Below are positions 1-64,000 of a DNA stretch of 64,000 nucleotides, in pieces. A program made the translations under genes and the position numbers. The stretch is from Xanthobacteraceae bacterium (GTDB taxonomy: Bacteria > Pseudomonadota > Alphaproteobacteria > Rhizobiales > Xanthobacteraceae). The notes beneath the pieces are model-generated. The model worked only from the letters and a program-made list of their open reading frames with translations. It did not search any database and was not told where the DNA came from. Position 1 is the stretch's first letter, and every line of letters starts with the position of its first letter. Location: NCBI GenBank assembly GCA_022844205.1, contig JALHMF010000001.1, positions 78,615 through 142,614 on the forward strand, in the 5' to 3' direction.

Positions 1-8066: not shown

Positions 8067-8091
8067 CGCGGCGGAGATTTCCTCCGCCGCG
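8067..8091 (+). other. intercistronic hairpin between fdhB and fdhC
   Basis: CGCGGCGGAG and CTCCGCCGCG form a perfect 10-base stem around a 5-base loop, 13 bases after the fdhB stop. No T-tract follows, so it is more likely to block 3' exonucleases or to lower gamma-subunit expression than to terminate fully. Confidence 0.6.
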
Positions 8092-8139
8092 TCCGCTTCG
8101 GTCAATCGTTAAAAAAATTGGATTAGGGGAGGAAAAGAC

Positions 8140-9141
8140 ATGGCGGAATTTCTCGCACATGTTCGTTATTTCGTCGGGGCGCTGGCGCTTCTTGCGGTCA
8201 TCGCGGTAGCGACGCCTTCGGTCGCGCAGGCGCCGGGGCAGGTCAATCCGACCGCGCAGTCGGTGAAGGAAGACCAGCTCTTTCAGCAGCTCAATCGCCT
8301 CGACGGCCGCGTTACCATTCCGGACGCCCGTTCGGCGGTGCTGATCCAGCCCGCCGGCCAGAGCTGGCGCGAATTCCACCAGAGCACGCTGCTCTGGATC
8401 GCCGGCATTTCGATCGTCGGCATGGTGGTCCTGCTGACGGTGTTCTACCTCGTGCGCGGCGTGGTGAAGCTCTCCAGCGGAAAGGCCGGGCGCACGATCC
8501 TGCGCTTCAACGGCTTCGAGCGCTTCATTCACTGGATGACGGCAACCACCTTCATCATCCTTGCGATCTCGGGCCTCAACCTGACCTTCGGCAAGAACCT
8601 GCTGCTGCCGCTGATCGGACCGGAAGCCTTCACCGCCTTCTCGCAGTGGGGCAAATACGCGCACAACTATCTGAGCTTCCCCTTCGCGATCGGCGTGTTC
8701 TTCATCTTCATCATGTGGATCAAGGACAACATCCCGAACAGCGTGGACGTCGAGTGGATCAAGCAGGGCGGCGGCATTGTCGGCAAGAAACACCCGCCGG
8801 CCTATCGCTTCAACGCCGGCCAGAAGATCGTTTACTGGATCGTCGTGCTCGGCGGTGTCGCCGTTGCGATCTCCGGCTACCTCCTGATGTTCCCGTTCTA
8901 CGGCACGGGCATTGCGGGCATGCAGCTTGCCCAGATCATCCACGGCATCGTCGGTGTCCTGATGATCGCGGCCATGCTCGCGCACATCTACATCGGCACC
9001 ATCGGCATGGAAGGCGCCTTCGATGCGATGGGCTCCGGCGAGGTGGACGTAAACTGGGCCAAGGAGCACCACAAGCTTTGGGTCGATGAGGAAATGGGCA
9101 AGACCGGCAGCACCCGTGCCCGCATGACCCCGGCCGAATAA
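8140..9141 (+). CDS. fdhC: formate dehydrogenase gamma subunit, cytochrome b556 type
   Basis: A 333-residue membrane protein that takes electrons from the beta subunit through two b hemes to the quinone pool. Hydrophobic segments lie at about 11-31, 84-108, 131-150, 177-195, 229-252 and 263-288. Candidate heme ligands are His131 (RFIHWM), His175 (KYAHNY), His268 (IIHGI) and His282 (LAHIYIG). The N-terminal segment ending SVAQA looks like a cleavable signal followed by a periplasmic stretch of about 50 residues, which the E. coli FdnI subunit lacks. GGGGAGG precedes the ATG. A strong terminator follows at 9172, closing the structural operon. Confidence 0.92.
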   Translation: MAEFLAHVRYFVGALALLAVIAVATPSVAQAPGQVNPTAQSVKEDQLFQQLNRLDGRVTIPDARSAVLIQPAGQSWREFHQSTLLWIAGISIVGMVVLLTVFYLVRGVVKLSSGKAGRTILRFNGFERFIHWMTATTFIILAISGLNLTFGKNLLLPLIGPEAFTAFSQWGKYAHNYLSFPFAIGVFFIFIMWIKDNIPNSVDVEWIKQGGGIVGKKHPPAYRFNAGQKIVYWIVVLGGVAVAISGYLLMFPFYGTGIAGMQLAQIIHGIVGVLMIAAMLAHIYIGTIGMEGAFDAMGSGEVDVNWAKEHHKLWVDEEMGKTGSTRARMTPAE

Positions 9142-9171
9142 GCAGCAAACGCTGGATTTTCAGCGGAATCG

Positions 9172-9200
9172 CGCCCGGTGCTTTTGCACCGGGCGTTTTT
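9172..9200 (+). terminator. rho-independent terminator of the fdh operon
   Basis: CGCCCGGTGC and GCACCGGGCG pair perfectly over 10 bases around a TTTT loop and are followed by five T. It lies 30 bases after the gamma-subunit stop, between fdhC and mobB. Confidence 0.9.
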
Positions 9201-9260
9201 GCTTTTCACCCGACCCGTTCTCCGCAAGCGGGGAGCGGGAGAACTCGCTATATAGGGCTC

Positions 9261-9791
9261 ATGAAAATCATCGGCCTCGCCGGCTGGAGCGGTTCCGGCA
9301 AAACCACCTTGCTCGCCCAGGTCATTCCCGTGCTCGTGAAACGCGGGAAAAGGATATCGAGCGTCAAGCACGCGCATCACGGCTTCGACGTGGATGTGCC
9401 GGGCAAGGACTCGCACACGCATCGCATGGCGGGGGCCTCGGAAGTCTTCGTCGTTTCCGGCCGCCGGTGGGCGCATATCCACGAGTTGCGCGGAGAACCG
9501 GAACCGACGCTGACCGAAATTCTGAAACGTATGTCTCCGGTCGATCTCGTGGTGATCGAGGGCTACAAGCGGCACAATCATCCAAAGCTTGAAATTTTCC
9601 GCAGGGACGTTGGCAAGCCGCTGCTGCATCCCGACGACGACTGGATCGTCGCGGTCGCCTCCGATGCGCCGGTGCCCGAAGCGAAAGTGCCGGTGCTCGA
9701 TCTCAAGGACATCGAGAAAATCGCCGATGTGATGATGGTGGAGGCGGTGCCGGTCGAACAATTGTGCGAGCCGGCGGCGGAGAACGCCTGA
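9261..9791 (+). CDS. mobB: molybdopterin-guanine dinucleotide biosynthesis adaptor MobB
   Basis: A 176-residue P-loop protein that binds GTP and assists MobA in attaching GMP to molybdopterin. The Walker A motif GWSGSGKTTL begins at residue 8, and KHAHHGFDVDVPGKDSHTH is the typical MobB segment after it. DLVVIEGYKRH fits the Walker B/family motif. The ribosome site is weak. A TATATA lies just upstream of the ATG, so a short leader is possible. The stop overlaps the moeA start by one base. Confidence 0.92.
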   Translation: MKIIGLAGWSGSGKTTLLAQVIPVLVKRGKRISSVKHAHHGFDVDVPGKDSHTHRMAGASEVFVVSGRRWAHIHELRGEPEPTLTEILKRMSPVDLVVIEGYKRHNHPKLEIFRRDVGKPLLHPDDDWIVAVASDAPVPEAKVPVLDLKDIEKIADVMMVEAVPVEQLCEPAAENA

Positions 9792-11047
9792 TGGCGCAGC
9801 TTTCCGACGACTGCTTTGCATTCGGCGGGCCGCTGATGTCGATCGAGGATGCGGCATCACTCATGGCCGGGCAGGTGGCGCCGCTCATGGAGCATGAAAC
9901 CGTTACGCTCCACCACGCGCTCGGCCGCGTCCTCGCCGAAGACGTGACCGCGCGTGTTGACGTGCCGCCCTTCGATAATTCCGCTGTGGACGGCTACGCG
10001 GTGCGCCATGCCGATCTTTCTGCATCGGGTGAAACGAAGCTTCGCATAACGGGCGAGGCGTTCGCCGGGCGTGCCACAGGGATGACGCGGGGTAAGGGCG
10101 AGGCGGTCCGCATCTTCACCGGCGCGCCGATGCCCGAAGGCGCCGACACCGTCTTCATGCAGGAAGATGTCGTGCGTGATGGCGATAAAATTGCAGCGCC
10201 CGCCGGACTGAAGCTTGGCGCCAATCGCAGGCTCGCGGGCGAGGACGTAAAAAAGGGTTCGCTCGCATTGCCGAAGGGCCGCCGGCTTGCTCCGCAGGAT
10301 GTGGCGCTCGCGGCCGCCGTCGGTTGCCGCGAACTCGAAGTGATGCGGCAGCCGCGCGTGGCGGTGTTTTCCACCGGTGACGAATTGAAGGAGCCGGGCG
10401 ATGTGCTTGGCGCATCGCAGCTTTATGATTCCAACCGCGTTCTCCTAATTGCGCTCCTGAAAAAGCTTGGCATTTCTGCTTCCGATCTCGGTATCCTCCC
10501 CGACGAGCCGGAAACGCTGCGGGCGCGTATCGAGGCGGCGGCGAAGAACCACGATCTCGTGCTCACCTCAGGCGGGGTTTCCACCGGCGAAGCCGACCAC
10601 GTGAAGTCCGCGGTGGAACAGGCAGGCAAGCTCGTGTTCTGGCGGCTTGCGATCAAGCCGGGCCGCCCGGTGGCGATGGGCGTCGTGAAGGGGGCCGCCT
10701 TTATCGGCCTGCCGGGCAATCCGGTCGCCGTGTTCGTCACCTTCGTCCATGTGGTACGGCCATTCCTGCTGCGCCTGATAGGCGCCTTGCCGGAGCCAAC
10801 CCAGGCGCTACCGGTGCTTTCGGCCTTCAGTTACAACAAAAAAAAGGACCGCCGCGAATATGTTCGCGTGGCGCTGAAGCGCCGGAGCGATGGCAGGCTG
10901 GAAGCGGTGAAGCACCCGCAGGATGGGGCGGGCGTGATCACGTCGCTCACCGAGAGCGACGGTCTCGCCGAACTGTCCGAGGATGTAACGCGGATCGAGC
11001 CCGGCGAGACGATTGGTTTTCTTTCTTACGAGGCGCTGATCGACTGA
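9791..11047 (+). CDS. moeA: molybdopterin molybdotransferase MoeA
   Basis: A 418-residue cytoplasmic enzyme that inserts molybdate into adenylylated molybdopterin. Family motifs are in order: PPFDNSAVDGYAV near residue 58, the MoCF-binding segment STGDEL, SGGVSTGEADHV, and GLPGNPVAVFV. I start it at ATG 9791, which overlaps the mobB stop and has GGAG at 9778-9781; an in-frame ATG at 9764 would add nine residues that are not part of the family. The local mobB-moeA-mobA-fdhD grouping indicates cofactor supply for the formate dehydrogenase. Confidence 0.94.
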   Translation: MAQLSDDCFAFGGPLMSIEDAASLMAGQVAPLMEHETVTLHHALGRVLAEDVTARVDVPPFDNSAVDGYAVRHADLSASGETKLRITGEAFAGRATGMTRGKGEAVRIFTGAPMPEGADTVFMQEDVVRDGDKIAAPAGLKLGANRRLAGEDVKKGSLALPKGRRLAPQDVALAAAVGCRELEVMRQPRVAVFSTGDELKEPGDVLGASQLYDSNRVLLIALLKKLGISASDLGILPDEPETLRARIEAAAKNHDLVLTSGGVSTGEADHVKSAVEQAGKLVFWRLAIKPGRPVAMGVVKGAAFIGLPGNPVAVFVTFVHVVRPFLLRLIGALPEPTQALPVLSAFSYNKKKDRREYVRVALKRRSDGRLEAVKHPQDGAGVITSLTESDGLAELSEDVTRIEPGETIGFLSYEALID

Positions 11048-11065
11048 GCGCCGTTCAGCCGTGCT

Positions 11066-11191
11066 TCAGAGACGCACGCCGGTCGAGGATTTGAAGCCCT
11101 CGTCGGCCGTCTTCTGAACGCCGTCGAGCACGAACACCGAACCGAGTGCGACGACGATGGCAATGGCGCAGGCAGCAACAAACGCTTGCAT
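11066..11191 (-). CDS. 41-residue single-pass membrane peptide
   Basis: On the minus strand an ATG at 11191 opens a 41-codon frame ending in TGA at 11066-11068, preceded by a good ribosome site (GGGGGAG, six bases upstream). The peptide starts MQAFVAACAIAIVVALGSVF, giving one hydrophobic helix (about 3-21), then a short polar tail with DGVQKTADEGFKSSTGVRL. It lies in the 218-base gap between convergent moeA and mobA. Similar tiny proteins of the MQAFV type are, as I recall, widespread but unstudied in Rhizobiales. Function unknown; the ribosome site and membrane-helix pattern support a real gene. Confidence 0.65.
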   Translation of the reverse strand: MQAFVAACAIAIVVALGSVFVLDGVQKTADEGFKSSTGVRL

Positions 11192-11265
11192 GGATATCTC
11201 CCCCGAGATGTATAACGATTGATATGGTCTAACGTAGCGGATTGAAGCCGTTCAAATCAAGGAAA

Positions 11266-11895
11266 TCAAAAGGCCGGATTTTGCGCTGCAATGCGCTCGG
11301 CCTCCGCGAGGTCCTCGGGGCGGTTAACATTGAAAAAGGGGTCCAAAGGGCGATCCGGCCATTCCGCGATGGCTGTGCCGTGCCGCCCGGTCCACACCTC
11401 GATCTTGTGCAGACCTTCTTCCAGCAGCGCCTTGCGCAAATCGGCGCGCAGGTTGAGCGGCCACAGTCCTGCTACCGGATGACGCCAGTCGCCGGACTTC
11501 GCGCAGGCCAGCGGCTGGCCGCTTTCCTCGCGCGCGCGATGCAGGCGAGCAACGAGATCGCGCGGCACGAACGGGCAGTCGCCCGGCACGCTCGCGATCC
11601 ATTCTATGTCAGGCGTATTTTTCGCCGCCCAGTCGAGGCCGGCCAGGATGCCGGCGAGCGGGCCCGCGAAATCGGGAATGTCGTCGGCGATCACCGGCAG
11701 ATGGAATGGCGCGAAGCGTGACGGATCGCCGTTCGCGTTGAGAATGACTTGCTCGCATTGCGGGCTGAAGCGGCCGAGCACGCGCTCGAGGATCGTCTCG
11801 TCGCCGATCCTGAGCAACGCCTTGTCGCCGCCGCCCATGCGGCGCGCAAGTCCGCCGGCGAGCACGAGGCCTAACGTTTTTGGATATTCAGGCAC
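11266..11895 (-). CDS. mobA: molybdenum cofactor guanylyltransferase MobA
   Basis: A 209-residue nucleotidyltransferase that transfers GMP from GTP to Mo-molybdopterin, giving the MGD cofactor needed by FdhA. The nucleotide-binding motif is LVLAGGLARRMGGGDKAL (residues 10-27); SVPGDCPFVP contains the metal-binding aspartate; NVNRPEDL near the end is typical. The start appears to be GTG at 11895, with only a weak ribosome site. It lies downstream of fdhD on the same strand, separated by a palindromic repeat at 11911-12011. Confidence 0.92.
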   Translation of the reverse strand: MPEYPKTLGLVLAGGLARRMGGGDKALLRIGDETILERVLGRFSPQCEQVILNANGDPSRFAPFHLPVIADDIPDFAGPLAGILAGLDWAAKNTPDIEWIASVPGDCPFVPRDLVARLHRAREESGQPLACAKSGDWRHPVAGLWPLNLRADLRKALLEEGLHKIEVWTGRHGTAIAEWPDRPLDPFFNVNRPEDLAEAERIAAQNPAF

Positions 11896-11910
11896 GCGAT
11901 AAAATCTCTG

Positions 11911-12011
11911 GTCATTCCGGGGCGCCGCGTAGCGGCGAACCCGGAATCCATATCCTCCGCAGGTATTTATGGATTCCGGGTTGCCTCGCTTCGCTCGGCC
12001 CCCGGAATGAC
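11911..12011. repeat. nested palindromic intergenic repeat (CATTCCGGG type)
   Basis: The outer arms GTCATTCCGGGG (11911-11922) and CCCCGGAATGAC (12000-12011) are perfect inverted repeats. Inner arms ACCCGGAATCCA (11939-11950) and TGGATTCCGGGT (11970-11981) are also perfect. Between them lie small GC hairpins (CGCCGCGTAGCGGCG). This is the layout of REP/BIME-type dispersed elements of Rhizobiales. It may act as transcription barrier between fdhD and mobA. Confidence 0.8.
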
Positions 12012-12020
12012 GGAGGAGTA

Positions 12021-12932
12021 TTATTCATCATGCACCGCCGCTTTGCGCCGGTTCTTGGAGCTTTCTTCTTCCACGTAGGAAAGATCCTGATCGTACACGA
12101 TCCGGTCCTCGCCGGAGAGTGCCACGAAGCGCTTGCCGCGCGCGCGCCCAATGAGCGTCAGCCCCGCCTTCTTCGCAAGTTCGACACCCCAGGCGGTGAA
12201 GCCGGAGCGGGAAACCAGAATCGGAACTCCCATGCGTACGGTCTTGATCACCATTTCCGACGTAAGCCGGCCGGTGGTGTAGAAAATCTTGTCGCCGGCA
12301 TCGACTTTATTCTTGAACATCCATCCCGCGATCTTGTCCACCGCGTTGTGGCGGCCCACGTCTTCCATATAGACCAGCGGCCGGTCGCGCTCGCACAGCA
12401 CCGAGCCGTGGATCGCGCCCGCACCGAGATAGAGCGACGGCGTGGTGTTGATCTGGTGTGTCAGCGAATAAAGCCAGGACGTGCGCAACTCGCTTTTCGG
12501 CAGTTGCGCGTTCTCGATTACGTCCATCAGGTCGCCGAACACGGTGCCCTGCGCGCAGCCGGAGGTCTGCACTTTCTTCTTCAGCTTTTTTTCGTAATTG
12601 GTCGCGCGCTTGGTCCGGACGACGACGACGCCAAGATCGTCGTCGGTATCGATCTCCGTTACCTCGTCGTCGGTGCGGAGCATGTTCTGGTTCAGGAGAA
12701 ATCCGAGCGCGAGATACTCCGGATGATCGCCGATCGTCATCGCGGTAACGATCTCCTGGCGGTTCAGGTAGATCGTGAGCGGGCGCTCGACGACAACGGA
12801 AGTCTCCACCGGCTGGCCGCGCTCGTCCACGCCGCTCACTTTCACCGTGAGGCGCGGATCGGACGGGTCGGGCCGGAGAATCCAGGAGTCCGATACGGTG
12901 TCGGGCCCCGGGACCAGTTTCGCCTTGCTCAT
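12021..12932 (-). CDS. fdhD: formate dehydrogenase accessory sulfurtransferase FdhD
   Basis: A 303-residue protein of the FdhD family, which moves sulfur from a cysteine desulfurase to the bis-MGD cofactor of formate dehydrogenase; without it the enzyme is inactive. Core segments are visible: ERPLTIYLNRQEIVTAMTIG (about 49-68), HPEYLALGFLL, YMEDVGRHNAVDKIAGW (about 200-216) and GRLTSEMV. The sulfur-carrying loop reads SGCAQGT with Cys126, so the second cysteine of the E. coli CxxC pair is replaced by Gly. About 20 N-terminal residues precede the domain. It is divergent from nothing here: fdhD and mobA follow one another on the minus strand. Confidence 0.93.
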   Translation of the reverse strand: MSKAKLVPGPDTVSDSWILRPDPSDPRLTVKVSGVDERGQPVETSVVVERPLTIYLNRQEIVTAMTIGDHPEYLALGFLLNQNMLRTDDEVTEIDTDDDLGVVVVRTKRATNYEKKLKKKVQTSGCAQGTVFGDLMDVIENAQLPKSELRTSWLYSLTHQINTTPSLYLGAGAIHGSVLCERDRPLVYMEDVGRHNAVDKIAGWMFKNKVDAGDKIFYTTGRLTSEMVIKTVRMGVPILVSRSGFTAWGVELAKKAGLTLIGRARGKRFVALSGEDRIVYDQDLSYVEEESSKNRRKAAVHDE

Positions 12933-12954
12933 TGGTATCCTTGCGTTGGCCGCT

Positions 12955-14454
12955 CTATTCGGCGGCGATGCGACGTTCCGTCAGATTTCGCAGCGAGCCT
13001 ATGACAGAATCGAGCCGCGCTCCATCGGGGTCGGCGAGGGCGGCGAGCCGCGCCTGCAACACCGCATCGGCGAATTGCGCGGGTGCCAGCCCGCCCTTCA
13101 GATAGGGTTCGACAATCTCCGCTGCAATCCTGTTCCAGTTGGCGTGGCCGCGCTTGTAGGTCTCGCCATAACCCTTCACGAGACGGGCCGTCTCGACCAC
13201 TTCGCGCGCGACATCCTGATCCAGGTGAAGCGCCTGCTCGACCAGCGACAGCCAGCGCTCGATCCAGGCCTGTTCCTCGGCATAGCGCAGCGTGCGCGGA
13301 CGCCAGCCGCGCAGGCTTGCTAGCATCTTCAGCCGTAGGAAGCCGCCGAAGCGCGTGGTGCGGACGCGCATCGGAAACGATTTCTCGCTCCAGCCCATCC
13401 GATGGACGAAGCGCAACATCGCGCGGCCAAGGCCGGGGGTGAGCATGGAGAGGATTTCTTCCGGCCCCGGCTTCAGGAATTCGGCTACGACGATGAGATC
13501 GCCTTCATTCGCGTTCGACTCTCTGCGCAGCCGCGCGACGCGGCCTTCGCGCAGTTTCAGTTGCGCGACGCGGATCGTATCCTCGAAACTCATTCTCACA
13601 GCCAGATGCCGCGCAAGCTCGCGCATAAACGCGCCGTCGGCTTTCGGTGCGAAACGGATCAGGCGTTCGATGTAGAGGCCCGCATAATCCGGCCCCTGAA
13701 AATCGTTGAGCCGGCGCACGCCTTCGACGGCGATCTCCGACGCAACCGAAGGAACGATCTTGCGGGCGCGCTCCTCGAGATTGGCCTCAATGGCGGGCGG
13801 CGCGGAGGTGACGATTTCGGCGGACTCGACGCGGGTGCCATTCAGGTTCAACCCCGCTTCGAAGCCGCGCAGGTTTGCCTCGACGGATTTGCCGTCGCGG
13901 ATCGCCGCGCGGAAATGCTCGGCGGAAATCGGCAGCGCTTTGGAGCCAGAAATAGCGCCGAGCAGCACCGCGTTCAGCGGCGCCTTCACGGAAGCGGCGA
14001 TGGCGGCGAAATCGGCGATGACGGTTTCGCGCGAGAACTGGCGCGCGACTGTTTCCATCCGCTCGGGATTGAGCCGCCCGTCGCCCATCGCGGATTTTTC
14101 GTCCACCGTATAGACGCGGCTCGTTGAGGCGATCAGCAGCGTGCGATCTGCGCTGACAAGACCTGTTTGAATGGAACGCACGGCTTCCAGCATTTCGCTC
14201 GCGACCATCACATCGACTTCGCCGGGTGCGGGGTTCAGCGCCAGCACCGGCGCGCCCTGCACCGAGCCATCGCGTGGCAAAATCTCCAGATAGTAAGTGG
14301 TGGCACCGGTGCGCTGTGCGACCCCCGGTATGGACGTGCGCTGCCCGTAATGGCCCGCGAGCAACGCGGCATTCGCGATCCAGCCCGCAAGCACGCCGCC
14401 GCCTTCGCCGCCGAGGGCTGCGATCAGGAGGCGAATGGGTTTTGCGTTCGTCAT
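12955..14454 (-). CDS. iorB: indolepyruvate oxidoreductase beta-type subunit with DUF6537-like C-terminus
   Basis: A 499-residue partner of IorA. Residues 1-190 are the pyruvate:ferredoxin oxidoreductase gamma-type domain (IRLLIAALGGEGGGVLAGWI near the start, with GVAQRTGATTYYLEI). The C-terminal 280 residues correspond to a DUF6537-like segment also seen in long fused indolepyruvate oxidoreductases. The complex converts arylpyruvates such as indolepyruvate to aryl-acetyl-CoA with reduction of ferredoxin. The start lies four bases after the iorA stop, so the two are one transcription unit. Confidence 0.85.
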   Translation of the reverse strand: MTNAKPIRLLIAALGGEGGGVLAGWIANAALLAGHYGQRTSIPGVAQRTGATTYYLEILPRDGSVQGAPVLALNPAPGEVDVMVASEMLEAVRSIQTGLVSADRTLLIASTSRVYTVDEKSAMGDGRLNPERMETVARQFSRETVIADFAAIAASVKAPLNAVLLGAISGSKALPISAEHFRAAIRDGKSVEANLRGFEAGLNLNGTRVESAEIVTSAPPAIEANLEERARKIVPSVASEIAVEGVRRLNDFQGPDYAGLYIERLIRFAPKADGAFMRELARHLAVRMSFEDTIRVAQLKLREGRVARLRRESNANEGDLIVVAEFLKPGPEEILSMLTPGLGRAMLRFVHRMGWSEKSFPMRVRTTRFGGFLRLKMLASLRGWRPRTLRYAEEQAWIERWLSLVEQALHLDQDVAREVVETARLVKGYGETYKRGHANWNRIAAEIVEPYLKGGLAPAQFADAVLQARLAALADPDGARLDSVIGSLRNLTERRIAAE

Positions 14455-14458
14455 CGAC

Positions 14459-16618
14459 TTACTCCGCCGGGACCAGCGTGGCGATCTTCTCGCGCTCGGC
14501 GCCGCCGCCGAACAGGCGGATCATGCCTCGCGAGACACGATTTCTGAGGCGATCCCACAGGCCCGGATTCTCGATCACCTGAATTTCGGCGAAGGACGGA
14601 CAAAGCTGCGCCGCGTGCGAGACCTCGCCGCACAGGCCGCAGCCGACGCAGTCGTTGTTCACATACGCCACCGGATCGGTGCGGAGCTTGTCCTCATTCG
14701 GCTTGATCGTGAGCGAAGGACAGCCTGAAAACCGGATGCAGGAATGATCGCCGGTGCAGACATCGGGATCGACCCAGAAGCGCGTGCGCACGACGCGCTT
14801 GCCTTGCGCGGAAAGTTTTGCCATCGCGGGCCGGATGCGGCGCTGGCGCGCGAGCTGGCATTCGCCGTCGGCAATGATGACCTTCAGGCCCTTCTCATTT
14901 GTCTTGAGCGCATCGCGCAGTGTGGTGACGACTTTGGAGACGCTGTAGGTGTGCACGTGCTTGATCCACGACACGCCCATGCTGCGCACGGCCCCTTCGA
15001 TATCGACACCGCGTCCGCGGCCGTCTTCTTCCGGAACGCTCGATGGCAAATCCTGCTGGCCGGTAGCGCTCGAATAGCCGTTGTTCATCACGATGAGAAC
15101 GGAATCGTCCTTGTTCAGCACCGCTCCGGCCACGCCGGTGAGCAGGCCGTTATGCCAGAAGCCGCCGTCGCCCATGATGGAGACCGGACGCTCCTGCTGC
15201 GTGGAAGCGACGGCCGACGCCGACGCCAGCGACATGCCGTAGCCGAGAATGGAGTTTCCCTGGCTGAACGGCGGGAAGGTCGCGAGCGCGTGGCAGCCGA
15301 TGTCCACGGCGACGTGCACCGGGCCCATTTCCTTCCTGAGGATTTTCATCGCCGAGAAAATCGGCCGCTCCGGACAGCCGGTGCAGAAGGTCGGCGGGCG
15401 CGGCGGCAGTGCGACACCGAGCGCCTTGGTCACTTCGCTGCCCTGCGCATCGACCTCTTTGATCCAGTTTTCCAGCGCTTCGCTGCGCTTGCCGTATGCT
15501 GCGAGAAACTTCGCGAGCCCGCGGCCGATCACAATCGGGGAATATTCGCCCGCCATCGGCAACATGTCCTTGCCGTGGAGCTTCGTCTGCATGTCGGCCT
15601 TGCGAAGGATCTGGCCGAGCGACTGCTCGATGAAATCCGGCGAGCCTTCCTCCAGCAGCAGCACGGCTTTTTTGCCCACGCAGAACTGCACGATCTCTTC
15701 CGGCACAAGCGGGTAGGTGACGTTCAGCGCCAGCGTCGGCACCTGTACATTGCCGTAGGCGTCGCTGAGGCCCGCGAGCGCGAGGCGCGAATTCAGCGCA
15801 TTGAAGATGCCGCCCTGAACGATGATGCCGATATCGCCGCTCTTCGGGCCAAGGAATTCGTTCAGTTTGTTTTCCTGAATGAACTTGCGCGCGGCCGGCA
15901 TCCGCTTCTCGAACTTCGCCACTTCCTGCGGGAAGATGACCGGCGGATGCGAGAGGCGGTTATACAAAAACTGCGCGGGCTTCATTTTGTGCCTGGTCGA
16001 GAATTCCGGCGCGATGTTGTCCTTGGCCTTGAACGCGCCAAAGACGTGACAGGCCCGGATGCGAAGCTCCAGGATGACCGGCGTATTGGAGGCCTCGGAA
16101 AGCTCGAAGCCTCTTTCCACCATGTTCACGATGCTGGACAATTCAGGCCTTGGATCGAGCAGCCACATCGAAGACTTCATCGCCATCGCGTGCGTGCGCT
16201 CCTGGATGACCGAAGCGCCTTCGCCGTAATCCTCGCCGACAATAATCATCGCCCCGCCGATGACACCGGCGGATGCAAGGTTGGAAAGCGCGTCGGCGGC
16301 AACGTTGGTGCCGACAATCGACTTCCATGTCACCGCACCGCGCAGCGGATAGTTGATGGAGGCGCCGAGCATCGCCGCCGCCGCGGCTTCGTTGGTGCAG
16401 GTTTCCAGATGAATGCCGAGTTCTTCCAGCATGTCGCCGGACTGCACCAGCACATCGAGGAGATGTGTCACGGGCGCGCCCTGATAGCCGCCGACATAGG
16501 CGACGCCCGATTGCAGCAGCGCCTTGGTGACGGCGAGAATGCCTTCGCCATAAAACGTATCGCCGTCGCCGAGCCGGAGGCTCTCGATTTCTTTCTTGAA
16601 CGAAACTTCACCAGCCAT
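14459..16618 (-). CDS. iorA: indolepyruvate ferredoxin oxidoreductase alpha subunit
   Basis: A 719-residue thiamine-diphosphate enzyme. The N-terminal half is the pyrimidine-binding and transketolase-like domains (QGAPVTHLLD, TNEAAAAAML). The TPP-binding region (about 415-560) has FCTGCPERP, DIGCHALATFPP and GDGGFWHNG followed by MNNGYSSATGQQ. The C-terminus (about 615-690) carries a ferredoxin-like cysteine set (DVCTGDHSCIRFSGC, DCVGCGLCGE). It is the second gene of a marR-iorA-iorB string, with a 21-base gap to marR. Likely role: catabolism of aromatic amino acids; the true substrate could be another arylpyruvate. Confidence 0.9.
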   Translation of the reverse strand: MAGEVSFKKEIESLRLGDGDTFYGEGILAVTKALLQSGVAYVGGYQGAPVTHLLDVLVQSGDMLEELGIHLETCTNEAAAAAMLGASINYPLRGAVTWKSIVGTNVAADALSNLASAGVIGGAMIIVGEDYGEGASVIQERTHAMAMKSSMWLLDPRPELSSIVNMVERGFELSEASNTPVILELRIRACHVFGAFKAKDNIAPEFSTRHKMKPAQFLYNRLSHPPVIFPQEVAKFEKRMPAARKFIQENKLNEFLGPKSGDIGIIVQGGIFNALNSRLALAGLSDAYGNVQVPTLALNVTYPLVPEEIVQFCVGKKAVLLLEEGSPDFIEQSLGQILRKADMQTKLHGKDMLPMAGEYSPIVIGRGLAKFLAAYGKRSEALENWIKEVDAQGSEVTKALGVALPPRPPTFCTGCPERPIFSAMKILRKEMGPVHVAVDIGCHALATFPPFSQGNSILGYGMSLASASAVASTQQERPVSIMGDGGFWHNGLLTGVAGAVLNKDDSVLIVMNNGYSSATGQQDLPSSVPEEDGRGRGVDIEGAVRSMGVSWIKHVHTYSVSKVVTTLRDALKTNEKGLKVIIADGECQLARQRRIRPAMAKLSAQGKRVVRTRFWVDPDVCTGDHSCIRFSGCPSLTIKPNEDKLRTDPVAYVNNDCVGCGLCGEVSHAAQLCPSFAEIQVIENPGLWDRLRNRVSRGMIRLFGGGAEREKIATLVPAE

Positions 16619-16639
16619 GACGGCGCTCCAGTATCCGGT

Positions 16640-17155
16640 TCAGGAAAGTTCGGCGATCAGCTTCCGCAGCGTTCCGAGGAACTGCTCCCGGTCACGCGGG
16701 CCGATGATGCTGTCGAGATTCCTGTCGTGCCGCTCGGCGCAGGCGGTCAGTTCCTTCAGCATGGACTCGCCTGCCGGCGTCAGCTCCAGCCGGTAGGAGC
16801 GCCGGTCGTTCTTCGGGCGTACGCGCTTGATCAGTTTACGCCGCTCCAGATCGTCGAGTACCGGCGATAACGTGGATTTGTCCCGCGAGTTCGCGCGCGA
16901 AAGTGCGGTCTGGCTGATGCCGGGATTGCGTCCGATCAGCAGCATGGTTGCGAAACGTCCCGGCCGCAACGCCATGCCTTTCGCCTCGCGCGTGAACGCC
17001 TGAAAGGAAGCCGTCTGCGCGAGCCGCAGATGGAATCCGATCCAGTTCTCAAGCGGACCGTAATCGACGTCGGTGTTGCCGGTGGCGTCCGCCGTTCTGC
17101 GCAACCGTGCATCGGCTCCGTTCGGCTTGCGTACGCGCGGCTTTCGCGGCGCCAT
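16640..17155 (-). CDS. MarR-family transcriptional regulator
   Basis: A 171-residue winged helix-turn-helix protein. After a basic N-terminus (APRKPRVRKPNG), the DNA-binding part spans about 75-145 with NPGISQTALSRANSRDKSTL, VLDDLERRKLIKR and the wing RPKNDRRSYRLELTPAG. MarR proteins are usually repressors released by small phenolic or aromatic ligands. It is cotranscribed with iorA-iorB and divergent from a TRAP transporter across a 178-base gap, so both units are plausible targets. The ligand may be an aromatic or indolic acid (inference). Confidence 0.88.
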   Translation of the reverse strand: MAPRKPRVRKPNGADARLRRTADATGNTDVDYGPLENWIGFHLRLAQTASFQAFTREAKGMALRPGRFATMLLIGRNPGISQTALSRANSRDKSTLSPVLDDLERRKLIKRVRPKNDRRSYRLELTPAGESMLKELTACAERHDRNLDSIIGPRDREQFLGTLRKLIAELS

Positions 17156-17333
17156 CGAATACCCCTAACAACTTGAAATCACATTAGATTCAGGATCAGA
17201 AGATCCCGTTCCAGACGAGATGGTTTTAGTACCAACGATCGCGCTTTACAACCCGCCCGCCATGAGGCTGAATCGTGAAAACACCGGACAAAAAAATCCG
17301 GGCAAAAAACAAAATTCAGGGAGGAATCAAAGA
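17156..17333. promoter_or_regulatory. divergent control region marR / TRAP transporter
   Basis: This 178-base gap must hold promoters for both directions. A perfect short dyad GGATC-AGAA-GATCC lies at 17193-17206, and TGAAATC...GATTCA at 17174-17192 is an imperfect dyad of MarR-site size. AGGGAGG at 17318-17324 is the ribosome site for the substrate-binding protein. Operator assignments are visual only. Confidence 0.35.
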
Positions 17334-18368
17334 ATGCGTTCCGTAAAAATTTCCGGCTTGCTTGTGGCCGTTGTCTTGCCTGTTTTGCTGGCCATCGGCG
17401 GCGCGGCATTCGCGCAGGACAAGACGATTGAACTGAAGCTGGCGCATTGGGTGCCGCCGGCGCATCCGCTGCAGAAGGCGATGGAAGAGTGGGGCGCTTC
17501 GATCGAGAAGGCTTCGAACGGCACGATCAAGTCAAAAGTCTTTCCGGCACAGCAGCTCGGCAAGGCCGAAGACCACTACGACATGGCACGCGACGGAATC
17601 GCCGACGTAACCTACATCAACCCGGGCTATCAGCCCGGCCGCTTTCCGGTCATCGCGGCCGGCGAACTGCCATTCCTGATGACGAATGCCAAGGGCGGCT
17701 CGCAGGCGCTCGACGGCTGGTATCGCCAGCATGCCGCGGCGGAAATGAAGGACGTGAAATTCTGTCTCGCCTTCGTGCACGATCCGGGCGCGCTGCATTC
17801 CAAGAAGAAGATTTCCTCTCCTTCCGAAATCAGCGGCATGAAGATCCGCCCGGCACACGCCACCATGGCGGCATACATGACGAGCCTTGGCGGCACCAAC
17901 GCCTTTGGCAGCGCGCCGCAGGCGCGTGAAATGCTGGAGAAGGGTGTCGCCGACGCGATCACCTTCCCGTGGGGTTCGATCCTCCTGTTCAAGATCGACC
18001 AGATAACCAAGTTCCACATGGACGTGCCGCTCTACGCGACCACCTTCGCCTGGGTGATGAACAAGGCCGTCTACGAGCAAATGTCGGCCTCGCAGAAGAA
18101 AGTGATCGACGACCACTGCTCGCCCGAGTGGGCGCTTAAGGTCGCAAGCCCGTGGGCGGACTATGAAGCGGCGGGCCGTGACAAGCTCCGCAACGCAGAG
18201 GGCCACGAGGTCTACAAGATCACCGACGCGCAACTCAACGAGTGGAAGAAAGCGGCGGAACCGCTCGCGGCCAAGTGGGCGGAAGGCGCCAAGAAAGCCG
18301 GCATCGATGCCGACAAGGCGCTCAACGATCTGAAGGCTGCGCTCGCGAAAAACAGCGCCAGCTTCTGA
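17334..18368 (+). CDS. TRAP transporter periplasmic substrate-binding protein (DctP family)
   Basis: A 344-residue solute receptor with a Sec signal (KISGLLVAVVLPVLLAIGG ending AFAQ). The mature protein opens IELKLAHWVPPAHPLQKAME, the usual DctP start, and contains MKIRPAHATMAAYMTSLGG with the arginine (around residue 180) that normally clamps a carboxylate. I start at ATG 17334, which has AGGGAGG ten bases upstream, instead of an upstream in-frame start at 17220 that would bury the signal. It delivers a carboxylic acid to the membrane pair encoded next. Linkage to MarR and indolepyruvate oxidoreductase suggests an aromatic acid, unproven. Confidence 0.9.
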   Translation: MRSVKISGLLVAVVLPVLLAIGGAAFAQDKTIELKLAHWVPPAHPLQKAMEEWGASIEKASNGTIKSKVFPAQQLGKAEDHYDMARDGIADVTYINPGYQPGRFPVIAAGELPFLMTNAKGGSQALDGWYRQHAAAEMKDVKFCLAFVHDPGALHSKKKISSPSEISGMKIRPAHATMAAYMTSLGGTNAFGSAPQAREMLEKGVADAITFPWGSILLFKIDQITKFHMDVPLYATTFAWVMNKAVYEQMSASQKKVIDDHCSPEWALKVASPWADYEAAGRDKLRNAEGHEVYKITDAQLNEWKKAAEPLAAKWAEGAKKAGIDADKALNDLKAALAKNSASF

Positions 18369-18387
18369 TCGCAAGACGGGGGCCGGC

Positions 18388-18894
18388 GTGAGCCGCCTGA
18401 TTGAACGGCTGATCGACTACACGGAGAAGGCGGCGGGGATCTTCCTCGCCGCCATCACCGTTTTGATCTTCTCAAGCATCACCTTGAGAGGCACGCTCGG
18501 CTTCACCATCCCCGAATGGTACGACCTTTCGCGCCTGATGCTCGGCGTCTGCATTTTCTGGGGCATCGCGGCGACGAGCTATCGCAACGATCACATCAAG
18601 GTGGACATCTTCTGGGAGTGGCTCGGCCCGCGGGGCCGCCGCTGGCTCGATGTGTTCGCAACGCTCGTGCTGCTCGGCTCCCTTGCCGTTTTCTCCTGGA
18701 TGCTGATGCAAAAAGTTGGCAGCGGCTATCGCAGCGGCGAGCAGACTTTCGATCTGCGGATTCGCATCTGGCCGTTTCATTTCGTTGCCGCCTGCGGAAT
18801 TTTCTTCGCGACGCTCTTGGTGCTGATCCGTCTCGCGCGCCTGCTCACCGGCTATCAAGAACCTGAACGTAAACCGATACAGCCGATCGAGTGA
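18388..18894 (+). CDS. TRAP transporter small permease (DctQ family)
   Basis: A 168-residue membrane protein with four hydrophobic helices (about 15-35, 47-63, 85-110, 128-150). The GTG start at 18388 lies 19 bases after the receptor gene. EWYDLSRLMLGVCIFWGIA and RNDHIKVDIF are typical of the small subunit. It forms the permease with the following large subunit; transport is driven by a sodium or proton gradient. Confidence 0.88.
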   Translation: MSRLIERLIDYTEKAAGIFLAAITVLIFSSITLRGTLGFTIPEWYDLSRLMLGVCIFWGIAATSYRNDHIKVDIFWEWLGPRGRRWLDVFATLVLLGSLAVFSWMLMQKVGSGYRSGEQTFDLRIRIWPFHFVAACGIFFATLLVLIRLARLLTGYQEPERKPIQPIE

Positions 18895-18900
18895 GGGCAG

Positions 18901-20205
18901 ATGAGCCGCAGCGAAATGATCGGGCTGATGGGTTTCGTCGTCCTGTTCGGACTGATGATGCTGCGCGTGCCGATCGGCATCGCGATGGGCATTGTCGGCG
19001 TCGGCGGGTTCGCGATGCTGACTTCGCTGACCCCCGCGCTTAATCTTCTCGCGCAATCTCCGCTCCGGCAGTCGACCGACTGGGATCTCGCGGTGATTCC
19101 GATGTTCATCCTGATGGGTGCGTTCGCGACCGCTTCCGGCATGAGCCGGGAATTATTCCGCGCGAGCAACGCATGGATTGGGCACCGGCGCGGCGGGCTC
19201 GCGATGGCGACCATCACGGCCTGCGCGGGCTTTGCCGCCATCAACGGCTCGTCGGTGGCGACCGCCGCCACGATGACGCAAGTAGCGCTGCCGGAAATGC
19301 GCAAGGCCGGCTACCAGCCGGGTTTCGCCGCGGGTGTAGTCGCTGCCGGCGGCACACTCGGCATCATGATCCCGCCGTCGGTGATTTTCGTTCTCTACGG
19401 AATTCTCACCGAAACCGATATTTCCAAACTGCTGGTGGCAGGCGTCCTCCCCGGGATTCTGGGAACGATCCTCTACATCAACGCCATCCAGATTTACGGC
19501 ATCTTTCAACCCGGAACGATGCCAAGGGGCGCACGCGCGCCGTGGTCCGAGAAGATGGCGTCGCTGAGAGACATCTGGGCGACCGTGCTGCTGTTCGGCT
19601 TCTGCATGGGAGGCATGTATTTCGGCCTTTTCACCGCCACCGAAGCCGGCGGCATGGGTGCTGGCGGCGCGTTCCTGATCGGCTTGCTGCGCGGGCGGCT
19701 CGGCCTGAAGAACACGGTAGAATGCCTCGTCAACAGCATCCGCACCACGGCGGCGATTTTCACCATCGTGATCGGCGCCTTTCTGTTCGGCTACTTCCTC
19801 GTCATCACGCAGGCGGCACAGCATTTCAGCTCGTTCCTGCTGAGCCTGCCGATCGGACCTTACGGCGTGCTGACGCTCATCATCCTGATGTACATCCTGC
19901 TGGGCGCGATCATGGACGAGCTGGCGATGATCCTGCTCACCGTGCCGATCATCTTTCCGGTGGTGACGCAACTCGGCTTCGACCCGATCTGGTTCGGGGT
20001 CATTATTGTCATGGTGGTCGGACTCGGCATGATCATGCCTCCGATCGGGATGAACGTATTCGTGATCAATTCTCTCGCGCGCGACGTGTCGCTGGTCGCG
20101 ATCTATCGCGGCGTGACACCGTTTATTCTTTCGGATTTCTTGCGGCTGTTCCTGCTCGTCGTCTTTCCCTGGCTTTCGCTGTTCCTGCCGTCGCAGATGA
20201 AGTAG
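18901..20205 (+). CDS. TRAP transporter large permease (DctM family)
   Basis: A 434-residue transport subunit with about 12 hydrophobic segments. The family segments are TACAGFAAINGSSVATAATM, GYQPGFAAGVVAAGGTLGIM (about 135-155) and IPPSVIFVLYGILTE (about 158-172). ELAMILLTVPIIFPV and GMIMPPIGMNVFVIN form the second repeat. It lies six bases after the small subunit gene. The stop is 14 bases from the convergent end of the next ABC operon. Confidence 0.92.
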   Translation: MSRSEMIGLMGFVVLFGLMMLRVPIGIAMGIVGVGGFAMLTSLTPALNLLAQSPLRQSTDWDLAVIPMFILMGAFATASGMSRELFRASNAWIGHRRGGLAMATITACAGFAAINGSSVATAATMTQVALPEMRKAGYQPGFAAGVVAAGGTLGIMIPPSVIFVLYGILTETDISKLLVAGVLPGILGTILYINAIQIYGIFQPGTMPRGARAPWSEKMASLRDIWATVLLFGFCMGGMYFGLFTATEAGGMGAGGAFLIGLLRGRLGLKNTVECLVNSIRTTAAIFTIVIGAFLFGYFLVITQAAQHFSSFLLSLPIGPYGVLTLIILMYILLGAIMDELAMILLTVPIIFPVVTQLGFDPIWFGVIIVMVVGLGMIMPPIGMNVFVINSLARDVSLVAIYRGVTPFILSDFLRLFLLVVFPWLSLFLPSQMK

Positions 20206-20219
20206 CCGCGCGCCGCGCC

Positions 20220-20960
20220 TCAGTCGCGCGGGGGCGAGAGCAGCTTCGTGCGTGAGCCGCCGCCGAGATAGGCGTCGATCACCGCCGGGTCGTAGCGCAG
20301 GCCGGCGGCCGGTCCCTTGTCCACCACGCGGCCGATTTCGATCAGGATCGCCTGCTCGGCGATCTTCAACGACTGCAGCGCATTCTGCTCGACGAGCAAC
20401 ACGCCGACGCCGCGGTCTGCGATCTTGCGGATGGTTTTGAACAGTTCGATGGTCAGCACCGGAGACAGACCGAGCGACGGCTCATCGAGCAGCAAGTAGG
20501 CGGGCGCCGACATCAATGCGCGGCCGATCGCAAGCATCTGCTGCTCGCCGCCGCTCATGGTCTGTGCGGCCTGCTTCCGGCGCTCGTTCAGACGCGGGAA
20601 GATGCGGAAAATCGACTCCAGCCGCTGCTGCAATTCTTCCTTGTCGTCGGACACGAACCCGCCGAGCGCCAGATTGTCCTCCACCGACATGTCGGGGAAC
20701 AGGCCGCGGCCCTGCGGCACGGTCGCGAGGCGAAGCTGCACGCGGAGATGCGGCGGCTCATTTGTAATGTCGCGCCCGTCGAGTTTGATCGACCCGTTGG
20801 CGAGCGGCACCATGCCGGAGAGCGCGTTGACGAGCGTCGTCTTGCCGGCACCGTTGGAGCCGAGTACGACGGTTAAAGTTCCCCGCTCGATTTTGAGCGA
20901 AACGTTCTCCAGCGCGACGTGGCGGCCGTAAATGACGGAGAGATCGGTGGTTTCGATCAT
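20220..20960 (-). CDS. livF: branched-chain amino acid-type ABC transporter ATPase LivF
   Basis: A 246-residue ATPase: Walker A GSNGAGKTTL at about residue 35, signature MSGGEQQM, Walker B YLLLDEPSLGL, and the H-loop replaced by the usual LivF-type VEQNA. The LivF type is shown by RLATVPQGRGLFPDMSVEDN. It is the last gene of the minus-strand livK-livHM-livG-livF string and overlaps the livG stop by four bases. These systems import branched-chain amino acids but in Rhizobiales often carry aromatic acids, amides or urea, so the substrate is open. Confidence 0.9.
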   Translation of the reverse strand: MIETTDLSVIYGRHVALENVSLKIERGTLTVVLGSNGAGKTTLVNALSGMVPLANGSIKLDGRDITNEPPHLRVQLRLATVPQGRGLFPDMSVEDNLALGGFVSDDKEELQQRLESIFRIFPRLNERRKQAAQTMSGGEQQMLAIGRALMSAPAYLLLDEPSLGLSPVLTIELFKTIRKIADRGVGVLLVEQNALQSLKIAEQAILIEIGRVVDKGPAAGLRYDPAVIDAYLGGGSRTKLLSPPRD

Positions 20961-21688
20961 GCGTCCTCTCCAAGATAGACGCGGATCACTTCGCGGTTGG
21001 CGAGCGCGTCGTCCGGATGACCGCTCGCGATCACGCGGCCTGCGTTCAGCACGATCACTCTTTCACACAAAGAGCGGATCGCATGCATGACGTGTTCGAC
21101 CAGCACCACCGTCAGCCCTTCCTTGTGCAGCGAGCGCACGAGGGTGATTCCGTGCTCAAGCTCGCTCGGGTTCAGGCCTGCAAGCCATTCGTCGAGCAAC
21201 AGCAAATCCGGCGCGCAGGCAAGCGCGCGGGCAAGTTCGATACGCTTCTGATCGAAATAGGTGAGGGAGTCGACATAGGCATCGCGGCTGGCCTGAAACT
21301 CGACGCGGTCGAGCAGGCGCTCCGCCTCACCGCGCGCGGCACCGATGCCAAGCCGCCGCTTGCCGTACATCGCCGCCACCGCCACATTATCGAGAGCGGA
21401 GAGCGCGTCGGGTACGCGCACAAGCTGGAATGTGCCGGCTGTGCCGGAGCGGCAGATCGATTCCGGCGTTTTGCCGGAAATGCGTTTTCCGTCTTTACGA
21501 ATTTCTCCGGAGGAGGGCGAGAGGCGTCCGGAGATGACGTTCAGGAGCGTCGTCTTGCCGGAACCGTTCGGCCCGATCAGACCCACGATCTCGCCGCGCT
21601 CGATCTTGAACGTGACATTGTCCACGGCGACGAGGCCGCCGAAATGGCGCGTGAGGTTTCCGACTTCGAGGAGCGGATCCCGGCTCAT
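20957..21688 (-). CDS. livG: branched-chain amino acid-type ABC transporter ATPase LivG (variant motifs)
   Basis: A 243-residue ATPase starting MSRDPLLEVGNLTRHFGG, with Walker A GPNGSGKTTLLNVISG. The start at 21688 overlaps the fused permease stop (ATGA, 21685-21688); an upstream in-frame start at 21877 would merely read the permease end in another frame. Two motifs are unusual: the ABC signature reads LTYFDQKRIELARAL instead of LSxGQQR, and the Walker B tail is LLLDEWLAGL instead of DEP. The LivG-specific long loop around the Q-loop (GTAGTFQLVRVPDALSALDN) is present. Probably active, since the catalytic Glu and the Walker A lysine are kept. Confidence 0.88.
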   Translation of the reverse strand: MSRDPLLEVGNLTRHFGGLVAVDNVTFKIERGEIVGLIGPNGSGKTTLLNVISGRLSPSSGEIRKDGKRISGKTPESICRSGTAGTFQLVRVPDALSALDNVAVAAMYGKRRLGIGAARGEAERLLDRVEFQASRDAYVDSLTYFDQKRIELARALACAPDLLLLDEWLAGLNPSELEHGITLVRSLHKEGLTVVLVEHVMHAIRSLCERVIVLNAGRVIASGHPDDALANREVIRVYLGEDA

Positions 21689-23505
21689 GGCTGCGCGTTC
21701 CCGCGGCTTTTCCATTTTCGCCAACGCTCCTGCACGAGGCCGAGGATGCCGTCCGGAATGAAGAACACGATGAATAGGAAGCAAAGCCCGAGCACGATGC
21801 TGAAGTAGCTCGGCACCGTCACCGACAGGAAATCCGAAATCAGCACCAGCGGAATCACGCCGAGCACCGGTCCCCACACCGATGTGGCACCTCCTAATAG
21901 CGCCATGATCACGGTGAGAAACGAGATGTTCGGATTGAATGCGATGGTGGTGTCCATGTAACTCCAGCGCGGCGCCATGATGCCCCCCGCCAGCGTCATC
22001 ACGAGTGCGCTCACCACAAAGGTGCCGAGCTTCAGCGCGGTGGTGTTGATGCCGATTTGGCGCGCGACGGTTTCATCGGCGCCGAGCGTCTTCAGCGCAA
22101 AACCCATGCGGCTTCTGTCGCGAATGATCCAGACAATGAAGATGAACGCGCACAAAGCGAGCAATTGATAGTAGATTTGCTCATTGGTGATGGTGAGAAA
22201 GAGATAACGTCCCGCCTTCTGCGCGATGCTGAATTCGTACCAGGTAACGACTTCACGGATCAGCGCCGCCAGGCCGAACGTGAAGATCACGAAATACATG
22301 TCCTTCAGCCGCAGCGTTGCGAGGCCGATAAAGGCGGAGAGCACGATGCCAACACCGGCGGCAACGCCGAGCGCCTGCCAGTAGCCGAGCGGTTCGGCCA
22401 GCACCGCGATGGTGTAAGAGCCGATACCGAAGAAGGCGGAAGCGGCGAGCGAGATGTAGCGTGTCGGCCCCGAGAAGAACGCCCAGCCGGTCGCGAGCGC
22501 CGTGTACATCAGGATGTTGATGAGCAGCGAGAGCCAGTAGGCCTCGACATAACGGGGAACGGCCACGAGCGCGGCAAGGGCTAGAAGCGCGAACAGTTCC
22601 TTTGGAAACGTGAACGAAGTGCCGCCGCCCGCGCGCGCATTGCCGCCGAACAATCCCTGCGGCCTCCAGAGCAGCACCACTGAAAAAAGCGCGAAGTTGA
22701 TCGCGGTGATGAGGCCCGGCGAAAGCAGCAGCGCGCCGAAGGTTTCGGCCATGCCCAGCATGAAGGCCGCGATCAAGCCGCCAAGCACATGGCCGATGCC
22801 GCCCATGGTAACGACGATCAGCGCCTTCATGGTGTAGGCGCCGCCGAGCGTCGGGTTCACGGCGACGAAGGTGGAAAGCAGCAAGCCCGCCACGGCCGCG
22901 AGCGCACCGCCGGCGGCGAACGCAATCGCGCTGTAGCGCTTCACGTCGATGCCGACGAGCGGGGACGCGGATGGATTGCTCGCGATCGAGCGGAGCGCGC
23001 GGCCGGTCTTGGAGTAGCGCAGCGCCAGATAGACGCCGATGGCGAGCACAAGCGCGGCTACGAGCGTCAGCAGCCGGTTCGCGGTCATGCCGACGCCGAC
23101 AACCGTCACCGGCATCGACAAAAACGAATAGGCGCGGTCGGTGCCGCCCCAGAGCACGAGTGCAATGCCCTGCAAAACGAACAAGAGACCGAAGGTGGAG
23201 AGCAGCGAATCCACCTCGCGCTTGCCGGGATTGCGGGTGCGCGAAAGCAGCGGATAGAGGACGTAATTGAACAAGGCGAGCGAGCCGAGGAACGCAGCGG
23301 GCACGGCGACGAACAGCGTCACCAGCGGCGAAAGACTGAGCAGTGAGAATCCCCAGAACGCGGCATAGCCCGCGAGCATCAGGAATTCGCCGTAGGCAAG
23401 ATTGAGTACGCGCGCGACGCCGTATTGCAGATTGAGGCCGATCGCGATCAGCGCGTAGATGCCACCGACCACAAGGCCGGCCATCAGGAAGTCCAAAAGA
23501 ACCAT
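21685..23505 (-). CDS. fused LivH-LivM permease of branched-chain amino acid-type ABC transporter
   Basis: One continuous 606-residue membrane protein. Residues 1-290 are a LivH permease (LVVGGIYALIAIGLNLQYGV; LNLAYGEFLMLAGYAAF; GRALRSIASNPSASPLVGI as the ATPase-coupling loop). Residues about 305-600 are a LivM permease (YISLAASAFFGIGSYTIAVL; MGFALKTLGADETVARQIGI as the second coupling loop; MTLAGGIMAPRWSYMD). No internal stop or frameshift is present, so the usual two genes are truly fused. The linker around residues 288-305 is short and hydrophilic (GNARAGGGTSFTFPK). Confidence 0.9.
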   Translation of the reverse strand: MVLLDFLMAGLVVGGIYALIAIGLNLQYGVARVLNLAYGEFLMLAGYAAFWGFSLLSLSPLVTLFVAVPAAFLGSLALFNYVLYPLLSRTRNPGKREVDSLLSTFGLLFVLQGIALVLWGGTDRAYSFLSMPVTVVGVGMTANRLLTLVAALVLAIGVYLALRYSKTGRALRSIASNPSASPLVGIDVKRYSAIAFAAGGALAAVAGLLLSTFVAVNPTLGGAYTMKALIVVTMGGIGHVLGGLIAAFMLGMAETFGALLLSPGLITAINFALFSVVLLWRPQGLFGGNARAGGGTSFTFPKELFALLALAALVAVPRYVEAYWLSLLINILMYTALATGWAFFSGPTRYISLAASAFFGIGSYTIAVLAEPLGYWQALGVAAGVGIVLSAFIGLATLRLKDMYFVIFTFGLAALIREVVTWYEFSIAQKAGRYLFLTITNEQIYYQLLALCAFIFIVWIIRDRSRMGFALKTLGADETVARQIGINTTALKLGTFVVSALVMTLAGGIMAPRWSYMDTTIAFNPNISFLTVIMALLGGATSVWGPVLGVIPLVLISDFLSVTVPSYFSIVLGLCFLFIVFFIPDGILGLVQERWRKWKSRGNAQP

Positions 23506-23564
23506 CGTGCGTACTCGTTACTCTAACTTACGAACTACACGGTCGCGCCGAGGCCTCTTGGATG

Positions 23565-23592
23565 CCGGGCCCGCTTTGAGTCGCGGGCCCGG
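23565..23592 (-). other. hairpin between substrate-binding gene and permease genes
   Basis: CCGGGCCCGC and GCGGGCCCGG form a perfect 10-base stem with an 8-base loop, only 13 bases beyond the livK-like stop and before the livHM start. On the minus strand it is followed by GGCATCC without a long T-run. This fits a partial terminator or 3' stabiliser that makes receptor mRNA more abundant than permease mRNA. Confidence 0.6.
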
Positions 23593-23604
23593 AATTCGGC
23601 GGAC

Positions 23605-24807
23605 TTACTTGACTTGCGGAGCTTTGGCGCCCGGCATGTCTGTGGGTGCAACACCATAGAACTCGCCGTTCTGCCACTGGCCGACCCACCAGACTTTCCG
23701 CAGCACACCGTTATCGAGCTTGGTGTCGCCGAGTATGGTCTTGAAGGTGCCGTCCTTGATGGTGGCCACGATCTTGGCGCGGTCGATTTCTCCGACCTGC
23801 TCGATCGCTTGCTGAAGCACCTGGAGCGAAGCGTAGGTGTTGGAGCTGGCCCAGCGGTCCGGCTCTTGACCCTTGTTCACTTCCTTGTGCTTCGCGACCC
23901 ATTCCTTCACGCCCGGGCCGTCCGGATTCCAGCCGCCCAGACCGAAGATGCCGTTCACCTTGTCGCCGAACTTGCCCTTGAAGGTCGGGAACGCGGCACC
24001 GACGGAGAGGAACTTGATCTTCGGATTATATTCGTTCGCCGCGGTCTGCTCGGCGAGCATGAACGTGTCCGGCGGATAGGAGAAGGCGATCATCGTGTCG
24101 GCGCCGGATGCCTTTGCGGCCTTAATCTGTGCCGAAAGGTCGGAGACGCCGAGCGGATAGCTCGTCTCGTAGGAGAGCTTGAAGCCGGCTTTCGCGAGCA
24201 ATGGCTTGGTCGTGTTCGAGAATTCCGAACCGAACGGATGTTGCACCACGAAGAGCGCGACGCTGTCGTTGATCGTGCCTTTCTTGCGGAGGCCGTCGAG
24301 CATGTTGACGATGGCGTTGGCGCCGTCGCCCGGCATGCCGAGATACCAGAAGGTCGTCGGGAAGCGGCCGACGAGTTCGGGAATCTTGTCGGAGTTGCCG
24401 GTGCCGACGAGATGCGGATAGCCGTATTTGGCGAAAATCGGAGCGGCCTGAAGATTCGGGCCGGTGCCCCACGGCGAGAGAACCAGGTCAACCTTGTCTA
24501 CCGTCATCAGGCGCTCGACGAGGCGCACCATGTCTTCGTTGTTGGAGCGGTCGTCGATCTCGGTGACTTCGATCGGGATGCGCTTGCCGTATTTTTTCAG
24601 CATCAGGCCGCCGGCCTTGTTCACCTCATCGACCCAGAGGCGATAGTTCGGCACGGTGGTCAGCATCGCGCCGGCCGATTGCGGGCCGGAGAGCGAGATG
24701 ACGTAGCCGACCTTGATGGTTTTTGGTTCTTGCGCGGAAGCGCCGCCGGCGAGCGCGATGCCCGCCGCGATCACGACCGCGGAAATCAGACGAAATGCAG
24801 TCCGCAT
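23605..24807 (-). CDS. livK: branched-chain amino acid-type ABC transporter substrate-binding protein
   Basis: A 400-residue periplasmic receptor with a Sec signal (FRLISAVVIAAGIALAGG, cleavage after ASAQ). Mature start EPKTIKVGYVISLSGPQSAG is typical of the type-I fold Peripla_BP_6 family; DDRSNNEDMVRLVERLM and LVGTGNSDKIPE follow. The start at 24807 is chosen for AGGGAGG six bases upstream; a frame opening at 24861 has no such site and would place 18 residues before the signal. First gene of the liv-type operon. Ligand unknown. Confidence 0.88.
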   Translation of the reverse strand: MRTAFRLISAVVIAAGIALAGGASAQEPKTIKVGYVISLSGPQSAGAMLTTVPNYRLWVDEVNKAGGLMLKKYGKRIPIEVTEIDDRSNNEDMVRLVERLMTVDKVDLVLSPWGTGPNLQAAPIFAKYGYPHLVGTGNSDKIPELVGRFPTTFWYLGMPGDGANAIVNMLDGLRKKGTINDSVALFVVQHPFGSEFSNTTKPLLAKAGFKLSYETSYPLGVSDLSAQIKAAKASGADTMIAFSYPPDTFMLAEQTAANEYNPKIKFLSVGAAFPTFKGKFGDKVNGIFGLGGWNPDGPGVKEWVAKHKEVNKGQEPDRWASSNTYASLQVLQQAIEQVGEIDRAKIVATIKDGTFKTILGDTKLDNGVLRKVWWVGQWQNGEFYGVAPTDMPGAKAPQVK

Positions 24808-24912
24808 TTTTTCCTCCCTAGGATCATGGTGGCAGATCGTTACGGAAGCCTTGTCTGCCATTTTTGATATTGTTGGATTCCCTACCTTCCCCCTGAAAAG
24901 GGGTCAAGAAAT

Positions 24913-24937
24913 GGGACCGAAACTGGTTATCGGTCCC
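24913..24937 (-). terminator. hairpin downstream of the TctAB gene
   Basis: GGGACCGA (24913-24920) and TCGGTCCC (24930-24937) pair perfectly over eight bases with a 9-base loop. On the minus strand it lies 38 bases after the tctAB stop and is followed by ATTTCTTGACCCCTTTT, so it may be a weak terminator or a leader structure ahead of livK. Confidence 0.4.
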
Positions 24938-24974
24938 GCAGATTCCCGAAAACGGGTGGCAGGTTAAAACCGGC

Positions 24975-26891
24975 TTACGGCAGTGGAATATTGAACGCCC
25001 GTGAAAGGCCGTAAATGGCCGCCGTGACGAGGGCTGCGTAGGGCAGCGACCAGTAGCGGAGCGAGGTGCAGGTCCACAGCAGCACGACAAGGTAAACGCC
25101 GAGCACCGGAAAAAATCCGGTGAACGGGATCGCGAAAATCGCAACCGCGAGAAACGCAATCTGCCGCGCTTCGGCGAAGGGCGGCCAGTTCAGCGCTGGA
25201 AGTTGTCCTCGCAGATATTGAATGAGCACGGTGAGGGTGACCAACAAACCCGGGATCGCCGCGAGCAACGGCACGAGGCGGCTGTCCGGCGCGAAATCGA
25301 GCGCGAGATAAATGCCAAGACCGAATATGACGAGTGCCGCGACCGACAACAGAAGCCCGGGACCGAAGATGGGACTGCTCGCTGTGGTGGCGGGACTCGG
25401 AGTGACGGGCGCCGCCGCGGCGATCTCCTTCCGCACTATCCATGCGCGGCGGAAGGTGATCGCGATGTGAATCACGATCACCGCGATCAGGCCCATCACG
25501 ATCGGACCCTTCAGCCAGCTCCAGCCGTGCAATTGGTAAGCAAGCCAGAAGTTGCGCTCGATCGGATCGGTAAGCACGAAGCCGACGAGGAAAGGCGCAC
25601 GCGGCCACTGCGCGCGCTTCATCAACCAGCCGAGTACGCCGAAGCCAAGCAGCGTCGTAAAGTCGATGACGGTTTTCTTCGCCTCGAACGAGCCGAGCAA
25701 AATGACGGCGATCAGGGGTGCTGCCACCAGGCCGAAATCGATGCGCGTGAGCTTCGCGATCCATGGGCTTGCAGCAAAGCAGATTGCTGCTCCGATGATC
25801 GCGGAGAGCGCGCTCGACCACACGATCAAAAACATCAAATCGAGATTCTGCGCGACGAAGCGCGGGCCGGGGAAATAGCCATAGACAAACAGCGCGCCGA
25901 GGAAGACGGCGGCCGCCGGTCCGCCCGGCACGGCGAACAGCAAGGTCGGCACGAGATCGGTGGTGATGGTGGCGTTGTTGGCGCCCTCCGCGGCGAGCAT
26001 GCCGCGCGGATCGCCCTTGCCGACCATCGACTTGTCCTTCGCCGTGGCAGTTGCCTGTCCGTAAGCGATCCAGGTGGAGGCAGTGGCGCCAATGGCCGGG
26101 ATGATTCCGAAAATCACGCCAATGAACGAACCCATTGAAATGACTTTCCAGTTGCGGCCGACATCGCGCACGCCCTCCATCCAGCCGGAAAGCTTGAATT
26201 TTTCCTGCGCGATGGCGCCGCCCTGTCCGAGCATGACGATCACTTCGGCGACCCCGAAGAGACCAAGTGCGACGATGGTCAGCGCGAAGCCGTCGAGCAG
26301 ATAGGGGAAATCGAAGGTGTAGCGAAGCTCGGGCGCGGAGGGTGCCACGCCCACCGTGCCGAGGAATAATCCGAGCGAGGCGGAGAGGATTCCTTTCGCG
26401 GGGCTGTTGCCGACGAGCCCGCTCGCATAGGCGAGGCCGACGATGGCAAGCATCAGCAATTCCGCCGAGCCGAGTGCGAGCACCAAGGGACCCGCAATCG
26501 GAATCGAAAGTGTCAGCACCACCGCGCCGACGAGCCCGCCGATCATCGACGCCAGAAACGCGCCGCCGAGTGCGCGGCCCGCTTCGCCGCGCCGCGCCAT
26601 CGCGAAGCCTTCAATCGCGGTGGGTCCGCTTGAAGCCGATGTCGGCGTGCCGAACAGGATCGCTGCAATGGTATCGGATGTGTAGACGATGCCGGTGGCG
26701 CCGAGCAGCATCGCGAGACCGGAGAACGGGTCGAGCTTCAGCGCGAACGGCAGCAGGATCGAGAGCGCGCCGATGCCGCCCAGCCCCGGCAGCATGCCGA
26801 TGATGCCGCCGGCGAACATGCCGACGAACAGCATCAGCATCCGGAACGGATCGAACAGTGCGATCAGTGCCGAGCCTGCCGCGTCCCACAT
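24975..26891 (-). CDS. fused TctA-TctB tripartite tricarboxylate transporter permease
   Basis: A 638-residue membrane protein. Residues 1-495 are a TctA permease with the conserved GMLPGLGGIGALSILLPFAL (about 32-51), GILFGTP-like AAILFGTPTSASSGPTAIEG and a second repeat GIIPAIGATASTWIAYGQA (about 267-285) and VPGGPAAAVFLG. Residues about 510-635 match the small TctB subunit (four hydrophobic segments, SRLVPLLAAIPGLLVTL, GFFPVLGVYLVVLLW). TctB normally is a separate gene before TctA; here it is joined to the C-terminus. It works with a TctC receptor, encoded upstream on the same strand after a 146-base palindromic gap. Confidence 0.88.
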   Translation of the reverse strand: MWDAAGSALIALFDPFRMLMLFVGMFAGGIIGMLPGLGGIGALSILLPFALKLDPFSGLAMLLGATGIVYTSDTIAAILFGTPTSASSGPTAIEGFAMARRGEAGRALGGAFLASMIGGLVGAVVLTLSIPIAGPLVLALGSAELLMLAIVGLAYASGLVGNSPAKGILSASLGLFLGTVGVAPSAPELRYTFDFPYLLDGFALTIVALGLFGVAEVIVMLGQGGAIAQEKFKLSGWMEGVRDVGRNWKVISMGSFIGVIFGIIPAIGATASTWIAYGQATATAKDKSMVGKGDPRGMLAAEGANNATITTDLVPTLLFAVPGGPAAAVFLGALFVYGYFPGPRFVAQNLDLMFLIVWSSALSAIIGAAICFAASPWIAKLTRIDFGLVAAPLIAVILLGSFEAKKTVIDFTTLLGFGVLGWLMKRAQWPRAPFLVGFVLTDPIERNFWLAYQLHGWSWLKGPIVMGLIAVIVIHIAITFRRAWIVRKEIAAAAPVTPSPATTASSPIFGPGLLLSVAALVIFGLGIYLALDFAPDSRLVPLLAAIPGLLVTLTVLIQYLRGQLPALNWPPFAEARQIAFLAVAIFAIPFTGFFPVLGVYLVVLLWTCTSLRYWSLPYAALVTAAIYGLSRAFNIPLP

Positions 26892-26918
26892 TTATTTTGC
26901 CAGCCTCTGCCCGGAATG

Positions 26919-27024
26919 ACGTTCCCCGGACGGCGAGCGAATGCGAGCCGATCCCGGGTCCAGTTTCTTGTAGACAGTACTGGCCCCCGGGTCTCGCACG
27001 AACTCGCGCTCGCCCGGGGAACGT
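26919..27024. repeat. long imperfect inverted repeat between tctC and tctAB
   Basis: ACGTTCCCCGG (26919-26929) and CCGGGGAACGT (27014-27024) are perfect outer arms. Inner matches include GGCGAGCG/CGCTCGCC, TGCGAG/CTCGCA, CCCGGGTCCAG against CTGGCCCCCGGG and a centre with GTAGACAGTACTGG. The structure lies between receptor and permease genes and resembles dispersed repeats of this genome. Confidence 0.7.
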
Positions 27025-27037
27025 GTGTTGGCGATGC

Positions 27038-28138
27038 TCAGAGCTTCACATTGTATTTTTCGACAAGGAACTTGCGGAGATATTCCGCGACTTCCGGCGA
27101 AGCGGCCAGCGCACTCTTCACGTTCTTCTCGATCGCCTTGCCGTCCTGCAGCTTGTAACCGCCGGTGACCTGCTTGCCCTTGGTGATGAAGTCCAGATCG
27201 CTGTTCACCTTCGCTGCCGCGGCCGAGAACGCATCGAGTGCTTCCTGCGGCGTGCCCGCGGGCATCCAGCCGGTGACACCATATTCGAAGGTGAGGGCGG
27301 CGGAGGCCTCATACGCTCCCCATACCGGGCCGGAAGGCTCCTTGTTGAAGAGCATTTTGTAAACCTCATAGGTCGAGGGCAGGTCGTTCACCACCGGGTC
27401 GCGCTCGGTGAATTTGCCCTGTGCGTTCGACGCGCCGCCGGTGAAGAGAGGAATGGCCTTCTTGGCTTCGGCCTGCGGCTTCACCTGCGTGAGGTAGACG
27501 GACGTGAACTGGAAGTCGAAATTGGTTTCCCCGCGCTCGAAGGCGAGGCGGATCGGTCCGCGTCCCTGGAAGCCGAGCACCGTCTTCACATCGAGGCCCA
27601 GAAGCTCGAACGCGAGCAGCACCGGAAGATCGCTCGCGGTGGCGCCGATGCCGCCATAGACGAGGCCGGTCTTCGGCTTCTTCAGATCGGCGGGGCTGGC
27701 AATGCCGGTGTCCGGCGCGGCATAGACGACGGGACCGATGGCGAGGGCATAGGCGATCCGCTTGTTGGAGAGGTCGTAATCCACGCCCTTCTGCTTCAGC
27801 ATGTAAGGAAAGGCCGAAGAGGACGTGGTGGAGAGGATCGTCAGTCCGTCGTTCTTGCCCTGCTTCTCGAACTGGTTGGCGCCGAGGATCGAGCCGCCGC
27901 CGCCGAGATTCGTGATGTTGAAATTCGGGTTGCCCGGGATGTGCTTGGTCAGAAACGGCGCCACAAAGCGTGTGGTCACGTCGGCGGCGCCGCCGGCCGC
28001 GAAGGGTACAATCACATCGATGGTCTTGCCGGCGTAAAAATCGGCGGCCCGGGCATAACGGACGGGGCCAAGTGTGGCGGCGACGGAGGCCGCTGCACCA
28101 TAAGCGAGCAGGTCCCGGCGGTTCGGCGTCTGTTTCAT
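27038..28138 (-). CDS. tripartite tricarboxylate transporter substrate-binding protein (TctC/BugT family)
   Basis: A 366-residue periplasmic receptor. The N-terminus has a twin-arginine signal (NRRDLLAYGAAASVAATLG, ending ARA), less common than Sec for this family. The family start DFYAGKTIDVIVPFAAGGAA (about 32-51) and the NLGGGGSILGANQF loop fit the carboxylate-binding TctC/Bug proteins. TGLVYGGIGATASDL is the second binding loop. It is somewhat longer than the usual 320-330 residues, mainly near the C-terminus. AGGGAGG lies upstream of the ATG. Confidence 0.88.
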   Translation of the reverse strand: MKQTPNRRDLLAYGAAASVAATLGPVRYARAADFYAGKTIDVIVPFAAGGAADVTTRFVAPFLTKHIPGNPNFNITNLGGGGSILGANQFEKQGKNDGLTILSTTSSSAFPYMLKQKGVDYDLSNKRIAYALAIGPVVYAAPDTGIASPADLKKPKTGLVYGGIGATASDLPVLLAFELLGLDVKTVLGFQGRGPIRLAFERGETNFDFQFTSVYLTQVKPQAEAKKAIPLFTGGASNAQGKFTERDPVVNDLPSTYEVYKMLFNKEPSGPVWGAYEASAALTFEYGVTGWMPAGTPQEALDAFSAAAAKVNSDLDFITKGKQVTGGYKLQDGKAIEKNVKSALAASPEVAEYLRKFLVEKYNVKL

Positions 28139-28367
28139 TGTCTCCTCCCTGGAGTTTTCTTGGAAATTTCCCTCGGCTCCCCGGCCTGCTTTTGTTTTAT
28201 TGTGCAGTTGCGAACACTCTTGCTGCGGTGTTCCTAATTCTGGAGAGCGATGGAATTGGCGTGTAAATTCCTCGTAGAATTGGCTGTGGCATTCGAGCGA
28301 TTGAAACTGTATAGCCCGACTGTCTCCTTCGCTAAAGCCTGTCGCTTATGGAGTTGTCGAGTTTCGT

Positions 28368-30458
<2,091 letters not shown>

Positions 30459-30480
30459 AACACTCAGGGAGGACTACAGA

Positions 30481-32067
30481 ATGAAAGCACCGATTCTGGG
30501 CTTGGTGGGAGCGCTCGCCTTTACGTTTGGCGGCGTATTCTCCGAAGCTCATGCCCAACAACCGAAGCGCGGCGGCATTCTGCAATTCGCGATCAGCGCA
30601 GAAGCGCCACATTACGACCCGCATGCCAGCGATACTTACGCAACACTGCATTTTTCATCGCCGTTCTATTCGACGCTTCTGACATACGACCTCTCCAAAT
30701 TCCCGGCGATTAAGGGCGATCTGGCGAAATCCTGGACGGTTTCACCTGACAAGCTGACCTACACCTTCGTATTGAACGAGGGCGTAAAGTTTCATGACGG
30801 CACGACGCTTACCTCGGAAGACATCAAGGCGACCTACGACCGCCTTCGCAATCCTCCGCAGGGCGTGGTTTCCAACCGCCGCGCGACCTTCGCAGACATC
30901 GACACGATCGAAACCCCGAATCCAACGACCGTTGTCTTCAAGTTGAAGGCGGTGAACTCTTCGATGCTCGATCACTTCGCGAGCCCGTGGAACACGGTCT
31001 ATTCGGCGAAGGACCTAGCCGCCGATCCGGCAGGTCCCCGCACCAAGATCAACGGCACCGGACCTTTCACCTTCGTGGAACACGTGAAGGGCAGCCACGT
31101 CGCGGGCAAGAAGAACGACAACTACTTCAAGAAGGGCCTGCCTTATCTCGATGGCTATCGCGGCGTGTTCACGCTGCAGGCAGCCGCCATGCTGAACGCC
31201 ATCCAGGGCGGTCAGGTGCTCGGCGAATTCCGTGGAATTTCGCCGGCGGAACGCGACCGTCTCGTCTCTGCGATGGGCGACAAGCTCCGCATCGAGGAGT
31301 CGAGCTGGACGCTGAACCTGCTGGTTTCCTTCAATACCGAAAAGCCACCGTTCAACGACGTGAAGGTGCGCAGGGCGCTTCTGTTGGCGATTGACCGCTG
31401 GGGTGGCAGCCAGGGACTCTCGCGTATTTCGACCTTGCGCGCGGTCGGTGGCGTGGTCCGTCCGGGTGCGCCACTGGCGACGCCTGAGGCCGAACTCGCC
31501 AAACTTCCGGGCTTCGGCAAGGACATCAAGGCGGCCCGCGCGGAAGCGAGGAAGCTGCTGAAGGAAGCCGGTCAGGAGAACCTCAAATTCGTTCTCTGGA
31601 ACCGCAACCTGGCGATGCCCTACACTCCGGCGGGAATCTTCCTCGTCGACCAGTGGCGGCAGATCGGCGTCGAAGTCGAACATAAACAGTCCGACACCGC
31701 GCCGTACATCGCGGCCATGCAGAGCGGCAATTTCGACGTGGCGATCGACTTCTCCAACCTGTTCAACGACGATCCCACGCTCTCGCTTACCAAGTTCCTC
31801 TCGCACAAGAAGAACCCGCTCAACATGTCGCGGGCGAACGACGACGAGGTGGACAAGCTCTACGACCAGCAGCTACGTGAAGGCGACGTGGAGAAGCGCA
31901 AGGCGTTGATCCGCGCGCTGGAGAAGCGTGTGTTCGAGCAGGGCTATCAACAGCCGCTGCTTTGGTGGCACCGCATCGTCCCGACTCATAAGGTCGTGAT
32001 GGGCTGGAAAATGTCGCCAAGCCATAACCTCGGCGCCGATCTCGCCGAAGTGTGGCTGAACCAGTGA
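30481..32067 (+). CDS. extracellular solute-binding protein family 5 (peptide/opine type)
   Basis: A 528-residue periplasmic receptor with a Sec signal (APILGLVGALAFTFGGVF, ending AHAQ). Mature start PKRGGILQFAISAEAPHYDP and GVKFHDGTTLTSEDIKATYDR are SBP_bac_5 hallmarks. ATG 30481 has AGGGAGG ten bases upstream; an earlier in-frame start at 30346 would run through the end of the ATPase gene. It lies 22 bases after the ATPase gene. The ligand is unknown; family members bind peptides, nickel chelates, opines or oligosaccharides. Confidence 0.9.
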   Translation: MKAPILGLVGALAFTFGGVFSEAHAQQPKRGGILQFAISAEAPHYDPHASDTYATLHFSSPFYSTLLTYDLSKFPAIKGDLAKSWTVSPDKLTYTFVLNEGVKFHDGTTLTSEDIKATYDRLRNPPQGVVSNRRATFADIDTIETPNPTTVVFKLKAVNSSMLDHFASPWNTVYSAKDLAADPAGPRTKINGTGPFTFVEHVKGSHVAGKKNDNYFKKGLPYLDGYRGVFTLQAAAMLNAIQGGQVLGEFRGISPAERDRLVSAMGDKLRIEESSWTLNLLVSFNTEKPPFNDVKVRRALLLAIDRWGGSQGLSRISTLRAVGGVVRPGAPLATPEAELAKLPGFGKDIKAARAEARKLLKEAGQENLKFVLWNRNLAMPYTPAGIFLVDQWRQIGVEVEHKQSDTAPYIAAMQSGNFDVAIDFSNLFNDDPTLSLTKFLSHKKNPLNMSRANDDEVDKLYDQQLREGDVEKRKALIRALEKRVFEQGYQQPLLWWHRIVPTHKVVMGWKMSPSHNLGADLAEVWLNQ

Positions 32068-32077
32068 AGACTTATTT

Positions 32078-32179
32078 CATCCTTCCAGACGGCCGCTTCG
32101 CGGCCTCCTCAGGATGAGGTAACAATCGATTAGGCCTCACCCCGAGGAGCGGCCGAAAGCCGCGTCTCGAAGGGTGGGG
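32078..32179. repeat. palindromic repeat, CATCCTTCGAGACG / CTCAGGATGAGG family, copy 1
   Basis: Sequence CATCCTTCCAGACGGCCGC ... CCTCAGGATGAGG, then CCTCACCCCGAGGAGC ... GTCTCGAAGGGTGGGG on the other arm. The two halves are imperfect inverted repeats. Related copies lie at 34075 and 46342. It separates the receptor gene from the permeases of the same operon. Confidence 0.8.
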
Positions 32180-32198
32180 CCGAAATCCGGGACAGAAC

Positions 32199-33152
32199 AT
32201 GCTCCGCTATACGATCAACCGCATCCTGCTGATGATCCCCACGCTGATCGGCGTGGCGGTGCTCGTGTTCTTCATGCTGCGCATCGTTCCCGGCGATATC
32301 GTCGAGGTGAAGCTGCGCGGCGACGGCGGCAACATCACCCAGGAGGTGGTCGAGCAGGAGCGCAAGCGGCTCGGCCTCGACCGGCCCCTGCTCATTCAGT
32401 TCAAGGATTACATGATCGGGTTGGCCAAACTCGATCTCGGCATTTCCATGTGGACCGAGCGGCCGGTGATCGAGGAGATCGCAATCCGGCTCGAACTGTC
32501 CCTCGAAGTGGCGATCCTCGCGACCATCATCGCAATCCTGTTGGCCGTGCCTTTGGGGACGGCAGCCGCGCTGATGCGCGACACATGGGTCGACTACGCG
32601 GTCCGCATCATCACCATCGGCGGGCTTTCGATCCCGTCCTTCTGGTTCGGCATGTTGATCATGCTGACCCTGCTCTCCTTGTTTAACTGGCTGCCGCCGA
32701 TCGTATTCACGCCGATCTATGTCGATCCGGTCGCGAATCTGACGCAACTGATCTGGCCGGCAATGGCGGTGGGCTACCGCTACTGCGCCGTTACCGCGCG
32801 CATGATCCGTTCCTCGCTGCTGGAAATCATGTCGGAAGATTACATCCGCACCGCCCGCGCCAAGGGCGTTTACGAAAAGCTCGTCGTTTCGCGCCATGCG
32901 CTTCGCAATGCGATGTTGCCGGCGATCACGGTGATCGGTCTTGAATTCGCGTTTCTCATCGGCGGTCTGGTGGTCACCGAGCAGGTGTTCAACCTGAACG
33001 GCATTGGTCAGCTCTTTGTCCAGAGCGTGTCGCGCAATGACTTCATGCTCATTCAGGGCATGGTGATGATGATCGCGGTGTTCTATGTGTTTGTGAATCT
33101 CATCGTCGATCTGCTCTACGCGGTCTTCGATCCGCGCATCCGGTACGGCTGA
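32199..33152 (+). CDS. dipeptide-type ABC transporter permease (DppB family)
   Basis: A 317-residue permease with six hydrophobic segments. YTINRILLMIPTLIGVAVLV is the typical first helix, and LDRPLLIQFKDYMIGLAKLD and LGISMW the following loop. The ATPase-coupling loop is EDYIRTARAKGVYEKLVVSRH (split as EDYIRTARAKGV and YEKLVVSRHALRNA). EQVFNLNGIGQLFVQSV is the second-last family motif. The ribosome site is weak, and a repeat separates it from the receptor gene. Confidence 0.92.
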   Translation: MLRYTINRILLMIPTLIGVAVLVFFMLRIVPGDIVEVKLRGDGGNITQEVVEQERKRLGLDRPLLIQFKDYMIGLAKLDLGISMWTERPVIEEIAIRLELSLEVAILATIIAILLAVPLGTAAALMRDTWVDYAVRIITIGGLSIPSFWFGMLIMLTLLSLFNWLPPIVFTPIYVDPVANLTQLIWPAMAVGYRYCAVTARMIRSSLLEIMSEDYIRTARAKGVYEKLVVSRHALRNAMLPAITVIGLEFAFLIGGLVVTEQVFNLNGIGQLFVQSVSRNDFMLIQGMVMMIAVFYVFVNLIVDLLYAVFDPRIRYG

Positions 33153-33162
33153 GGAGGCTCGA

Positions 33163-34059
33163 ATGGCCGTCATTTCCGCTCCCGCATCAGCAGCCGTAGC
33201 ACCCAGGCGCCGCGGTCCTGTCATGGAATTCATCTACAAGCAGCCGCTGGGCGCGGTCAGTCTTGTTGTGATCCTCATCATGATGTTTGCCGGCATTTTT
33301 TCCGAACTGGTGGCGCCCTACGATCCGCTCACGATCGATTTTGCCTCGATCCTTGCCGCTCCGTCCTGGGACCACTGGATGGGCACCGATGCCTATGGCC
33401 GCGATATTTTCTCGCGCATCATTCACGGCTCACGCACGGCCCTGGTGATCGGCTTCGCCGCTTCGTTCATTGGCTCGACACTCGGCGCCATGCTCGGCGT
33501 CGCCTCGGCTTTTTTCGGCGGCAAGATCGACGACTGGATTCAGCGTTTCGTGGACGTGCTGCTCGCGTTCCCGATCATCGTGCTGGCGCTTGTGGTCGTT
33601 GCGGCCCTCCGCAAGACGGTGGTCGCGGGCGTGGACGTCAATCTGGTCTTCGCCATCTCGATCCCGATCCTGCCGCGCGTGGCCCGCGTCGTGCGCGCCG
33701 CGGCACTCTCGGTACGCGTAATGCCTTATGTCGATGCGGCCCGCGCCGCCGGCTACTCCAATTCGCGTATCATCTTCCGGCACATGGCGCCGAACGTGGT
33801 GGCGCCGTACCTGATCATGTTCACGGCCTTCATCGCGCAGGCGATCCTGCTCGAAGCCTCGCTCTCGTTCCTCGGTCTCGGCGTAACCGAGCCGACGGCG
33901 GCATGGGGGCTGATGCTCTCGGGCAATGCGGCGGACTTCTATCGCGAGGCGCCGTGGATGATCCTGTTCCCCGGCATTGCGATTTCGCTCGCGGTGTTCG
34001 CCTTCAACCTCTTCGGCGACAGCCTGCGCGACTATCTCGATCCGCGGTTCAGGGTCTAA
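33163..34059 (+). CDS. dipeptide-type ABC transporter permease (DppC family)
   Basis: A 298-residue permease partner of the DppB-type protein, starting ten bases after it behind GAGGAGG. HWMGTDAYGRDIFSRIIHGS (about 66-85) is the DppC signature; VMPYVDAARAAGYSNSRIIF is the coupling loop; EASLSFLGLGVTEPTAAWG is the C-terminal family motif. Last gene of the transporter operon, followed by a palindromic repeat before convergent matB. Confidence 0.93.
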   Translation: MAVISAPASAAVAPRRRGPVMEFIYKQPLGAVSLVVILIMMFAGIFSELVAPYDPLTIDFASILAAPSWDHWMGTDAYGRDIFSRIIHGSRTALVIGFAASFIGSTLGAMLGVASAFFGGKIDDWIQRFVDVLLAFPIIVLALVVVAALRKTVVAGVDVNLVFAISIPILPRVARVVRAAALSVRVMPYVDAARAAGYSNSRIIFRHMAPNVVAPYLIMFTAFIAQAILLEASLSFLGLGVTEPTAAWGLMLSGNAADFYREAPWMILFPGIAISLAVFAFNLFGDSLRDYLDPRFRV

Positions 34060-34074
34060 CTCCAACGATAGCCG

Positions 34075-34171
34075 CCTCATCCTGAGGAGCCGCGCGTAAG
34101 TGCGGCGTCTCGAAGGATGAAGGCGGCCTCATGCTTCGAGACGCGCCTGACGGCGCTCCTCAGCATGAGGT
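34075..34171. repeat. palindromic repeat, same family, copy 2
   Basis: CCTCATCCTGAGGAGC ... GTCTCGAAGGATGA is followed by its inverted counterpart CATGCTTCGAGACGC ... CTCCTCAGCATGAGG. It lies between convergent dppC and matB, where it could stop transcription from both sides. Its halves match copies at 32078 and 46342. Confidence 0.85.
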
Positions 34172-34184
34172 TTGAGTTTTCAGA

Positions 34185-35708
34185 TTAAGCCAAGCCCTTC
34201 GCGTAAGTGCCGGCGTAAGTCTCGCGCAGGATGTTCTTCTGTACCTTACCCATCGCGTTGCGGGGCAGTTCCAGCACGAAGAACACGCGCTTGGGCTGCT
34301 TGAACTTCGCGAGCCGGCCTTCCAGCGCCTTCAGCACTGCGGCTTCGGTGACGCTTGCGTCCTTGGCGCGGACGCACACCGCCGTGACACCCTCGCCGAA
34401 ATCCGGATGCGGCAAGCCGATCACGGCGGATTCGTTGATGCCCGGAATGGCGTCGATCTCGGATTCCACCTCCTTCGGATACACATTGTAGCCGCCGGTG
34501 ATGACAAGATCCTTGGAGCGGCCGACGATGTGAATGTAGCCGCGCTCGTCCACCTTCGAGACATCGCCGGTGATGAAAAAACCGTCTGCGCGGAATTCGG
34601 CTTTCGTTTTCTCCGGCATCCGCCAGTAGGCCTGAAACACATTCGGCCCGCGCACTTCCAGCACCCCGACTTCACCCTGCGGAAGCATCCTCCCTGTCTC
34701 TGCGTCGGCGATGCGGACTTCGATGCCGGGCAAAGGAAAGCCGACCGTACCCGCGATGCGGTCGCCGTCATACGGATTCGAGGTGATCATGCCGGTTTCG
34801 GTCATGCCGTAGCGCTCAAGAATCGCGTGACCGGTGCGCGTCTTGAAGGCGTCATGGGTCTCGGCGAGCAGCGGCGCGGAACCGGCTGTGAACAGGCGCA
34901 TGTGCTTCGTGGCTTCCTTGGTGAGGCCCGGATGCTCCACCAGCCGCACGTAGAAGGTGGGCACGCCCATCATGCTGGTGGCGCGCGGCATCAGCTTCAT
35001 GATCTGGTCGGGATCGAATTTCTGCAGATAGATCATCGTGCCGCCGGCGAGGAGCAGCACGTTGCTCGCGACGAAGAGGCCGTGTGTATGGAAGATCGGC
35101 AGTGCGTGAAGAAGCACGTCTTTGCCGGTGAAGCGCCAATAATCCTTCAGCACCGCCGCATTGGAATAGAGATTTTCATGCGTCAGCATCGCGCCCTTGG
35201 AGCGGCCGGTGGTGCCCGATGTGTAGAGAATGGCGGCGAGATCGTCCGGACCGCGCGCGACGACGGGCTGGATCGGCGCGCCTCCAGCATTCTTCAATAG
35301 GGTGCCGTCGCCATTCACGCCGAGACTCTCCACGTGAATCCTGCCGAGCTTCGCGCACAGCCCGCGCACATCCTTCTCGGTTTCCGGCCGGCAGACCACG
35401 AAACTCGGATCGGAGTCGGTGAGAAAATAGTCAAGCTCGGGCAGCGGGTAAGCCGTATTGAGGGGCAGGAAAGCGGCCCCCGCCCGCAGCGAGGCGAGAT
35501 AAAGCGCGAGCCCCTGCCAGGATTTTTCGATCTGCGCGGCGACCCGGTCGCCGGGCTTCACGCCCGAGCGGATGAGATGGCCCGATAGTGTTTCCACCAG
35601 CGCATAGAGATCGCCGTAGGAAATCCGCTTGCCGTCCGCGAGTTCGATCGCCGACTTGTCACGGGAAGGGATCGCGCCAACGAGCGCGTCGTAGAAATGA
35701 TTGCTCAT
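34185..35708 (-). CDS. matB: malonyl-CoA synthetase
   Basis: A 507-residue AMP-forming ligase that activates malonate (or methylmalonate) with CoA. The P-loop is ILYTSGTTGRSKGAMLTHEN (about 165-184), the A5 motif YGMTETGMITSNPYDGDRI (split as YGMTETGMI and TSNPYDGDR), the hinge RSKDLVITGGYNVYPKEVE and the catalytic lysine in NAMGKVQKN. The DRIAGTVGFPLPG segment with its arginine is characteristic of malonate-specific enzymes. Four-base overlap with the decarboxylase gene upstream. Together they turn malonate into acetyl-CoA plus CO2. Confidence 0.92.
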   Translation of the reverse strand: MSNHFYDALVGAIPSRDKSAIELADGKRISYGDLYALVETLSGHLIRSGVKPGDRVAAQIEKSWQGLALYLASLRAGAAFLPLNTAYPLPELDYFLTDSDPSFVVCRPETEKDVRGLCAKLGRIHVESLGVNGDGTLLKNAGGAPIQPVVARGPDDLAAILYTSGTTGRSKGAMLTHENLYSNAAVLKDYWRFTGKDVLLHALPIFHTHGLFVASNVLLLAGGTMIYLQKFDPDQIMKLMPRATSMMGVPTFYVRLVEHPGLTKEATKHMRLFTAGSAPLLAETHDAFKTRTGHAILERYGMTETGMITSNPYDGDRIAGTVGFPLPGIEVRIADAETGRMLPQGEVGVLEVRGPNVFQAYWRMPEKTKAEFRADGFFITGDVSKVDERGYIHIVGRSKDLVITGGYNVYPKEVESEIDAIPGINESAVIGLPHPDFGEGVTAVCVRAKDASVTEAAVLKALEGRLAKFKQPKRVFFVLELPRNAMGKVQKNILRETYAGTYAKGLA

Positions 35709-37069
35709 GACTGGGCGGCGAGGGCGCGGGGCAACTTTTCGGTTTTCAGCATGCGTTTCACGTTCGTGCTCGCCACCACTTCGCTGTTGGCGGCATACGC
35801 CTCGTGGTTCTTCTCGATGTCGGCGAGCACATATTGATAATTCACCATCAGTCCGGCGGCTTGCGAAATGCCCTTCACGGACGTATCGCCCATCAGGTTG
35901 ATGCGTTCAAGCCGGGCGCCGTTGCCGAGATGAAAGCGCGCGACCGGATCGACCGGGCGGCCGCGGCCCGTGCGCGCGACAAGAAAATAATGCGCGGCGA
36001 GCGGGCCGATCACCGGCATGAGGGCGGCGACCTTCTCGCGTGATTGTTCCCAGCCCGGCGTATCCAGAATCGCCAGCGTGTTCCTGTCCTGCGGGGCGAC
36101 GGCGGATTCGTCCTTCCTTCGCTCACCGTTCAGCCATTTCGCGAAGCCGGGCACCGGCGAGAGCGTGACGAAGGTGCTGAGGTTCGGAAACTCGCGCGAG
36201 ATTTCCTCCACCACCTGCTTGATCAGGAAACTGCCGAAGGTGACGCCGGAAAGCCCGCGCTGGCAATTGGAGATCGAATAGAAAGTCGCGGTCGTCGCCA
36301 TTTTCGGATCGATGGGCGTGCGCGACTGATCGAGGATGGGCACGATTGCACCAGGGATTTCCCGTGTGAGGGCCACTTCGACGAAGATCAGCGGCTCGTC
36401 CACGAGAGCTGGATGAAAGAAGGCGTAGCAGCGCCGGTCCGTTGGATCGATGCGCGAGCGCAGGCCATCCCAATCCTGGATCTCGTGCACCGCCTCATAG
36501 CGGATGATTTTTTCGAGCACGATCGCGGGGGACGACCAGTCGATCCGGCGCAGCACGAGGAAACCCCGGTTGAACCACGACGACAGGAGATGCCGGAAAT
36601 CGTCGTCGATGCCGGCGAGATCCTTCCGCAGCTCCAGCGCATTCAGCAGTTGCTCGCGCATGGCAACGAGAGCCGCCGTGGCGCCCGGTGCGAGATTGAG
36701 GCGCCGGATCAGTTCCTGCCGGCGCGGCTCGGCGGCAGCCGACAACTTCGCGGCATTCGTCTCGCTCGGATCGGACTGGTAGGCGGCCGTAGCCGTTTGC
36801 AGCTGCGCGTGATCGTGGCCGAAGGTATTGGAGAGCGCCTCGAAGAAGGCGACGCGCTCGCCGGTTTTCATTTCGTTGAACTCGCCAAGGATTTCGCGCG
36901 CAAGCGCCACGCCCGACGCCTCGCCGCGGCCTGACAGTAACTGGTTGCAGAGATCGACCAGCGAAGCGGTCTTCACTTCCCCGGGCGCGCGGCGTTCGCG
37001 GCCGGGGATCAGTGCGCGCCCGCGATCCGCGATCGATTGCAACAATTCGCTGAAAAATCTGGTGTTCAT
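35705..37069 (-). CDS. mcd: malonyl-CoA decarboxylase
   Basis: A 454-residue cytoplasmic enzyme that converts malonyl-CoA to acetyl-CoA. The helical N-terminal region (1-170) is followed by the GNAT-like catalytic part with SNCQRGLSGVTFGSFLIKQV (about 285-304), FVTLSPVPGFAKWL (Ser in the catalytic segment) and DPVARFHLGNGARLERIN with the catalytic-type histidine. It corresponds to Rhizobium MatA. First gene of a matA-matB style pair. No MatC carrier or MatR regulator is present; the neighbouring transporters could feed it. Confidence 0.92.
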   Translation of the reverse strand: MNTRFFSELLQSIADRGRALIPGRERRAPGEVKTASLVDLCNQLLSGRGEASGVALAREILGEFNEMKTGERVAFFEALSNTFGHDHAQLQTATAAYQSDPSETNAAKLSAAAEPRRQELIRRLNLAPGATAALVAMREQLLNALELRKDLAGIDDDFRHLLSSWFNRGFLVLRRIDWSSPAIVLEKIIRYEAVHEIQDWDGLRSRIDPTDRRCYAFFHPALVDEPLIFVEVALTREIPGAIVPILDQSRTPIDPKMATTATFYSISNCQRGLSGVTFGSFLIKQVVEEISREFPNLSTFVTLSPVPGFAKWLNGERRKDESAVAPQDRNTLAILDTPGWEQSREKVAALMPVIGPLAAHYFLVARTGRGRPVDPVARFHLGNGARLERINLMGDTSVKGISQAAGLMVNYQYVLADIEKNHEAYAANSEVVASTNVKRMLKTEKLPRALAAQS

Positions 37070-37114
37070 GGCGGTTTTATCCGGAGCGGTTGTGGCGGTT
37101 TGGCGTCCGCCCTG

Positions 37115-37921
37115 TCAACCCGCATGCACGCGTGAATTCCATTCAGCGACAATCGTTCCTAAAGCATCGAGCCCGTCCGTCAGCGCTGCCGGACCCGGCT
37201 GGAGAATCAGCGCCGATTTAATCTCATGGAGATGCCCGTTTCGCACGGCTGGTATGTTCTGGAAACCGCGACGGGCGGCGAACAGCTCGGGCCGGAATTT
37301 CTTGCCGCACCAGGAGCCGATCACGATATCTGGTGCGGCCTCGATCACCTGTTCGCGCGAGACGATGCGCTCTTTTGCGGCCGGGCATTTCGCAAGCTCC
37401 GGAAAAATGTCTTCCCCGCCTGCGATCTCGACAAGCTCCGACACCCAGCCAATGCCGGAGATCATCGGCTCGTCCCATTCCTCGAAATAGACGCGCGGAC
37501 AGCGCGCCAGCATGTCCGCCCGCGCTTTTGCGGCCTCGACCCGGCCGCGCAATTCGTCGGCGAGTTGCCCGGCTTTTTCCGATGCGCCCACAAGCGCGCC
37601 CACGGTTTCGATCATGGCGAAAATGCCGGCGAGATCGCGCTGGTTGAAAGCATGCACCGCGACACCCGCGCGGATCAGTCCGGCCGCGATATCGGCCTGA
37701 AGATCGGAGAACGTGAAAACAAGATCGGGCTTTAGCGCGAGAATCTTGTCCGTGTCCGCGGAGATGAATGCCGAGACGCGCGGCTTGTCTTTCCGGACGC
37801 GCGCAGGGCGTACCGCATATCCCGAAACGCCGACGATGCGATCCTCTTCGCCCAGGAGATACATCGTCTCGACCGTTTCCTCGGTCAGACAGACGATACG
37901 TTGGGGCGGGAAGATTCGCAT
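37115..37921 (-). CDS. cobalamin-binding-like protein (BtuF family) without signal peptide
   Basis: A 268-residue protein of the periplasmic-binding-protein helical class. It opens RIFPPQRIVCLTEETVETMY, then GVSGYAVRP, DTDKILALKPDLVFTFSDLQ and FNQRDLAGIF, which are the BtuF/FhuD-type segments. It has no signal peptide, and no ABC permease or ATPase gene is close by, so a cytoplasmic role or use with a distant transporter is possible. The ATG at 37921 lies directly beside a palindromic repeat. Ligand (corrinoid or siderophore) is not certain. Confidence 0.75.
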   Translation of the reverse strand: MRIFPPQRIVCLTEETVETMYLLGEEDRIVGVSGYAVRPARVRKDKPRVSAFISADTDKILALKPDLVFTFSDLQADIAAGLIRAGVAVHAFNQRDLAGIFAMIETVGALVGASEKAGQLADELRGRVEAAKARADMLARCPRVYFEEWDEPMISGIGWVSELVEIAGGEDIFPELAKCPAAKERIVSREQVIEAAPDIVIGSWCGKKFRPELFAARRGFQNIPAVRNGHLHEIKSALILQPGPAALTDGLDALGTIVAEWNSRVHAG

Positions 37922-37939
37922 CTTGCATCCTACGCATTC

Positions 37940-38060
37940 AAATCCCTCCCCCTGAAAGGGGGAGGGTCAGGGAGGGGTCGCAATCGAGCCCGACCCCCCG
38001 CCCGGTTTGCTCTTGCTTGCGCAATCGCAAACCGGCCTCCCCCCTTTCAGGGAGAGGTAT
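37940..38060. repeat. palindromic repeat in divergent promoter region
   Basis: CCCTCCCCC and GGGGGAGGG (37944-37966) form a 9-base stem with loop TGAAA. A CCGGTTTG / CAAACCGG pair flanks a centre with CTTGCTTGCGCAATCG, and CCTCCCCCCTTTCAGGGAGAGG closes the other side. It fills most of the 169-base gap between the BtuF-like gene and the GMC oxidoreductase gene. Confidence 0.75.
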
Positions 38061-38090
38061 TGAAAGCTATAGCTTTGGCAGGGAGTGAAA

Positions 38091-39716
38091 ATGAATACAA
38101 AAAACACCTCCGAAGAATTCGACTACATCATCGTGGGCGCCGGCTCGGCCGGCTGCGTGCTAGCGAACCGGCTGACCGCCGATCCCTCCAAGCGCGTGTT
38201 GCTGCTCGAAGCGGGCGGCAAGGACAGCTGGATCTGGTTTCACATCCCGGTCGGTTATCTGTTCGCGATCGGAAATCCAAGATCGGACTGGTGCTTCAAG
38301 ACCGAGCCGGAGCCGGGCCTGAACGGACGCACGCTCGCCTATCCGCGCGGCAAGGCGATCGGCGGCTCATCAGCCATCAACGCGATGATCTACATGCGCG
38401 GGCAGGCGGCTGACTACGATCACTGGCGGCAGCTGGGCATGACCGGCTGGGGCTGGAACGATGTGTTGCCGCTCTTCATGAAACACGAGGACACTTTCCT
38501 CGGGGACAGCGAGCATCATGCGACCGGCGGAGAATTGCGCGTCGAGTTTCCGCGCGTGAAGTGGGAAATTCTGGAACGCATTAGGGAAGCGGGCGCGCAG
38601 ACGGGAATTCCGCCGATCAACGATTTCAACTGCGGCGACAATGAAGGCTCCTGCTACTTCCACGTCACCCAGAAGAAGGGCCGCCGCTGGAGTGCCGCGC
38701 GCGGCTTCCTGAAGCCCGTCCTGCACAGGCAGAATCTGGAAGTCGAAACCGGCGTGCTCGCCGAGAAAATCCTGTTCGAGGGCAAGCGAGCCGTGGGCAT
38801 CGCTTACCGCCACAACGGTGCGCTGAAAACCGCTCGGGCGCGGGGCGAGGTGATCCTCGCCGCCGGCGCGCTCGGCTCTCCGCAGTTGCTGATGCTGTCG
38901 GGCGTCGGCCCGGCCGAACATCTGAAAGCGCACGGCATTCCGGTACTGCTCGACAAGCCGGGCGTCGGCGAAAATTTGCAGGATCATCTGCAGCTTCGGT
39001 TAATCTTCAAGATCAACGGCATGCAGACGCTGAACGAGCGCTATCACTCTTTGCCGAAGCGAGCGATGATGGGTATCGAATATGCGCTCCGCCGGACGGG
39101 ACCGCTGACCATGGCGCCGTCGCAGTTGGGATTCTTCACGCGCTCCGATCGCGATCAGGAACGCGCCAACATCCAGTTTCATGTGCAGCCGCTGTCGCTC
39201 GACCGTTTTGGCGAGCCGCTGCATACGTTCCCGGCCTTCACGATGAGCGTTTGCAATCTGCAGCCGACGAGCCGCGGCACGATCCGGCTCAAGAGCGGTG
39301 ATCCAACGTCGGCGCCGGAGATCAAGCTGAACTATCTTTCGACCGAGGAAGACCGGCGCGTGGCGTCGGATTCCATCCGGGTCGTGCGGAAAGTCGCGAA
39401 GGCACCCGCGCTCGCGCAATATCAGCCGGATGAAATCCTGCCGGGCCCGAGCGTGGGCGACGGCGAAGACGAACTGCTGAAAGCCGCCGGCGACATCGGC
39501 ACCACGATTTTTCATCCGGTCGGAACGGCGAAAATGGGCCTGCCGTCCGATCCGCGCGCGGTGGTGGATGAGCGGTTGCGTTTCATCGGCATTGACGGTC
39601 TTCGTGTGATCGACGCCTCGATTATGCCGACCGTCACATCCGGCAACACCAACGCGCCCACGATCATGATCGGCGAGAAGGGCGCGCAGATGGTGATCGA
39701 GGACGCGCGGAAGTGA
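38091..39716 (+). CDS. GMC-family FAD-dependent oxidoreductase (choline dehydrogenase-like)
   Basis: A 541-residue flavoenzyme that oxidises an alcohol. The FAD motif YIIVGAGSAGCVLANRL lies near residue 12, with LLLEAGG after it; GKAIGGSSAINAMIYMRG is GMC signature 1 and GALGSPQLLMLSGVGPAEHL signature 2. The catalytic His is in TTIFHPVGTAKMG, and the C-terminal SGNTNAPTIMIGEKGAQM is typical. I prefer ATG 38091 to GTG 38085, because GGGAG at 38081-38085 is then properly spaced. No neighbour indicates the substrate; choline, polyethylene glycol or other alcohols are all possible. Confidence 0.9.
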   Translation: MNTKNTSEEFDYIIVGAGSAGCVLANRLTADPSKRVLLLEAGGKDSWIWFHIPVGYLFAIGNPRSDWCFKTEPEPGLNGRTLAYPRGKAIGGSSAINAMIYMRGQAADYDHWRQLGMTGWGWNDVLPLFMKHEDTFLGDSEHHATGGELRVEFPRVKWEILERIREAGAQTGIPPINDFNCGDNEGSCYFHVTQKKGRRWSAARGFLKPVLHRQNLEVETGVLAEKILFEGKRAVGIAYRHNGALKTARARGEVILAAGALGSPQLLMLSGVGPAEHLKAHGIPVLLDKPGVGENLQDHLQLRLIFKINGMQTLNERYHSLPKRAMMGIEYALRRTGPLTMAPSQLGFFTRSDRDQERANIQFHVQPLSLDRFGEPLHTFPAFTMSVCNLQPTSRGTIRLKSGDPTSAPEIKLNYLSTEEDRRVASDSIRVVRKVAKAPALAQYQPDEILPGPSVGDGEDELLKAAGDIGTTIFHPVGTAKMGLPSDPRAVVDERLRFIGIDGLRVIDASIMPTVTSGNTNAPTIMIGEKGAQMVIEDARK

Positions 39717-39727
39717 TGAGACTTGTC

Positions 39728-39810
39728 TGTCATCGTCCGCGAAAGCGGACGATCCAGTAATTCCTGAATAGCGGTGTTTACTGGATGCCCCGCCTTCGCG
39801 GGGCATGACA
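39728..39810. repeat. palindromic repeat between convergent genes
   Basis: TGTCATCGTCCGC-GAAA-GCGGACGAT, then CCAGTAA ... TTACTGG, then GCCCCGCCTTCGCGGGGC and ATGACA form nested inverted repeats. It resembles the element at 11911 in having TCAT/ATGA ends. It lies between the GMC gene and the epimerase gene and may act as bidirectional terminator. Confidence 0.75.
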
Positions 39811-39824
39811 CGCTGACGAAATGC

Positions 39825-40850
39825 TCAAGCCTTGTGATATTCGCGATACCACGCAACAAAACGGTCGATGCCGGTTTCGAGCGTGGTTGAGGGCCGGAAG
39901 CCGACAGCCTGAAAGAGATCGTCAGTGTTTGCCGCCGTGCGCCAGATGTCGCCGGGCGGCAATTTGCGATCCACGATCTGCGCTTTCTTGTTGGTCGCAC
40001 GCTCGATCTGCCGGATAACCTCGTTCAGCTTTACCGTTGACGAATTGCCGATGTTGTAGATGCGGTATGGCGCGTTTGACGTCGCCGGGTTGGGCGCGTC
40101 GCCGGACCAGTTCGGGTCGGGCTGCGGGATCAGCGCGGTTGCGCGCACCACACCTTCCACCACATCGTCGATATAGGTGAAGTCGCGTTCGACTTCGCCT
40201 TTCTCAACGACCTCGATCGGCCTTCCGGACATCATCGACGCGGTGAAAATATAGACCGCCATATCGGGCCGGCCCCAGGGGCCGTACACGGTGAAGAAGC
40301 GGAGGCCTGTGGTCGGCATCTTGTGGAGTTGCGCATAGGAGTGAGCCATCATCTCATTGGCGCGCTTGGTGGCGCCGTAAAAGGAAACCGGAAAATCGGC
40401 AGGTTCCTTTTCCGACCAAGGAAAGCGCGTTACCGCGCCGTAAACCGAACTCGACGACGCATAGAGAAAATGCTTCACGCGCAGCCGCCGCGCGGACTCC
40501 ATGACGTTGAAAAATCCGTTCAGGTTGGCCGACACATACGCAGCCGGGTTGTCGAAGGCGTAACGTACGCCCGCTTGTGCCGCGAGATGGACGACATATT
40601 CCGGCTGCGCCACGTCGAACATGCGCTCGACCGTTTCCTCCTCCGCGATGTCGCCGCGGAAAAAGTGAAAACGGTCCTGTTCCATGAGTTTTGCGAGCCG
40701 CGCCTTCTTCAGCCGAGGATCGTAATAGGGATTGAGATTGTCGATGCCGGCAACCGAATGGCCTTCGGCCAGCAGGCGCTGCGAAACGTGGAATCCGATG
40801 AAGCCCGCGCAGCCGGTGACGACGATGGGCCGTCTTGTCTCGATCTTCAT
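39825..40850 (-). CDS. UDP-glucuronate 4-epimerase-like NAD-dependent epimerase
   Basis: A 341-residue extended short-chain dehydrogenase. The NAD motif is VTGCAGFIGFHVSQRLL (about 12-28), and the catalytic pair is Tyr and Lys in YGATKRANE with the upstream SSSSVYG. LNPYYDPRLKKARL, LRFFTVYGPWGRPDMA and DFTYIDDVVEGV are typical of UDP-GlcA 4-epimerases, which make UDP-galacturonate for surface polysaccharide. It is a single gene here without other polysaccharide genes. Confidence 0.88.
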   Translation of the reverse strand: MKIETRRPIVVTGCAGFIGFHVSQRLLAEGHSVAGIDNLNPYYDPRLKKARLAKLMEQDRFHFFRGDIAEEETVERMFDVAQPEYVVHLAAQAGVRYAFDNPAAYVSANLNGFFNVMESARRLRVKHFLYASSSSVYGAVTRFPWSEKEPADFPVSFYGATKRANEMMAHSYAQLHKMPTTGLRFFTVYGPWGRPDMAVYIFTASMMSGRPIEVVEKGEVERDFTYIDDVVEGVVRATALIPQPDPNWSGDAPNPATSNAPYRIYNIGNSSTVKLNEVIRQIERATNKKAQIVDRKLPPGDIWRTAANTDDLFQAVGFRPSTTLETGIDRFVAWYREYHKA

Positions 40851-41067
40851 CGGTAGAAATTACCCGCGTGCGCCGTTGATTTCGCAAGCCGATTAACCGT
40901 TGCCCGCAAGGATTTGCAAGGGGCAACAACAGGGTTTGCGCAAACGCCGTTAAGCCCAAGAATAGAATCATTGACGAAACGGCTGCGAATCGTTCGAGTA
41001 GCGTCGCGGCGTGCAAATTTTAGTGCGATTTGCTGGAAATATCACGGGAATACGAAGCGAGGCAAAG

Positions 41068-41817
41068 ATGAGTCCCGATCTGTTGTTGCTGGCTGCCATC
41101 GGCTTTTTCGCGCAGCTTATTGATGGCTCGCTCGGCATGGCCTACGGGCTGATCTCCACCTCTGCCATGCTGACCATGGGCATGCCGCCGGCACAGGCGA
41201 GCGCCATCGTGCATACCGCCGAGGTATTCACGACCGCCGCGTCCGGCGCATCCCATGTGTGGCACAGGAACGTGGACTGGCGGTTGGTATTGCGGCTCGG
41301 CGTCGCAGGCGTGATCGGCGCGGTCATTGGCGCCTGGGTGCTCTCCAATGTAGACGGAGAGATGATCCGGCCGTTCGTGTCCGTTTATCTCCTGGCGGTC
41401 GGCGCGCTCGTGATCCTGAAGGCCTATCGCGCGATCCCGAAGAGCGATGTCGATTTTCGCCTGGCGCCGCCCCTTGGTTTGGCAGGGGGGTTCCTTGACG
41501 CGAGTGGCGGCGGCGGGTGGGGGCCGGTCGTCACTTCGACGCTGATCGGCTCCGGTCAGGCGCCGCGCAAAGTGGTGGGTTCAGTAAACACCACGGAATT
41601 TTTCGTCACCAGTGCGGCAGCCACGACCTTCTTCCTCGAACTCGGCGCGTCGCCGCTTTATGAGTTGGCGGCACTCGTGATCGGCGGCGTGATCGCGGCA
41701 CCCTTCGGCGGCTGGGCGGTGAAGCACATTCAGCCGCGAATGTTGATGATCCTCGTCGGATTTCTCGTGATCGCTTTGTCGGTCTGGCAGCTTGTTCGCT
41801 TTTTCAAACTGATCTGA
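41068..41817 (+). CDS. TSUP-family (TauE/SafE) membrane exporter
   Basis: A 249-residue integral membrane protein with about seven or eight helices and two TSUP repeats: DGSLGMAYGLISTSAMLTMG with GMPPAQASAIVHTAEVFTTA (residues about 15-55), and FLDASGGGGWGPVVTSTLIG with GSVNTTEFFVT (about 140-180). Members move sulfite, sulfonates or other organosulfur anions. ATG 41068 follows GAGGCAAAG; the frame is open further upstream but without signal or family residues. It converges with mepA, with a 25-base gap. Confidence 0.85.
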   Translation: MSPDLLLLAAIGFFAQLIDGSLGMAYGLISTSAMLTMGMPPAQASAIVHTAEVFTTAASGASHVWHRNVDWRLVLRLGVAGVIGAVIGAWVLSNVDGEMIRPFVSVYLLAVGALVILKAYRAIPKSDVDFRLAPPLGLAGGFLDASGGGGWGPVVTSTLIGSGQAPRKVVGSVNTTEFFVTSAAATTFFLELGASPLYELAALVIGGVIAAPFGGWAVKHIQPRMLMILVGFLVIALSVWQLVRFFKLI

Positions 41818-41842
41818 TCCAGATTACCTCGCGAGCAGCGAA

Positions 41843-42742
41843 TTATTTTGCGAGGAGGACTTGCCGGCAGGATTGCGGCAAGTCCGCCATCGTCAGCGGC
41901 GGCTTGGGTTTCGGCTTCGGCGCATCGAGCGGTGCCGGAGGCGGATACAGCACCGCATCCGTGAACCACCAGTCCAATTCCTTGCCGCAGCCGTCGCCAG
42001 GAACGACCGGCTCCTGTGGCTGACACTCCGGACTGTCCTTCGGACAACGGATGCGGATGTGCATGTGATAGTCGTGACCGTAGATCGGACGCACCTTTTG
42101 CAGCCAGCCGCGGTCGTCCTGCGCGTCTCGGCAGAGCGCCTTCTTGATCGCTGCGTTGACGAGCACGCGCTCGACGATCGGATCCTCGGCGGCGGCCTTG
42201 ATCACGCGCCAGTGCGTCGGCGTCCAGGCGGCGGGGTCGATATCCTTGCGGTCCCTGCGCACCATGAGTTGCGGTGGAAATTCCTCGCGCTCCGCGCGCG
42301 GAATCAACAAGCTCGGCATCGGCGTCAGCCACACATCCGCATCGAGACCAAGCTGGTGCGAGGCGTGGCCCGACAGCATCGGCCCGCCGCGCGGCTGCGC
42401 GAGATCGCCTACGAGCAAGCCCGGCCAGCCCGCCACTTGCGGTACTTTATTGGCGAGCCGCTCCAGATACGCGATCAATTCCGGATGCCCCCAGTTGCGG
42501 TTGCGCGACAGCCGCATCGCTTGCCAGGTTGGCCCCTCGACCGGAAGCGCCAGCGCGCCGGAAAGACAGCCCTTGGCGTAGGTGCCGATTGCGCGCGCCG
42601 CGACGGGAGCCGCGGCCTTCATGCCGCCGAACAATTCCTTGGCGGGCTTGCCCGCCTGCCAGACATCGGCGGCCGACAACCCCTGCCCAGCGGCGGCGGA
42701 AGGCACGAAAAACGCGAGCAAGGCGAGCGTTGCGATTCTCAT
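41843..42742 (-). CDS. mepA: penicillin-insensitive murein endopeptidase MepA
   Basis: A 299-residue periplasmic peptidoglycan DD-endopeptidase of the LAS metallopeptidase group. A Sec signal (TLALLAFFVPSAAAGQG) is followed by WQAMRLSRNRNWGHPELI, SGHASHQLGLDADVWLTPM (zinc ligands His and Asp, about 122-134), HWRVIKAAAEDP and the last zinc motif YGHDYHMHIRIRCP. Three cysteines near the end (RCPKDSPEC, GDGCGKELDWW) fit the family's disulfides. It cleaves D-Ala-meso-DAP cross-links. Confidence 0.92.
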   Translation of the reverse strand: MRIATLALLAFFVPSAAAGQGLSAADVWQAGKPAKELFGGMKAAAPVAARAIGTYAKGCLSGALALPVEGPTWQAMRLSRNRNWGHPELIAYLERLANKVPQVAGWPGLLVGDLAQPRGGPMLSGHASHQLGLDADVWLTPMPSLLIPRAEREEFPPQLMVRRDRKDIDPAAWTPTHWRVIKAAAEDPIVERVLVNAAIKKALCRDAQDDRGWLQKVRPIYGHDYHMHIRIRCPKDSPECQPQEPVVPGDGCGKELDWWFTDAVLYPPPAPLDAPKPKPKPPLTMADLPQSCRQVLLAK

Positions 42743-42782
42743 GGCGCGGATACTAGCGGAAGAACTGCGACGGAAAAACGTT

Positions 42783-44534
42783 TCAACGCCGGACGCGAAA
42801 TACCTTCATCGGCTCGGCGGCATCGCCCGCCACCGGCTCCAGGTAGGGTGGAACCAAACCGTTGGAGAGCCGTGCCACGAGACCCTGCGGGGCGGCGCGC
42901 TCGTAATTGATCCGTTCCGGCCCGCCGGGACAGATCGCGATGTAATTTACGCGGTTCGCGGCTATGGCGTGCTGCACGAGCGCGTCGTCGCCGAGCAGCA
43001 CATCGAATGCGGCTTTATTGGCTTCGCCATTGCGATGATAGGGCGCGGCCAGAATGGAGTGCTTCGTCATGGCGAGGATTGCGGGACCGTTATCCACGAA
43101 CGAAACCACGAGACCCGTCTCCACTCTTTGCAGGGGTGCGAAATCGGCGACACGGCGGCAGGCACCGGGGCCGTCCTGATAGACGGTGAGACGCGCGGGA
43201 TTCGCCGCGTGCAGTCCGGCCCCAATGGCCTGACCGGCAAGAACGAGGGCCGGGCTGGAAATCGCGAACAGCGCGACGATGGTCCGGATGCGTGCGCGAC
43301 CGGTGTTGCCAGCGAGCGTGACGATCGCGGCCGCGAGAATTGCATTCGCAAGCAGATTGGCGGCAGCGGCACCGCGCACCTGCCAGAGCGCCACGCCAAA
43401 GAGCGCAAGCAGCAGAAGCATCGGTGCGAGCCAGTTCATGCGCCCTTCAGGCGATGCCCGCCACATTGCCACGGCACCCAGCATGAGCCCGGCGAAGGCG
43501 GGCGCGTAGATCGCGAGAAATTCCTCCGGCATGTTGTTGAAAATATCGGCGGCGTTCTGCGCTTCCGATACGTGCGCGAGCCAGAGCGTCACCATGCGCG
43601 GGTCGAGTTCGGCGTAAGGATCCCCGAGACAGTTGGGGAAGGCGGCCGCCACGGCAATCAAGGCAATGCCGGAAACGGCCACACCCGCGATCAGCCGCGC
43701 CTTCACACTTTGCAGCCGGGCACTCATGGACGCGAGCAGAGCAAGGCCGCCACCGGAGAATGCAGCGACCGCGACCCACGCCGCCGAAATCTGGTCGCAG
43801 ACCGGCGCGAGCCATTCTGACGGCGGGACGGTCATTGCAAAAAAAGTTGCCGTGCCCGCACCAAAGGCTAGGCCGAAGTCCAACATGCTGCGCGCCGCGG
43901 AATTCCCTTCGATCGCCCAGCGTAATCCGCTCGCCACAAGGAGTGCTGCGATGGCCGGGAGCATTTCCAGCCCGATGGCGAGCGAAAGCGAAGCCGCGAA
44001 ACCTCCGCCCAAAGCCACCCATCGTTTGGCGTTCGGCATCGCGCCCGCACAAGCCGCGAGCGCCAGCACGATCTGGATGCCGTGGTGGTCGAGCGCGCCG
44101 GGACGGAAATGCACGAGTGCTGGAATCGAAACCGCGACCAGCAACACCGTGGTCAGCCCCGCTGCTTCGCCGCCGAGCCGCTTTGCCATCCACGCCGCCA
44201 GCGCCAGCGCGGGCAGGAACAGGAACAAAGGCCAGAGCGCGGACGCGATGGCTTCGGCCATATGCTGCCCCGCAAACGGAGCAAGCAGCAGGATCAATCC
44301 CGCGATCGGCAGGTCCACCAGCCGCGACCAGTGCATCGCAACACCCGCGGGCGGAGCCAGGCGATACTGCTTGAGGTCGAACCAGCCCTGCCCGTTCAGA
44401 AAATCGCGCACTTCCACGAGCCGCATGTGGTCGTCCATCGACATGGAGTCGAAAACGTTCTTGCCGCCGAGCAACGCGGCCGCGCTGACGGCGGCCCAGG
44501 CAACCCAAACGAGCGGCTTCAGCCGGTAGCGCAT
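42783..44534 (-). CDS. multi-pass membrane protein, GT-C glycosyltransferase-like
   Basis: A 583-residue protein with about 11-13 hydrophobic helices. After the first helix comes FDSMSMDDHMRLVEVRDFLN with an acidic pair at 34-35, then MHWSRLVDLPIAGL (about 67-80) and FRPGALDHHGIQIVL with DHH at 149-151. Acidic residues in the first outer loop plus DHH after a later helix are the pattern of GT-C enzymes such as STT3/PglB oligosaccharyltransferases. The C-terminal 120 residues form a soluble periplasmic-looking domain. Start ATG 44534 has GGAG correctly spaced; a TTG at 44582 is the alternative. Specific reaction unknown. Confidence 0.6.
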   Translation of the reverse strand: MRYRLKPLVWVAWAAVSAAALLGGKNVFDSMSMDDHMRLVEVRDFLNGQGWFDLKQYRLAPPAGVAMHWSRLVDLPIAGLILLLAPFAGQHMAEAIASALWPLFLFLPALALAAWMAKRLGGEAAGLTTVLLVAVSIPALVHFRPGALDHHGIQIVLALAACAGAMPNAKRWVALGGGFAASLSLAIGLEMLPAIAALLVASGLRWAIEGNSAARSMLDFGLAFGAGTATFFAMTVPPSEWLAPVCDQISAAWVAVAAFSGGGLALLASMSARLQSVKARLIAGVAVSGIALIAVAAAFPNCLGDPYAELDPRMVTLWLAHVSEAQNAADIFNNMPEEFLAIYAPAFAGLMLGAVAMWRASPEGRMNWLAPMLLLLALFGVALWQVRGAAAANLLANAILAAAIVTLAGNTGRARIRTIVALFAISSPALVLAGQAIGAGLHAANPARLTVYQDGPGACRRVADFAPLQRVETGLVVSFVDNGPAILAMTKHSILAAPYHRNGEANKAAFDVLLGDDALVQHAIAANRVNYIAICPGGPERINYERAAPQGLVARLSNGLVPPYLEPVAGDAAEPMKVFRVRR

Positions 44535-44760
44535 TACAGCTCCGGTCAGGGGAAGCGAATGGGCGGGTTCGGCGAGCGACAAGGGCTGCTCCGGCGGCGG
44601 GAATTGGCATGGAGCCTAGTTCAATGTGATTGAGGGGAAGTGAATCCGCTTTGAGGTCACAGGACGCGAAAATCCACACCAAAGTGAATGAATTTAACCA
44701 AACCGCGATGGAAAAAAGTTACCCGGCTGACGTATAAGGAATTGGGGATCGGGGGACATC

Positions 44761-45255
44761 ATGCTGCGGATATTGGCTTTGCTCGGCGCTCTATTTGCGG
44801 GCGCGGTTTTCTCGTCGCCTACGGCCAAGGCTGACGTGGTGGCGCTCATCGACATCGGCACGCAGACCGTGACCGTGAAAGTGAACGGCTTCACGCGCCA
44901 CACATTCGCGGCTTCGACCGCGCGTCCCGGCTTCTTCACGCCGATCGGCACGTTCAAGGCCGAAAAAATGTTCGTGATGGCGTATTCGTCGCTCTACAAC
45001 AACGCGCCCATGCCGAACGCGGTTTTCTTTCATTACGGCTGGGCGATTCACGGCACGACCGATGTGGCGAAACTCGGCCGCCCGGCTTCCGCGGGCTGCG
45101 TGCGCCTGCATCCGCAAAACGCGAAAATCCTGTTCGACCTGATCAAGACCTACGGGCAGGAGAATGCGCAGATCGTCGTGCTCAATTCGGCGGTGGCGGC
45201 GAAGACCGCCACCATCCAGCACGTGCTCGGACCGCTGAGCTATACGGTCAACTGA
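44761..45255 (+). CDS. L,D-transpeptidase (YkuD family)
   Basis: A 164-residue exported protein with a Sec signal (RILALLGALFAGAVFSSP, ending AKA). The YkuD catalytic segment AIHGTTDVAKLGRPASAGCVRL (about 97-118; split as AIHGTTDVAK and LGRPASAGCVRL) contains the conserved His and the nucleophile Cys. It forms 3-3 cross-links in peptidoglycan or attaches proteins to it; Rhizobiales rely heavily on such enzymes. GGGGGAC precedes the ATG. A strong terminator follows. Confidence 0.92.
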   Translation: MLRILALLGALFAGAVFSSPTAKADVVALIDIGTQTVTVKVNGFTRHTFAASTARPGFFTPIGTFKAEKMFVMAYSSLYNNAPMPNAVFFHYGWAIHGTTDVAKLGRPASAGCVRLHPQNAKILFDLIKTYGQENAQIVVLNSAVAAKTATIQHVLGPLSYTVN

Positions 45256-45268
45256 ATTCAGACATGCG

Positions 45269-45300
45269 ACGCCCGCGCTTCATTGCGCGGGCGTTTTTTA
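45269..45300. terminator. shared terminator between L,D-transpeptidase and cupredoxin genes
   Basis: ACGCCCGCGC and GCGCGGGCGT pair perfectly over 10 bases with loop TTCATT, followed by a run of T. The TAA stop of the convergent cupredoxin gene (45298-45300) lies inside the T-tract, so the hairpin sits at the ends of both transcripts. Confidence 0.9.
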
Positions 45301-45780
45301 TTCGATGACGATTTCGCCCGTCATGCCGTGATGGGCGTGGGTCTTGCCGTCCTTGCCAACGATCCCGCATTGCAGGTCGGTGATCTTTCCGGCGGCGACC
45401 GGCACGAACCACCATTCGGCGGCGTGGCCCGGATAGACCTCGATCTCGCGGATCGCACCCTTGAATTCCGCGAGGGTGACGTTCTTGCCGTCGCGGCTTT
45501 GCACGACCTGCACCTTGCGCGTCCAGATCATCTGCGAGAAGGCGTGCGAGGTGAAGTAATGCGGATCGTCGCTCGGATTTTTCAGGATCAATTTGTACAG
45601 CTTGCCGGTCTCGAATTTCAGGTTGCTCGGGCTGAAGCTGTGATGCCCGCCGGGCTTGCCCATCTCGACGGTGATTTCGATCGGCGTCTGCCTTGAGAGA
45701 TCGCCGGCGAGTGCGGTGCCGGCGAAGGCTGCGGCCGTGAGCGCAGCCAGCATGCCGTTCGCGAAATCCTTTTTGCGCAT
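45298..45780 (-). CDS. exported cupredoxin-like copper-binding protein
   Basis: A 160-residue protein with a Sec signal (MLAALTAAAFAGTALAG). The mature part is a single cupredoxin-like beta-sandwich: SPSNLKFETGKLYKLILKN, SDDPHYFTSHAF with a candidate His ligand, and a C-terminal loop LQCGIVGKDGKTHAHHGMTG with Cys, His and Met in type-1-copper order. ATG 45780 is preceded by a GGGAGG site; starts further up would precede the signal. Probably periplasmic copper or electron carrier. No partner gene is adjacent. Confidence 0.8.
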   Translation of the reverse strand: MRKKDFANGMLAALTAAAFAGTALAGDLSRQTPIEITVEMGKPGGHHSFSPSNLKFETGKLYKLILKNPSDDPHYFTSHAFSQMIWTRKVQVVQSRDGKNVTLAEFKGAIREIEVYPGHAAEWWFVPVAAGKITDLQCGIVGKDGKTHAHHGMTGEIVIE

Positions 45781-45962
45781 GAAGTTTTTCCTCCCTTTGA
45801 GCAATCGGCAGATGCTAATGCTCCTGCGAATTATTCGCAAGTAAAAGTTTGGAGGGCATGCATGAGGGATTGGGAGGTATGTGGGGATGGAAGGCTCGCA
45901 AGCAGAGCGGAACCAGGCCTTGCGCGCGCCGTTAGCCCGGAAGCTTCAACGAGGAGGAAATC

Positions 45963-46334
45963 ATGGCGACCGCGAAACCCCCAATGAAATCCGCAAAATT
46001 CGACCTGATCGAGAGCGACCGGGTCGAAGGCACGACCGTCTATCGCTCCGACGGCACCAAGATCGGCGCGATCGAGCGGGTGATGATCGACAAATACTCC
46101 GGACAGGCGACCTACGCCGTCATGAGCTTCGGCGGGCTGCTGGGATTTGGCCACGACCACTATCCGATCCCGTGGGCCAAGCTCGACTACAATCCCGAAC
46201 TCGGCGGCTATGAAGTCAATATCAGCGACTCCGAGCTGAAGAACGCGCCGCATTTCGATCCCGGCAAGGAATATAACTGGGGCGATCCTGCGGCGAACCA
46301 GAAGGTCTACGACTACTATCGCGTCGGGCTCTGA
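45963..46334 (+). CDS. PRC-barrel domain protein
   Basis: A 123-residue soluble protein with one PRC-barrel domain (about 15-85): VEGTTVYRSDGTKIGAIERV and DKYSGQATYAVMSFGGLLGF, then HDHYPIPWAKLDYNPELGGY. In Rhizobiales such small proteins are common, often stress-related, and of unknown function. ACGAGGAGG is a strong ribosome site before the ATG. A terminator hairpin lies at 46446, beyond a palindromic repeat. Confidence 0.85.
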   Translation: MATAKPPMKSAKFDLIESDRVEGTTVYRSDGTKIGAIERVMIDKYSGQATYAVMSFGGLLGFGHDHYPIPWAKLDYNPELGGYEVNISDSELKNAPHFDPGKEYNWGDPAANQKVYDYYRVGL

Positions 46335-46341
46335 AGCAGCG

Positions 46342-46436
46342 TCACCCTGAGGTGCCCGCGCATGGCGCGGGCCTCGAAGGGTGCGCCGCCATCCTTCGAG
46401 GCTCGTTCGCTTCGCTCACTCGCGCCTCAGGATGAC
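46342..46436. repeat. palindromic repeat, CATCCTTCGAG / CTCAGGATGA family, copy 3
   Basis: TCACCCTGAGGTGC ... CCTCGAAGGGTG is followed by inverted ATCCTTCGAGGCTCG ... GCCTCAGGATGAC. It shares the ends of the copies at 32078 and 34075. It begins eight bases after the PRC-barrel stop and opens the 843-base gene-free stretch 46335-47177, which is filled with palindromes. Confidence 0.85.
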
Positions 46437-46445
46437 GGAAAAAAT

Positions 46446-46470
46446 CGCCTCGCGAAAGCGGGGCGTTTTT
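46446..46470 (+). terminator. terminator hairpin with GAAA tetraloop (copy A)
   Basis: CGCCTCGC-GAAA-GCGGGGCG followed by TTTTT: an eight-base stem with one G-T wobble and a GNRA tetraloop. It is the first good terminator after the PRC-barrel gene. Confidence 0.75.
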
Positions 46471-46479
46471 CTGTTTGTC

Positions 46480-46502
46480 ATCGCCGGGCTTGGCCCGGCG
46501 AT
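46480..46502. repeat. small perfect inverted repeat
   Basis: ATCGCCGGGC and GCCCGGCGAT pair over ten bases with a 3-base centre. It is one of several independent palindromes in the gene-free tract. Confidence 0.7.
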
Positions 46503-46540
46503 CCCGCTTAGGGCGGCACGGCCTTGCCCAACGAATCGGG

Positions 46541-46607
46541 ATCACCGGGTCTCACAGCGCCGAGCCGCTTCCCGCGGGTTCGCGGGAGGCTGCGGCCCGG
46601 TGATGAC
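46541..46607. repeat. ATCACCGGGT / CCCGGTGAT palindrome, copy 1
   Basis: ATCACCGGGTCTCACAGCGC, then CGAGCCGC, a GC-rich CCGCGGGTTCGCGGG centre and GCTGCGGCCCGGTGATGAC. It is repeated at 47022-47092 with the same first 30 bases and same end but a different centre. The two copies bracket the structured unit at 46796. Confidence 0.85.
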
Positions 46608-46625
46608 AGTTAGTGTGAATGAAAG

Positions 46626-46650
46626 CGCCTCGCGAAAGCGGGGCGTTTTC
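46626..46650 (+). repeat. duplicate of the GAAA-tetraloop terminator (copy B)
   Basis: The stem-loop CGCCTCGC-GAAA-GCGGGGCG and following TTTT repeat the element at 46446 exactly, with unrelated flanks. No gene ends just upstream of this copy, so it is a dispersed or duplicated element rather than the end of a known transcript. Confidence 0.75.
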
Positions 46651-46795
46651 CGTGCTCGCCATTCACGCATCTCTCCCCAATGGGGAAAGGGAGATTGTAC
46701 GCCGCGATTCAAATTTCAAACAGCCAACGCTCCGCTGCGCGGATTTGCGTTTCGGCGCCGCGCCGCCGTCCCATTTTCCAGTTCCTAAATCGAAA

Positions 46796-46953
46796 TGGAG
46801 CGCCGGGAGGCGCCGGGGTGTTTGCGAGACACCCCTGGCGGAGCTTGCGAGGCTCCACCGGGAACGCTTGCGAGGCGATCCCGCTCTCTTGCGAGAGCGG
46901 CGCCTCCCGGCGATCCACCCCGGCGGCGTGCTAGCGGCACCGCCGGGGGTTTT
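46796..46953 (+). other. 158-base nested multi-hairpin unit with four TTGCGAG motifs (possible structured RNA)
   Basis: A perfect 14-base outer helix (46801-46814 with 46899-46912), extended by TGGA/TCCA across one mismatch, encloses four consecutive hairpins with at most one unpaired base between them. These are 46815-46835 (7-bp stem), 46837-46859 (5-bp stem plus two outer pairs), 46860-46882 (8 positions, one mismatch) and 46883-46898 (6 bp). The first three have exactly TTGCGAG as the 7-base loop, and the fourth contains CTTGCGAG across loop and stem. A terminator-like hairpin follows without a gap. Short frames cross it on both strands, but they only translate the palindromes. A structured RNA, a composite palindromic repeat or a protein-binding array are all possible. 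Confidence 0.6.
46918..46953 (+). terminator. terminator-like hairpin abutting the nested unit
   Basis: CCCCGGCG and CGCCGGGG pair over eight bases; above a 2-base bulge GTGC and GCAC pair around TAGCG. GTTTT follows. It begins at the base after the outer helix of the preceding unit ends. A palindrome GGAATATATTCC (46961-46972) and an AGCGACCA/TGGTCGCT pair (46977-47007) come next. Confidence 0.65.
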
Positions 46954-47021
46954 GCGGTCTGGAATATATTCCTATCAGCGACCAAGTCAAGACCCGTGCT
47001 GGTCGCTCATCTCATTTGTTC

Positions 47022-47092
47022 ATCACCGGGTCTCACAGCGCCGAGCCGCTCGCGCTTCGCGCGCTCGCGGGACGCTGCGGCCCGGTGATGAC
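47022..47092. repeat. ATCACCGGGT / CCCGGTGAT palindrome, copy 2
   Basis: This copy has the same ends as 46541-46607, with centre CGCTCGCGCTTCGCGCGCTCG. The remaining bases to lepA (47093-47177) show nothing recognisable. Confidence 0.85.
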
Positions 47093-47177
47093 GGGAGGGG
47101 ATGGTCAAAGCGAAGGCGAAAGCAGAAGAGGCTGCGATATGCCTGGAATGCCTTTGTTTGATAAGAAGCCCTAAAAC

Positions 47178-48980
47178 TCAGCCATCCACCTTCAACGCCG
47201 CAATAAACGCTTCCTGCGGAATATCGACTTTTCCATACTGCCGCATCCGCTTCTTGCCTTCCTTCTGCTTGTCGAGAAGCTTGCGTTTGCGGGTGGCGTC
47301 GCCGCCATAACACTTGGCGGTAACGTCCTTGCGCAGCGCGCGCACGGTTTCGCGGGCGATAATTTTTCCGCCGATGGCGGCCTGGATCGGCACCTGGAAC
47401 ATGTGCGGCGGGATCAGTTCCTTCAGCTTCTCGCACATGGCGCGGCCGCGCATCTCGGCGCGCGTGCGGTGAACGAGCATGGCGAGCGCGTCCACGGGCT
47501 CCCCGTTGACCAAAATAGTCAGCCGCACGAGATCGGCGGGGTGACGCTCCGTGATGTGATAGTCGAACGAGGCGTAGCCGCGCGAAACCGATTTCAGCCG
47601 GTCATAGAAATCGAACACGACTTCGTTGAGCGGCAGATCGTAGGTGACCATTGCGCGGGCACCCACATAGGTCAGCTCAACCTGCGCGCCACGCCGGTCC
47701 TGGCATAATTTCAGAACGCTGCCGAGATATTCGTCCGGCGTGATGATGACGGCGCGAATCCACGGCTCGCGGATTTCCTTGATGCGCGTGACCTCCGGCA
47801 TATCGACCGGATTGTGAATCTCGATGGTGGTGTTGTCGGTGAGATCGATCTCATAGATGACCGAAGGAGCCGTCGCGATCAGCTCCAGATTGAACTCGCG
47901 CGCGAGCCGTTCCTCGACGATCTCCAGATGCAGGAGACCGAGAAACCCGCAGCGGAAACCGAAGCCGAGCGCCGCCGACGTTTCCATCTCGTAAGTAAAG
48001 CTCGCATCGTTCAGGCGGAGTTTCGAGACGGCGCCGCGCAATTGCTCGAACTGGGCGGCGTCCACGGGAAACAGACCGCAGAACACGACCGGCTGCGACG
48101 GGCGGAAACCGGGCAACGGCGCGTCCACGGGCTTGCGGTCGTCGGTGATGGTATCGCCCACGCGCGTATCGGCGACTTCTTTGATGGAGGCGGTAAAAAA
48201 TCCGATCTCGCCGGGGCCGAGCGCTTCGACCGCGACCTTCTTCGGCGTAATGATGCCGACCTGCTCGATGTCGTAGGCGGCCTTGGTGCCCATCATGCGG
48301 ATGCGCTGGCCTTTTTTCAGGGTGCCGTCGACGACGCGCACCAGCACCACGACGCCGAGATAGACGTCGTACCAGCTGTCGACGAGCAAAGCCTTCAGCG
48401 TCGCGTTTTCGTCGCCTTTCGGCGCGGGCAGGCGCGTGACGATCGCCTCCAGCACTTCCGGAATGTTCAGACCGGTCTTCGCGGAGATTTCAATCGCGTT
48501 GGAGGCGTCAATGCCGATCACTTCCTCGATCTGCGCTTTGACTTTCTCAGGCTCGGCCGCGGGCAAATCGATCTTGTTCAGGATGGGAACGATCTCGTGA
48601 TTGTTGTTGATGGCCTGATAGACGTTGGCGAGCGTCTGGGCCTCCACACCTTGCGATGCGTCCACCACGAGCAGCGAGCCTTCGCAGGCCGCGAGCGAGC
48701 GGTTCACCTCGTAGGCGAAGTCCACATGGCCCGGCGTGTCGATCAAATTCAGTACATAATCCTTGCCGTCGCGGGCCTTGTAATAGAGCCGCACGGTCTG
48801 CGCCTTGATCGTGATGCCGCGCTCGCGCTCGATGTCCATGGAGTCGAGCACCTGCTCCTTCATCTCGCGCAGCTCCAACCCGCCGGTGAGCTGGATCAGC
48901 CGGTCGGCGAGCGTGGACTTGCCGTGGTCGATATGCGCGATGATCGCGAAATTGCGGATCTGCGAAGTGGGCGTGGACAT
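47178..48980 (-). CDS. lepA: translation elongation factor 4 (LepA)
   Basis: A 600-residue GTPase that back-translocates or stabilises stalled ribosomes. G1 is AHIDHGKST (about 15-23), the switch region has [14 protein letters not shown]3 is [12 protein letters not shown] and G4 is NKIDLPAA. The C-terminal LepA domain carries the basic [20 protein letters not shown] (about 560-580), its hallmark. I start at ATG 48980 ([10 protein letters not shown]), nine codons inside a longer possible frame, as usual for the family. Confidence 0.95.
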
Positions 48981-49020
48981 AAGCGAGCGGATAGCACCCG
49001 CGTTCACGCGCTACAAGCGT

Positions 49021-49815
49021 TCACTCCGCCGCAAGCCGCTGCTCCATCGGGATCGGCACGAGCGAGACGGGCTTGCCCTTGCGGACCTCGATCAGATAGC
49101 CGGGCGGCACCGGCTTCCAGTTGGTGCGTTCCTCGTCGAGCGGCTCCGAGACGATCACGACATGGTCCGGTCCATACTCGCGATAATAAAGCGAGTTCGC
49201 GTTGCCGCCGGAGACGTAGCGGAACGCCCAGAGATTCTCGCCGTCGGAAAGCGCTGAGGTAAACCGGATCGGCTCGCTGGTGCCGCTCGCCCGCACCATG
49301 TCGTGGATGGTCGCGAGCGTGCGCGCGGTGGCGCCTACCGGATCGCGGTCGGCGCCGGCGCCGAGGATCGCGAGGAAGACGGCTTCGGAGTCGGTGGTGC
49401 CGAGACGCGAGTTGTACAGATGGTCGGGGATCATTGCCTCGACCTGCCGGCGGATCAGGCTCCAGTTGCCGATCGATCCGTTGTGCATGAACAGCCACTG
49501 ATTATGCGCGAACGGATGGCAGTTCGGCCGCGTCGTCTGCGTGCCGGTGGAGGCGCGTACATGGCCGAAGAAAAGGGGCGAATGGATGTGGCGCACGAGA
49601 TGGCGGAGATTTTCGTCCGACCATGCCGGCCGGATTTCGCGATAGACGCCGGGGTTTTTTTCCGCGCCGTACCAGCCGAGGCCGAACCCGTCGCCGTTCA
49701 GGCTGTCGATGGCTTCCAGCGCCTTGCGGCTTTGTTCAACGAGCGAATGAACGGGTGCAGTGACGTATTGCTCGAGGGCAATCGGTTTTCCGTGATAGGC
49801 GATCCAGCGGCACAT
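49021..49815 (-). CDS. class II glutamine amidotransferase (YafJ-like)
   Basis: A 264-residue N-terminal-nucleophile type enzyme beginning MCRWIAYHGKPIALE, with Cys2 as nucleophile after Met removal. GDGFGLGWYG and HVRASTGTQTTRPNCHPFAH are the amidotransferase loop motifs, and NGSIGNWSLIR and DSEAVFLAIL follow. Such stand-alone domains resemble E. coli YafJ and ergothioneine-cluster EgtC, but no synthase partner lies nearby, so the acceptor is unknown. 41 bases separate its stop from lepA. Confidence 0.85.
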   Translation of the reverse strand: MCRWIAYHGKPIALEQYVTAPVHSLVEQSRKALEAIDSLNGDGFGLGWYGAEKNPGVYREIRPAWSDENLRHLVRHIHSPLFFGHVRASTGTQTTRPNCHPFAHNQWLFMHNGSIGNWSLIRRQVEAMIPDHLYNSRLGTTDSEAVFLAILGAGADRDPVGATARTLATIHDMVRASGTSEPIRFTSALSDGENLWAFRYVSGGNANSLYYREYGPDHVVIVSEPLDEERTNWKPVPPGYLIEVRKGKPVSLVPIPMEQRLAAE

Positions 49816-49941
49816 GGCTCTTCGCGTTCGCGATTCAGGTTACAGCCCCCGCACTTCTTAACAGCTTACCGGCAAAGAATGAACGGAAGATGAGTGCATT
49901 TTGAGGCGCTGCGATGCGCCCGGCAGGGCCGTCCGGAGGGA

Positions 49942-50259
49942 CTATTCCTCCTCGCCGAACTTCTCCGCGCATAGCTTCGCGATGGCGTCGATGGCCGCCG
50001 CCGCTTCCTTGCCGGTGGCGGCGACATGAATCGTGGAACCCTTGGCGGCGGCGAGCAGCAATAGCCCCATGATCGAGGTGCCGCCGACCGTCTCCCCGCA
50101 GCGGCTCACTTTCACGTCGGCGTCGAACTTCTCCACCACCTGCACGAAGCGCGCCGACGCCCGCGCGTGCAGGCCCTTCTGGTTCACGATGGATATTTCG
50201 CGCTCAATCGCCCCCTTGGGCGCTGCCGGATTGGGTGGACAGTCGCCGGATGCGTTCAT
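49942..50259 (-). CDS. ptsH: HPr-family phosphocarrier protein
   Basis: A 105-residue HPr with an extra N-terminus of about 20 residues. The phosphorylated His31 lies in KGLHARASARF, and the regulatory serine segment TSIMGLLLLAAAKGS is intact, so it is a target for the neighbouring HprK. In alphaproteobacteria this HPr has no sugar permease partner and works in a regulatory phosphorelay. The start overlaps the EIIA stop by four bases. Confidence 0.93.
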   Translation of the reverse strand: MNASGDCPPNPAAPKGAIEREISIVNQKGLHARASARFVQVVEKFDADVKVSRCGETVGGTSIMGLLLLAAAKGSTIHVAATGKEAAAAIDAIAKLCAEKFGEEE

Positions 50260-50657
50260 TTGCCGGCGAGGACGTGGCTGGCGAGCTTGATGTATTTGCG
50301 GCCCGCCTCCTGCGCCTGCGCGACGGCTTCGCTGAGCGGTTTCTCGTCGCGAACGCTCGCGAGCTTCACGAGCATGGGCAGGTTGATGCCGGCGACAACC
50401 TCGACGTTCGGCGCGTTCATCACCGAGATTGCGAGGTTCGAGGGTGTACCGCCGAACATGTCGGTGAGGATCACGACGCCGTCTCCGGTCTCGACCCGCT
50501 TCACCGCGTCCATGATGTCCTGGCGGCGGCGTTCGATGTCGTCGTCCGGGAAGATGGTGATGGTTTCGATCTGCTTTTGCGGGCCGACCACATGCTCAAG
50601 CGCCGCGCGAAACTCGGCGGCAAGTCTTCCGTGGGTAACGAGTACGAGACCGATCAT
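50256..50657 (-). CDS. PTS EIIA component, mannose family (regulatory)
   Basis: A 133-residue EIIA of the mannose class. His9 in VLVTHGRLA is the phosphorylation site, and LTDMFGGTPSNLAI is the family motif. The start at 50657 (MIGLVLVTHG) is the family start; an in-frame TTG/ATG further up would add 18 unrelated residues. No EIIB, EIIC or EIID genes are present. It likely senses PTS phosphorylation and reports to other regulators, as proposed for related species. Confidence 0.92.
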   Translation of the reverse strand: MIGLVLVTHGRLAAEFRAALEHVVGPQKQIETITIFPDDDIERRRQDIMDAVKRVETGDGVVILTDMFGGTPSNLAISVMNAPNVEVVAGINLPMLVKLASVRDEKPLSEAVAQAQEAGRKYIKLASHVLAGK

Positions 50658-50747
50658 TCGCTCAATAAGCCGCGAAATGGGGCATGCCCTGAAAACGCGC
50701 GGGGCCGACATAATCCCCCTTTCGAATGCGAAGGCAAGCGAATCCGG

Positions 50748-51200
50748 TCATGGCTTTTTCACCGCCGTGAAGGCTGCAATCAGCGCAGGAAAAGCGGCTT
50801 CCCGCGTACGGGCGGGCAGACGCGACAGTTTGACGCCCATTATTTCAGTTTCCGACGCGTCCGGTTCCGGCATTCGCGCGGCGTCGGGTGCACCGATATC
50901 AACCACCAGTGAAACGAGCGCCAGCGCTTCGTGCGGCACTTGCCGGATGCCGAGACCGCGGATTTCGATTTTTCCCGAAATGGCTGCGGGCGCTTTCGCG
51001 AGCAGCCGCCCGTTCACGGCTTCGAGAACAACGCGGTCGTCGGCAACCAGCCAGGCGGGCGGCAGTTTGCCCGCAAGCGACGCTTCGAGGAGTTGAAAGG
51101 CGAGTGCCGATTTGCCGGCGCTGGACGCCCCGCGGATCAGCACGCCGCTGCGGCCGATCAGAACACAGCTCGCATGCACGCTCGCGGGGGATGCCGGCAT
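50748..51200 (-). CDS. hprK: HPr kinase/phosphorylase, short alphaproteobacterial form
   Basis: A 150-residue protein corresponding to the C-terminal catalytic domain of Firmicute HprK (about 310 residues), without the N-terminal domain. Walker A GASSAGKSALAF is at residues 24-35, VADDRVVLEAVNG follows, and SGKIEIRGLGIRQVP is the HprK signature region. It phosphorylates the regulatory serine of HPr. The short form is normal in this group, next to chvG-chvI. Three bases separate it from the chvG stop. Confidence 0.92.
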   Translation of the reverse strand: MPASPASVHASCVLIGRSGVLIRGASSAGKSALAFQLLEASLAGKLPPAWLVADDRVVLEAVNGRLLAKAPAAISGKIEIRGLGIRQVPHEALALVSLVVDIGAPDAARMPEPDASETEIMGVKLSRLPARTREAAFPALIAAFTAVKKP

Positions 51201-51203
51201 TCG

Positions 51204-53144
51204 TTACGCGGTCGGAAGACGGACGATGAAGCGGGCGCCGAGAACTTTTGATTCCTCGCCGGGCAAGGGCGTTGCGAGTCTATTCTCGGCCCAGATGCGT
51301 CCGCCGTGACCTTCGACGATCTGCTTCGAAATCGACAAGCCGAGACCGGAATTTTGTCCAAAGCGATGTTCCGGGCGGTCCGTGTAGAAGCGCTCGAAAA
51401 TGCGGGTGAGCGAATCGGGGCGAATGCCAGGGCCGTCGTCATCAACGACAATTTCGATTTCGTTCTTGAGACGCCGGCAGGTCACGCGCACGGTGCTGCC
51501 TTCCTCGGAGAAGGAGCGCGCGTTGACCAAGAGGTTGTCGATCACCTGGCCGATGCGCGAATCCTGTCCGAGCACGATGAAATTTCCCAGGGCGCCCGGC
51601 GTGCGCTCGAAGTTGAGCAGCGTCGTGACGCCATCGCGCGGGATTTCGTTGCCGATTTTCACGAGCGCCGTCAGCAACTGTTCGAGGTCGACCGGGGCCG
51701 CTTCGTGCCGCTGCAGTTCGGCGTCGAGACGGCTCGCGTCGGAAATATCCGAGATCAAACGGTCGAGCCGTTTCACGTCGTGCTGGATGACGGCCAGCAG
51801 ACGCTGGCGCGAATCTTCCGTCTTGGCGAGCGGCAAGGTTTCCACCGCCGAACGCAGCGAGGTGAGCGGGTTCTTCAACTCGTGCGCGACGTCGGCGGCG
51901 AAGCTCTCGATCGCCTCGATGCGGCTGTAGAGCGAATCTGTCATGTCGCGGATCGCGCCAGAGAGATGCCCGATCTCGTCGGAGCGCTCGGTGAAATCCG
52001 GAATCTCGACGCGCTGTCGCGTGCGGCGGCGCACGCGCTCGGCGGCGGCCGCGAGGCGGCGCACCGGGCCGCCGATCGAACTTGCCAGCAAGACGGAGAG
52101 CAGCAGCATCACCACCGCGGCGATACCGAACACGCTCAAGATCACAAGCCGCTCCGCTTCCACCGCGTCCTCGATTTCACCGCCCTCGGTGGAAAGCAGC
52201 AGCGCGCCGTAAATACCGCGCATGCGCTGCACGGGTACCGCGATCGACACGATCACCTCGCCCCGGTCGGTCGCCCGCACCATGCTCGACTTGCCGCCGA
52301 TCAGCGCGTTGACGACTTCCGAGTAGCCTTTGCCGTTCAGCCCGTGCTCGCGATAATTTGGAAGGTCCCCGCGAACGACGCGTTTCATCACCGAATTCCA
52401 CTGGCGCTGGAAGAAACCTGGCCGCTCATTGGGCGAGGGAAGGTCGAACCGCAGCACATCGCCGCGCTGATAAAGCGTACGCGTGTCGATCAGGAGCGCG
52501 CCATCGCGGTCATACAGGCGCGCCCGCGTGTCGGTTGGCGAAACGAGACGGCGCAGCAGCGGCGCCACGCGTTCCGGATTGATCGGAAATTCAAGCGGCC
52601 CGAACATTTCCTCGCCCGGGTCGTAGGTCTCGCCCTGCTGCAATTCGAGCAGCTTTTGCGGATCGATGGTGACCGCATGGCTGTCGGCAGTGGCTGAAGC
52701 CGCAATGGCACCGGCAATGATCTCGCCCTGGATCTGCAGGCTCTGGATGCGGGCGTCGATCAGGCCCGCGCGGTATTCCGAGAGATAAAGAATGCCGGTG
52801 ACAAGGGCCACGAGGCCCGCGAGATTGAGCAGCACGATCCGGCGCGTAATGCTGGAAAAGCCCTGGCCGGCCAAGAAGCGCCGGCTCCGCCGCAGGGCCG
52901 CGAAAAAATCGCTCCAGCGCGACGGCTGTATTGCAGCCGTACCGTCAATCTCCGGCTGTGTTTGTTTTTTTTCTCCGGGCTGGTCCGGTTTACGAAATGG
53001 AGCGCGATCCCGCGCGCGGCGCGCAAGCTCCGAAATCTTTTCGAATGGGATGTTGTCCCGCAGCCTGACGATGGCATCCCGTGTTTCCACGGCCTTGCTG
53101 CGCGGAGAGGCGGGCTTGCGGGATTTTTCGACGTCCGCCTTCAT
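51204..53144 (-). CDS. chvG: sensor histidine kinase ChvG (ExoS/BvrS family)
   Basis: A 646-residue membrane kinase: a long, basic cytoplasmic N-terminus (1-98), TM1 about 102-122, a periplasmic sensor region about 123-330, TM2 about 332-356, HAMP about 357-405, HisKA with phospho-His421 (ADVAHELKNPLTSL), and HATPase with N box NLLVNARSFS, DDDGPGIR and GLGLSI. It controls envelope and acid responses and, in symbionts or pathogens, host interaction. The N-terminal 100 residues are unusually long. It lies downstream of chvI with a 40-base gap. Confidence 0.92.
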   Translation of the reverse strand: MKADVEKSRKPASPRSKAVETRDAIVRLRDNIPFEKISELARRARDRAPFRKPDQPGEKKQTQPEIDGTAAIQPSRWSDFFAALRRSRRFLAGQGFSSITRRIVLLNLAGLVALVTGILYLSEYRAGLIDARIQSLQIQGEIIAGAIAASATADSHAVTIDPQKLLELQQGETYDPGEEMFGPLEFPINPERVAPLLRRLVSPTDTRARLYDRDGALLIDTRTLYQRGDVLRFDLPSPNERPGFFQRQWNSVMKRVVRGDLPNYREHGLNGKGYSEVVNALIGGKSSMVRATDRGEVIVSIAVPVQRMRGIYGALLLSTEGGEIEDAVEAERLVILSVFGIAAVVMLLLSVLLASSIGGPVRRLAAAAERVRRRTRQRVEIPDFTERSDEIGHLSGAIRDMTDSLYSRIEAIESFAADVAHELKNPLTSLRSAVETLPLAKTEDSRQRLLAVIQHDVKRLDRLISDISDASRLDAELQRHEAAPVDLEQLLTALVKIGNEIPRDGVTTLLNFERTPGALGNFIVLGQDSRIGQVIDNLLVNARSFSEEGSTVRVTCRRLKNEIEIVVDDDGPGIRPDSLTRIFERFYTDRPEHRFGQNSGLGLSISKQIVEGHGGRIWAENRLATPLPGEESKVLGARFIVRLPTA

Positions 53145-53184
53145 CGGCTGTGCTCCGGGCGGCCGGACCCGGTCCGGCGCGCGC

Positions 53185-53886
53185 TCAGGCTTCCTTAAAC
53201 CGGTAACCGACGCCGTACAGTGTTTCGATCATCTCGAAATCGTCGTCGGCGGATTTGAACTTCTTGCGCAGCCGCTTGATGTGGCTGTCGATGGTGCGGT
53301 CGTCGACGTACACCTGATCGTCGTAGGCCGCATCCATGAGTGCGTTGCGGCTCTTGACGACGCCGGGACGCGTCGCGAGCGCCTGCAAAATCAGAAACTC
53401 GGTGACGGTAAGCGTGACCGGCTCGTTCTTCCAGGTGCAGGTGTGACGCTCCGGGTCCATGCGCAGCGAGCCGCGCTCAAGCACCTTCGCGGAGTCGACT
53501 TCCTTCACCGGCTGTCCGTCCTTCGGGATTGCACGGCGAAGCACCGCTTTCACGCGCTCGACAAGGAGCCGCTGCGAAAACGGTTTGCGGATGAAATCGT
53601 CGGCGCCCATCTTGAGGCCGAACAGTTCGTCGATCTCCTCATCCTTGGAGGTGAGGAAGATCACGGGCAGGTCGGTTTTCTGGCGGAGACGGCGGAGCAT
53701 CTCCATGCCGTCCATGCGGGGCATCTTGATGTCGAGGATCGCAAGGTCCGGCGACTGGCTTTTGAAGCCTTCGAGCGCGGTGGCGCCGTCCGTATAGGTG
53801 AGGATGCGATAGCCTTCGGCTTCAAGCGCGATGGAAACCGAAGTCAGAATATTGCGGTCGTCGTCGACCAGAGCGATCGTAGGCAT
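53185..53886 (-). CDS. chvI: response regulator ChvI (OmpR family)
   Basis: A 233-residue response regulator: receiver domain 1-120 with acidic DDD at 8-10, phospho-acceptor Asp52 ([13 protein letters not shown]) and Lys in [10 protein letters not shown], then a winged-helix domain with [20 protein letters not shown] and [17 protein letters not shown]. It is the partner of ChvG. First gene of chvI-chvG-hprK-EIIA-HPr, facing away from the HugZ-like gene and pckA. AAGGAG precedes the ATG. Confidence 0.94.
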
Positions 53887-54125
53887 GAAATCTCCTTGCC
53901 CCCGGGGAACTTGAATCCGGAAGCGTTGAAGCGGCTCGCCGGGGCCGAAATGTGACGACGCCGCGGCGATTTGACCCCCCGATCAAGAGCCAAACTAGCC
54001 CTTTCGCGCGATCAAAGCCACCGGGCGCCTGGAATGAAACGGTGTGCCAGCCCATTCAAAACGCAGCAAAACTAAGTTCTAACTGGGGTCGAAGCCGCTT
54101 CGAGACAACCCTTGGAGCCCGATCA

Positions 54126-54842
54126 ATGCGTGATGCGGAAGCATTCGACCCCAGAGGAACGGTGAGAAGGTTAATTTCCGAGGCCCGCATCGGCTCACTT
54201 GCCACGCTCGATTCGAAGGGGGCGCCCTATGGGTCCCTGGTGACGGTGGCTACGCTGCCCGACCGCTCGCCGGTTTTGCTGCTGTCCCGGCTCGCCCGCC
54301 ATACGCAGAATTTGCGAGGCGATTCCCGTGTGTCCCTGCTCGTGACCGAAAGCGGCGAGGGCGACCCGCTCGAAGGCGCCCGCCTCAGCATCGTGGGGGA
54401 AATCGCTCTCACCGAGGATACGGCCGCCCGGCGCAGGTTCCTGCTCCGCCATCCGTCCGCGGAGTCTTATGCGTCGTTCGGGGATTTTGCGTTCTACCGG
54501 ATGGAGCCGTCCGGCGCCCACCTGGTCGCGGGCTTCGGCAAGATCGCGGATGTGAAGCGGGAAGACCTTCTGATCGATACCGCCGATGCGGCACCCCTGC
54601 TCGAAGCCGAGGCGGGCGCGGTTGAACACATGAACGCAGACCACCTCGATGCGATCGAGTTGTATGCGACCAGGCTTCTGGGTGCGGAGCCGGGTTCATG
54701 GCGCGTGATCGGAATCGACCCGGAAGGCTGCGATCTCGCACTGCATCAAAAAGTGCGCCGCCTGGATTTTCCGCAGCGCATAAATAATCCCGGTGAATTG
54801 CGCAAAGCGCTGGTTTCGCTGGCACATCAGGCCCGGACTTGA
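54126..54842 (+). CDS. HugZ-like/pyridoxamine 5'-phosphate oxidase-fold protein with DUF2470
   Basis: A 238-residue protein. The N-terminal 150 residues are a split-barrel flavin/heme-binding fold (ARIGSLATLDSKGAPYGSLV; PVLLLSRLARHTQNLRGD; EGARLSIVGEI). The C-terminal part carries EHMNADHLDAIELYATRL, the DUF2470 motif shared with HugZ heme-degrading proteins. ATG 54126 follows GGAG and fits family length; the frame is open upstream to 53952 without homology. It sits between chvI and pckA. Heme utilisation is possible but unproven. Confidence 0.82.
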   Translation: MRDAEAFDPRGTVRRLISEARIGSLATLDSKGAPYGSLVTVATLPDRSPVLLLSRLARHTQNLRGDSRVSLLVTESGEGDPLEGARLSIVGEIALTEDTAARRRFLLRHPSAESYASFGDFAFYRMEPSGAHLVAGFGKIADVKREDLLIDTADAAPLLEAEAGAVEHMNADHLDAIELYATRLLGAEPGSWRVIGIDPEGCDLALHQKVRRLDFPQRINNPGELRKALVSLAHQART

Positions 54843-55034
54843 TCTGGAACCAGGTTAAACGCCGCACCGCCGTTAACTGTGGGATTTGAATGGCTTAAGA
54901 GGCGCGCCCTTTCCGCCGATTGCGCTTCACAAGTCATAAGGCGGTCATTATGTTGCGGCCCCTCATCGCCCGGACCCGGGTTTCATCGGGCCGGTCCGCT
55001 GACAATGGACCACACAAACGCAGTATGGTTTGAA

Positions 55035-55052
55035 CCCGGGAGAAAGCCCGGG
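55035..55052 (+). promoter_or_regulatory. leader hairpin before pckA
   Basis: CCCGGG-AGAAAG-CCCGGG lies eight bases before the GGGAGG ribosome site of pckA (55061-55066). It could modulate translation or mRNA stability. Each arm is itself palindromic, so a DNA-binding site is the alternative. Confidence 0.4.
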
Positions 55053-55071
55053 CGAGTTCGGGGAGGCTTTC

Positions 55072-56694
55072 GTGAAAGAGAACGGCATTCGCAACAGCGC
55101 GCAGGGCGCCGACACAATCGGCATCAAGGACGCCGCTGTAATTCACTGGAATCTCACCGAAGCGCCGCTCTACGAGCATTCGATCGCGAATGGCGAAGCC
55201 CAGATCGTCGCCGGCGGTGCGCTCTGCGCCGAGACCGGCCACCACACGGGCCGCTCGCCCAAGGACAAGCACACGGTCGTCGATGCACTGACCGAGAACA
55301 CGGTGTGGTGGGACGGCAACCGCAAACTTTCCCAGGAACACTTCGACAATCTCTATCAGGACTTCCTCGCGCACACGAAGGGCATGAAGCTCTACGCGCA
55401 GGATCTCTACGGCGGCGCCGATCCGAAATACCGCATCAAGACCCGCGTGTTCTGCGAATTCGCCTGGCACTCACTCTTCATCCGCACGATGCTGATCCGC
55501 CCCATCCAGGATGAACTGAAGGGGTTCACGCCCGAACTCACCATCATCGACCTTCCGTCCTTCAAGCCGGACGCGAAACGCCACGGCGGCCGCGAAGGCT
55601 CCGACACGATGGTGGCGATCGACTTCACCCGGAAGATCGTCCTGATCTGCGGCTCGTCCTACGCGGGCGAGATGAAGAAGTCGGTGTTCACCACGCTCAA
55701 CTATTACCTACCGGCGCAGGGTGTGGTGCCGATGCACTGCTCGGCCAATGTCTCCAACGACGGCAAGGAGAGCGCGCTCTTTTTCGGCCTCTCCGGCACC
55801 GGCAAGACGACGCTTTCCGCCGACCCGAACCGCACGCTGATCGGCGATGACGAAACAGGCTGGGGTCCGGACGGTATCTTCAATTTCGAAGGCGGCTGCT
55901 ACGCCAAGACCGTGAACCTCAGTCATGAAAACGAGCCGATGATCTGGGACGCCACCAACCGTTTTGGCGCGATCCTGGAGAACGTCGCCTTCGATCCCGT
56001 CACGCGCGTCCCGGACTACAAGGATATCTCCAAGACCGAGAACACCCGTTCGGCCTATCCGCTTGAATTCATCCCCAACGCATCGCGCACCGGCCGCGCC
56101 AGCCACCCGAAGAACATCATCATGCTGACGGCCGACGCTTACGGCGTCATGCCGCCGATCGCGAAGCTGACGCCGCAGCAGGCCATGTATCACTTCCTCT
56201 CGGGCTACACCGCCAAGGTCGCGGGCACCGAGAAGGGCCTCGTCGGCGTGCAGCCGGAATTCTCCACCTGCTTCGGCTCGCCGTTCCTGCCGCGGCATCC
56301 TTCCGAATATGCCGACCTGCTCCGCGACTACATCGCCAAGCACAAGGTCGATTGCTGGCTCGTGAACTCCGGCTGGACCGGCGGCAAGTACGGCGTCGGC
56401 CGCCGCATGCCGATCCAAGCCACGCGCACATTGCTGACGGCGGCGCTGAACGGTACGCTGAAGGGAGCCGACTTCCGCACCGATCCTTATTTCGGTTTCT
56501 CGGTGCCGACCTCGGTGCCGGGCGTCGAGCCGCACCTGCTGCATCCGGTCAAAACCTGGCAGGACAAGACCGAGTTCGACCAGACTGCCCGCAACCTCGT
56601 GAAAATGTTTCAGGACAATTTCGCGAAGTTCGAGGACAAGGTCGATGCGGACGTGAAGGCCGCAGCGCCGGAAGTGCGCATCGCGGCCGAATAA
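55072..56694 (+). CDS. pckA: phosphoenolpyruvate carboxykinase (ATP)
   Basis: A 540-residue gluconeogenic enzyme: oxaloacetate plus ATP gives phosphoenolpyruvate, ADP and CO2. The kinase P-loop is [13 protein letters not shown], the metal and substrate loops are [28 protein letters not shown] (split as DETGWGP and [10 protein letters not shown]) and [20 protein letters not shown] 55072 with GGGGAGG six bases upstream is the best start; a TTG at 55030 lacks a ribosome site. It allows growth on C4-dicarboxylates, for which the next TRAP system may be an importer. Confidence 0.95.
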
Positions 56695-56718
56695 TTGGCG
56701 CGAAGGCAGAAAATAAAG

Positions 56719-56750
56719 AACGACGGCTTTCGGGCCGCCGTTTGCGTTTT
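56719..56750 (+). terminator. terminator after pckA
   Basis: AACGACGGC and GCCGCCGTT pair with one A-C mismatch around TTTCGG, followed by TGCGTTTT. It begins 25 bases after the stop. Confidence 0.65.
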
Positions 56751-56782
56751 GGCGTTCGGGAGAACTCCAAAGCTGCCGATTC

Positions 56783-56812
56783 TTGAATACGACTTTAGTT
56801 TAAAGCGGTTAT
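56783..56812 (+). promoter_or_regulatory. possible promoter region of second TRAP operon
   Basis: TTGAAT (56783-56788) and GGTTAT (56807-56812) are 18 bases apart, with an inverted repeat CTTTA-GTT-TAAAG between them. Weak visual evidence only. Confidence 0.25.
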
Positions 56813-56920
56813 GACAAATACTCGTCCTTGCAGGAATACTCCGGCGGGATACGCTTCGCAGAAGACCGGAAGCTACCGGCATTGCCCGAACAAAAACGCG
56901 GGCGTTCAGGGAGGAATTCA

Positions 56921-57976
56921 ATGAAAAAGTTCGGTTACGCGGTCGTTGGCGCCGCGATGATAATGAGCGTCACGACGGCGCAGGCACAACAGGTCGATAC
57001 GGTGCGTTGGCCGGTGCCGATGGCGTTCGGGTCCAATCTGGTTGCTCTCGGCGATGCGATGCCATGGGTAGCGCAACAGATCGACAAGGCATCCGGTGGC
57101 CGCATCAAGTTGCAAATCTTCGAGCCGGGCAAGCTCGTGCCGGCGCTCGCGGTCTTCGACGCGGTCTCAGAAGGCAAAGCCGAGGCTGGTTACACCTGGA
57201 TGGGTTATGAAGTCGGCAAGGTGCCGGCGGCGGCGCTGTTTGGCGCGGTGCCGTTCGGCATGGAATCGCCCGAGTTTATGGCCTGGATGTTTTTCGGCGG
57301 CGGTAACGAATTGCTGCGCGACCTCTTCAAGCCGCACAATGTCTATCCGATTTTCTGCGGCACAATCGGACCGGAAGGTGCCGGCTGGTTCCGCAAGGAA
57401 ATCAATACGCCGGATGACATCAAGGGCCTGAAGTTCCGCGCGGCCGGTTACGGCGGCGACATCTACAAGGAAGTCGGCGCGTCCGTGACCCTGCTTCCGG
57501 GCGGCGAATTGTTTCAGGCGCTGGAGAAGGGCGTTCTCGACGGAACCGAATTTTCGCTGCCAACCGTCGACGAGCAGCTCGGCTTCTTCAAGGTCGCGAA
57601 ATATTACTATCTGCCCGGCTGGCATCAGCCCTCGACCAACCAGTATCTCTACGTGAATCTCGCCGCGTGGAATAAGCTGAACGCCACCACACAGGCGCTC
57701 ATCGAAACCACTTGCACCGCCGCGGTGACGATTTCGCTCGCGAAATCGGAAGCGCTACAGGGAAAGACGCTCGCCAGGTTCGAAAAGGAAGGCGTGCAGG
57801 TAAAGCAGGTCAATGCAACCCTGTTGAAGGTATTCCAGACCGCGACCAAGAAGGTGATGGCTGAGAAGTCTGCCTCCAACGAGTCGTTCAAGAAAATCTA
57901 CGAAAGCCAGACCGCCTTCATGGCCCAGAACGAGAAGTGGAAATCGTTCGGTTATCTTCCGCGCGACTTCAAGTAA
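56921..57976 (+). CDS. TRAP transporter periplasmic substrate-binding protein (second system)
   Basis: A 351-residue receptor with a Sec signal (KFGYAVVGAAMIMSVTTAQ, ending AQA). The mature start VDTVRWPVPMAFGSNLVALG and WMGYEVGKVPAAALFGAVPF fit the FcbT/mannitol-like branch of TRAP receptors rather than C4-dicarboxylate DctP. GLKFRAAGYGGDIYKEVGAS contains the conserved carboxylate-binding arginine. ATG 56921 follows AGGGAGG. Likely ligand: a 2-oxo or aromatic acid, not fixed. Confidence 0.88.
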   Translation: MKKFGYAVVGAAMIMSVTTAQAQQVDTVRWPVPMAFGSNLVALGDAMPWVAQQIDKASGGRIKLQIFEPGKLVPALAVFDAVSEGKAEAGYTWMGYEVGKVPAAALFGAVPFGMESPEFMAWMFFGGGNELLRDLFKPHNVYPIFCGTIGPEGAGWFRKEINTPDDIKGLKFRAAGYGGDIYKEVGASVTLLPGGELFQALEKGVLDGTEFSLPTVDEQLGFFKVAKYYYLPGWHQPSTNQYLYVNLAAWNKLNATTQALIETTCTAAVTISLAKSEALQGKTLARFEKEGVQVKQVNATLLKVFQTATKKVMAEKSASNESFKKIYESQTAFMAQNEKWKSFGYLPRDFK

Positions 57977-57988
57977 ACGGCTGGATCA

Positions 57989-58552
57989 ATGAGTCACGCA
58001 CGACAAACGGCGGACGGCCCCAAAGCGGGGCCGTCCGGAATTTTGTTGCCGGAAACGCGCCTGTCGCGTGTTCTCGACCGCATCATCGTTTTCATCGGCG
58101 AGTCTTCGGCATGGACTTGGACCATCCTGATGCTCCTGATCATTTATCAGGTCGTTCAGCGCTATGTGTTCGGTCTCGGCTCGATCAAGATGGAGGAGAT
58201 GCAATGGCATCTCTTCGCCATCGGTTTCATGCTTGCCATCCCGCTGACGGAAATCCGGGAGCGCCATGTTCGCATCGACGTGCTGGCGGAGCATTGGCCG
58301 CGGCGCCGGCGACTCTGGGTGGAGACATTCGGTCTTGCGGTTTTCCTGCTGCCGTTTTCGCTGTTCGCCATCATTAATTCCGCGCCCTACATCGCGCAAT
58401 CCTGGCGGCTGAACGAGCAATCGGCGGCACCCGACGGCCTGCCGATGGTCTATGTGCTGAAGTCCTTCATCTTCGTGACATTCGTGCTGTTGGCGATGGC
58501 CGCTATTTCACGCTTTTCGCGGGTCATTGCAGCGCTTAGATCGCGCCATTGA
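57989..58552 (+). CDS. TRAP transporter small permease (second system)
   Basis: A 187-residue membrane protein with four helices (about 40-60, 68-88, 110-130, 148-170). SAWTWTILMLLIIYQVVQRY, KMEEMQWHLFAIGFMLAIPL and ERHVRIDVLAEHWPRRRR are small-subunit features. It starts 12 bases after the receptor gene. Confidence 0.88.
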   Translation: MSHARQTADGPKAGPSGILLPETRLSRVLDRIIVFIGESSAWTWTILMLLIIYQVVQRYVFGLGSIKMEEMQWHLFAIGFMLAIPLTEIRERHVRIDVLAEHWPRRRRLWVETFGLAVFLLPFSLFAIINSAPYIAQSWRLNEQSAAPDGLPMVYVLKSFIFVTFVLLAMAAISRFSRVIAALRSRH

Positions 58553-58599
58553 ACGGACTGGCAAACTCACAACAATGATTTGAATTCGAGGCGGGGGTC

Positions 58600-59964
58600 A
58601 TGGAAGTTTACGAGATTATTGTTGTCGTCTTCCTCGTCACCTTCATTGCGTCGCTGTTCCTCGGGTATCCGATTGCCTGGACGCTCGGCGGCTTGTCGCT
58701 TCTCTTCGTCGCTGGCGGAATCCTGCTCCACGACTATTTCGGGATCGACACATATCTGCTGAATCGTTGGGGAAACTTCGCCATCATCGTCGATCGAATA
58801 TGGGCGTTGATGTCGAACTGGGTGCTCGTGGCATTGCCCATGTTCGTTTACATGGGCCTGATGCTCGACCGCTCTGGCGTCGCCGAACTGATGATGACCA
58901 ATTTCGTGCGCGTGTTCGGCCAGATGCGCGGCGGTCTTGGGATCACGGTGGTGCTGATCGGAATTTTACTCGCGGCTTCCACCGGCATTGTCGGTGCGTC
59001 GGTCGTGCTGCTCGCCACGCTTTCGATCCCGATCATGATGCGGCAAAAATATTCCAAGTCATTCGCGTCGGGGGTGGTGGCGGCATCCGGAACGCTTGGC
59101 ATCCTGATCCCGCCTTCGATCATGCTCGTGATCATGGCCGACCAGCTCTCGATTTCGGTCGGCGATCTGTTCATGGGTGCGTTCATACCGGGACTGCTGC
59201 TCGGTTTGTTCTATTTGATTTATGTCATTCTTGTCGGGCTGATCCGCCCGGAAATGGCTCCTCCACCGGAAAAAACACATAAGCTTACAGGCCGCGAAAT
59301 CTTTGGCGCCATAATGGCCACGGTCCCGACGGCGACGCTGATCGTGGCGGTGCTGGGCACGATTTTCTTCGGCATCGCGACGCCGAGCGAAGCCTCCGGC
59401 GTCGGCGCCTTCGGCGCAACGCTGCTCGCGCTCGCGAACGGCAGGTTGAACCTGAAGGTCATCCGTCAAGTCGGCATCGAGACATCGCTGACATCGGCCT
59501 TCATCTTCGGGATTTTTCTCGGTGCCACGGCCTTCGCCCTCGTCATGCGCTCGCTCGGTGGCGACGAATTTATCGCTCACTTACTGAAGGGGCTTCCGTT
59601 CGGTCCGAATGGAATTCTTGTTTTCATCCTGTTCGTGGCCTTCATCGCCGGCTTCTTCCTCGACTGGCTGGAGATCGTGCTGATTATCCTGCCGCTGGTG
59701 GCGCCGGTGGTGAAGGATCTCGGCTTCAATCTTGTGTGGTTCGTGGTGGTGTTCGCGGTCTGCCTGCAGACCTCGTTCCTCACGCCGCCGGTCGGCTTCT
59801 CGCTGTTCTATCTGAAGGGCGTGGTGCCGAAGGAAATCACGACGCGCGACATCTACATCGGCATCATTCCGTTCGTGATCCTGCAAGTGCTGGCGGTCGC
59901 GGCGGCCTTCACGTGGCCGGAGCTTGTGCTCTGGTTGCCGCGAAAAATGTACGGATCGGTCTGA
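58600..59964 (+). CDS. TRAP transporter large permease (second system)
   Basis: A 454-residue, about 12-helix transport subunit. Family motifs: TGIVGASVVLLATLSIPIMM, FASGVVAASGTLGILIPPSI and GIATPSEASGVGAFGATLLA; the second half has DWLEIVLIILPLVAPV and TSFLTPPVGFSLFYLKG. This longer large subunit is typical of TRAP systems for 2-oxoacids and related compounds. GGGGGTC precedes the ATG. Only six bases separate it from the convergent DUF2865 gene. Confidence 0.92.
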   Translation: MEVYEIIVVVFLVTFIASLFLGYPIAWTLGGLSLLFVAGGILLHDYFGIDTYLLNRWGNFAIIVDRIWALMSNWVLVALPMFVYMGLMLDRSGVAELMMTNFVRVFGQMRGGLGITVVLIGILLAASTGIVGASVVLLATLSIPIMMRQKYSKSFASGVVAASGTLGILIPPSIMLVIMADQLSISVGDLFMGAFIPGLLLGLFYLIYVILVGLIRPEMAPPPEKTHKLTGREIFGAIMATVPTATLIVAVLGTIFFGIATPSEASGVGAFGATLLALANGRLNLKVIRQVGIETSLTSAFIFGIFLGATAFALVMRSLGGDEFIAHLLKGLPFGPNGILVFILFVAFIAGFFLDWLEIVLIILPLVAPVVKDLGFNLVWFVVVFAVCLQTSFLTPPVGFSLFYLKGVVPKEITTRDIYIGIIPFVILQVLAVAAAFTWPELVLWLPRKMYGSV

Positions 59965-59970
59965 CGGCGC

Positions 59971-60786
59971 TTAAGGCGCGAACCCGCGGCTCATGATGTC
60001 TTCAGCGGGCGTTACCGTGATGTTCGGCGCCTGCGCCGGTGACGGAGAAACGCTTGTACGCCCGGTGACTGGCTCTTGCGCGCGCGTGATCCGCATCTCG
60101 GAGAGATTTTTCCGCTCCCGCTCCGACATGCCTCTGAATTCTTTTACCGGCACGAACGAAGCCGGAGTCGGCTGGCCGTTGTTGGCAACTCCGCGATACA
60201 CTTTCGGGCCGTCGGCGGTGACGATAATGTCGCCCGGGCGCAGGGTCGGGTCCGACTCCGCATCCAGATTGGCGACGCCGGTATTCTCGACGCCGTTGCA
60301 GGAACATTCGGGAATCATCTTTTCGCGATAGACGAACGCATTTTGCAGCTTGGCATAGCTCGTGCCGTCGCCGGCGGTGGCGTTGCCGATCTGCGTGCCG
60401 GAAAATATCTTCACGGCAGTGGCCGGACACATTGCCTTGCAGAGGTTGTCCGGCGAAGCCTGCCCGGAAATGTTGATCGGCGGCGGCCGGCGGTCATCGC
60501 GATACTCGCGGAAAAAAAAGGAACGTCCGCGTTCACGCTCGCGATCCTTCCCGCTACTGGCGGGCAGCGGGAAAAAACGGCCGTCGCAGAGGCGCACGCA
60601 ATAGGCCTGATAGGGACCTTCGCCCATGTCTTCTTCCGGAAGAGAACGCCGCCCGCCGAGCACGCTGAACAGTGTCTCGAACAGACCCTGCGCCCTAACG
60701 GGTTCGGGCTGAGCGGTCACCACAGCCGAAAGCACGCCGATGGCGAGCAGAAAACGCGCGGACCTATGGAAAAAACGCCGGGACAC
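59971..60786 (-). CDS. DUF2865 protein, exported
   Basis: A 271-residue protein with a Sec signal (RFLLAIGVLSAVVTAQ, ending VRAQG). GPYQAYCVRLCDGRFFPLP and DNLCKAMCPATAVKIFSGTQ are the conserved cysteine-containing DUF2865 segments, and PECSCNGVENTGV follows. The C-terminal 80 residues are proline-rich and probably disordered. Function unknown; common in Rhizobiales. An even number of cysteines suggests periplasmic disulfides. Confidence 0.85.
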   Translation of the reverse strand: MSRRFFHRSARFLLAIGVLSAVVTAQPEPVRAQGLFETLFSVLGGRRSLPEEDMGEGPYQAYCVRLCDGRFFPLPASSGKDRERERGRSFFFREYRDDRRPPPINISGQASPDNLCKAMCPATAVKIFSGTQIGNATAGDGTSYAKLQNAFVYREKMIPECSCNGVENTGVANLDAESDPTLRPGDIIVTADGPKVYRGVANNGQPTPASFVPVKEFRGMSERERKNLSEMRITRAQEPVTGRTSVSPSPAQAPNITVTPAEDIMSRGFAP

Positions 60787-60900
60787 GGAATACTCCTAGG
60801 CGCGTAATCTAGCGTAATCCGGGAAGTTTACGAGGCTGATGGTTCCAACGCGAAAGACGTCAAAAAGTTGCGGTAAAGGCGGCCTGATTGCGAAGGGGGG

Positions 60901-61473
60901 TTATTTGCCGAGAAATTCGCCCGCCGTGAACAGCGCGCGAAATTTGAGCCCGGCCTGCTTGAACGTCTCGTCGGCGCCTTCCTGCCGGTCTACCATGGTC
61001 AGCACCAGCGTTACTTCGCCGCCGCCGTCTTTCACCGCCTCCACGGCTTTCAGCGCCGAGCCGCCGGTGGTGGTGACATCCTCGATGACGGCGACGCGCT
61101 TGCGCGCGAGCGTCAGTCCCTTCTTCAGCCCCTCGACTCCTAGCTTCGCTCCGTACTCTTTTGGCTTCTTGCGCACAAAGAAATTCGGCAGCGGCTTGCC
61201 GTCTAAAAACGAAAGCGCCGCGATCGCGCCGGAAATCGGCACGGCGCCCATTTCCAGCCCCCCGACATAATCCACTTTCTCTTCCCGGAGCATTTCCAGC
61301 GCGAGCTGGGCCAGCAACGCCGCACCCTCCGGGTCGAGCATCGTCGGTTTCAGATTAAAATAGAAATCGCTCTTGCGGCCGGAGGCGAGCGTCACCTCGC
61401 CGCGCCCAAAGGATTTGTCGCGGATGATTTCGGCGAGCCGTTTGCGCGCGTCGGTGGAGTTAGGGAGGACCAT
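60901..61473 (-). CDS. pyrE: orotate phosphoribosyltransferase
   Basis: A 190-residue enzyme of pyrimidine synthesis: orotate plus PRPP gives [21 protein letters not shown] is the N-terminal motif, [16 protein letters not shown] the catalytic loop and [20 protein letters not shown] the PRPP-binding motif. ATG 61473 follows GGGAGG; the frame is open upstream to 61725, but that part lies across the LysE gene and is unrelated to PyrE. Confidence 0.92.
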
Positions 61474-61535
61474 GTCGAATGCTCTAACACTAAACGGGAG
61501 GAGCTTGAACCGCCGGCGCGAATGCCGCTGTGGAT

Positions 61536-62168
61536 TCAGCGCGCCGTCGAGATGGCAAACCAGACCGCGACCATCGCGAGCAGCACCGCGAGCGCGCGCC
61601 GCACCAGTGTCCGCCACGCCGGGTCCGAGAGATAGGCCTGCAGGCGGCTTGCCGCGAAGACGACGACCAGATGGGTGAAGGTCGCGACCGAGACAAAGAC
61701 CGCCGACAGCAAAAAGGTTTGCCAAATCACCGGGCCCGCGGCTTCGACGATGAAGCCCGGCAGCACGGCAACGTAAAATATTGCCGCCTTCGGATTCAGT
61801 AGATTGGTAATCAGCCCGCGCTGGAACGCCATGCGTTCCATTTTGCCATCAGCACCCTGTTCGGGTTCAGCGTTTCCTTCGCCTCGCCAGCTCTCCCAGG
61901 CAAGCCAGAGGAAATACACGATACCGGTCCAGCGCAGCACGCTGTAGAGCATAGGCGACTGATCAATCAGCGCGGCGATGCCAAGGGTGGCGGCGAGTCC
62001 ATAGGCCGAAAGCCCGAGCGCGATGCCGGTGATTGCCGCGAGTCCCGCGCGCAAGCCGTGTTGCAGCGTAAGGGCGGCGAGATAGGTCTGGTTCGGGCCG
62101 GGAATGGCTTCGATGATCAGCGAAGCAAGCGCGAAGGAAAGGAGCGAGGGGAGCAGAAGCTCAAGCAT
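61536..62168 (-). CDS. LysE/RhtB-family amino acid exporter
   Basis: A 210-residue membrane protein with six hydrophobic segments. [20 protein letters not shown] (about 20-39) is the LysE/RhtB signature (PGP motif), [20 protein letters not shown] the next helix, and [21 protein letters not shown] the central motif. Substrate not predictable. It is co-oriented with pyrE. Confidence 0.9.
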
Positions 62169-62247
62169 GGTTTATTCTGTCATCGGGCAGCGCCCAATTT
62201 ACCGTGATTCATCCTGATGCCCGGATCAAGGCCGGATATGACAATAA

Positions 62248-64000
62248 TTAGTGCGCCTCTTCCCAGTTGTCGGCGGCGTGCGCGTCCACGCGCAAGGGAA
62301 CGGAGAGCGACACCGCCGGCAGCGGCGCTTGTTCCATCACCTGTTTAACCACGGCCATCGTCCTCTCGACTTCGCCGGAGGGCACTTCGAACACAAGCTC
62401 GTCGTGGACCTGCAAGAGCATCCGCGCCGAGAGCCTTGCCTTCACAAGCTCGTCCTCCATGCGCATCATCGCACGGCGGATGATGTCGGCGGCGGTTCCC
62501 TGCAGGCGCGCGTTGATCGCCGCCCGTTCGCTGAAGCCGCGCACGGACGGATTGCTGTCGGTGATGCCGGGATAATGAACCTTGCGGCCGAACAGCGTCG
62601 TCACATAGCCGTCCTTCTTCGCGAGGGCCTTGGTGCGGTCCATATAGTCGCGGATGCCGGGGAAGCGCTCGAAATATTGCTTGATGTAGGCACCGGCCTC
62701 GTCGCGCGGGATGCCGAGCTGGTTGGCGAGCCCGAAGGCGGAAATGCCGTAGATGATGCCGAAATTGATGGCCTTGGCGCGATTGCGGATTTGCGCGGGC
62801 ATTCCCTGCACCGGCACGCCGAACATTTCGGAAGCGGTCATCGCGTGAATGTCGAGCCCGTCCTTGAATGCTTTTTTTAGCGCCGGAATGTCGGCGATCT
62901 CGGCGAGGAGCCGCAATTCGATCTGTGAATAGTCCGCGGAGACGAGCTTCATGCCCTTTTCCGCAATGAAGGCGCGGCGAATTTTGCGCCCTTCCTCCGT
63001 GCGGGCCGGAATGTTCTGCAAATTCGGATCGGAGGATGACAGCCGCGCGGTGGGCGTCGCCGCCAGCGCATAAGAGGTATGAACGCGGTTCGTTTGCCGG
63101 TTGACGAATTCCGGCAGTGCGTCGGTGTAGGTCGAGCGCAGCTTGGAGAGCTGCCGCCATTCCAGAATTTTCTTCGGGAGTTCGTGGCCTTCTTCGGCGA
63201 GGTCCTCCAGCACGTTCGCGCGCGTAGACCAGGCACCCGTCGCCGTTTTCGTGCCGCCGGGTAAGTTCATCTTGCCGAACAGGATGTCGCCGAGCTGCTT
63301 GGCGCTGCCCGGATTGAACGCCTCGCCGGCTATTTCCTTAATTTCATCCTCCAGCCGCGCGATGATCTGCGCGAACTCGCCCGAGAGCCGCGACAGGAGT
63401 TGCCGGTCGATGGAAATGCCGTGCCGTTCCATGCGTGCGAGCACGAGCGGCATCGCGCGCTCCAGCGTCTCGTACACGGTGTTCATGCCTTCGGAAGCAA
63501 CCCGCGCTTTCAGCACGCGCCAGAGACGGAGCGTTACGTCGGCGTCCTCGGCGGCATATTCCGACGCCTTGTCGATGGCGACGCGCCCGAAGCCGATATG
63601 CGTCTTGCCCTTGCCGGCGACCTCTTCATATTTGATGCAGGAATGATTGAGGTAAAGTTCCGCGAGTTCGTTCATACCGTGGCCGTGCAGGCCGGCATCG
63701 AGCGCATACGACATCAGCATTGTGTCGTCGTAAGGCAGCATCTCGATGCCGTGGCGGGCGAGCATCAGCCAGTCGTATTTCATATTCTGCGCGATCTTGA
63801 GCACGCTTTTGTCTTCCAGCACCGGCTTGATCGCGGCGAGCGCCTCCTTCACCGGAATCTGTCCCGGCAGCAGCCCGCCGCTGAACAAATCGTCGCCGCC
63901 CATATGCCCGAGCGGCACATAGCAGGCCTCGCCCGGCGAAAGCGCCAGCGAAAAGCCGATGAGGTCGGCGCTCATGCAGTCGAGCGAACTCGTCTCCGTG
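62248..64000 (-). CDS. polA: DNA polymerase I, C-terminal part (partial)
   Basis: About 584 residues of the C-terminal portion; the frame continues beyond the window end (TETSSLDC before the Met at 63975), so the N-terminal 5' nuclease domain lies outside. The 3'-5' exonuclease domain is present: TE of motif I, QNMKYDWLML as motif II and YAAEDADVTLRLW as motif III, so proofreading is likely. The polymerase domain has SADYSQIELRLLAEI (motif A), RNRAKAINFGIIYG (motif B) and VHDELVFEVP (motif C). Confidence 0.95.
   Translation of the reverse strand, partial: TETSSLDCMSADLIGFSLALSPGEACYVPLGHMGGDDLFSGGLLPGQIPVKEALAAIKPVLEDKSVLKIAQNMKYDWLMLARHGIEMLPYDDTMLMSYALDAGLHGHGMNELAELYLNHSCIKYEEVAGKGKTHIGFGRVAIDKASEYAAEDADVTLRLWRVLKARVASEGMNTVYETLERAMPLVLARMERHGISIDRQLLSRLSGEFAQIIARLEDEIKEIAGEAFNPGSAKQLGDILFGKMNLPGGTKTATGAWSTRANVLEDLAEEGHELPKKILEWRQLSKLRSTYTDALPEFVNRQTNRVHTSYALAATPTARLSSSDPNLQNIPARTEEGRKIRRAFIAEKGMKLVSADYSQIELRLLAEIADIPALKKAFKDGLDIHAMTASEMFGVPVQGMPAQIRNRAKAINFGIIYGISAFGLANQLGIPRDEAGAYIKQYFERFPGIRDYMDRTKALAKKDGYVTTLFGRKVHYPGITDSNPSVRGFSERAAINARLQGTAADIIRRAMMRMEDELVKARLSARMLLQVHDELVFEVPSGEVERTMAVVKQVMEQAPLPAVSLSVPLRVDAHAADNWEEAH

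Follow-up and report, generated by a model that had tools for sequence, protein, structure and literature searches.

What is the nested palindromic unit at 46796–46953 of a 64,000-nt stretch of a Xanthobacteraceae genome (the window, here the whole stretch that was analysed), and is it an RNA or a mobile palindrome of the DNA? A preliminary description made from the letters had reported such a unit with repeated TTGCGAG hairpins, and the sequence agrees with it: the arms at 46796–46815 and 46898–46917 are 95% complementary over 20 nt, and TTGCGAG occurs in four hairpins between them, at 46822, 46845, 46868 and 46889 in plus-strand coordinates. The special point about this heptamer is its clustering in four adjacent loops and not its abundance, the whole window containing 13 matches against 16.7 expected, which is no enrichment. 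Folding of 46780–46980 against shuffled controls, as that description had proposed, gave z-scores of −6.8 (plus strand) and −8.2 (minus strand), and none of 200 shuffles per strand was as stable; a palindrome folds on either strand, and stability is therefore silent on which one matters. We argue below that the unit very probably belongs to a structured RNA gene, as predicted from its homologues. It is also likely, taking the parts together, that the unit forms the central domain of a non-coding RNA with its own minus-strand promoter and a 5′ loop that pairs with itself. The predicted transcript would be at least about 220 nt long.

BLAST with the unit found it in 42 of 150 genomes (its own and those of relatives), often several times in each, and a 22-base arm pattern run over named genomes returned 91 stretches, in Afipia, Tardiphaga, Rhodoplanes, Pseudolabrys, Pseudorhodoplanes and related metagenome-assembled genomes. 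From 220 detections on both strands among the collected loci, made on the outer arms with at most two to three mismatches, we parsed 95 distinct elements, between 120 and 200 nt long; the outer helix is common to all 95 as the search key, and the orientation of ten was set from flank motifs rather than from loops. Inside the outer helix, the number of hairpins and the stem sequences differ widely among copies, and many of the inner loops stay TTGCGAG, TTGCGATC, TGGCGAG or close variants, with other loops in some copies. Five copies (L008, L010, L012, L014, L015) are without the usual flank motifs. A GCAGACAAGTTTACGCAGTCTGCGCAAGCTTGACTGC-type hairpin adjoins the outer helix in some copies (L239, L244, L016, L117, L120, L165) but not in their close paralogues, which looks like the gain of entire hairpins as units. 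A protein-coding reading was set aside, since the spread of lengths and the alignment gaps of 1–2 nt led us to take the copies as non-coding.

The comparative evidence comes from an alignment of the cores of 27 of the 95 elements, and from R1, a covariance model of this alignment with the window left out of training. Two-sided changes occur in 34 of the 66 pairs, a number that none of 500 shuffles reached (21.1 ± 2.2), and 88.9% of the aligned cells are paired, against 35–51% when the pairing is slid by one to three columns. The nine lepA-linked rows of the alignment by themselves contain double changes in 23 of the 66 pairs. The outer 17 pairs are without variation, and the outer helix, which hardly varies, therefore gives no covariation evidence. 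The preliminary description had supposed that structure and loop sequence are both under selection and had looked to compensatory stem changes and to a covariance model for an answer; the compensatory changes were found, in stems that carry constant CUCGCAA-type loops, and the supposition holds. Run against 296 genomes of the family, a search of the kind that had also been suggested, R1 recovered the core from at least 75, which represent 18 of 47 genera, and nothing from the remaining 221; the positive count is a lower bound because nine candidates were scored per genome. A search that took in genomes of other families of the order was positive in 24 of 121 genomes, every one of them in the family of the window, which by the named relatives is the Xanthobacteraceae. 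Thirty viral contigs with the loop pattern yielded no R1 match with an E-value under 0.46.

The unit had been described in plus-strand letters; the feature is read from the minus strand. Among 152 distinct hairpins picked by loop, the isolated non-Watson–Crick pairs, when read on the minus strand, comprise 44 G-U, 4 A-C and 11 others (p = 1.5e-9), whereas selection at the DNA level or on the plus strand would give an even or a reversed ratio of G-U to A-C. This asymmetry shows, by comparison of the copies, that selection for RNA structure acts on the minus strand. The best sigma-70 promoter score has a mean of 11.5 on the 5′ flank of the RNA, 6.4 on the opposite flank and 7.1 in shuffles, and a score of at least 12 is reached by 40 of 88 copies on the 5′ side and by none of 88 on the other, such that the promoter is found on a fixed side of the unit. 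The core of the window itself scores 73.9 bits with R1 on the minus strand (E 1.5e-11) and 45.1 bits on the plus strand. A plus-strand RNA was ruled out by the G-U test, the promoter side and the model scores, and the reading of GCGA as a plus-strand GNRA tetraloop was dropped because the minus strand had been established. A sigma-70-type promoter belonging to the gene itself would drive minus-strand transcription (Table 1), and we infer a start of transcription near 46956. In Rhodoplanes-type copies (e.g. L102, L151, L180) the sequence 5′ of the hairpin has TTATCC-19-TATCTT instead of TTGACA/TATAAT; this second, promoter-like class is fixed at 116–118 nt from the core and has a poor sigma-70 score.

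Table 1. Parts of the predicted minus-strand RNA gene, in the order promoter, 5′ hairpin, multi-hairpin core, 3′ pseudoknot (positions in the window).
Feature	Position	Strand	Basis or remark
−35 element TTGACT	46985–46990	−	single sigma-70-type promoter within 46300–47200 (0.1 expected)
−10 element TATATT, spacer 16	46963–46968	−	on the same side in homologous copies
5′ hairpin, 11 bp, 9-nt loop CCGCUAGCA	46918–46948	−	fold; hairpin of differing sequence at the equivalent place in homologues
Self-complementary GCUAGC hexamer of the apical loop; putative site of self-kissing	46930–46935	−	different palindromes in other copies
Outer helix, 5′ arm	46900–46916	−	
Outer helix, 3′ arm	46797–46813	−	
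Core, outer helix around four hairpins	46797–46916	−	match to covariance model R1
Loop CUCGCAA (TTGCGAG on the plus strand), core hairpin 1 of the RNA	46889–46895	−	
Loop CUCGCAA, core hairpin 2	46868–46874	−	
Loop CUCGCAA, core hairpin 3	46845–46851	−	
Loop CUCGCAA, core hairpin 4	46822–46828	−	
Pseudoknot hairpin, stem CGGCG/CGCCG, loop GCGCGG (46758–46763)	46753–46768	−	
CCGCGC, partner of the GCGCGG loop (H-type pseudoknot)	46737–46742	−	

Comparison of the copies shows a predicted RNA with a shared architecture: a hairpin at the 5′ end, then the conserved outer helix with its hairpins, whose stems covary while the CUCGCAA-type loops stay constant, and a pseudoknot on the 3′ side. The feature thus reaches about 40–60 nt past either end of the span first described, and what had been called an adjoining terminator is the 5′ hairpin, for which a terminator scan makes no call and which is conserved, with changing sequence, in homologues. 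Directly 3′ of the core, the loop of a hairpin would pair with a segment usually 7–11 nt downstream to form an H-type pseudoknot; of the 92 copies covered by a position-constrained search, 76 have it, with 28 distinct loop sequences among them, and 16 gave no match, whereas shuffles match at a rate of 9% and the opposite flank in 13 of 91 cases. The option of a structured RNA, one of several that had been considered, is therefore supported by compensated stems, G-U pairs on one strand, a promoter that faces one way and conservation of the pseudoknot. Many copies, L011, L101, L152 and L180 among them, have a recurring tail 3′ of the pseudoknot, either GGCGGAGCGTTGGCT or GATGACGCTTG, after which GGCTGTTTGAAAATTGAATC often comes.

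The surroundings of the gene in the window contain further repeats. A pair of near-identical palindromic repeats (TCACCGGGTCTCACAGCGCCGAGCCGCT...GCTGCGGCCCGGTGATGA) lies one on either side of it, at 46541–46607 and 47020–47092, and resembles, in a likeness noted without alignment, Br-REP2 of Bradyrhizobium (PMC5082802). A terminator-like hairpin, CGCCTCGCGAAAGCGGGGCGTTTT, occurs twice behind the gene at 45963–46334, at 46442–46469 and 46622–46649, 180 nt apart. A further palindromic intergenic repeat (CCTCGAAGG...CCTTCGAGG...CTCAGGATGACG) occupies 46368–46437 and is of a type that we take to be common in Rhizobiales.

The window's own genome holds one copy of the window type, along with a related RNA at about 15 places (L298–L305) whose outer helix is the same but surrounds a single hairpin, in many cases capped by a loop of the UCGCA type, and whose 5′ domain is different. 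These relatives have alternative internal 5′ modules and look modular. To follow the 5′ hairpin we used a second model, R2. It was trained on the hairpins of 13 window-type copies, most of them from Rhodoplanes-like genomes, selected for their good form among the 19 that a first descriptor had picked up in the 95 elements (76 were without a hit). R2 matches the 5′ hairpin of the related RNAs in the window's genome and in other genomes (E 3e-8 to 0.08), on the expected strand wherever this was checked; in the 64-kb window it has no match at E up to 0.1, the 5′ hairpin there being of another sequence type. Matches occur in 34 of 150 genomes, 31 of them within the family, and one 8.2-Mb genome carries at least 39 such hairpins, 39 being also how many candidates were scored there; G104, which lies outside the family and has four hits, may be a real extension of the range. 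Shared 5′ hairpins and outer helices show that the predicted window RNA belongs to a superfamily of multi-copy Xanthobacteraceae RNAs.

The apical loop of the 5′ hairpin is palindromic in many of these RNAs, and the palindrome changes. The hexamer is GCTAGC in the window copy and TCATGA, TCTAGA, TCCGGA, CGATCG, TCGCGA, CTTAAG, CTCGAG, CTATAG, ACCGGT, GATATC or GGTACC elsewhere, and a single genome can hold several (TCTAGA 16 times, CGATCG 8, TCCGGA 6 and ATCGAT once). MFE folding placed a palindromic loop in 59 of 93 elements (48 of 279 shuffles) and by itself missed many 5′ hairpins, for which reason a descriptor blind to self-complementarity was used instead; with it, the 5′ loop is self-complementary in 46 of 76 window-type copies (140 of 1520 shuffles). 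Among hits of the R2 model the figure is 23 of 28 as computed, TCATGA being visible in four of the five negatives of the script and CTCGAG in one. For whole-genome R2 hits it is 65 of 80, with 11 hexamers (280 of 3594 shuffles), where the 80 are a subset of the hits listed that includes all 39 from G082 and a few low-scoring hits that are probably false (G075, G101). The central dinucleotides of distinct hits are CG (21), TA (15), AT (10) and GC (4). Just 23 of 374 core loops have self-complementary hexamers.

Such a loop, changing yet self-matching, suggests that the RNA pairs with itself. Neighbouring bases of this kind are unable to pair within one molecule, and the switching of the palindrome therefore points to pairing between molecules; because the hexamer remains self-complementary while its sequence switches, we lean towards a step in which the 5′ apical loop would join two like RNA molecules by a symmetric kissing loop. 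A caveat is that near-perfect DNA palindromes, too, yield self-complementary loop centres, and the structured RNA gene might have as its 5′ loop a DNA operator beside the promoter, the site lying just downstream of it and a dyad operator being expected to give loops of this form. We regard this as rather unlikely: in most of the printed copies, as judged by eye and uncounted, one extra nucleotide offsets the hexamer from the dyad of the stem and breaks the continuous DNA palindrome, and the hexamer switches freely where a repressor would want a fixed half-site.

Two further readings would remove the RNA gene itself. The preliminary description had offered a palindromic mobile element, a MITE or composite REP acting at the level of DNA with the arms as terminal inverted repeats and the hairpins as DNA, and the nearly invariant arm sequence and the dispersal of related RNAs (about 15 in the window's genome, 39 or more 5′ hairpins in a single genome) are what such an element might leave. 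Against this, the 5′ hairpin, the promoter and the pseudoknot are conserved beyond both arms, where a MITE would have ended; the G-U asymmetry requires single-stranded RNA of one strand; copies keep one strand in synteny with lepA; and no plasmid or phage match was found for the element. The reading is quite improbable for that reason, and for the window copy it is unsupported because conservation passes both arms and because of the lepA synteny, while the part of it that concerns past duplication stands, the related RNAs being dispersed in many copies. A tRNA-adjacent or phage- or plasmid-borne element was likewise rejected, tRNA genes being found in just 2 of 60 scanned loci. The same lepA linkage could instead point to a cis-acting element in the 5′ or 3′ UTR of adjacent genes (a leader, attenuator or 3′ stabiliser): at the loci where a lepA match and a parsed element occur together, a set that includes Afipia, Tardiphaga, Pseudolabrys and the window and whose members are not all independent, 12 of 12 elements lie on the strand of lepA, 214–4200 nt downstream of it. 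Such placement on lepA's strand is shown in several genera for the predicted RNA, but a promoter stands between lepA and the element, dispersed copies occur away from lepA, and the gene neighbours vary, with orientations near random (24/22/18/15 of the 79 elements for which a crude ORF caller gave a neighbour on each side). We consider a UTR element very improbable, slightly more so than a mobile one.

Returning to the minus-strand RNA gene, the repeated CUCGCAA loops, which presumably fit the U-turn pattern YUNR, might act as a multivalent display through which each dimer would bind the same partner, a protein or an RNA, at several points, making the RNA a scaffold or sponge; we put this forward only tentatively, the one ground for it being the constancy of the loop. 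The target array for a loop-binding protein that the preliminary description had offered may likewise be a role of these RNA loops. It is similarly speculative, and perhaps somewhat doubtful, that each paralogue of these dispersed RNAs recognises its own kind, such that at least a dozen mutually orthogonal 5′ palindromes would sort the RNAs into separate homodimers, each offering several identical CUCGCAA loops around the conserved 17-bp helix to a common partner. If true, these RNAs would make up a scaffold system that is multivalent and sorts itself. The loops in any case form an unusually clear natural record of palindromes changing sequence, and provide natural paralogues for testing RNA–RNA self-recognition; they also caution that GC-rich 'palindromic repeats' of these genomes can belong to RNA genes.

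A search of the window region with 4227 Rfam models (E up to 1) gave a single sub-threshold match, to SorX and elsewhere in the region, and nothing but sub-threshold matches came from the homologues and the related RNAs (E up to 0.5). Open-access literature on the arm sequence and on repeats and RNAs of Xanthobacteraceae yielded just B. japonicum sRNAs, REPs and unrelated papers, and a term search of the accessible text of PMC3927594, PMC8632094 and PMC3091675 returned nothing on the RNA family. Rhizobiales-1, a Rhizobiales RNA candidate tabulated without an Rfam accession (PMC2864571), is known here from its table entry and not by sequence, and the novelty of the family stands beside that entry. 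The family is apparently missing from Rfam and from the open-access literature searched, which matters for a large RNA family that spans a well-studied bacterial family.

Among known systems, CsrB/RsmZ-type sponge RNAs have many hairpins with one loop motif on different stems. The present RNA also repeats a loop motif on different stems, but the loop is CUCGCAA and not the CsrA-binding motif, and an outer helix and a pseudoknot are present here. REPs of the GTAG/CGTC type are single palindromes of 20–40 bp with a tag tetranucleotide at one end (PMC3733652), and Br-REP1 and Br-REP2 are described as dispersed GC-rich palindromes of Bradyrhizobiaceae (PMC5082802); in contrast, the RNA described here has a multi-helix core of 120–200 nt, a longer transcription unit and covarying structure. 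Closest in argument are OLE, ROOL and GOLLD, which PMC12286853 presents as large and ornate RNAs of bacteria whose molecules join through symmetric kissing loops. There, the change of the OLE L9.3 loop from GGCC to GAUC or AGCU is argued to require intermolecular pairing, and the same palindrome-switching argument that serves OLE and GOLLD applies to the 5′ loop here, where the dimer is inferred from sequence. Unlike those RNAs, the present one, which matches no Rfam model, is dispersed, with many paralogues per genome and several palindromes within one genome.
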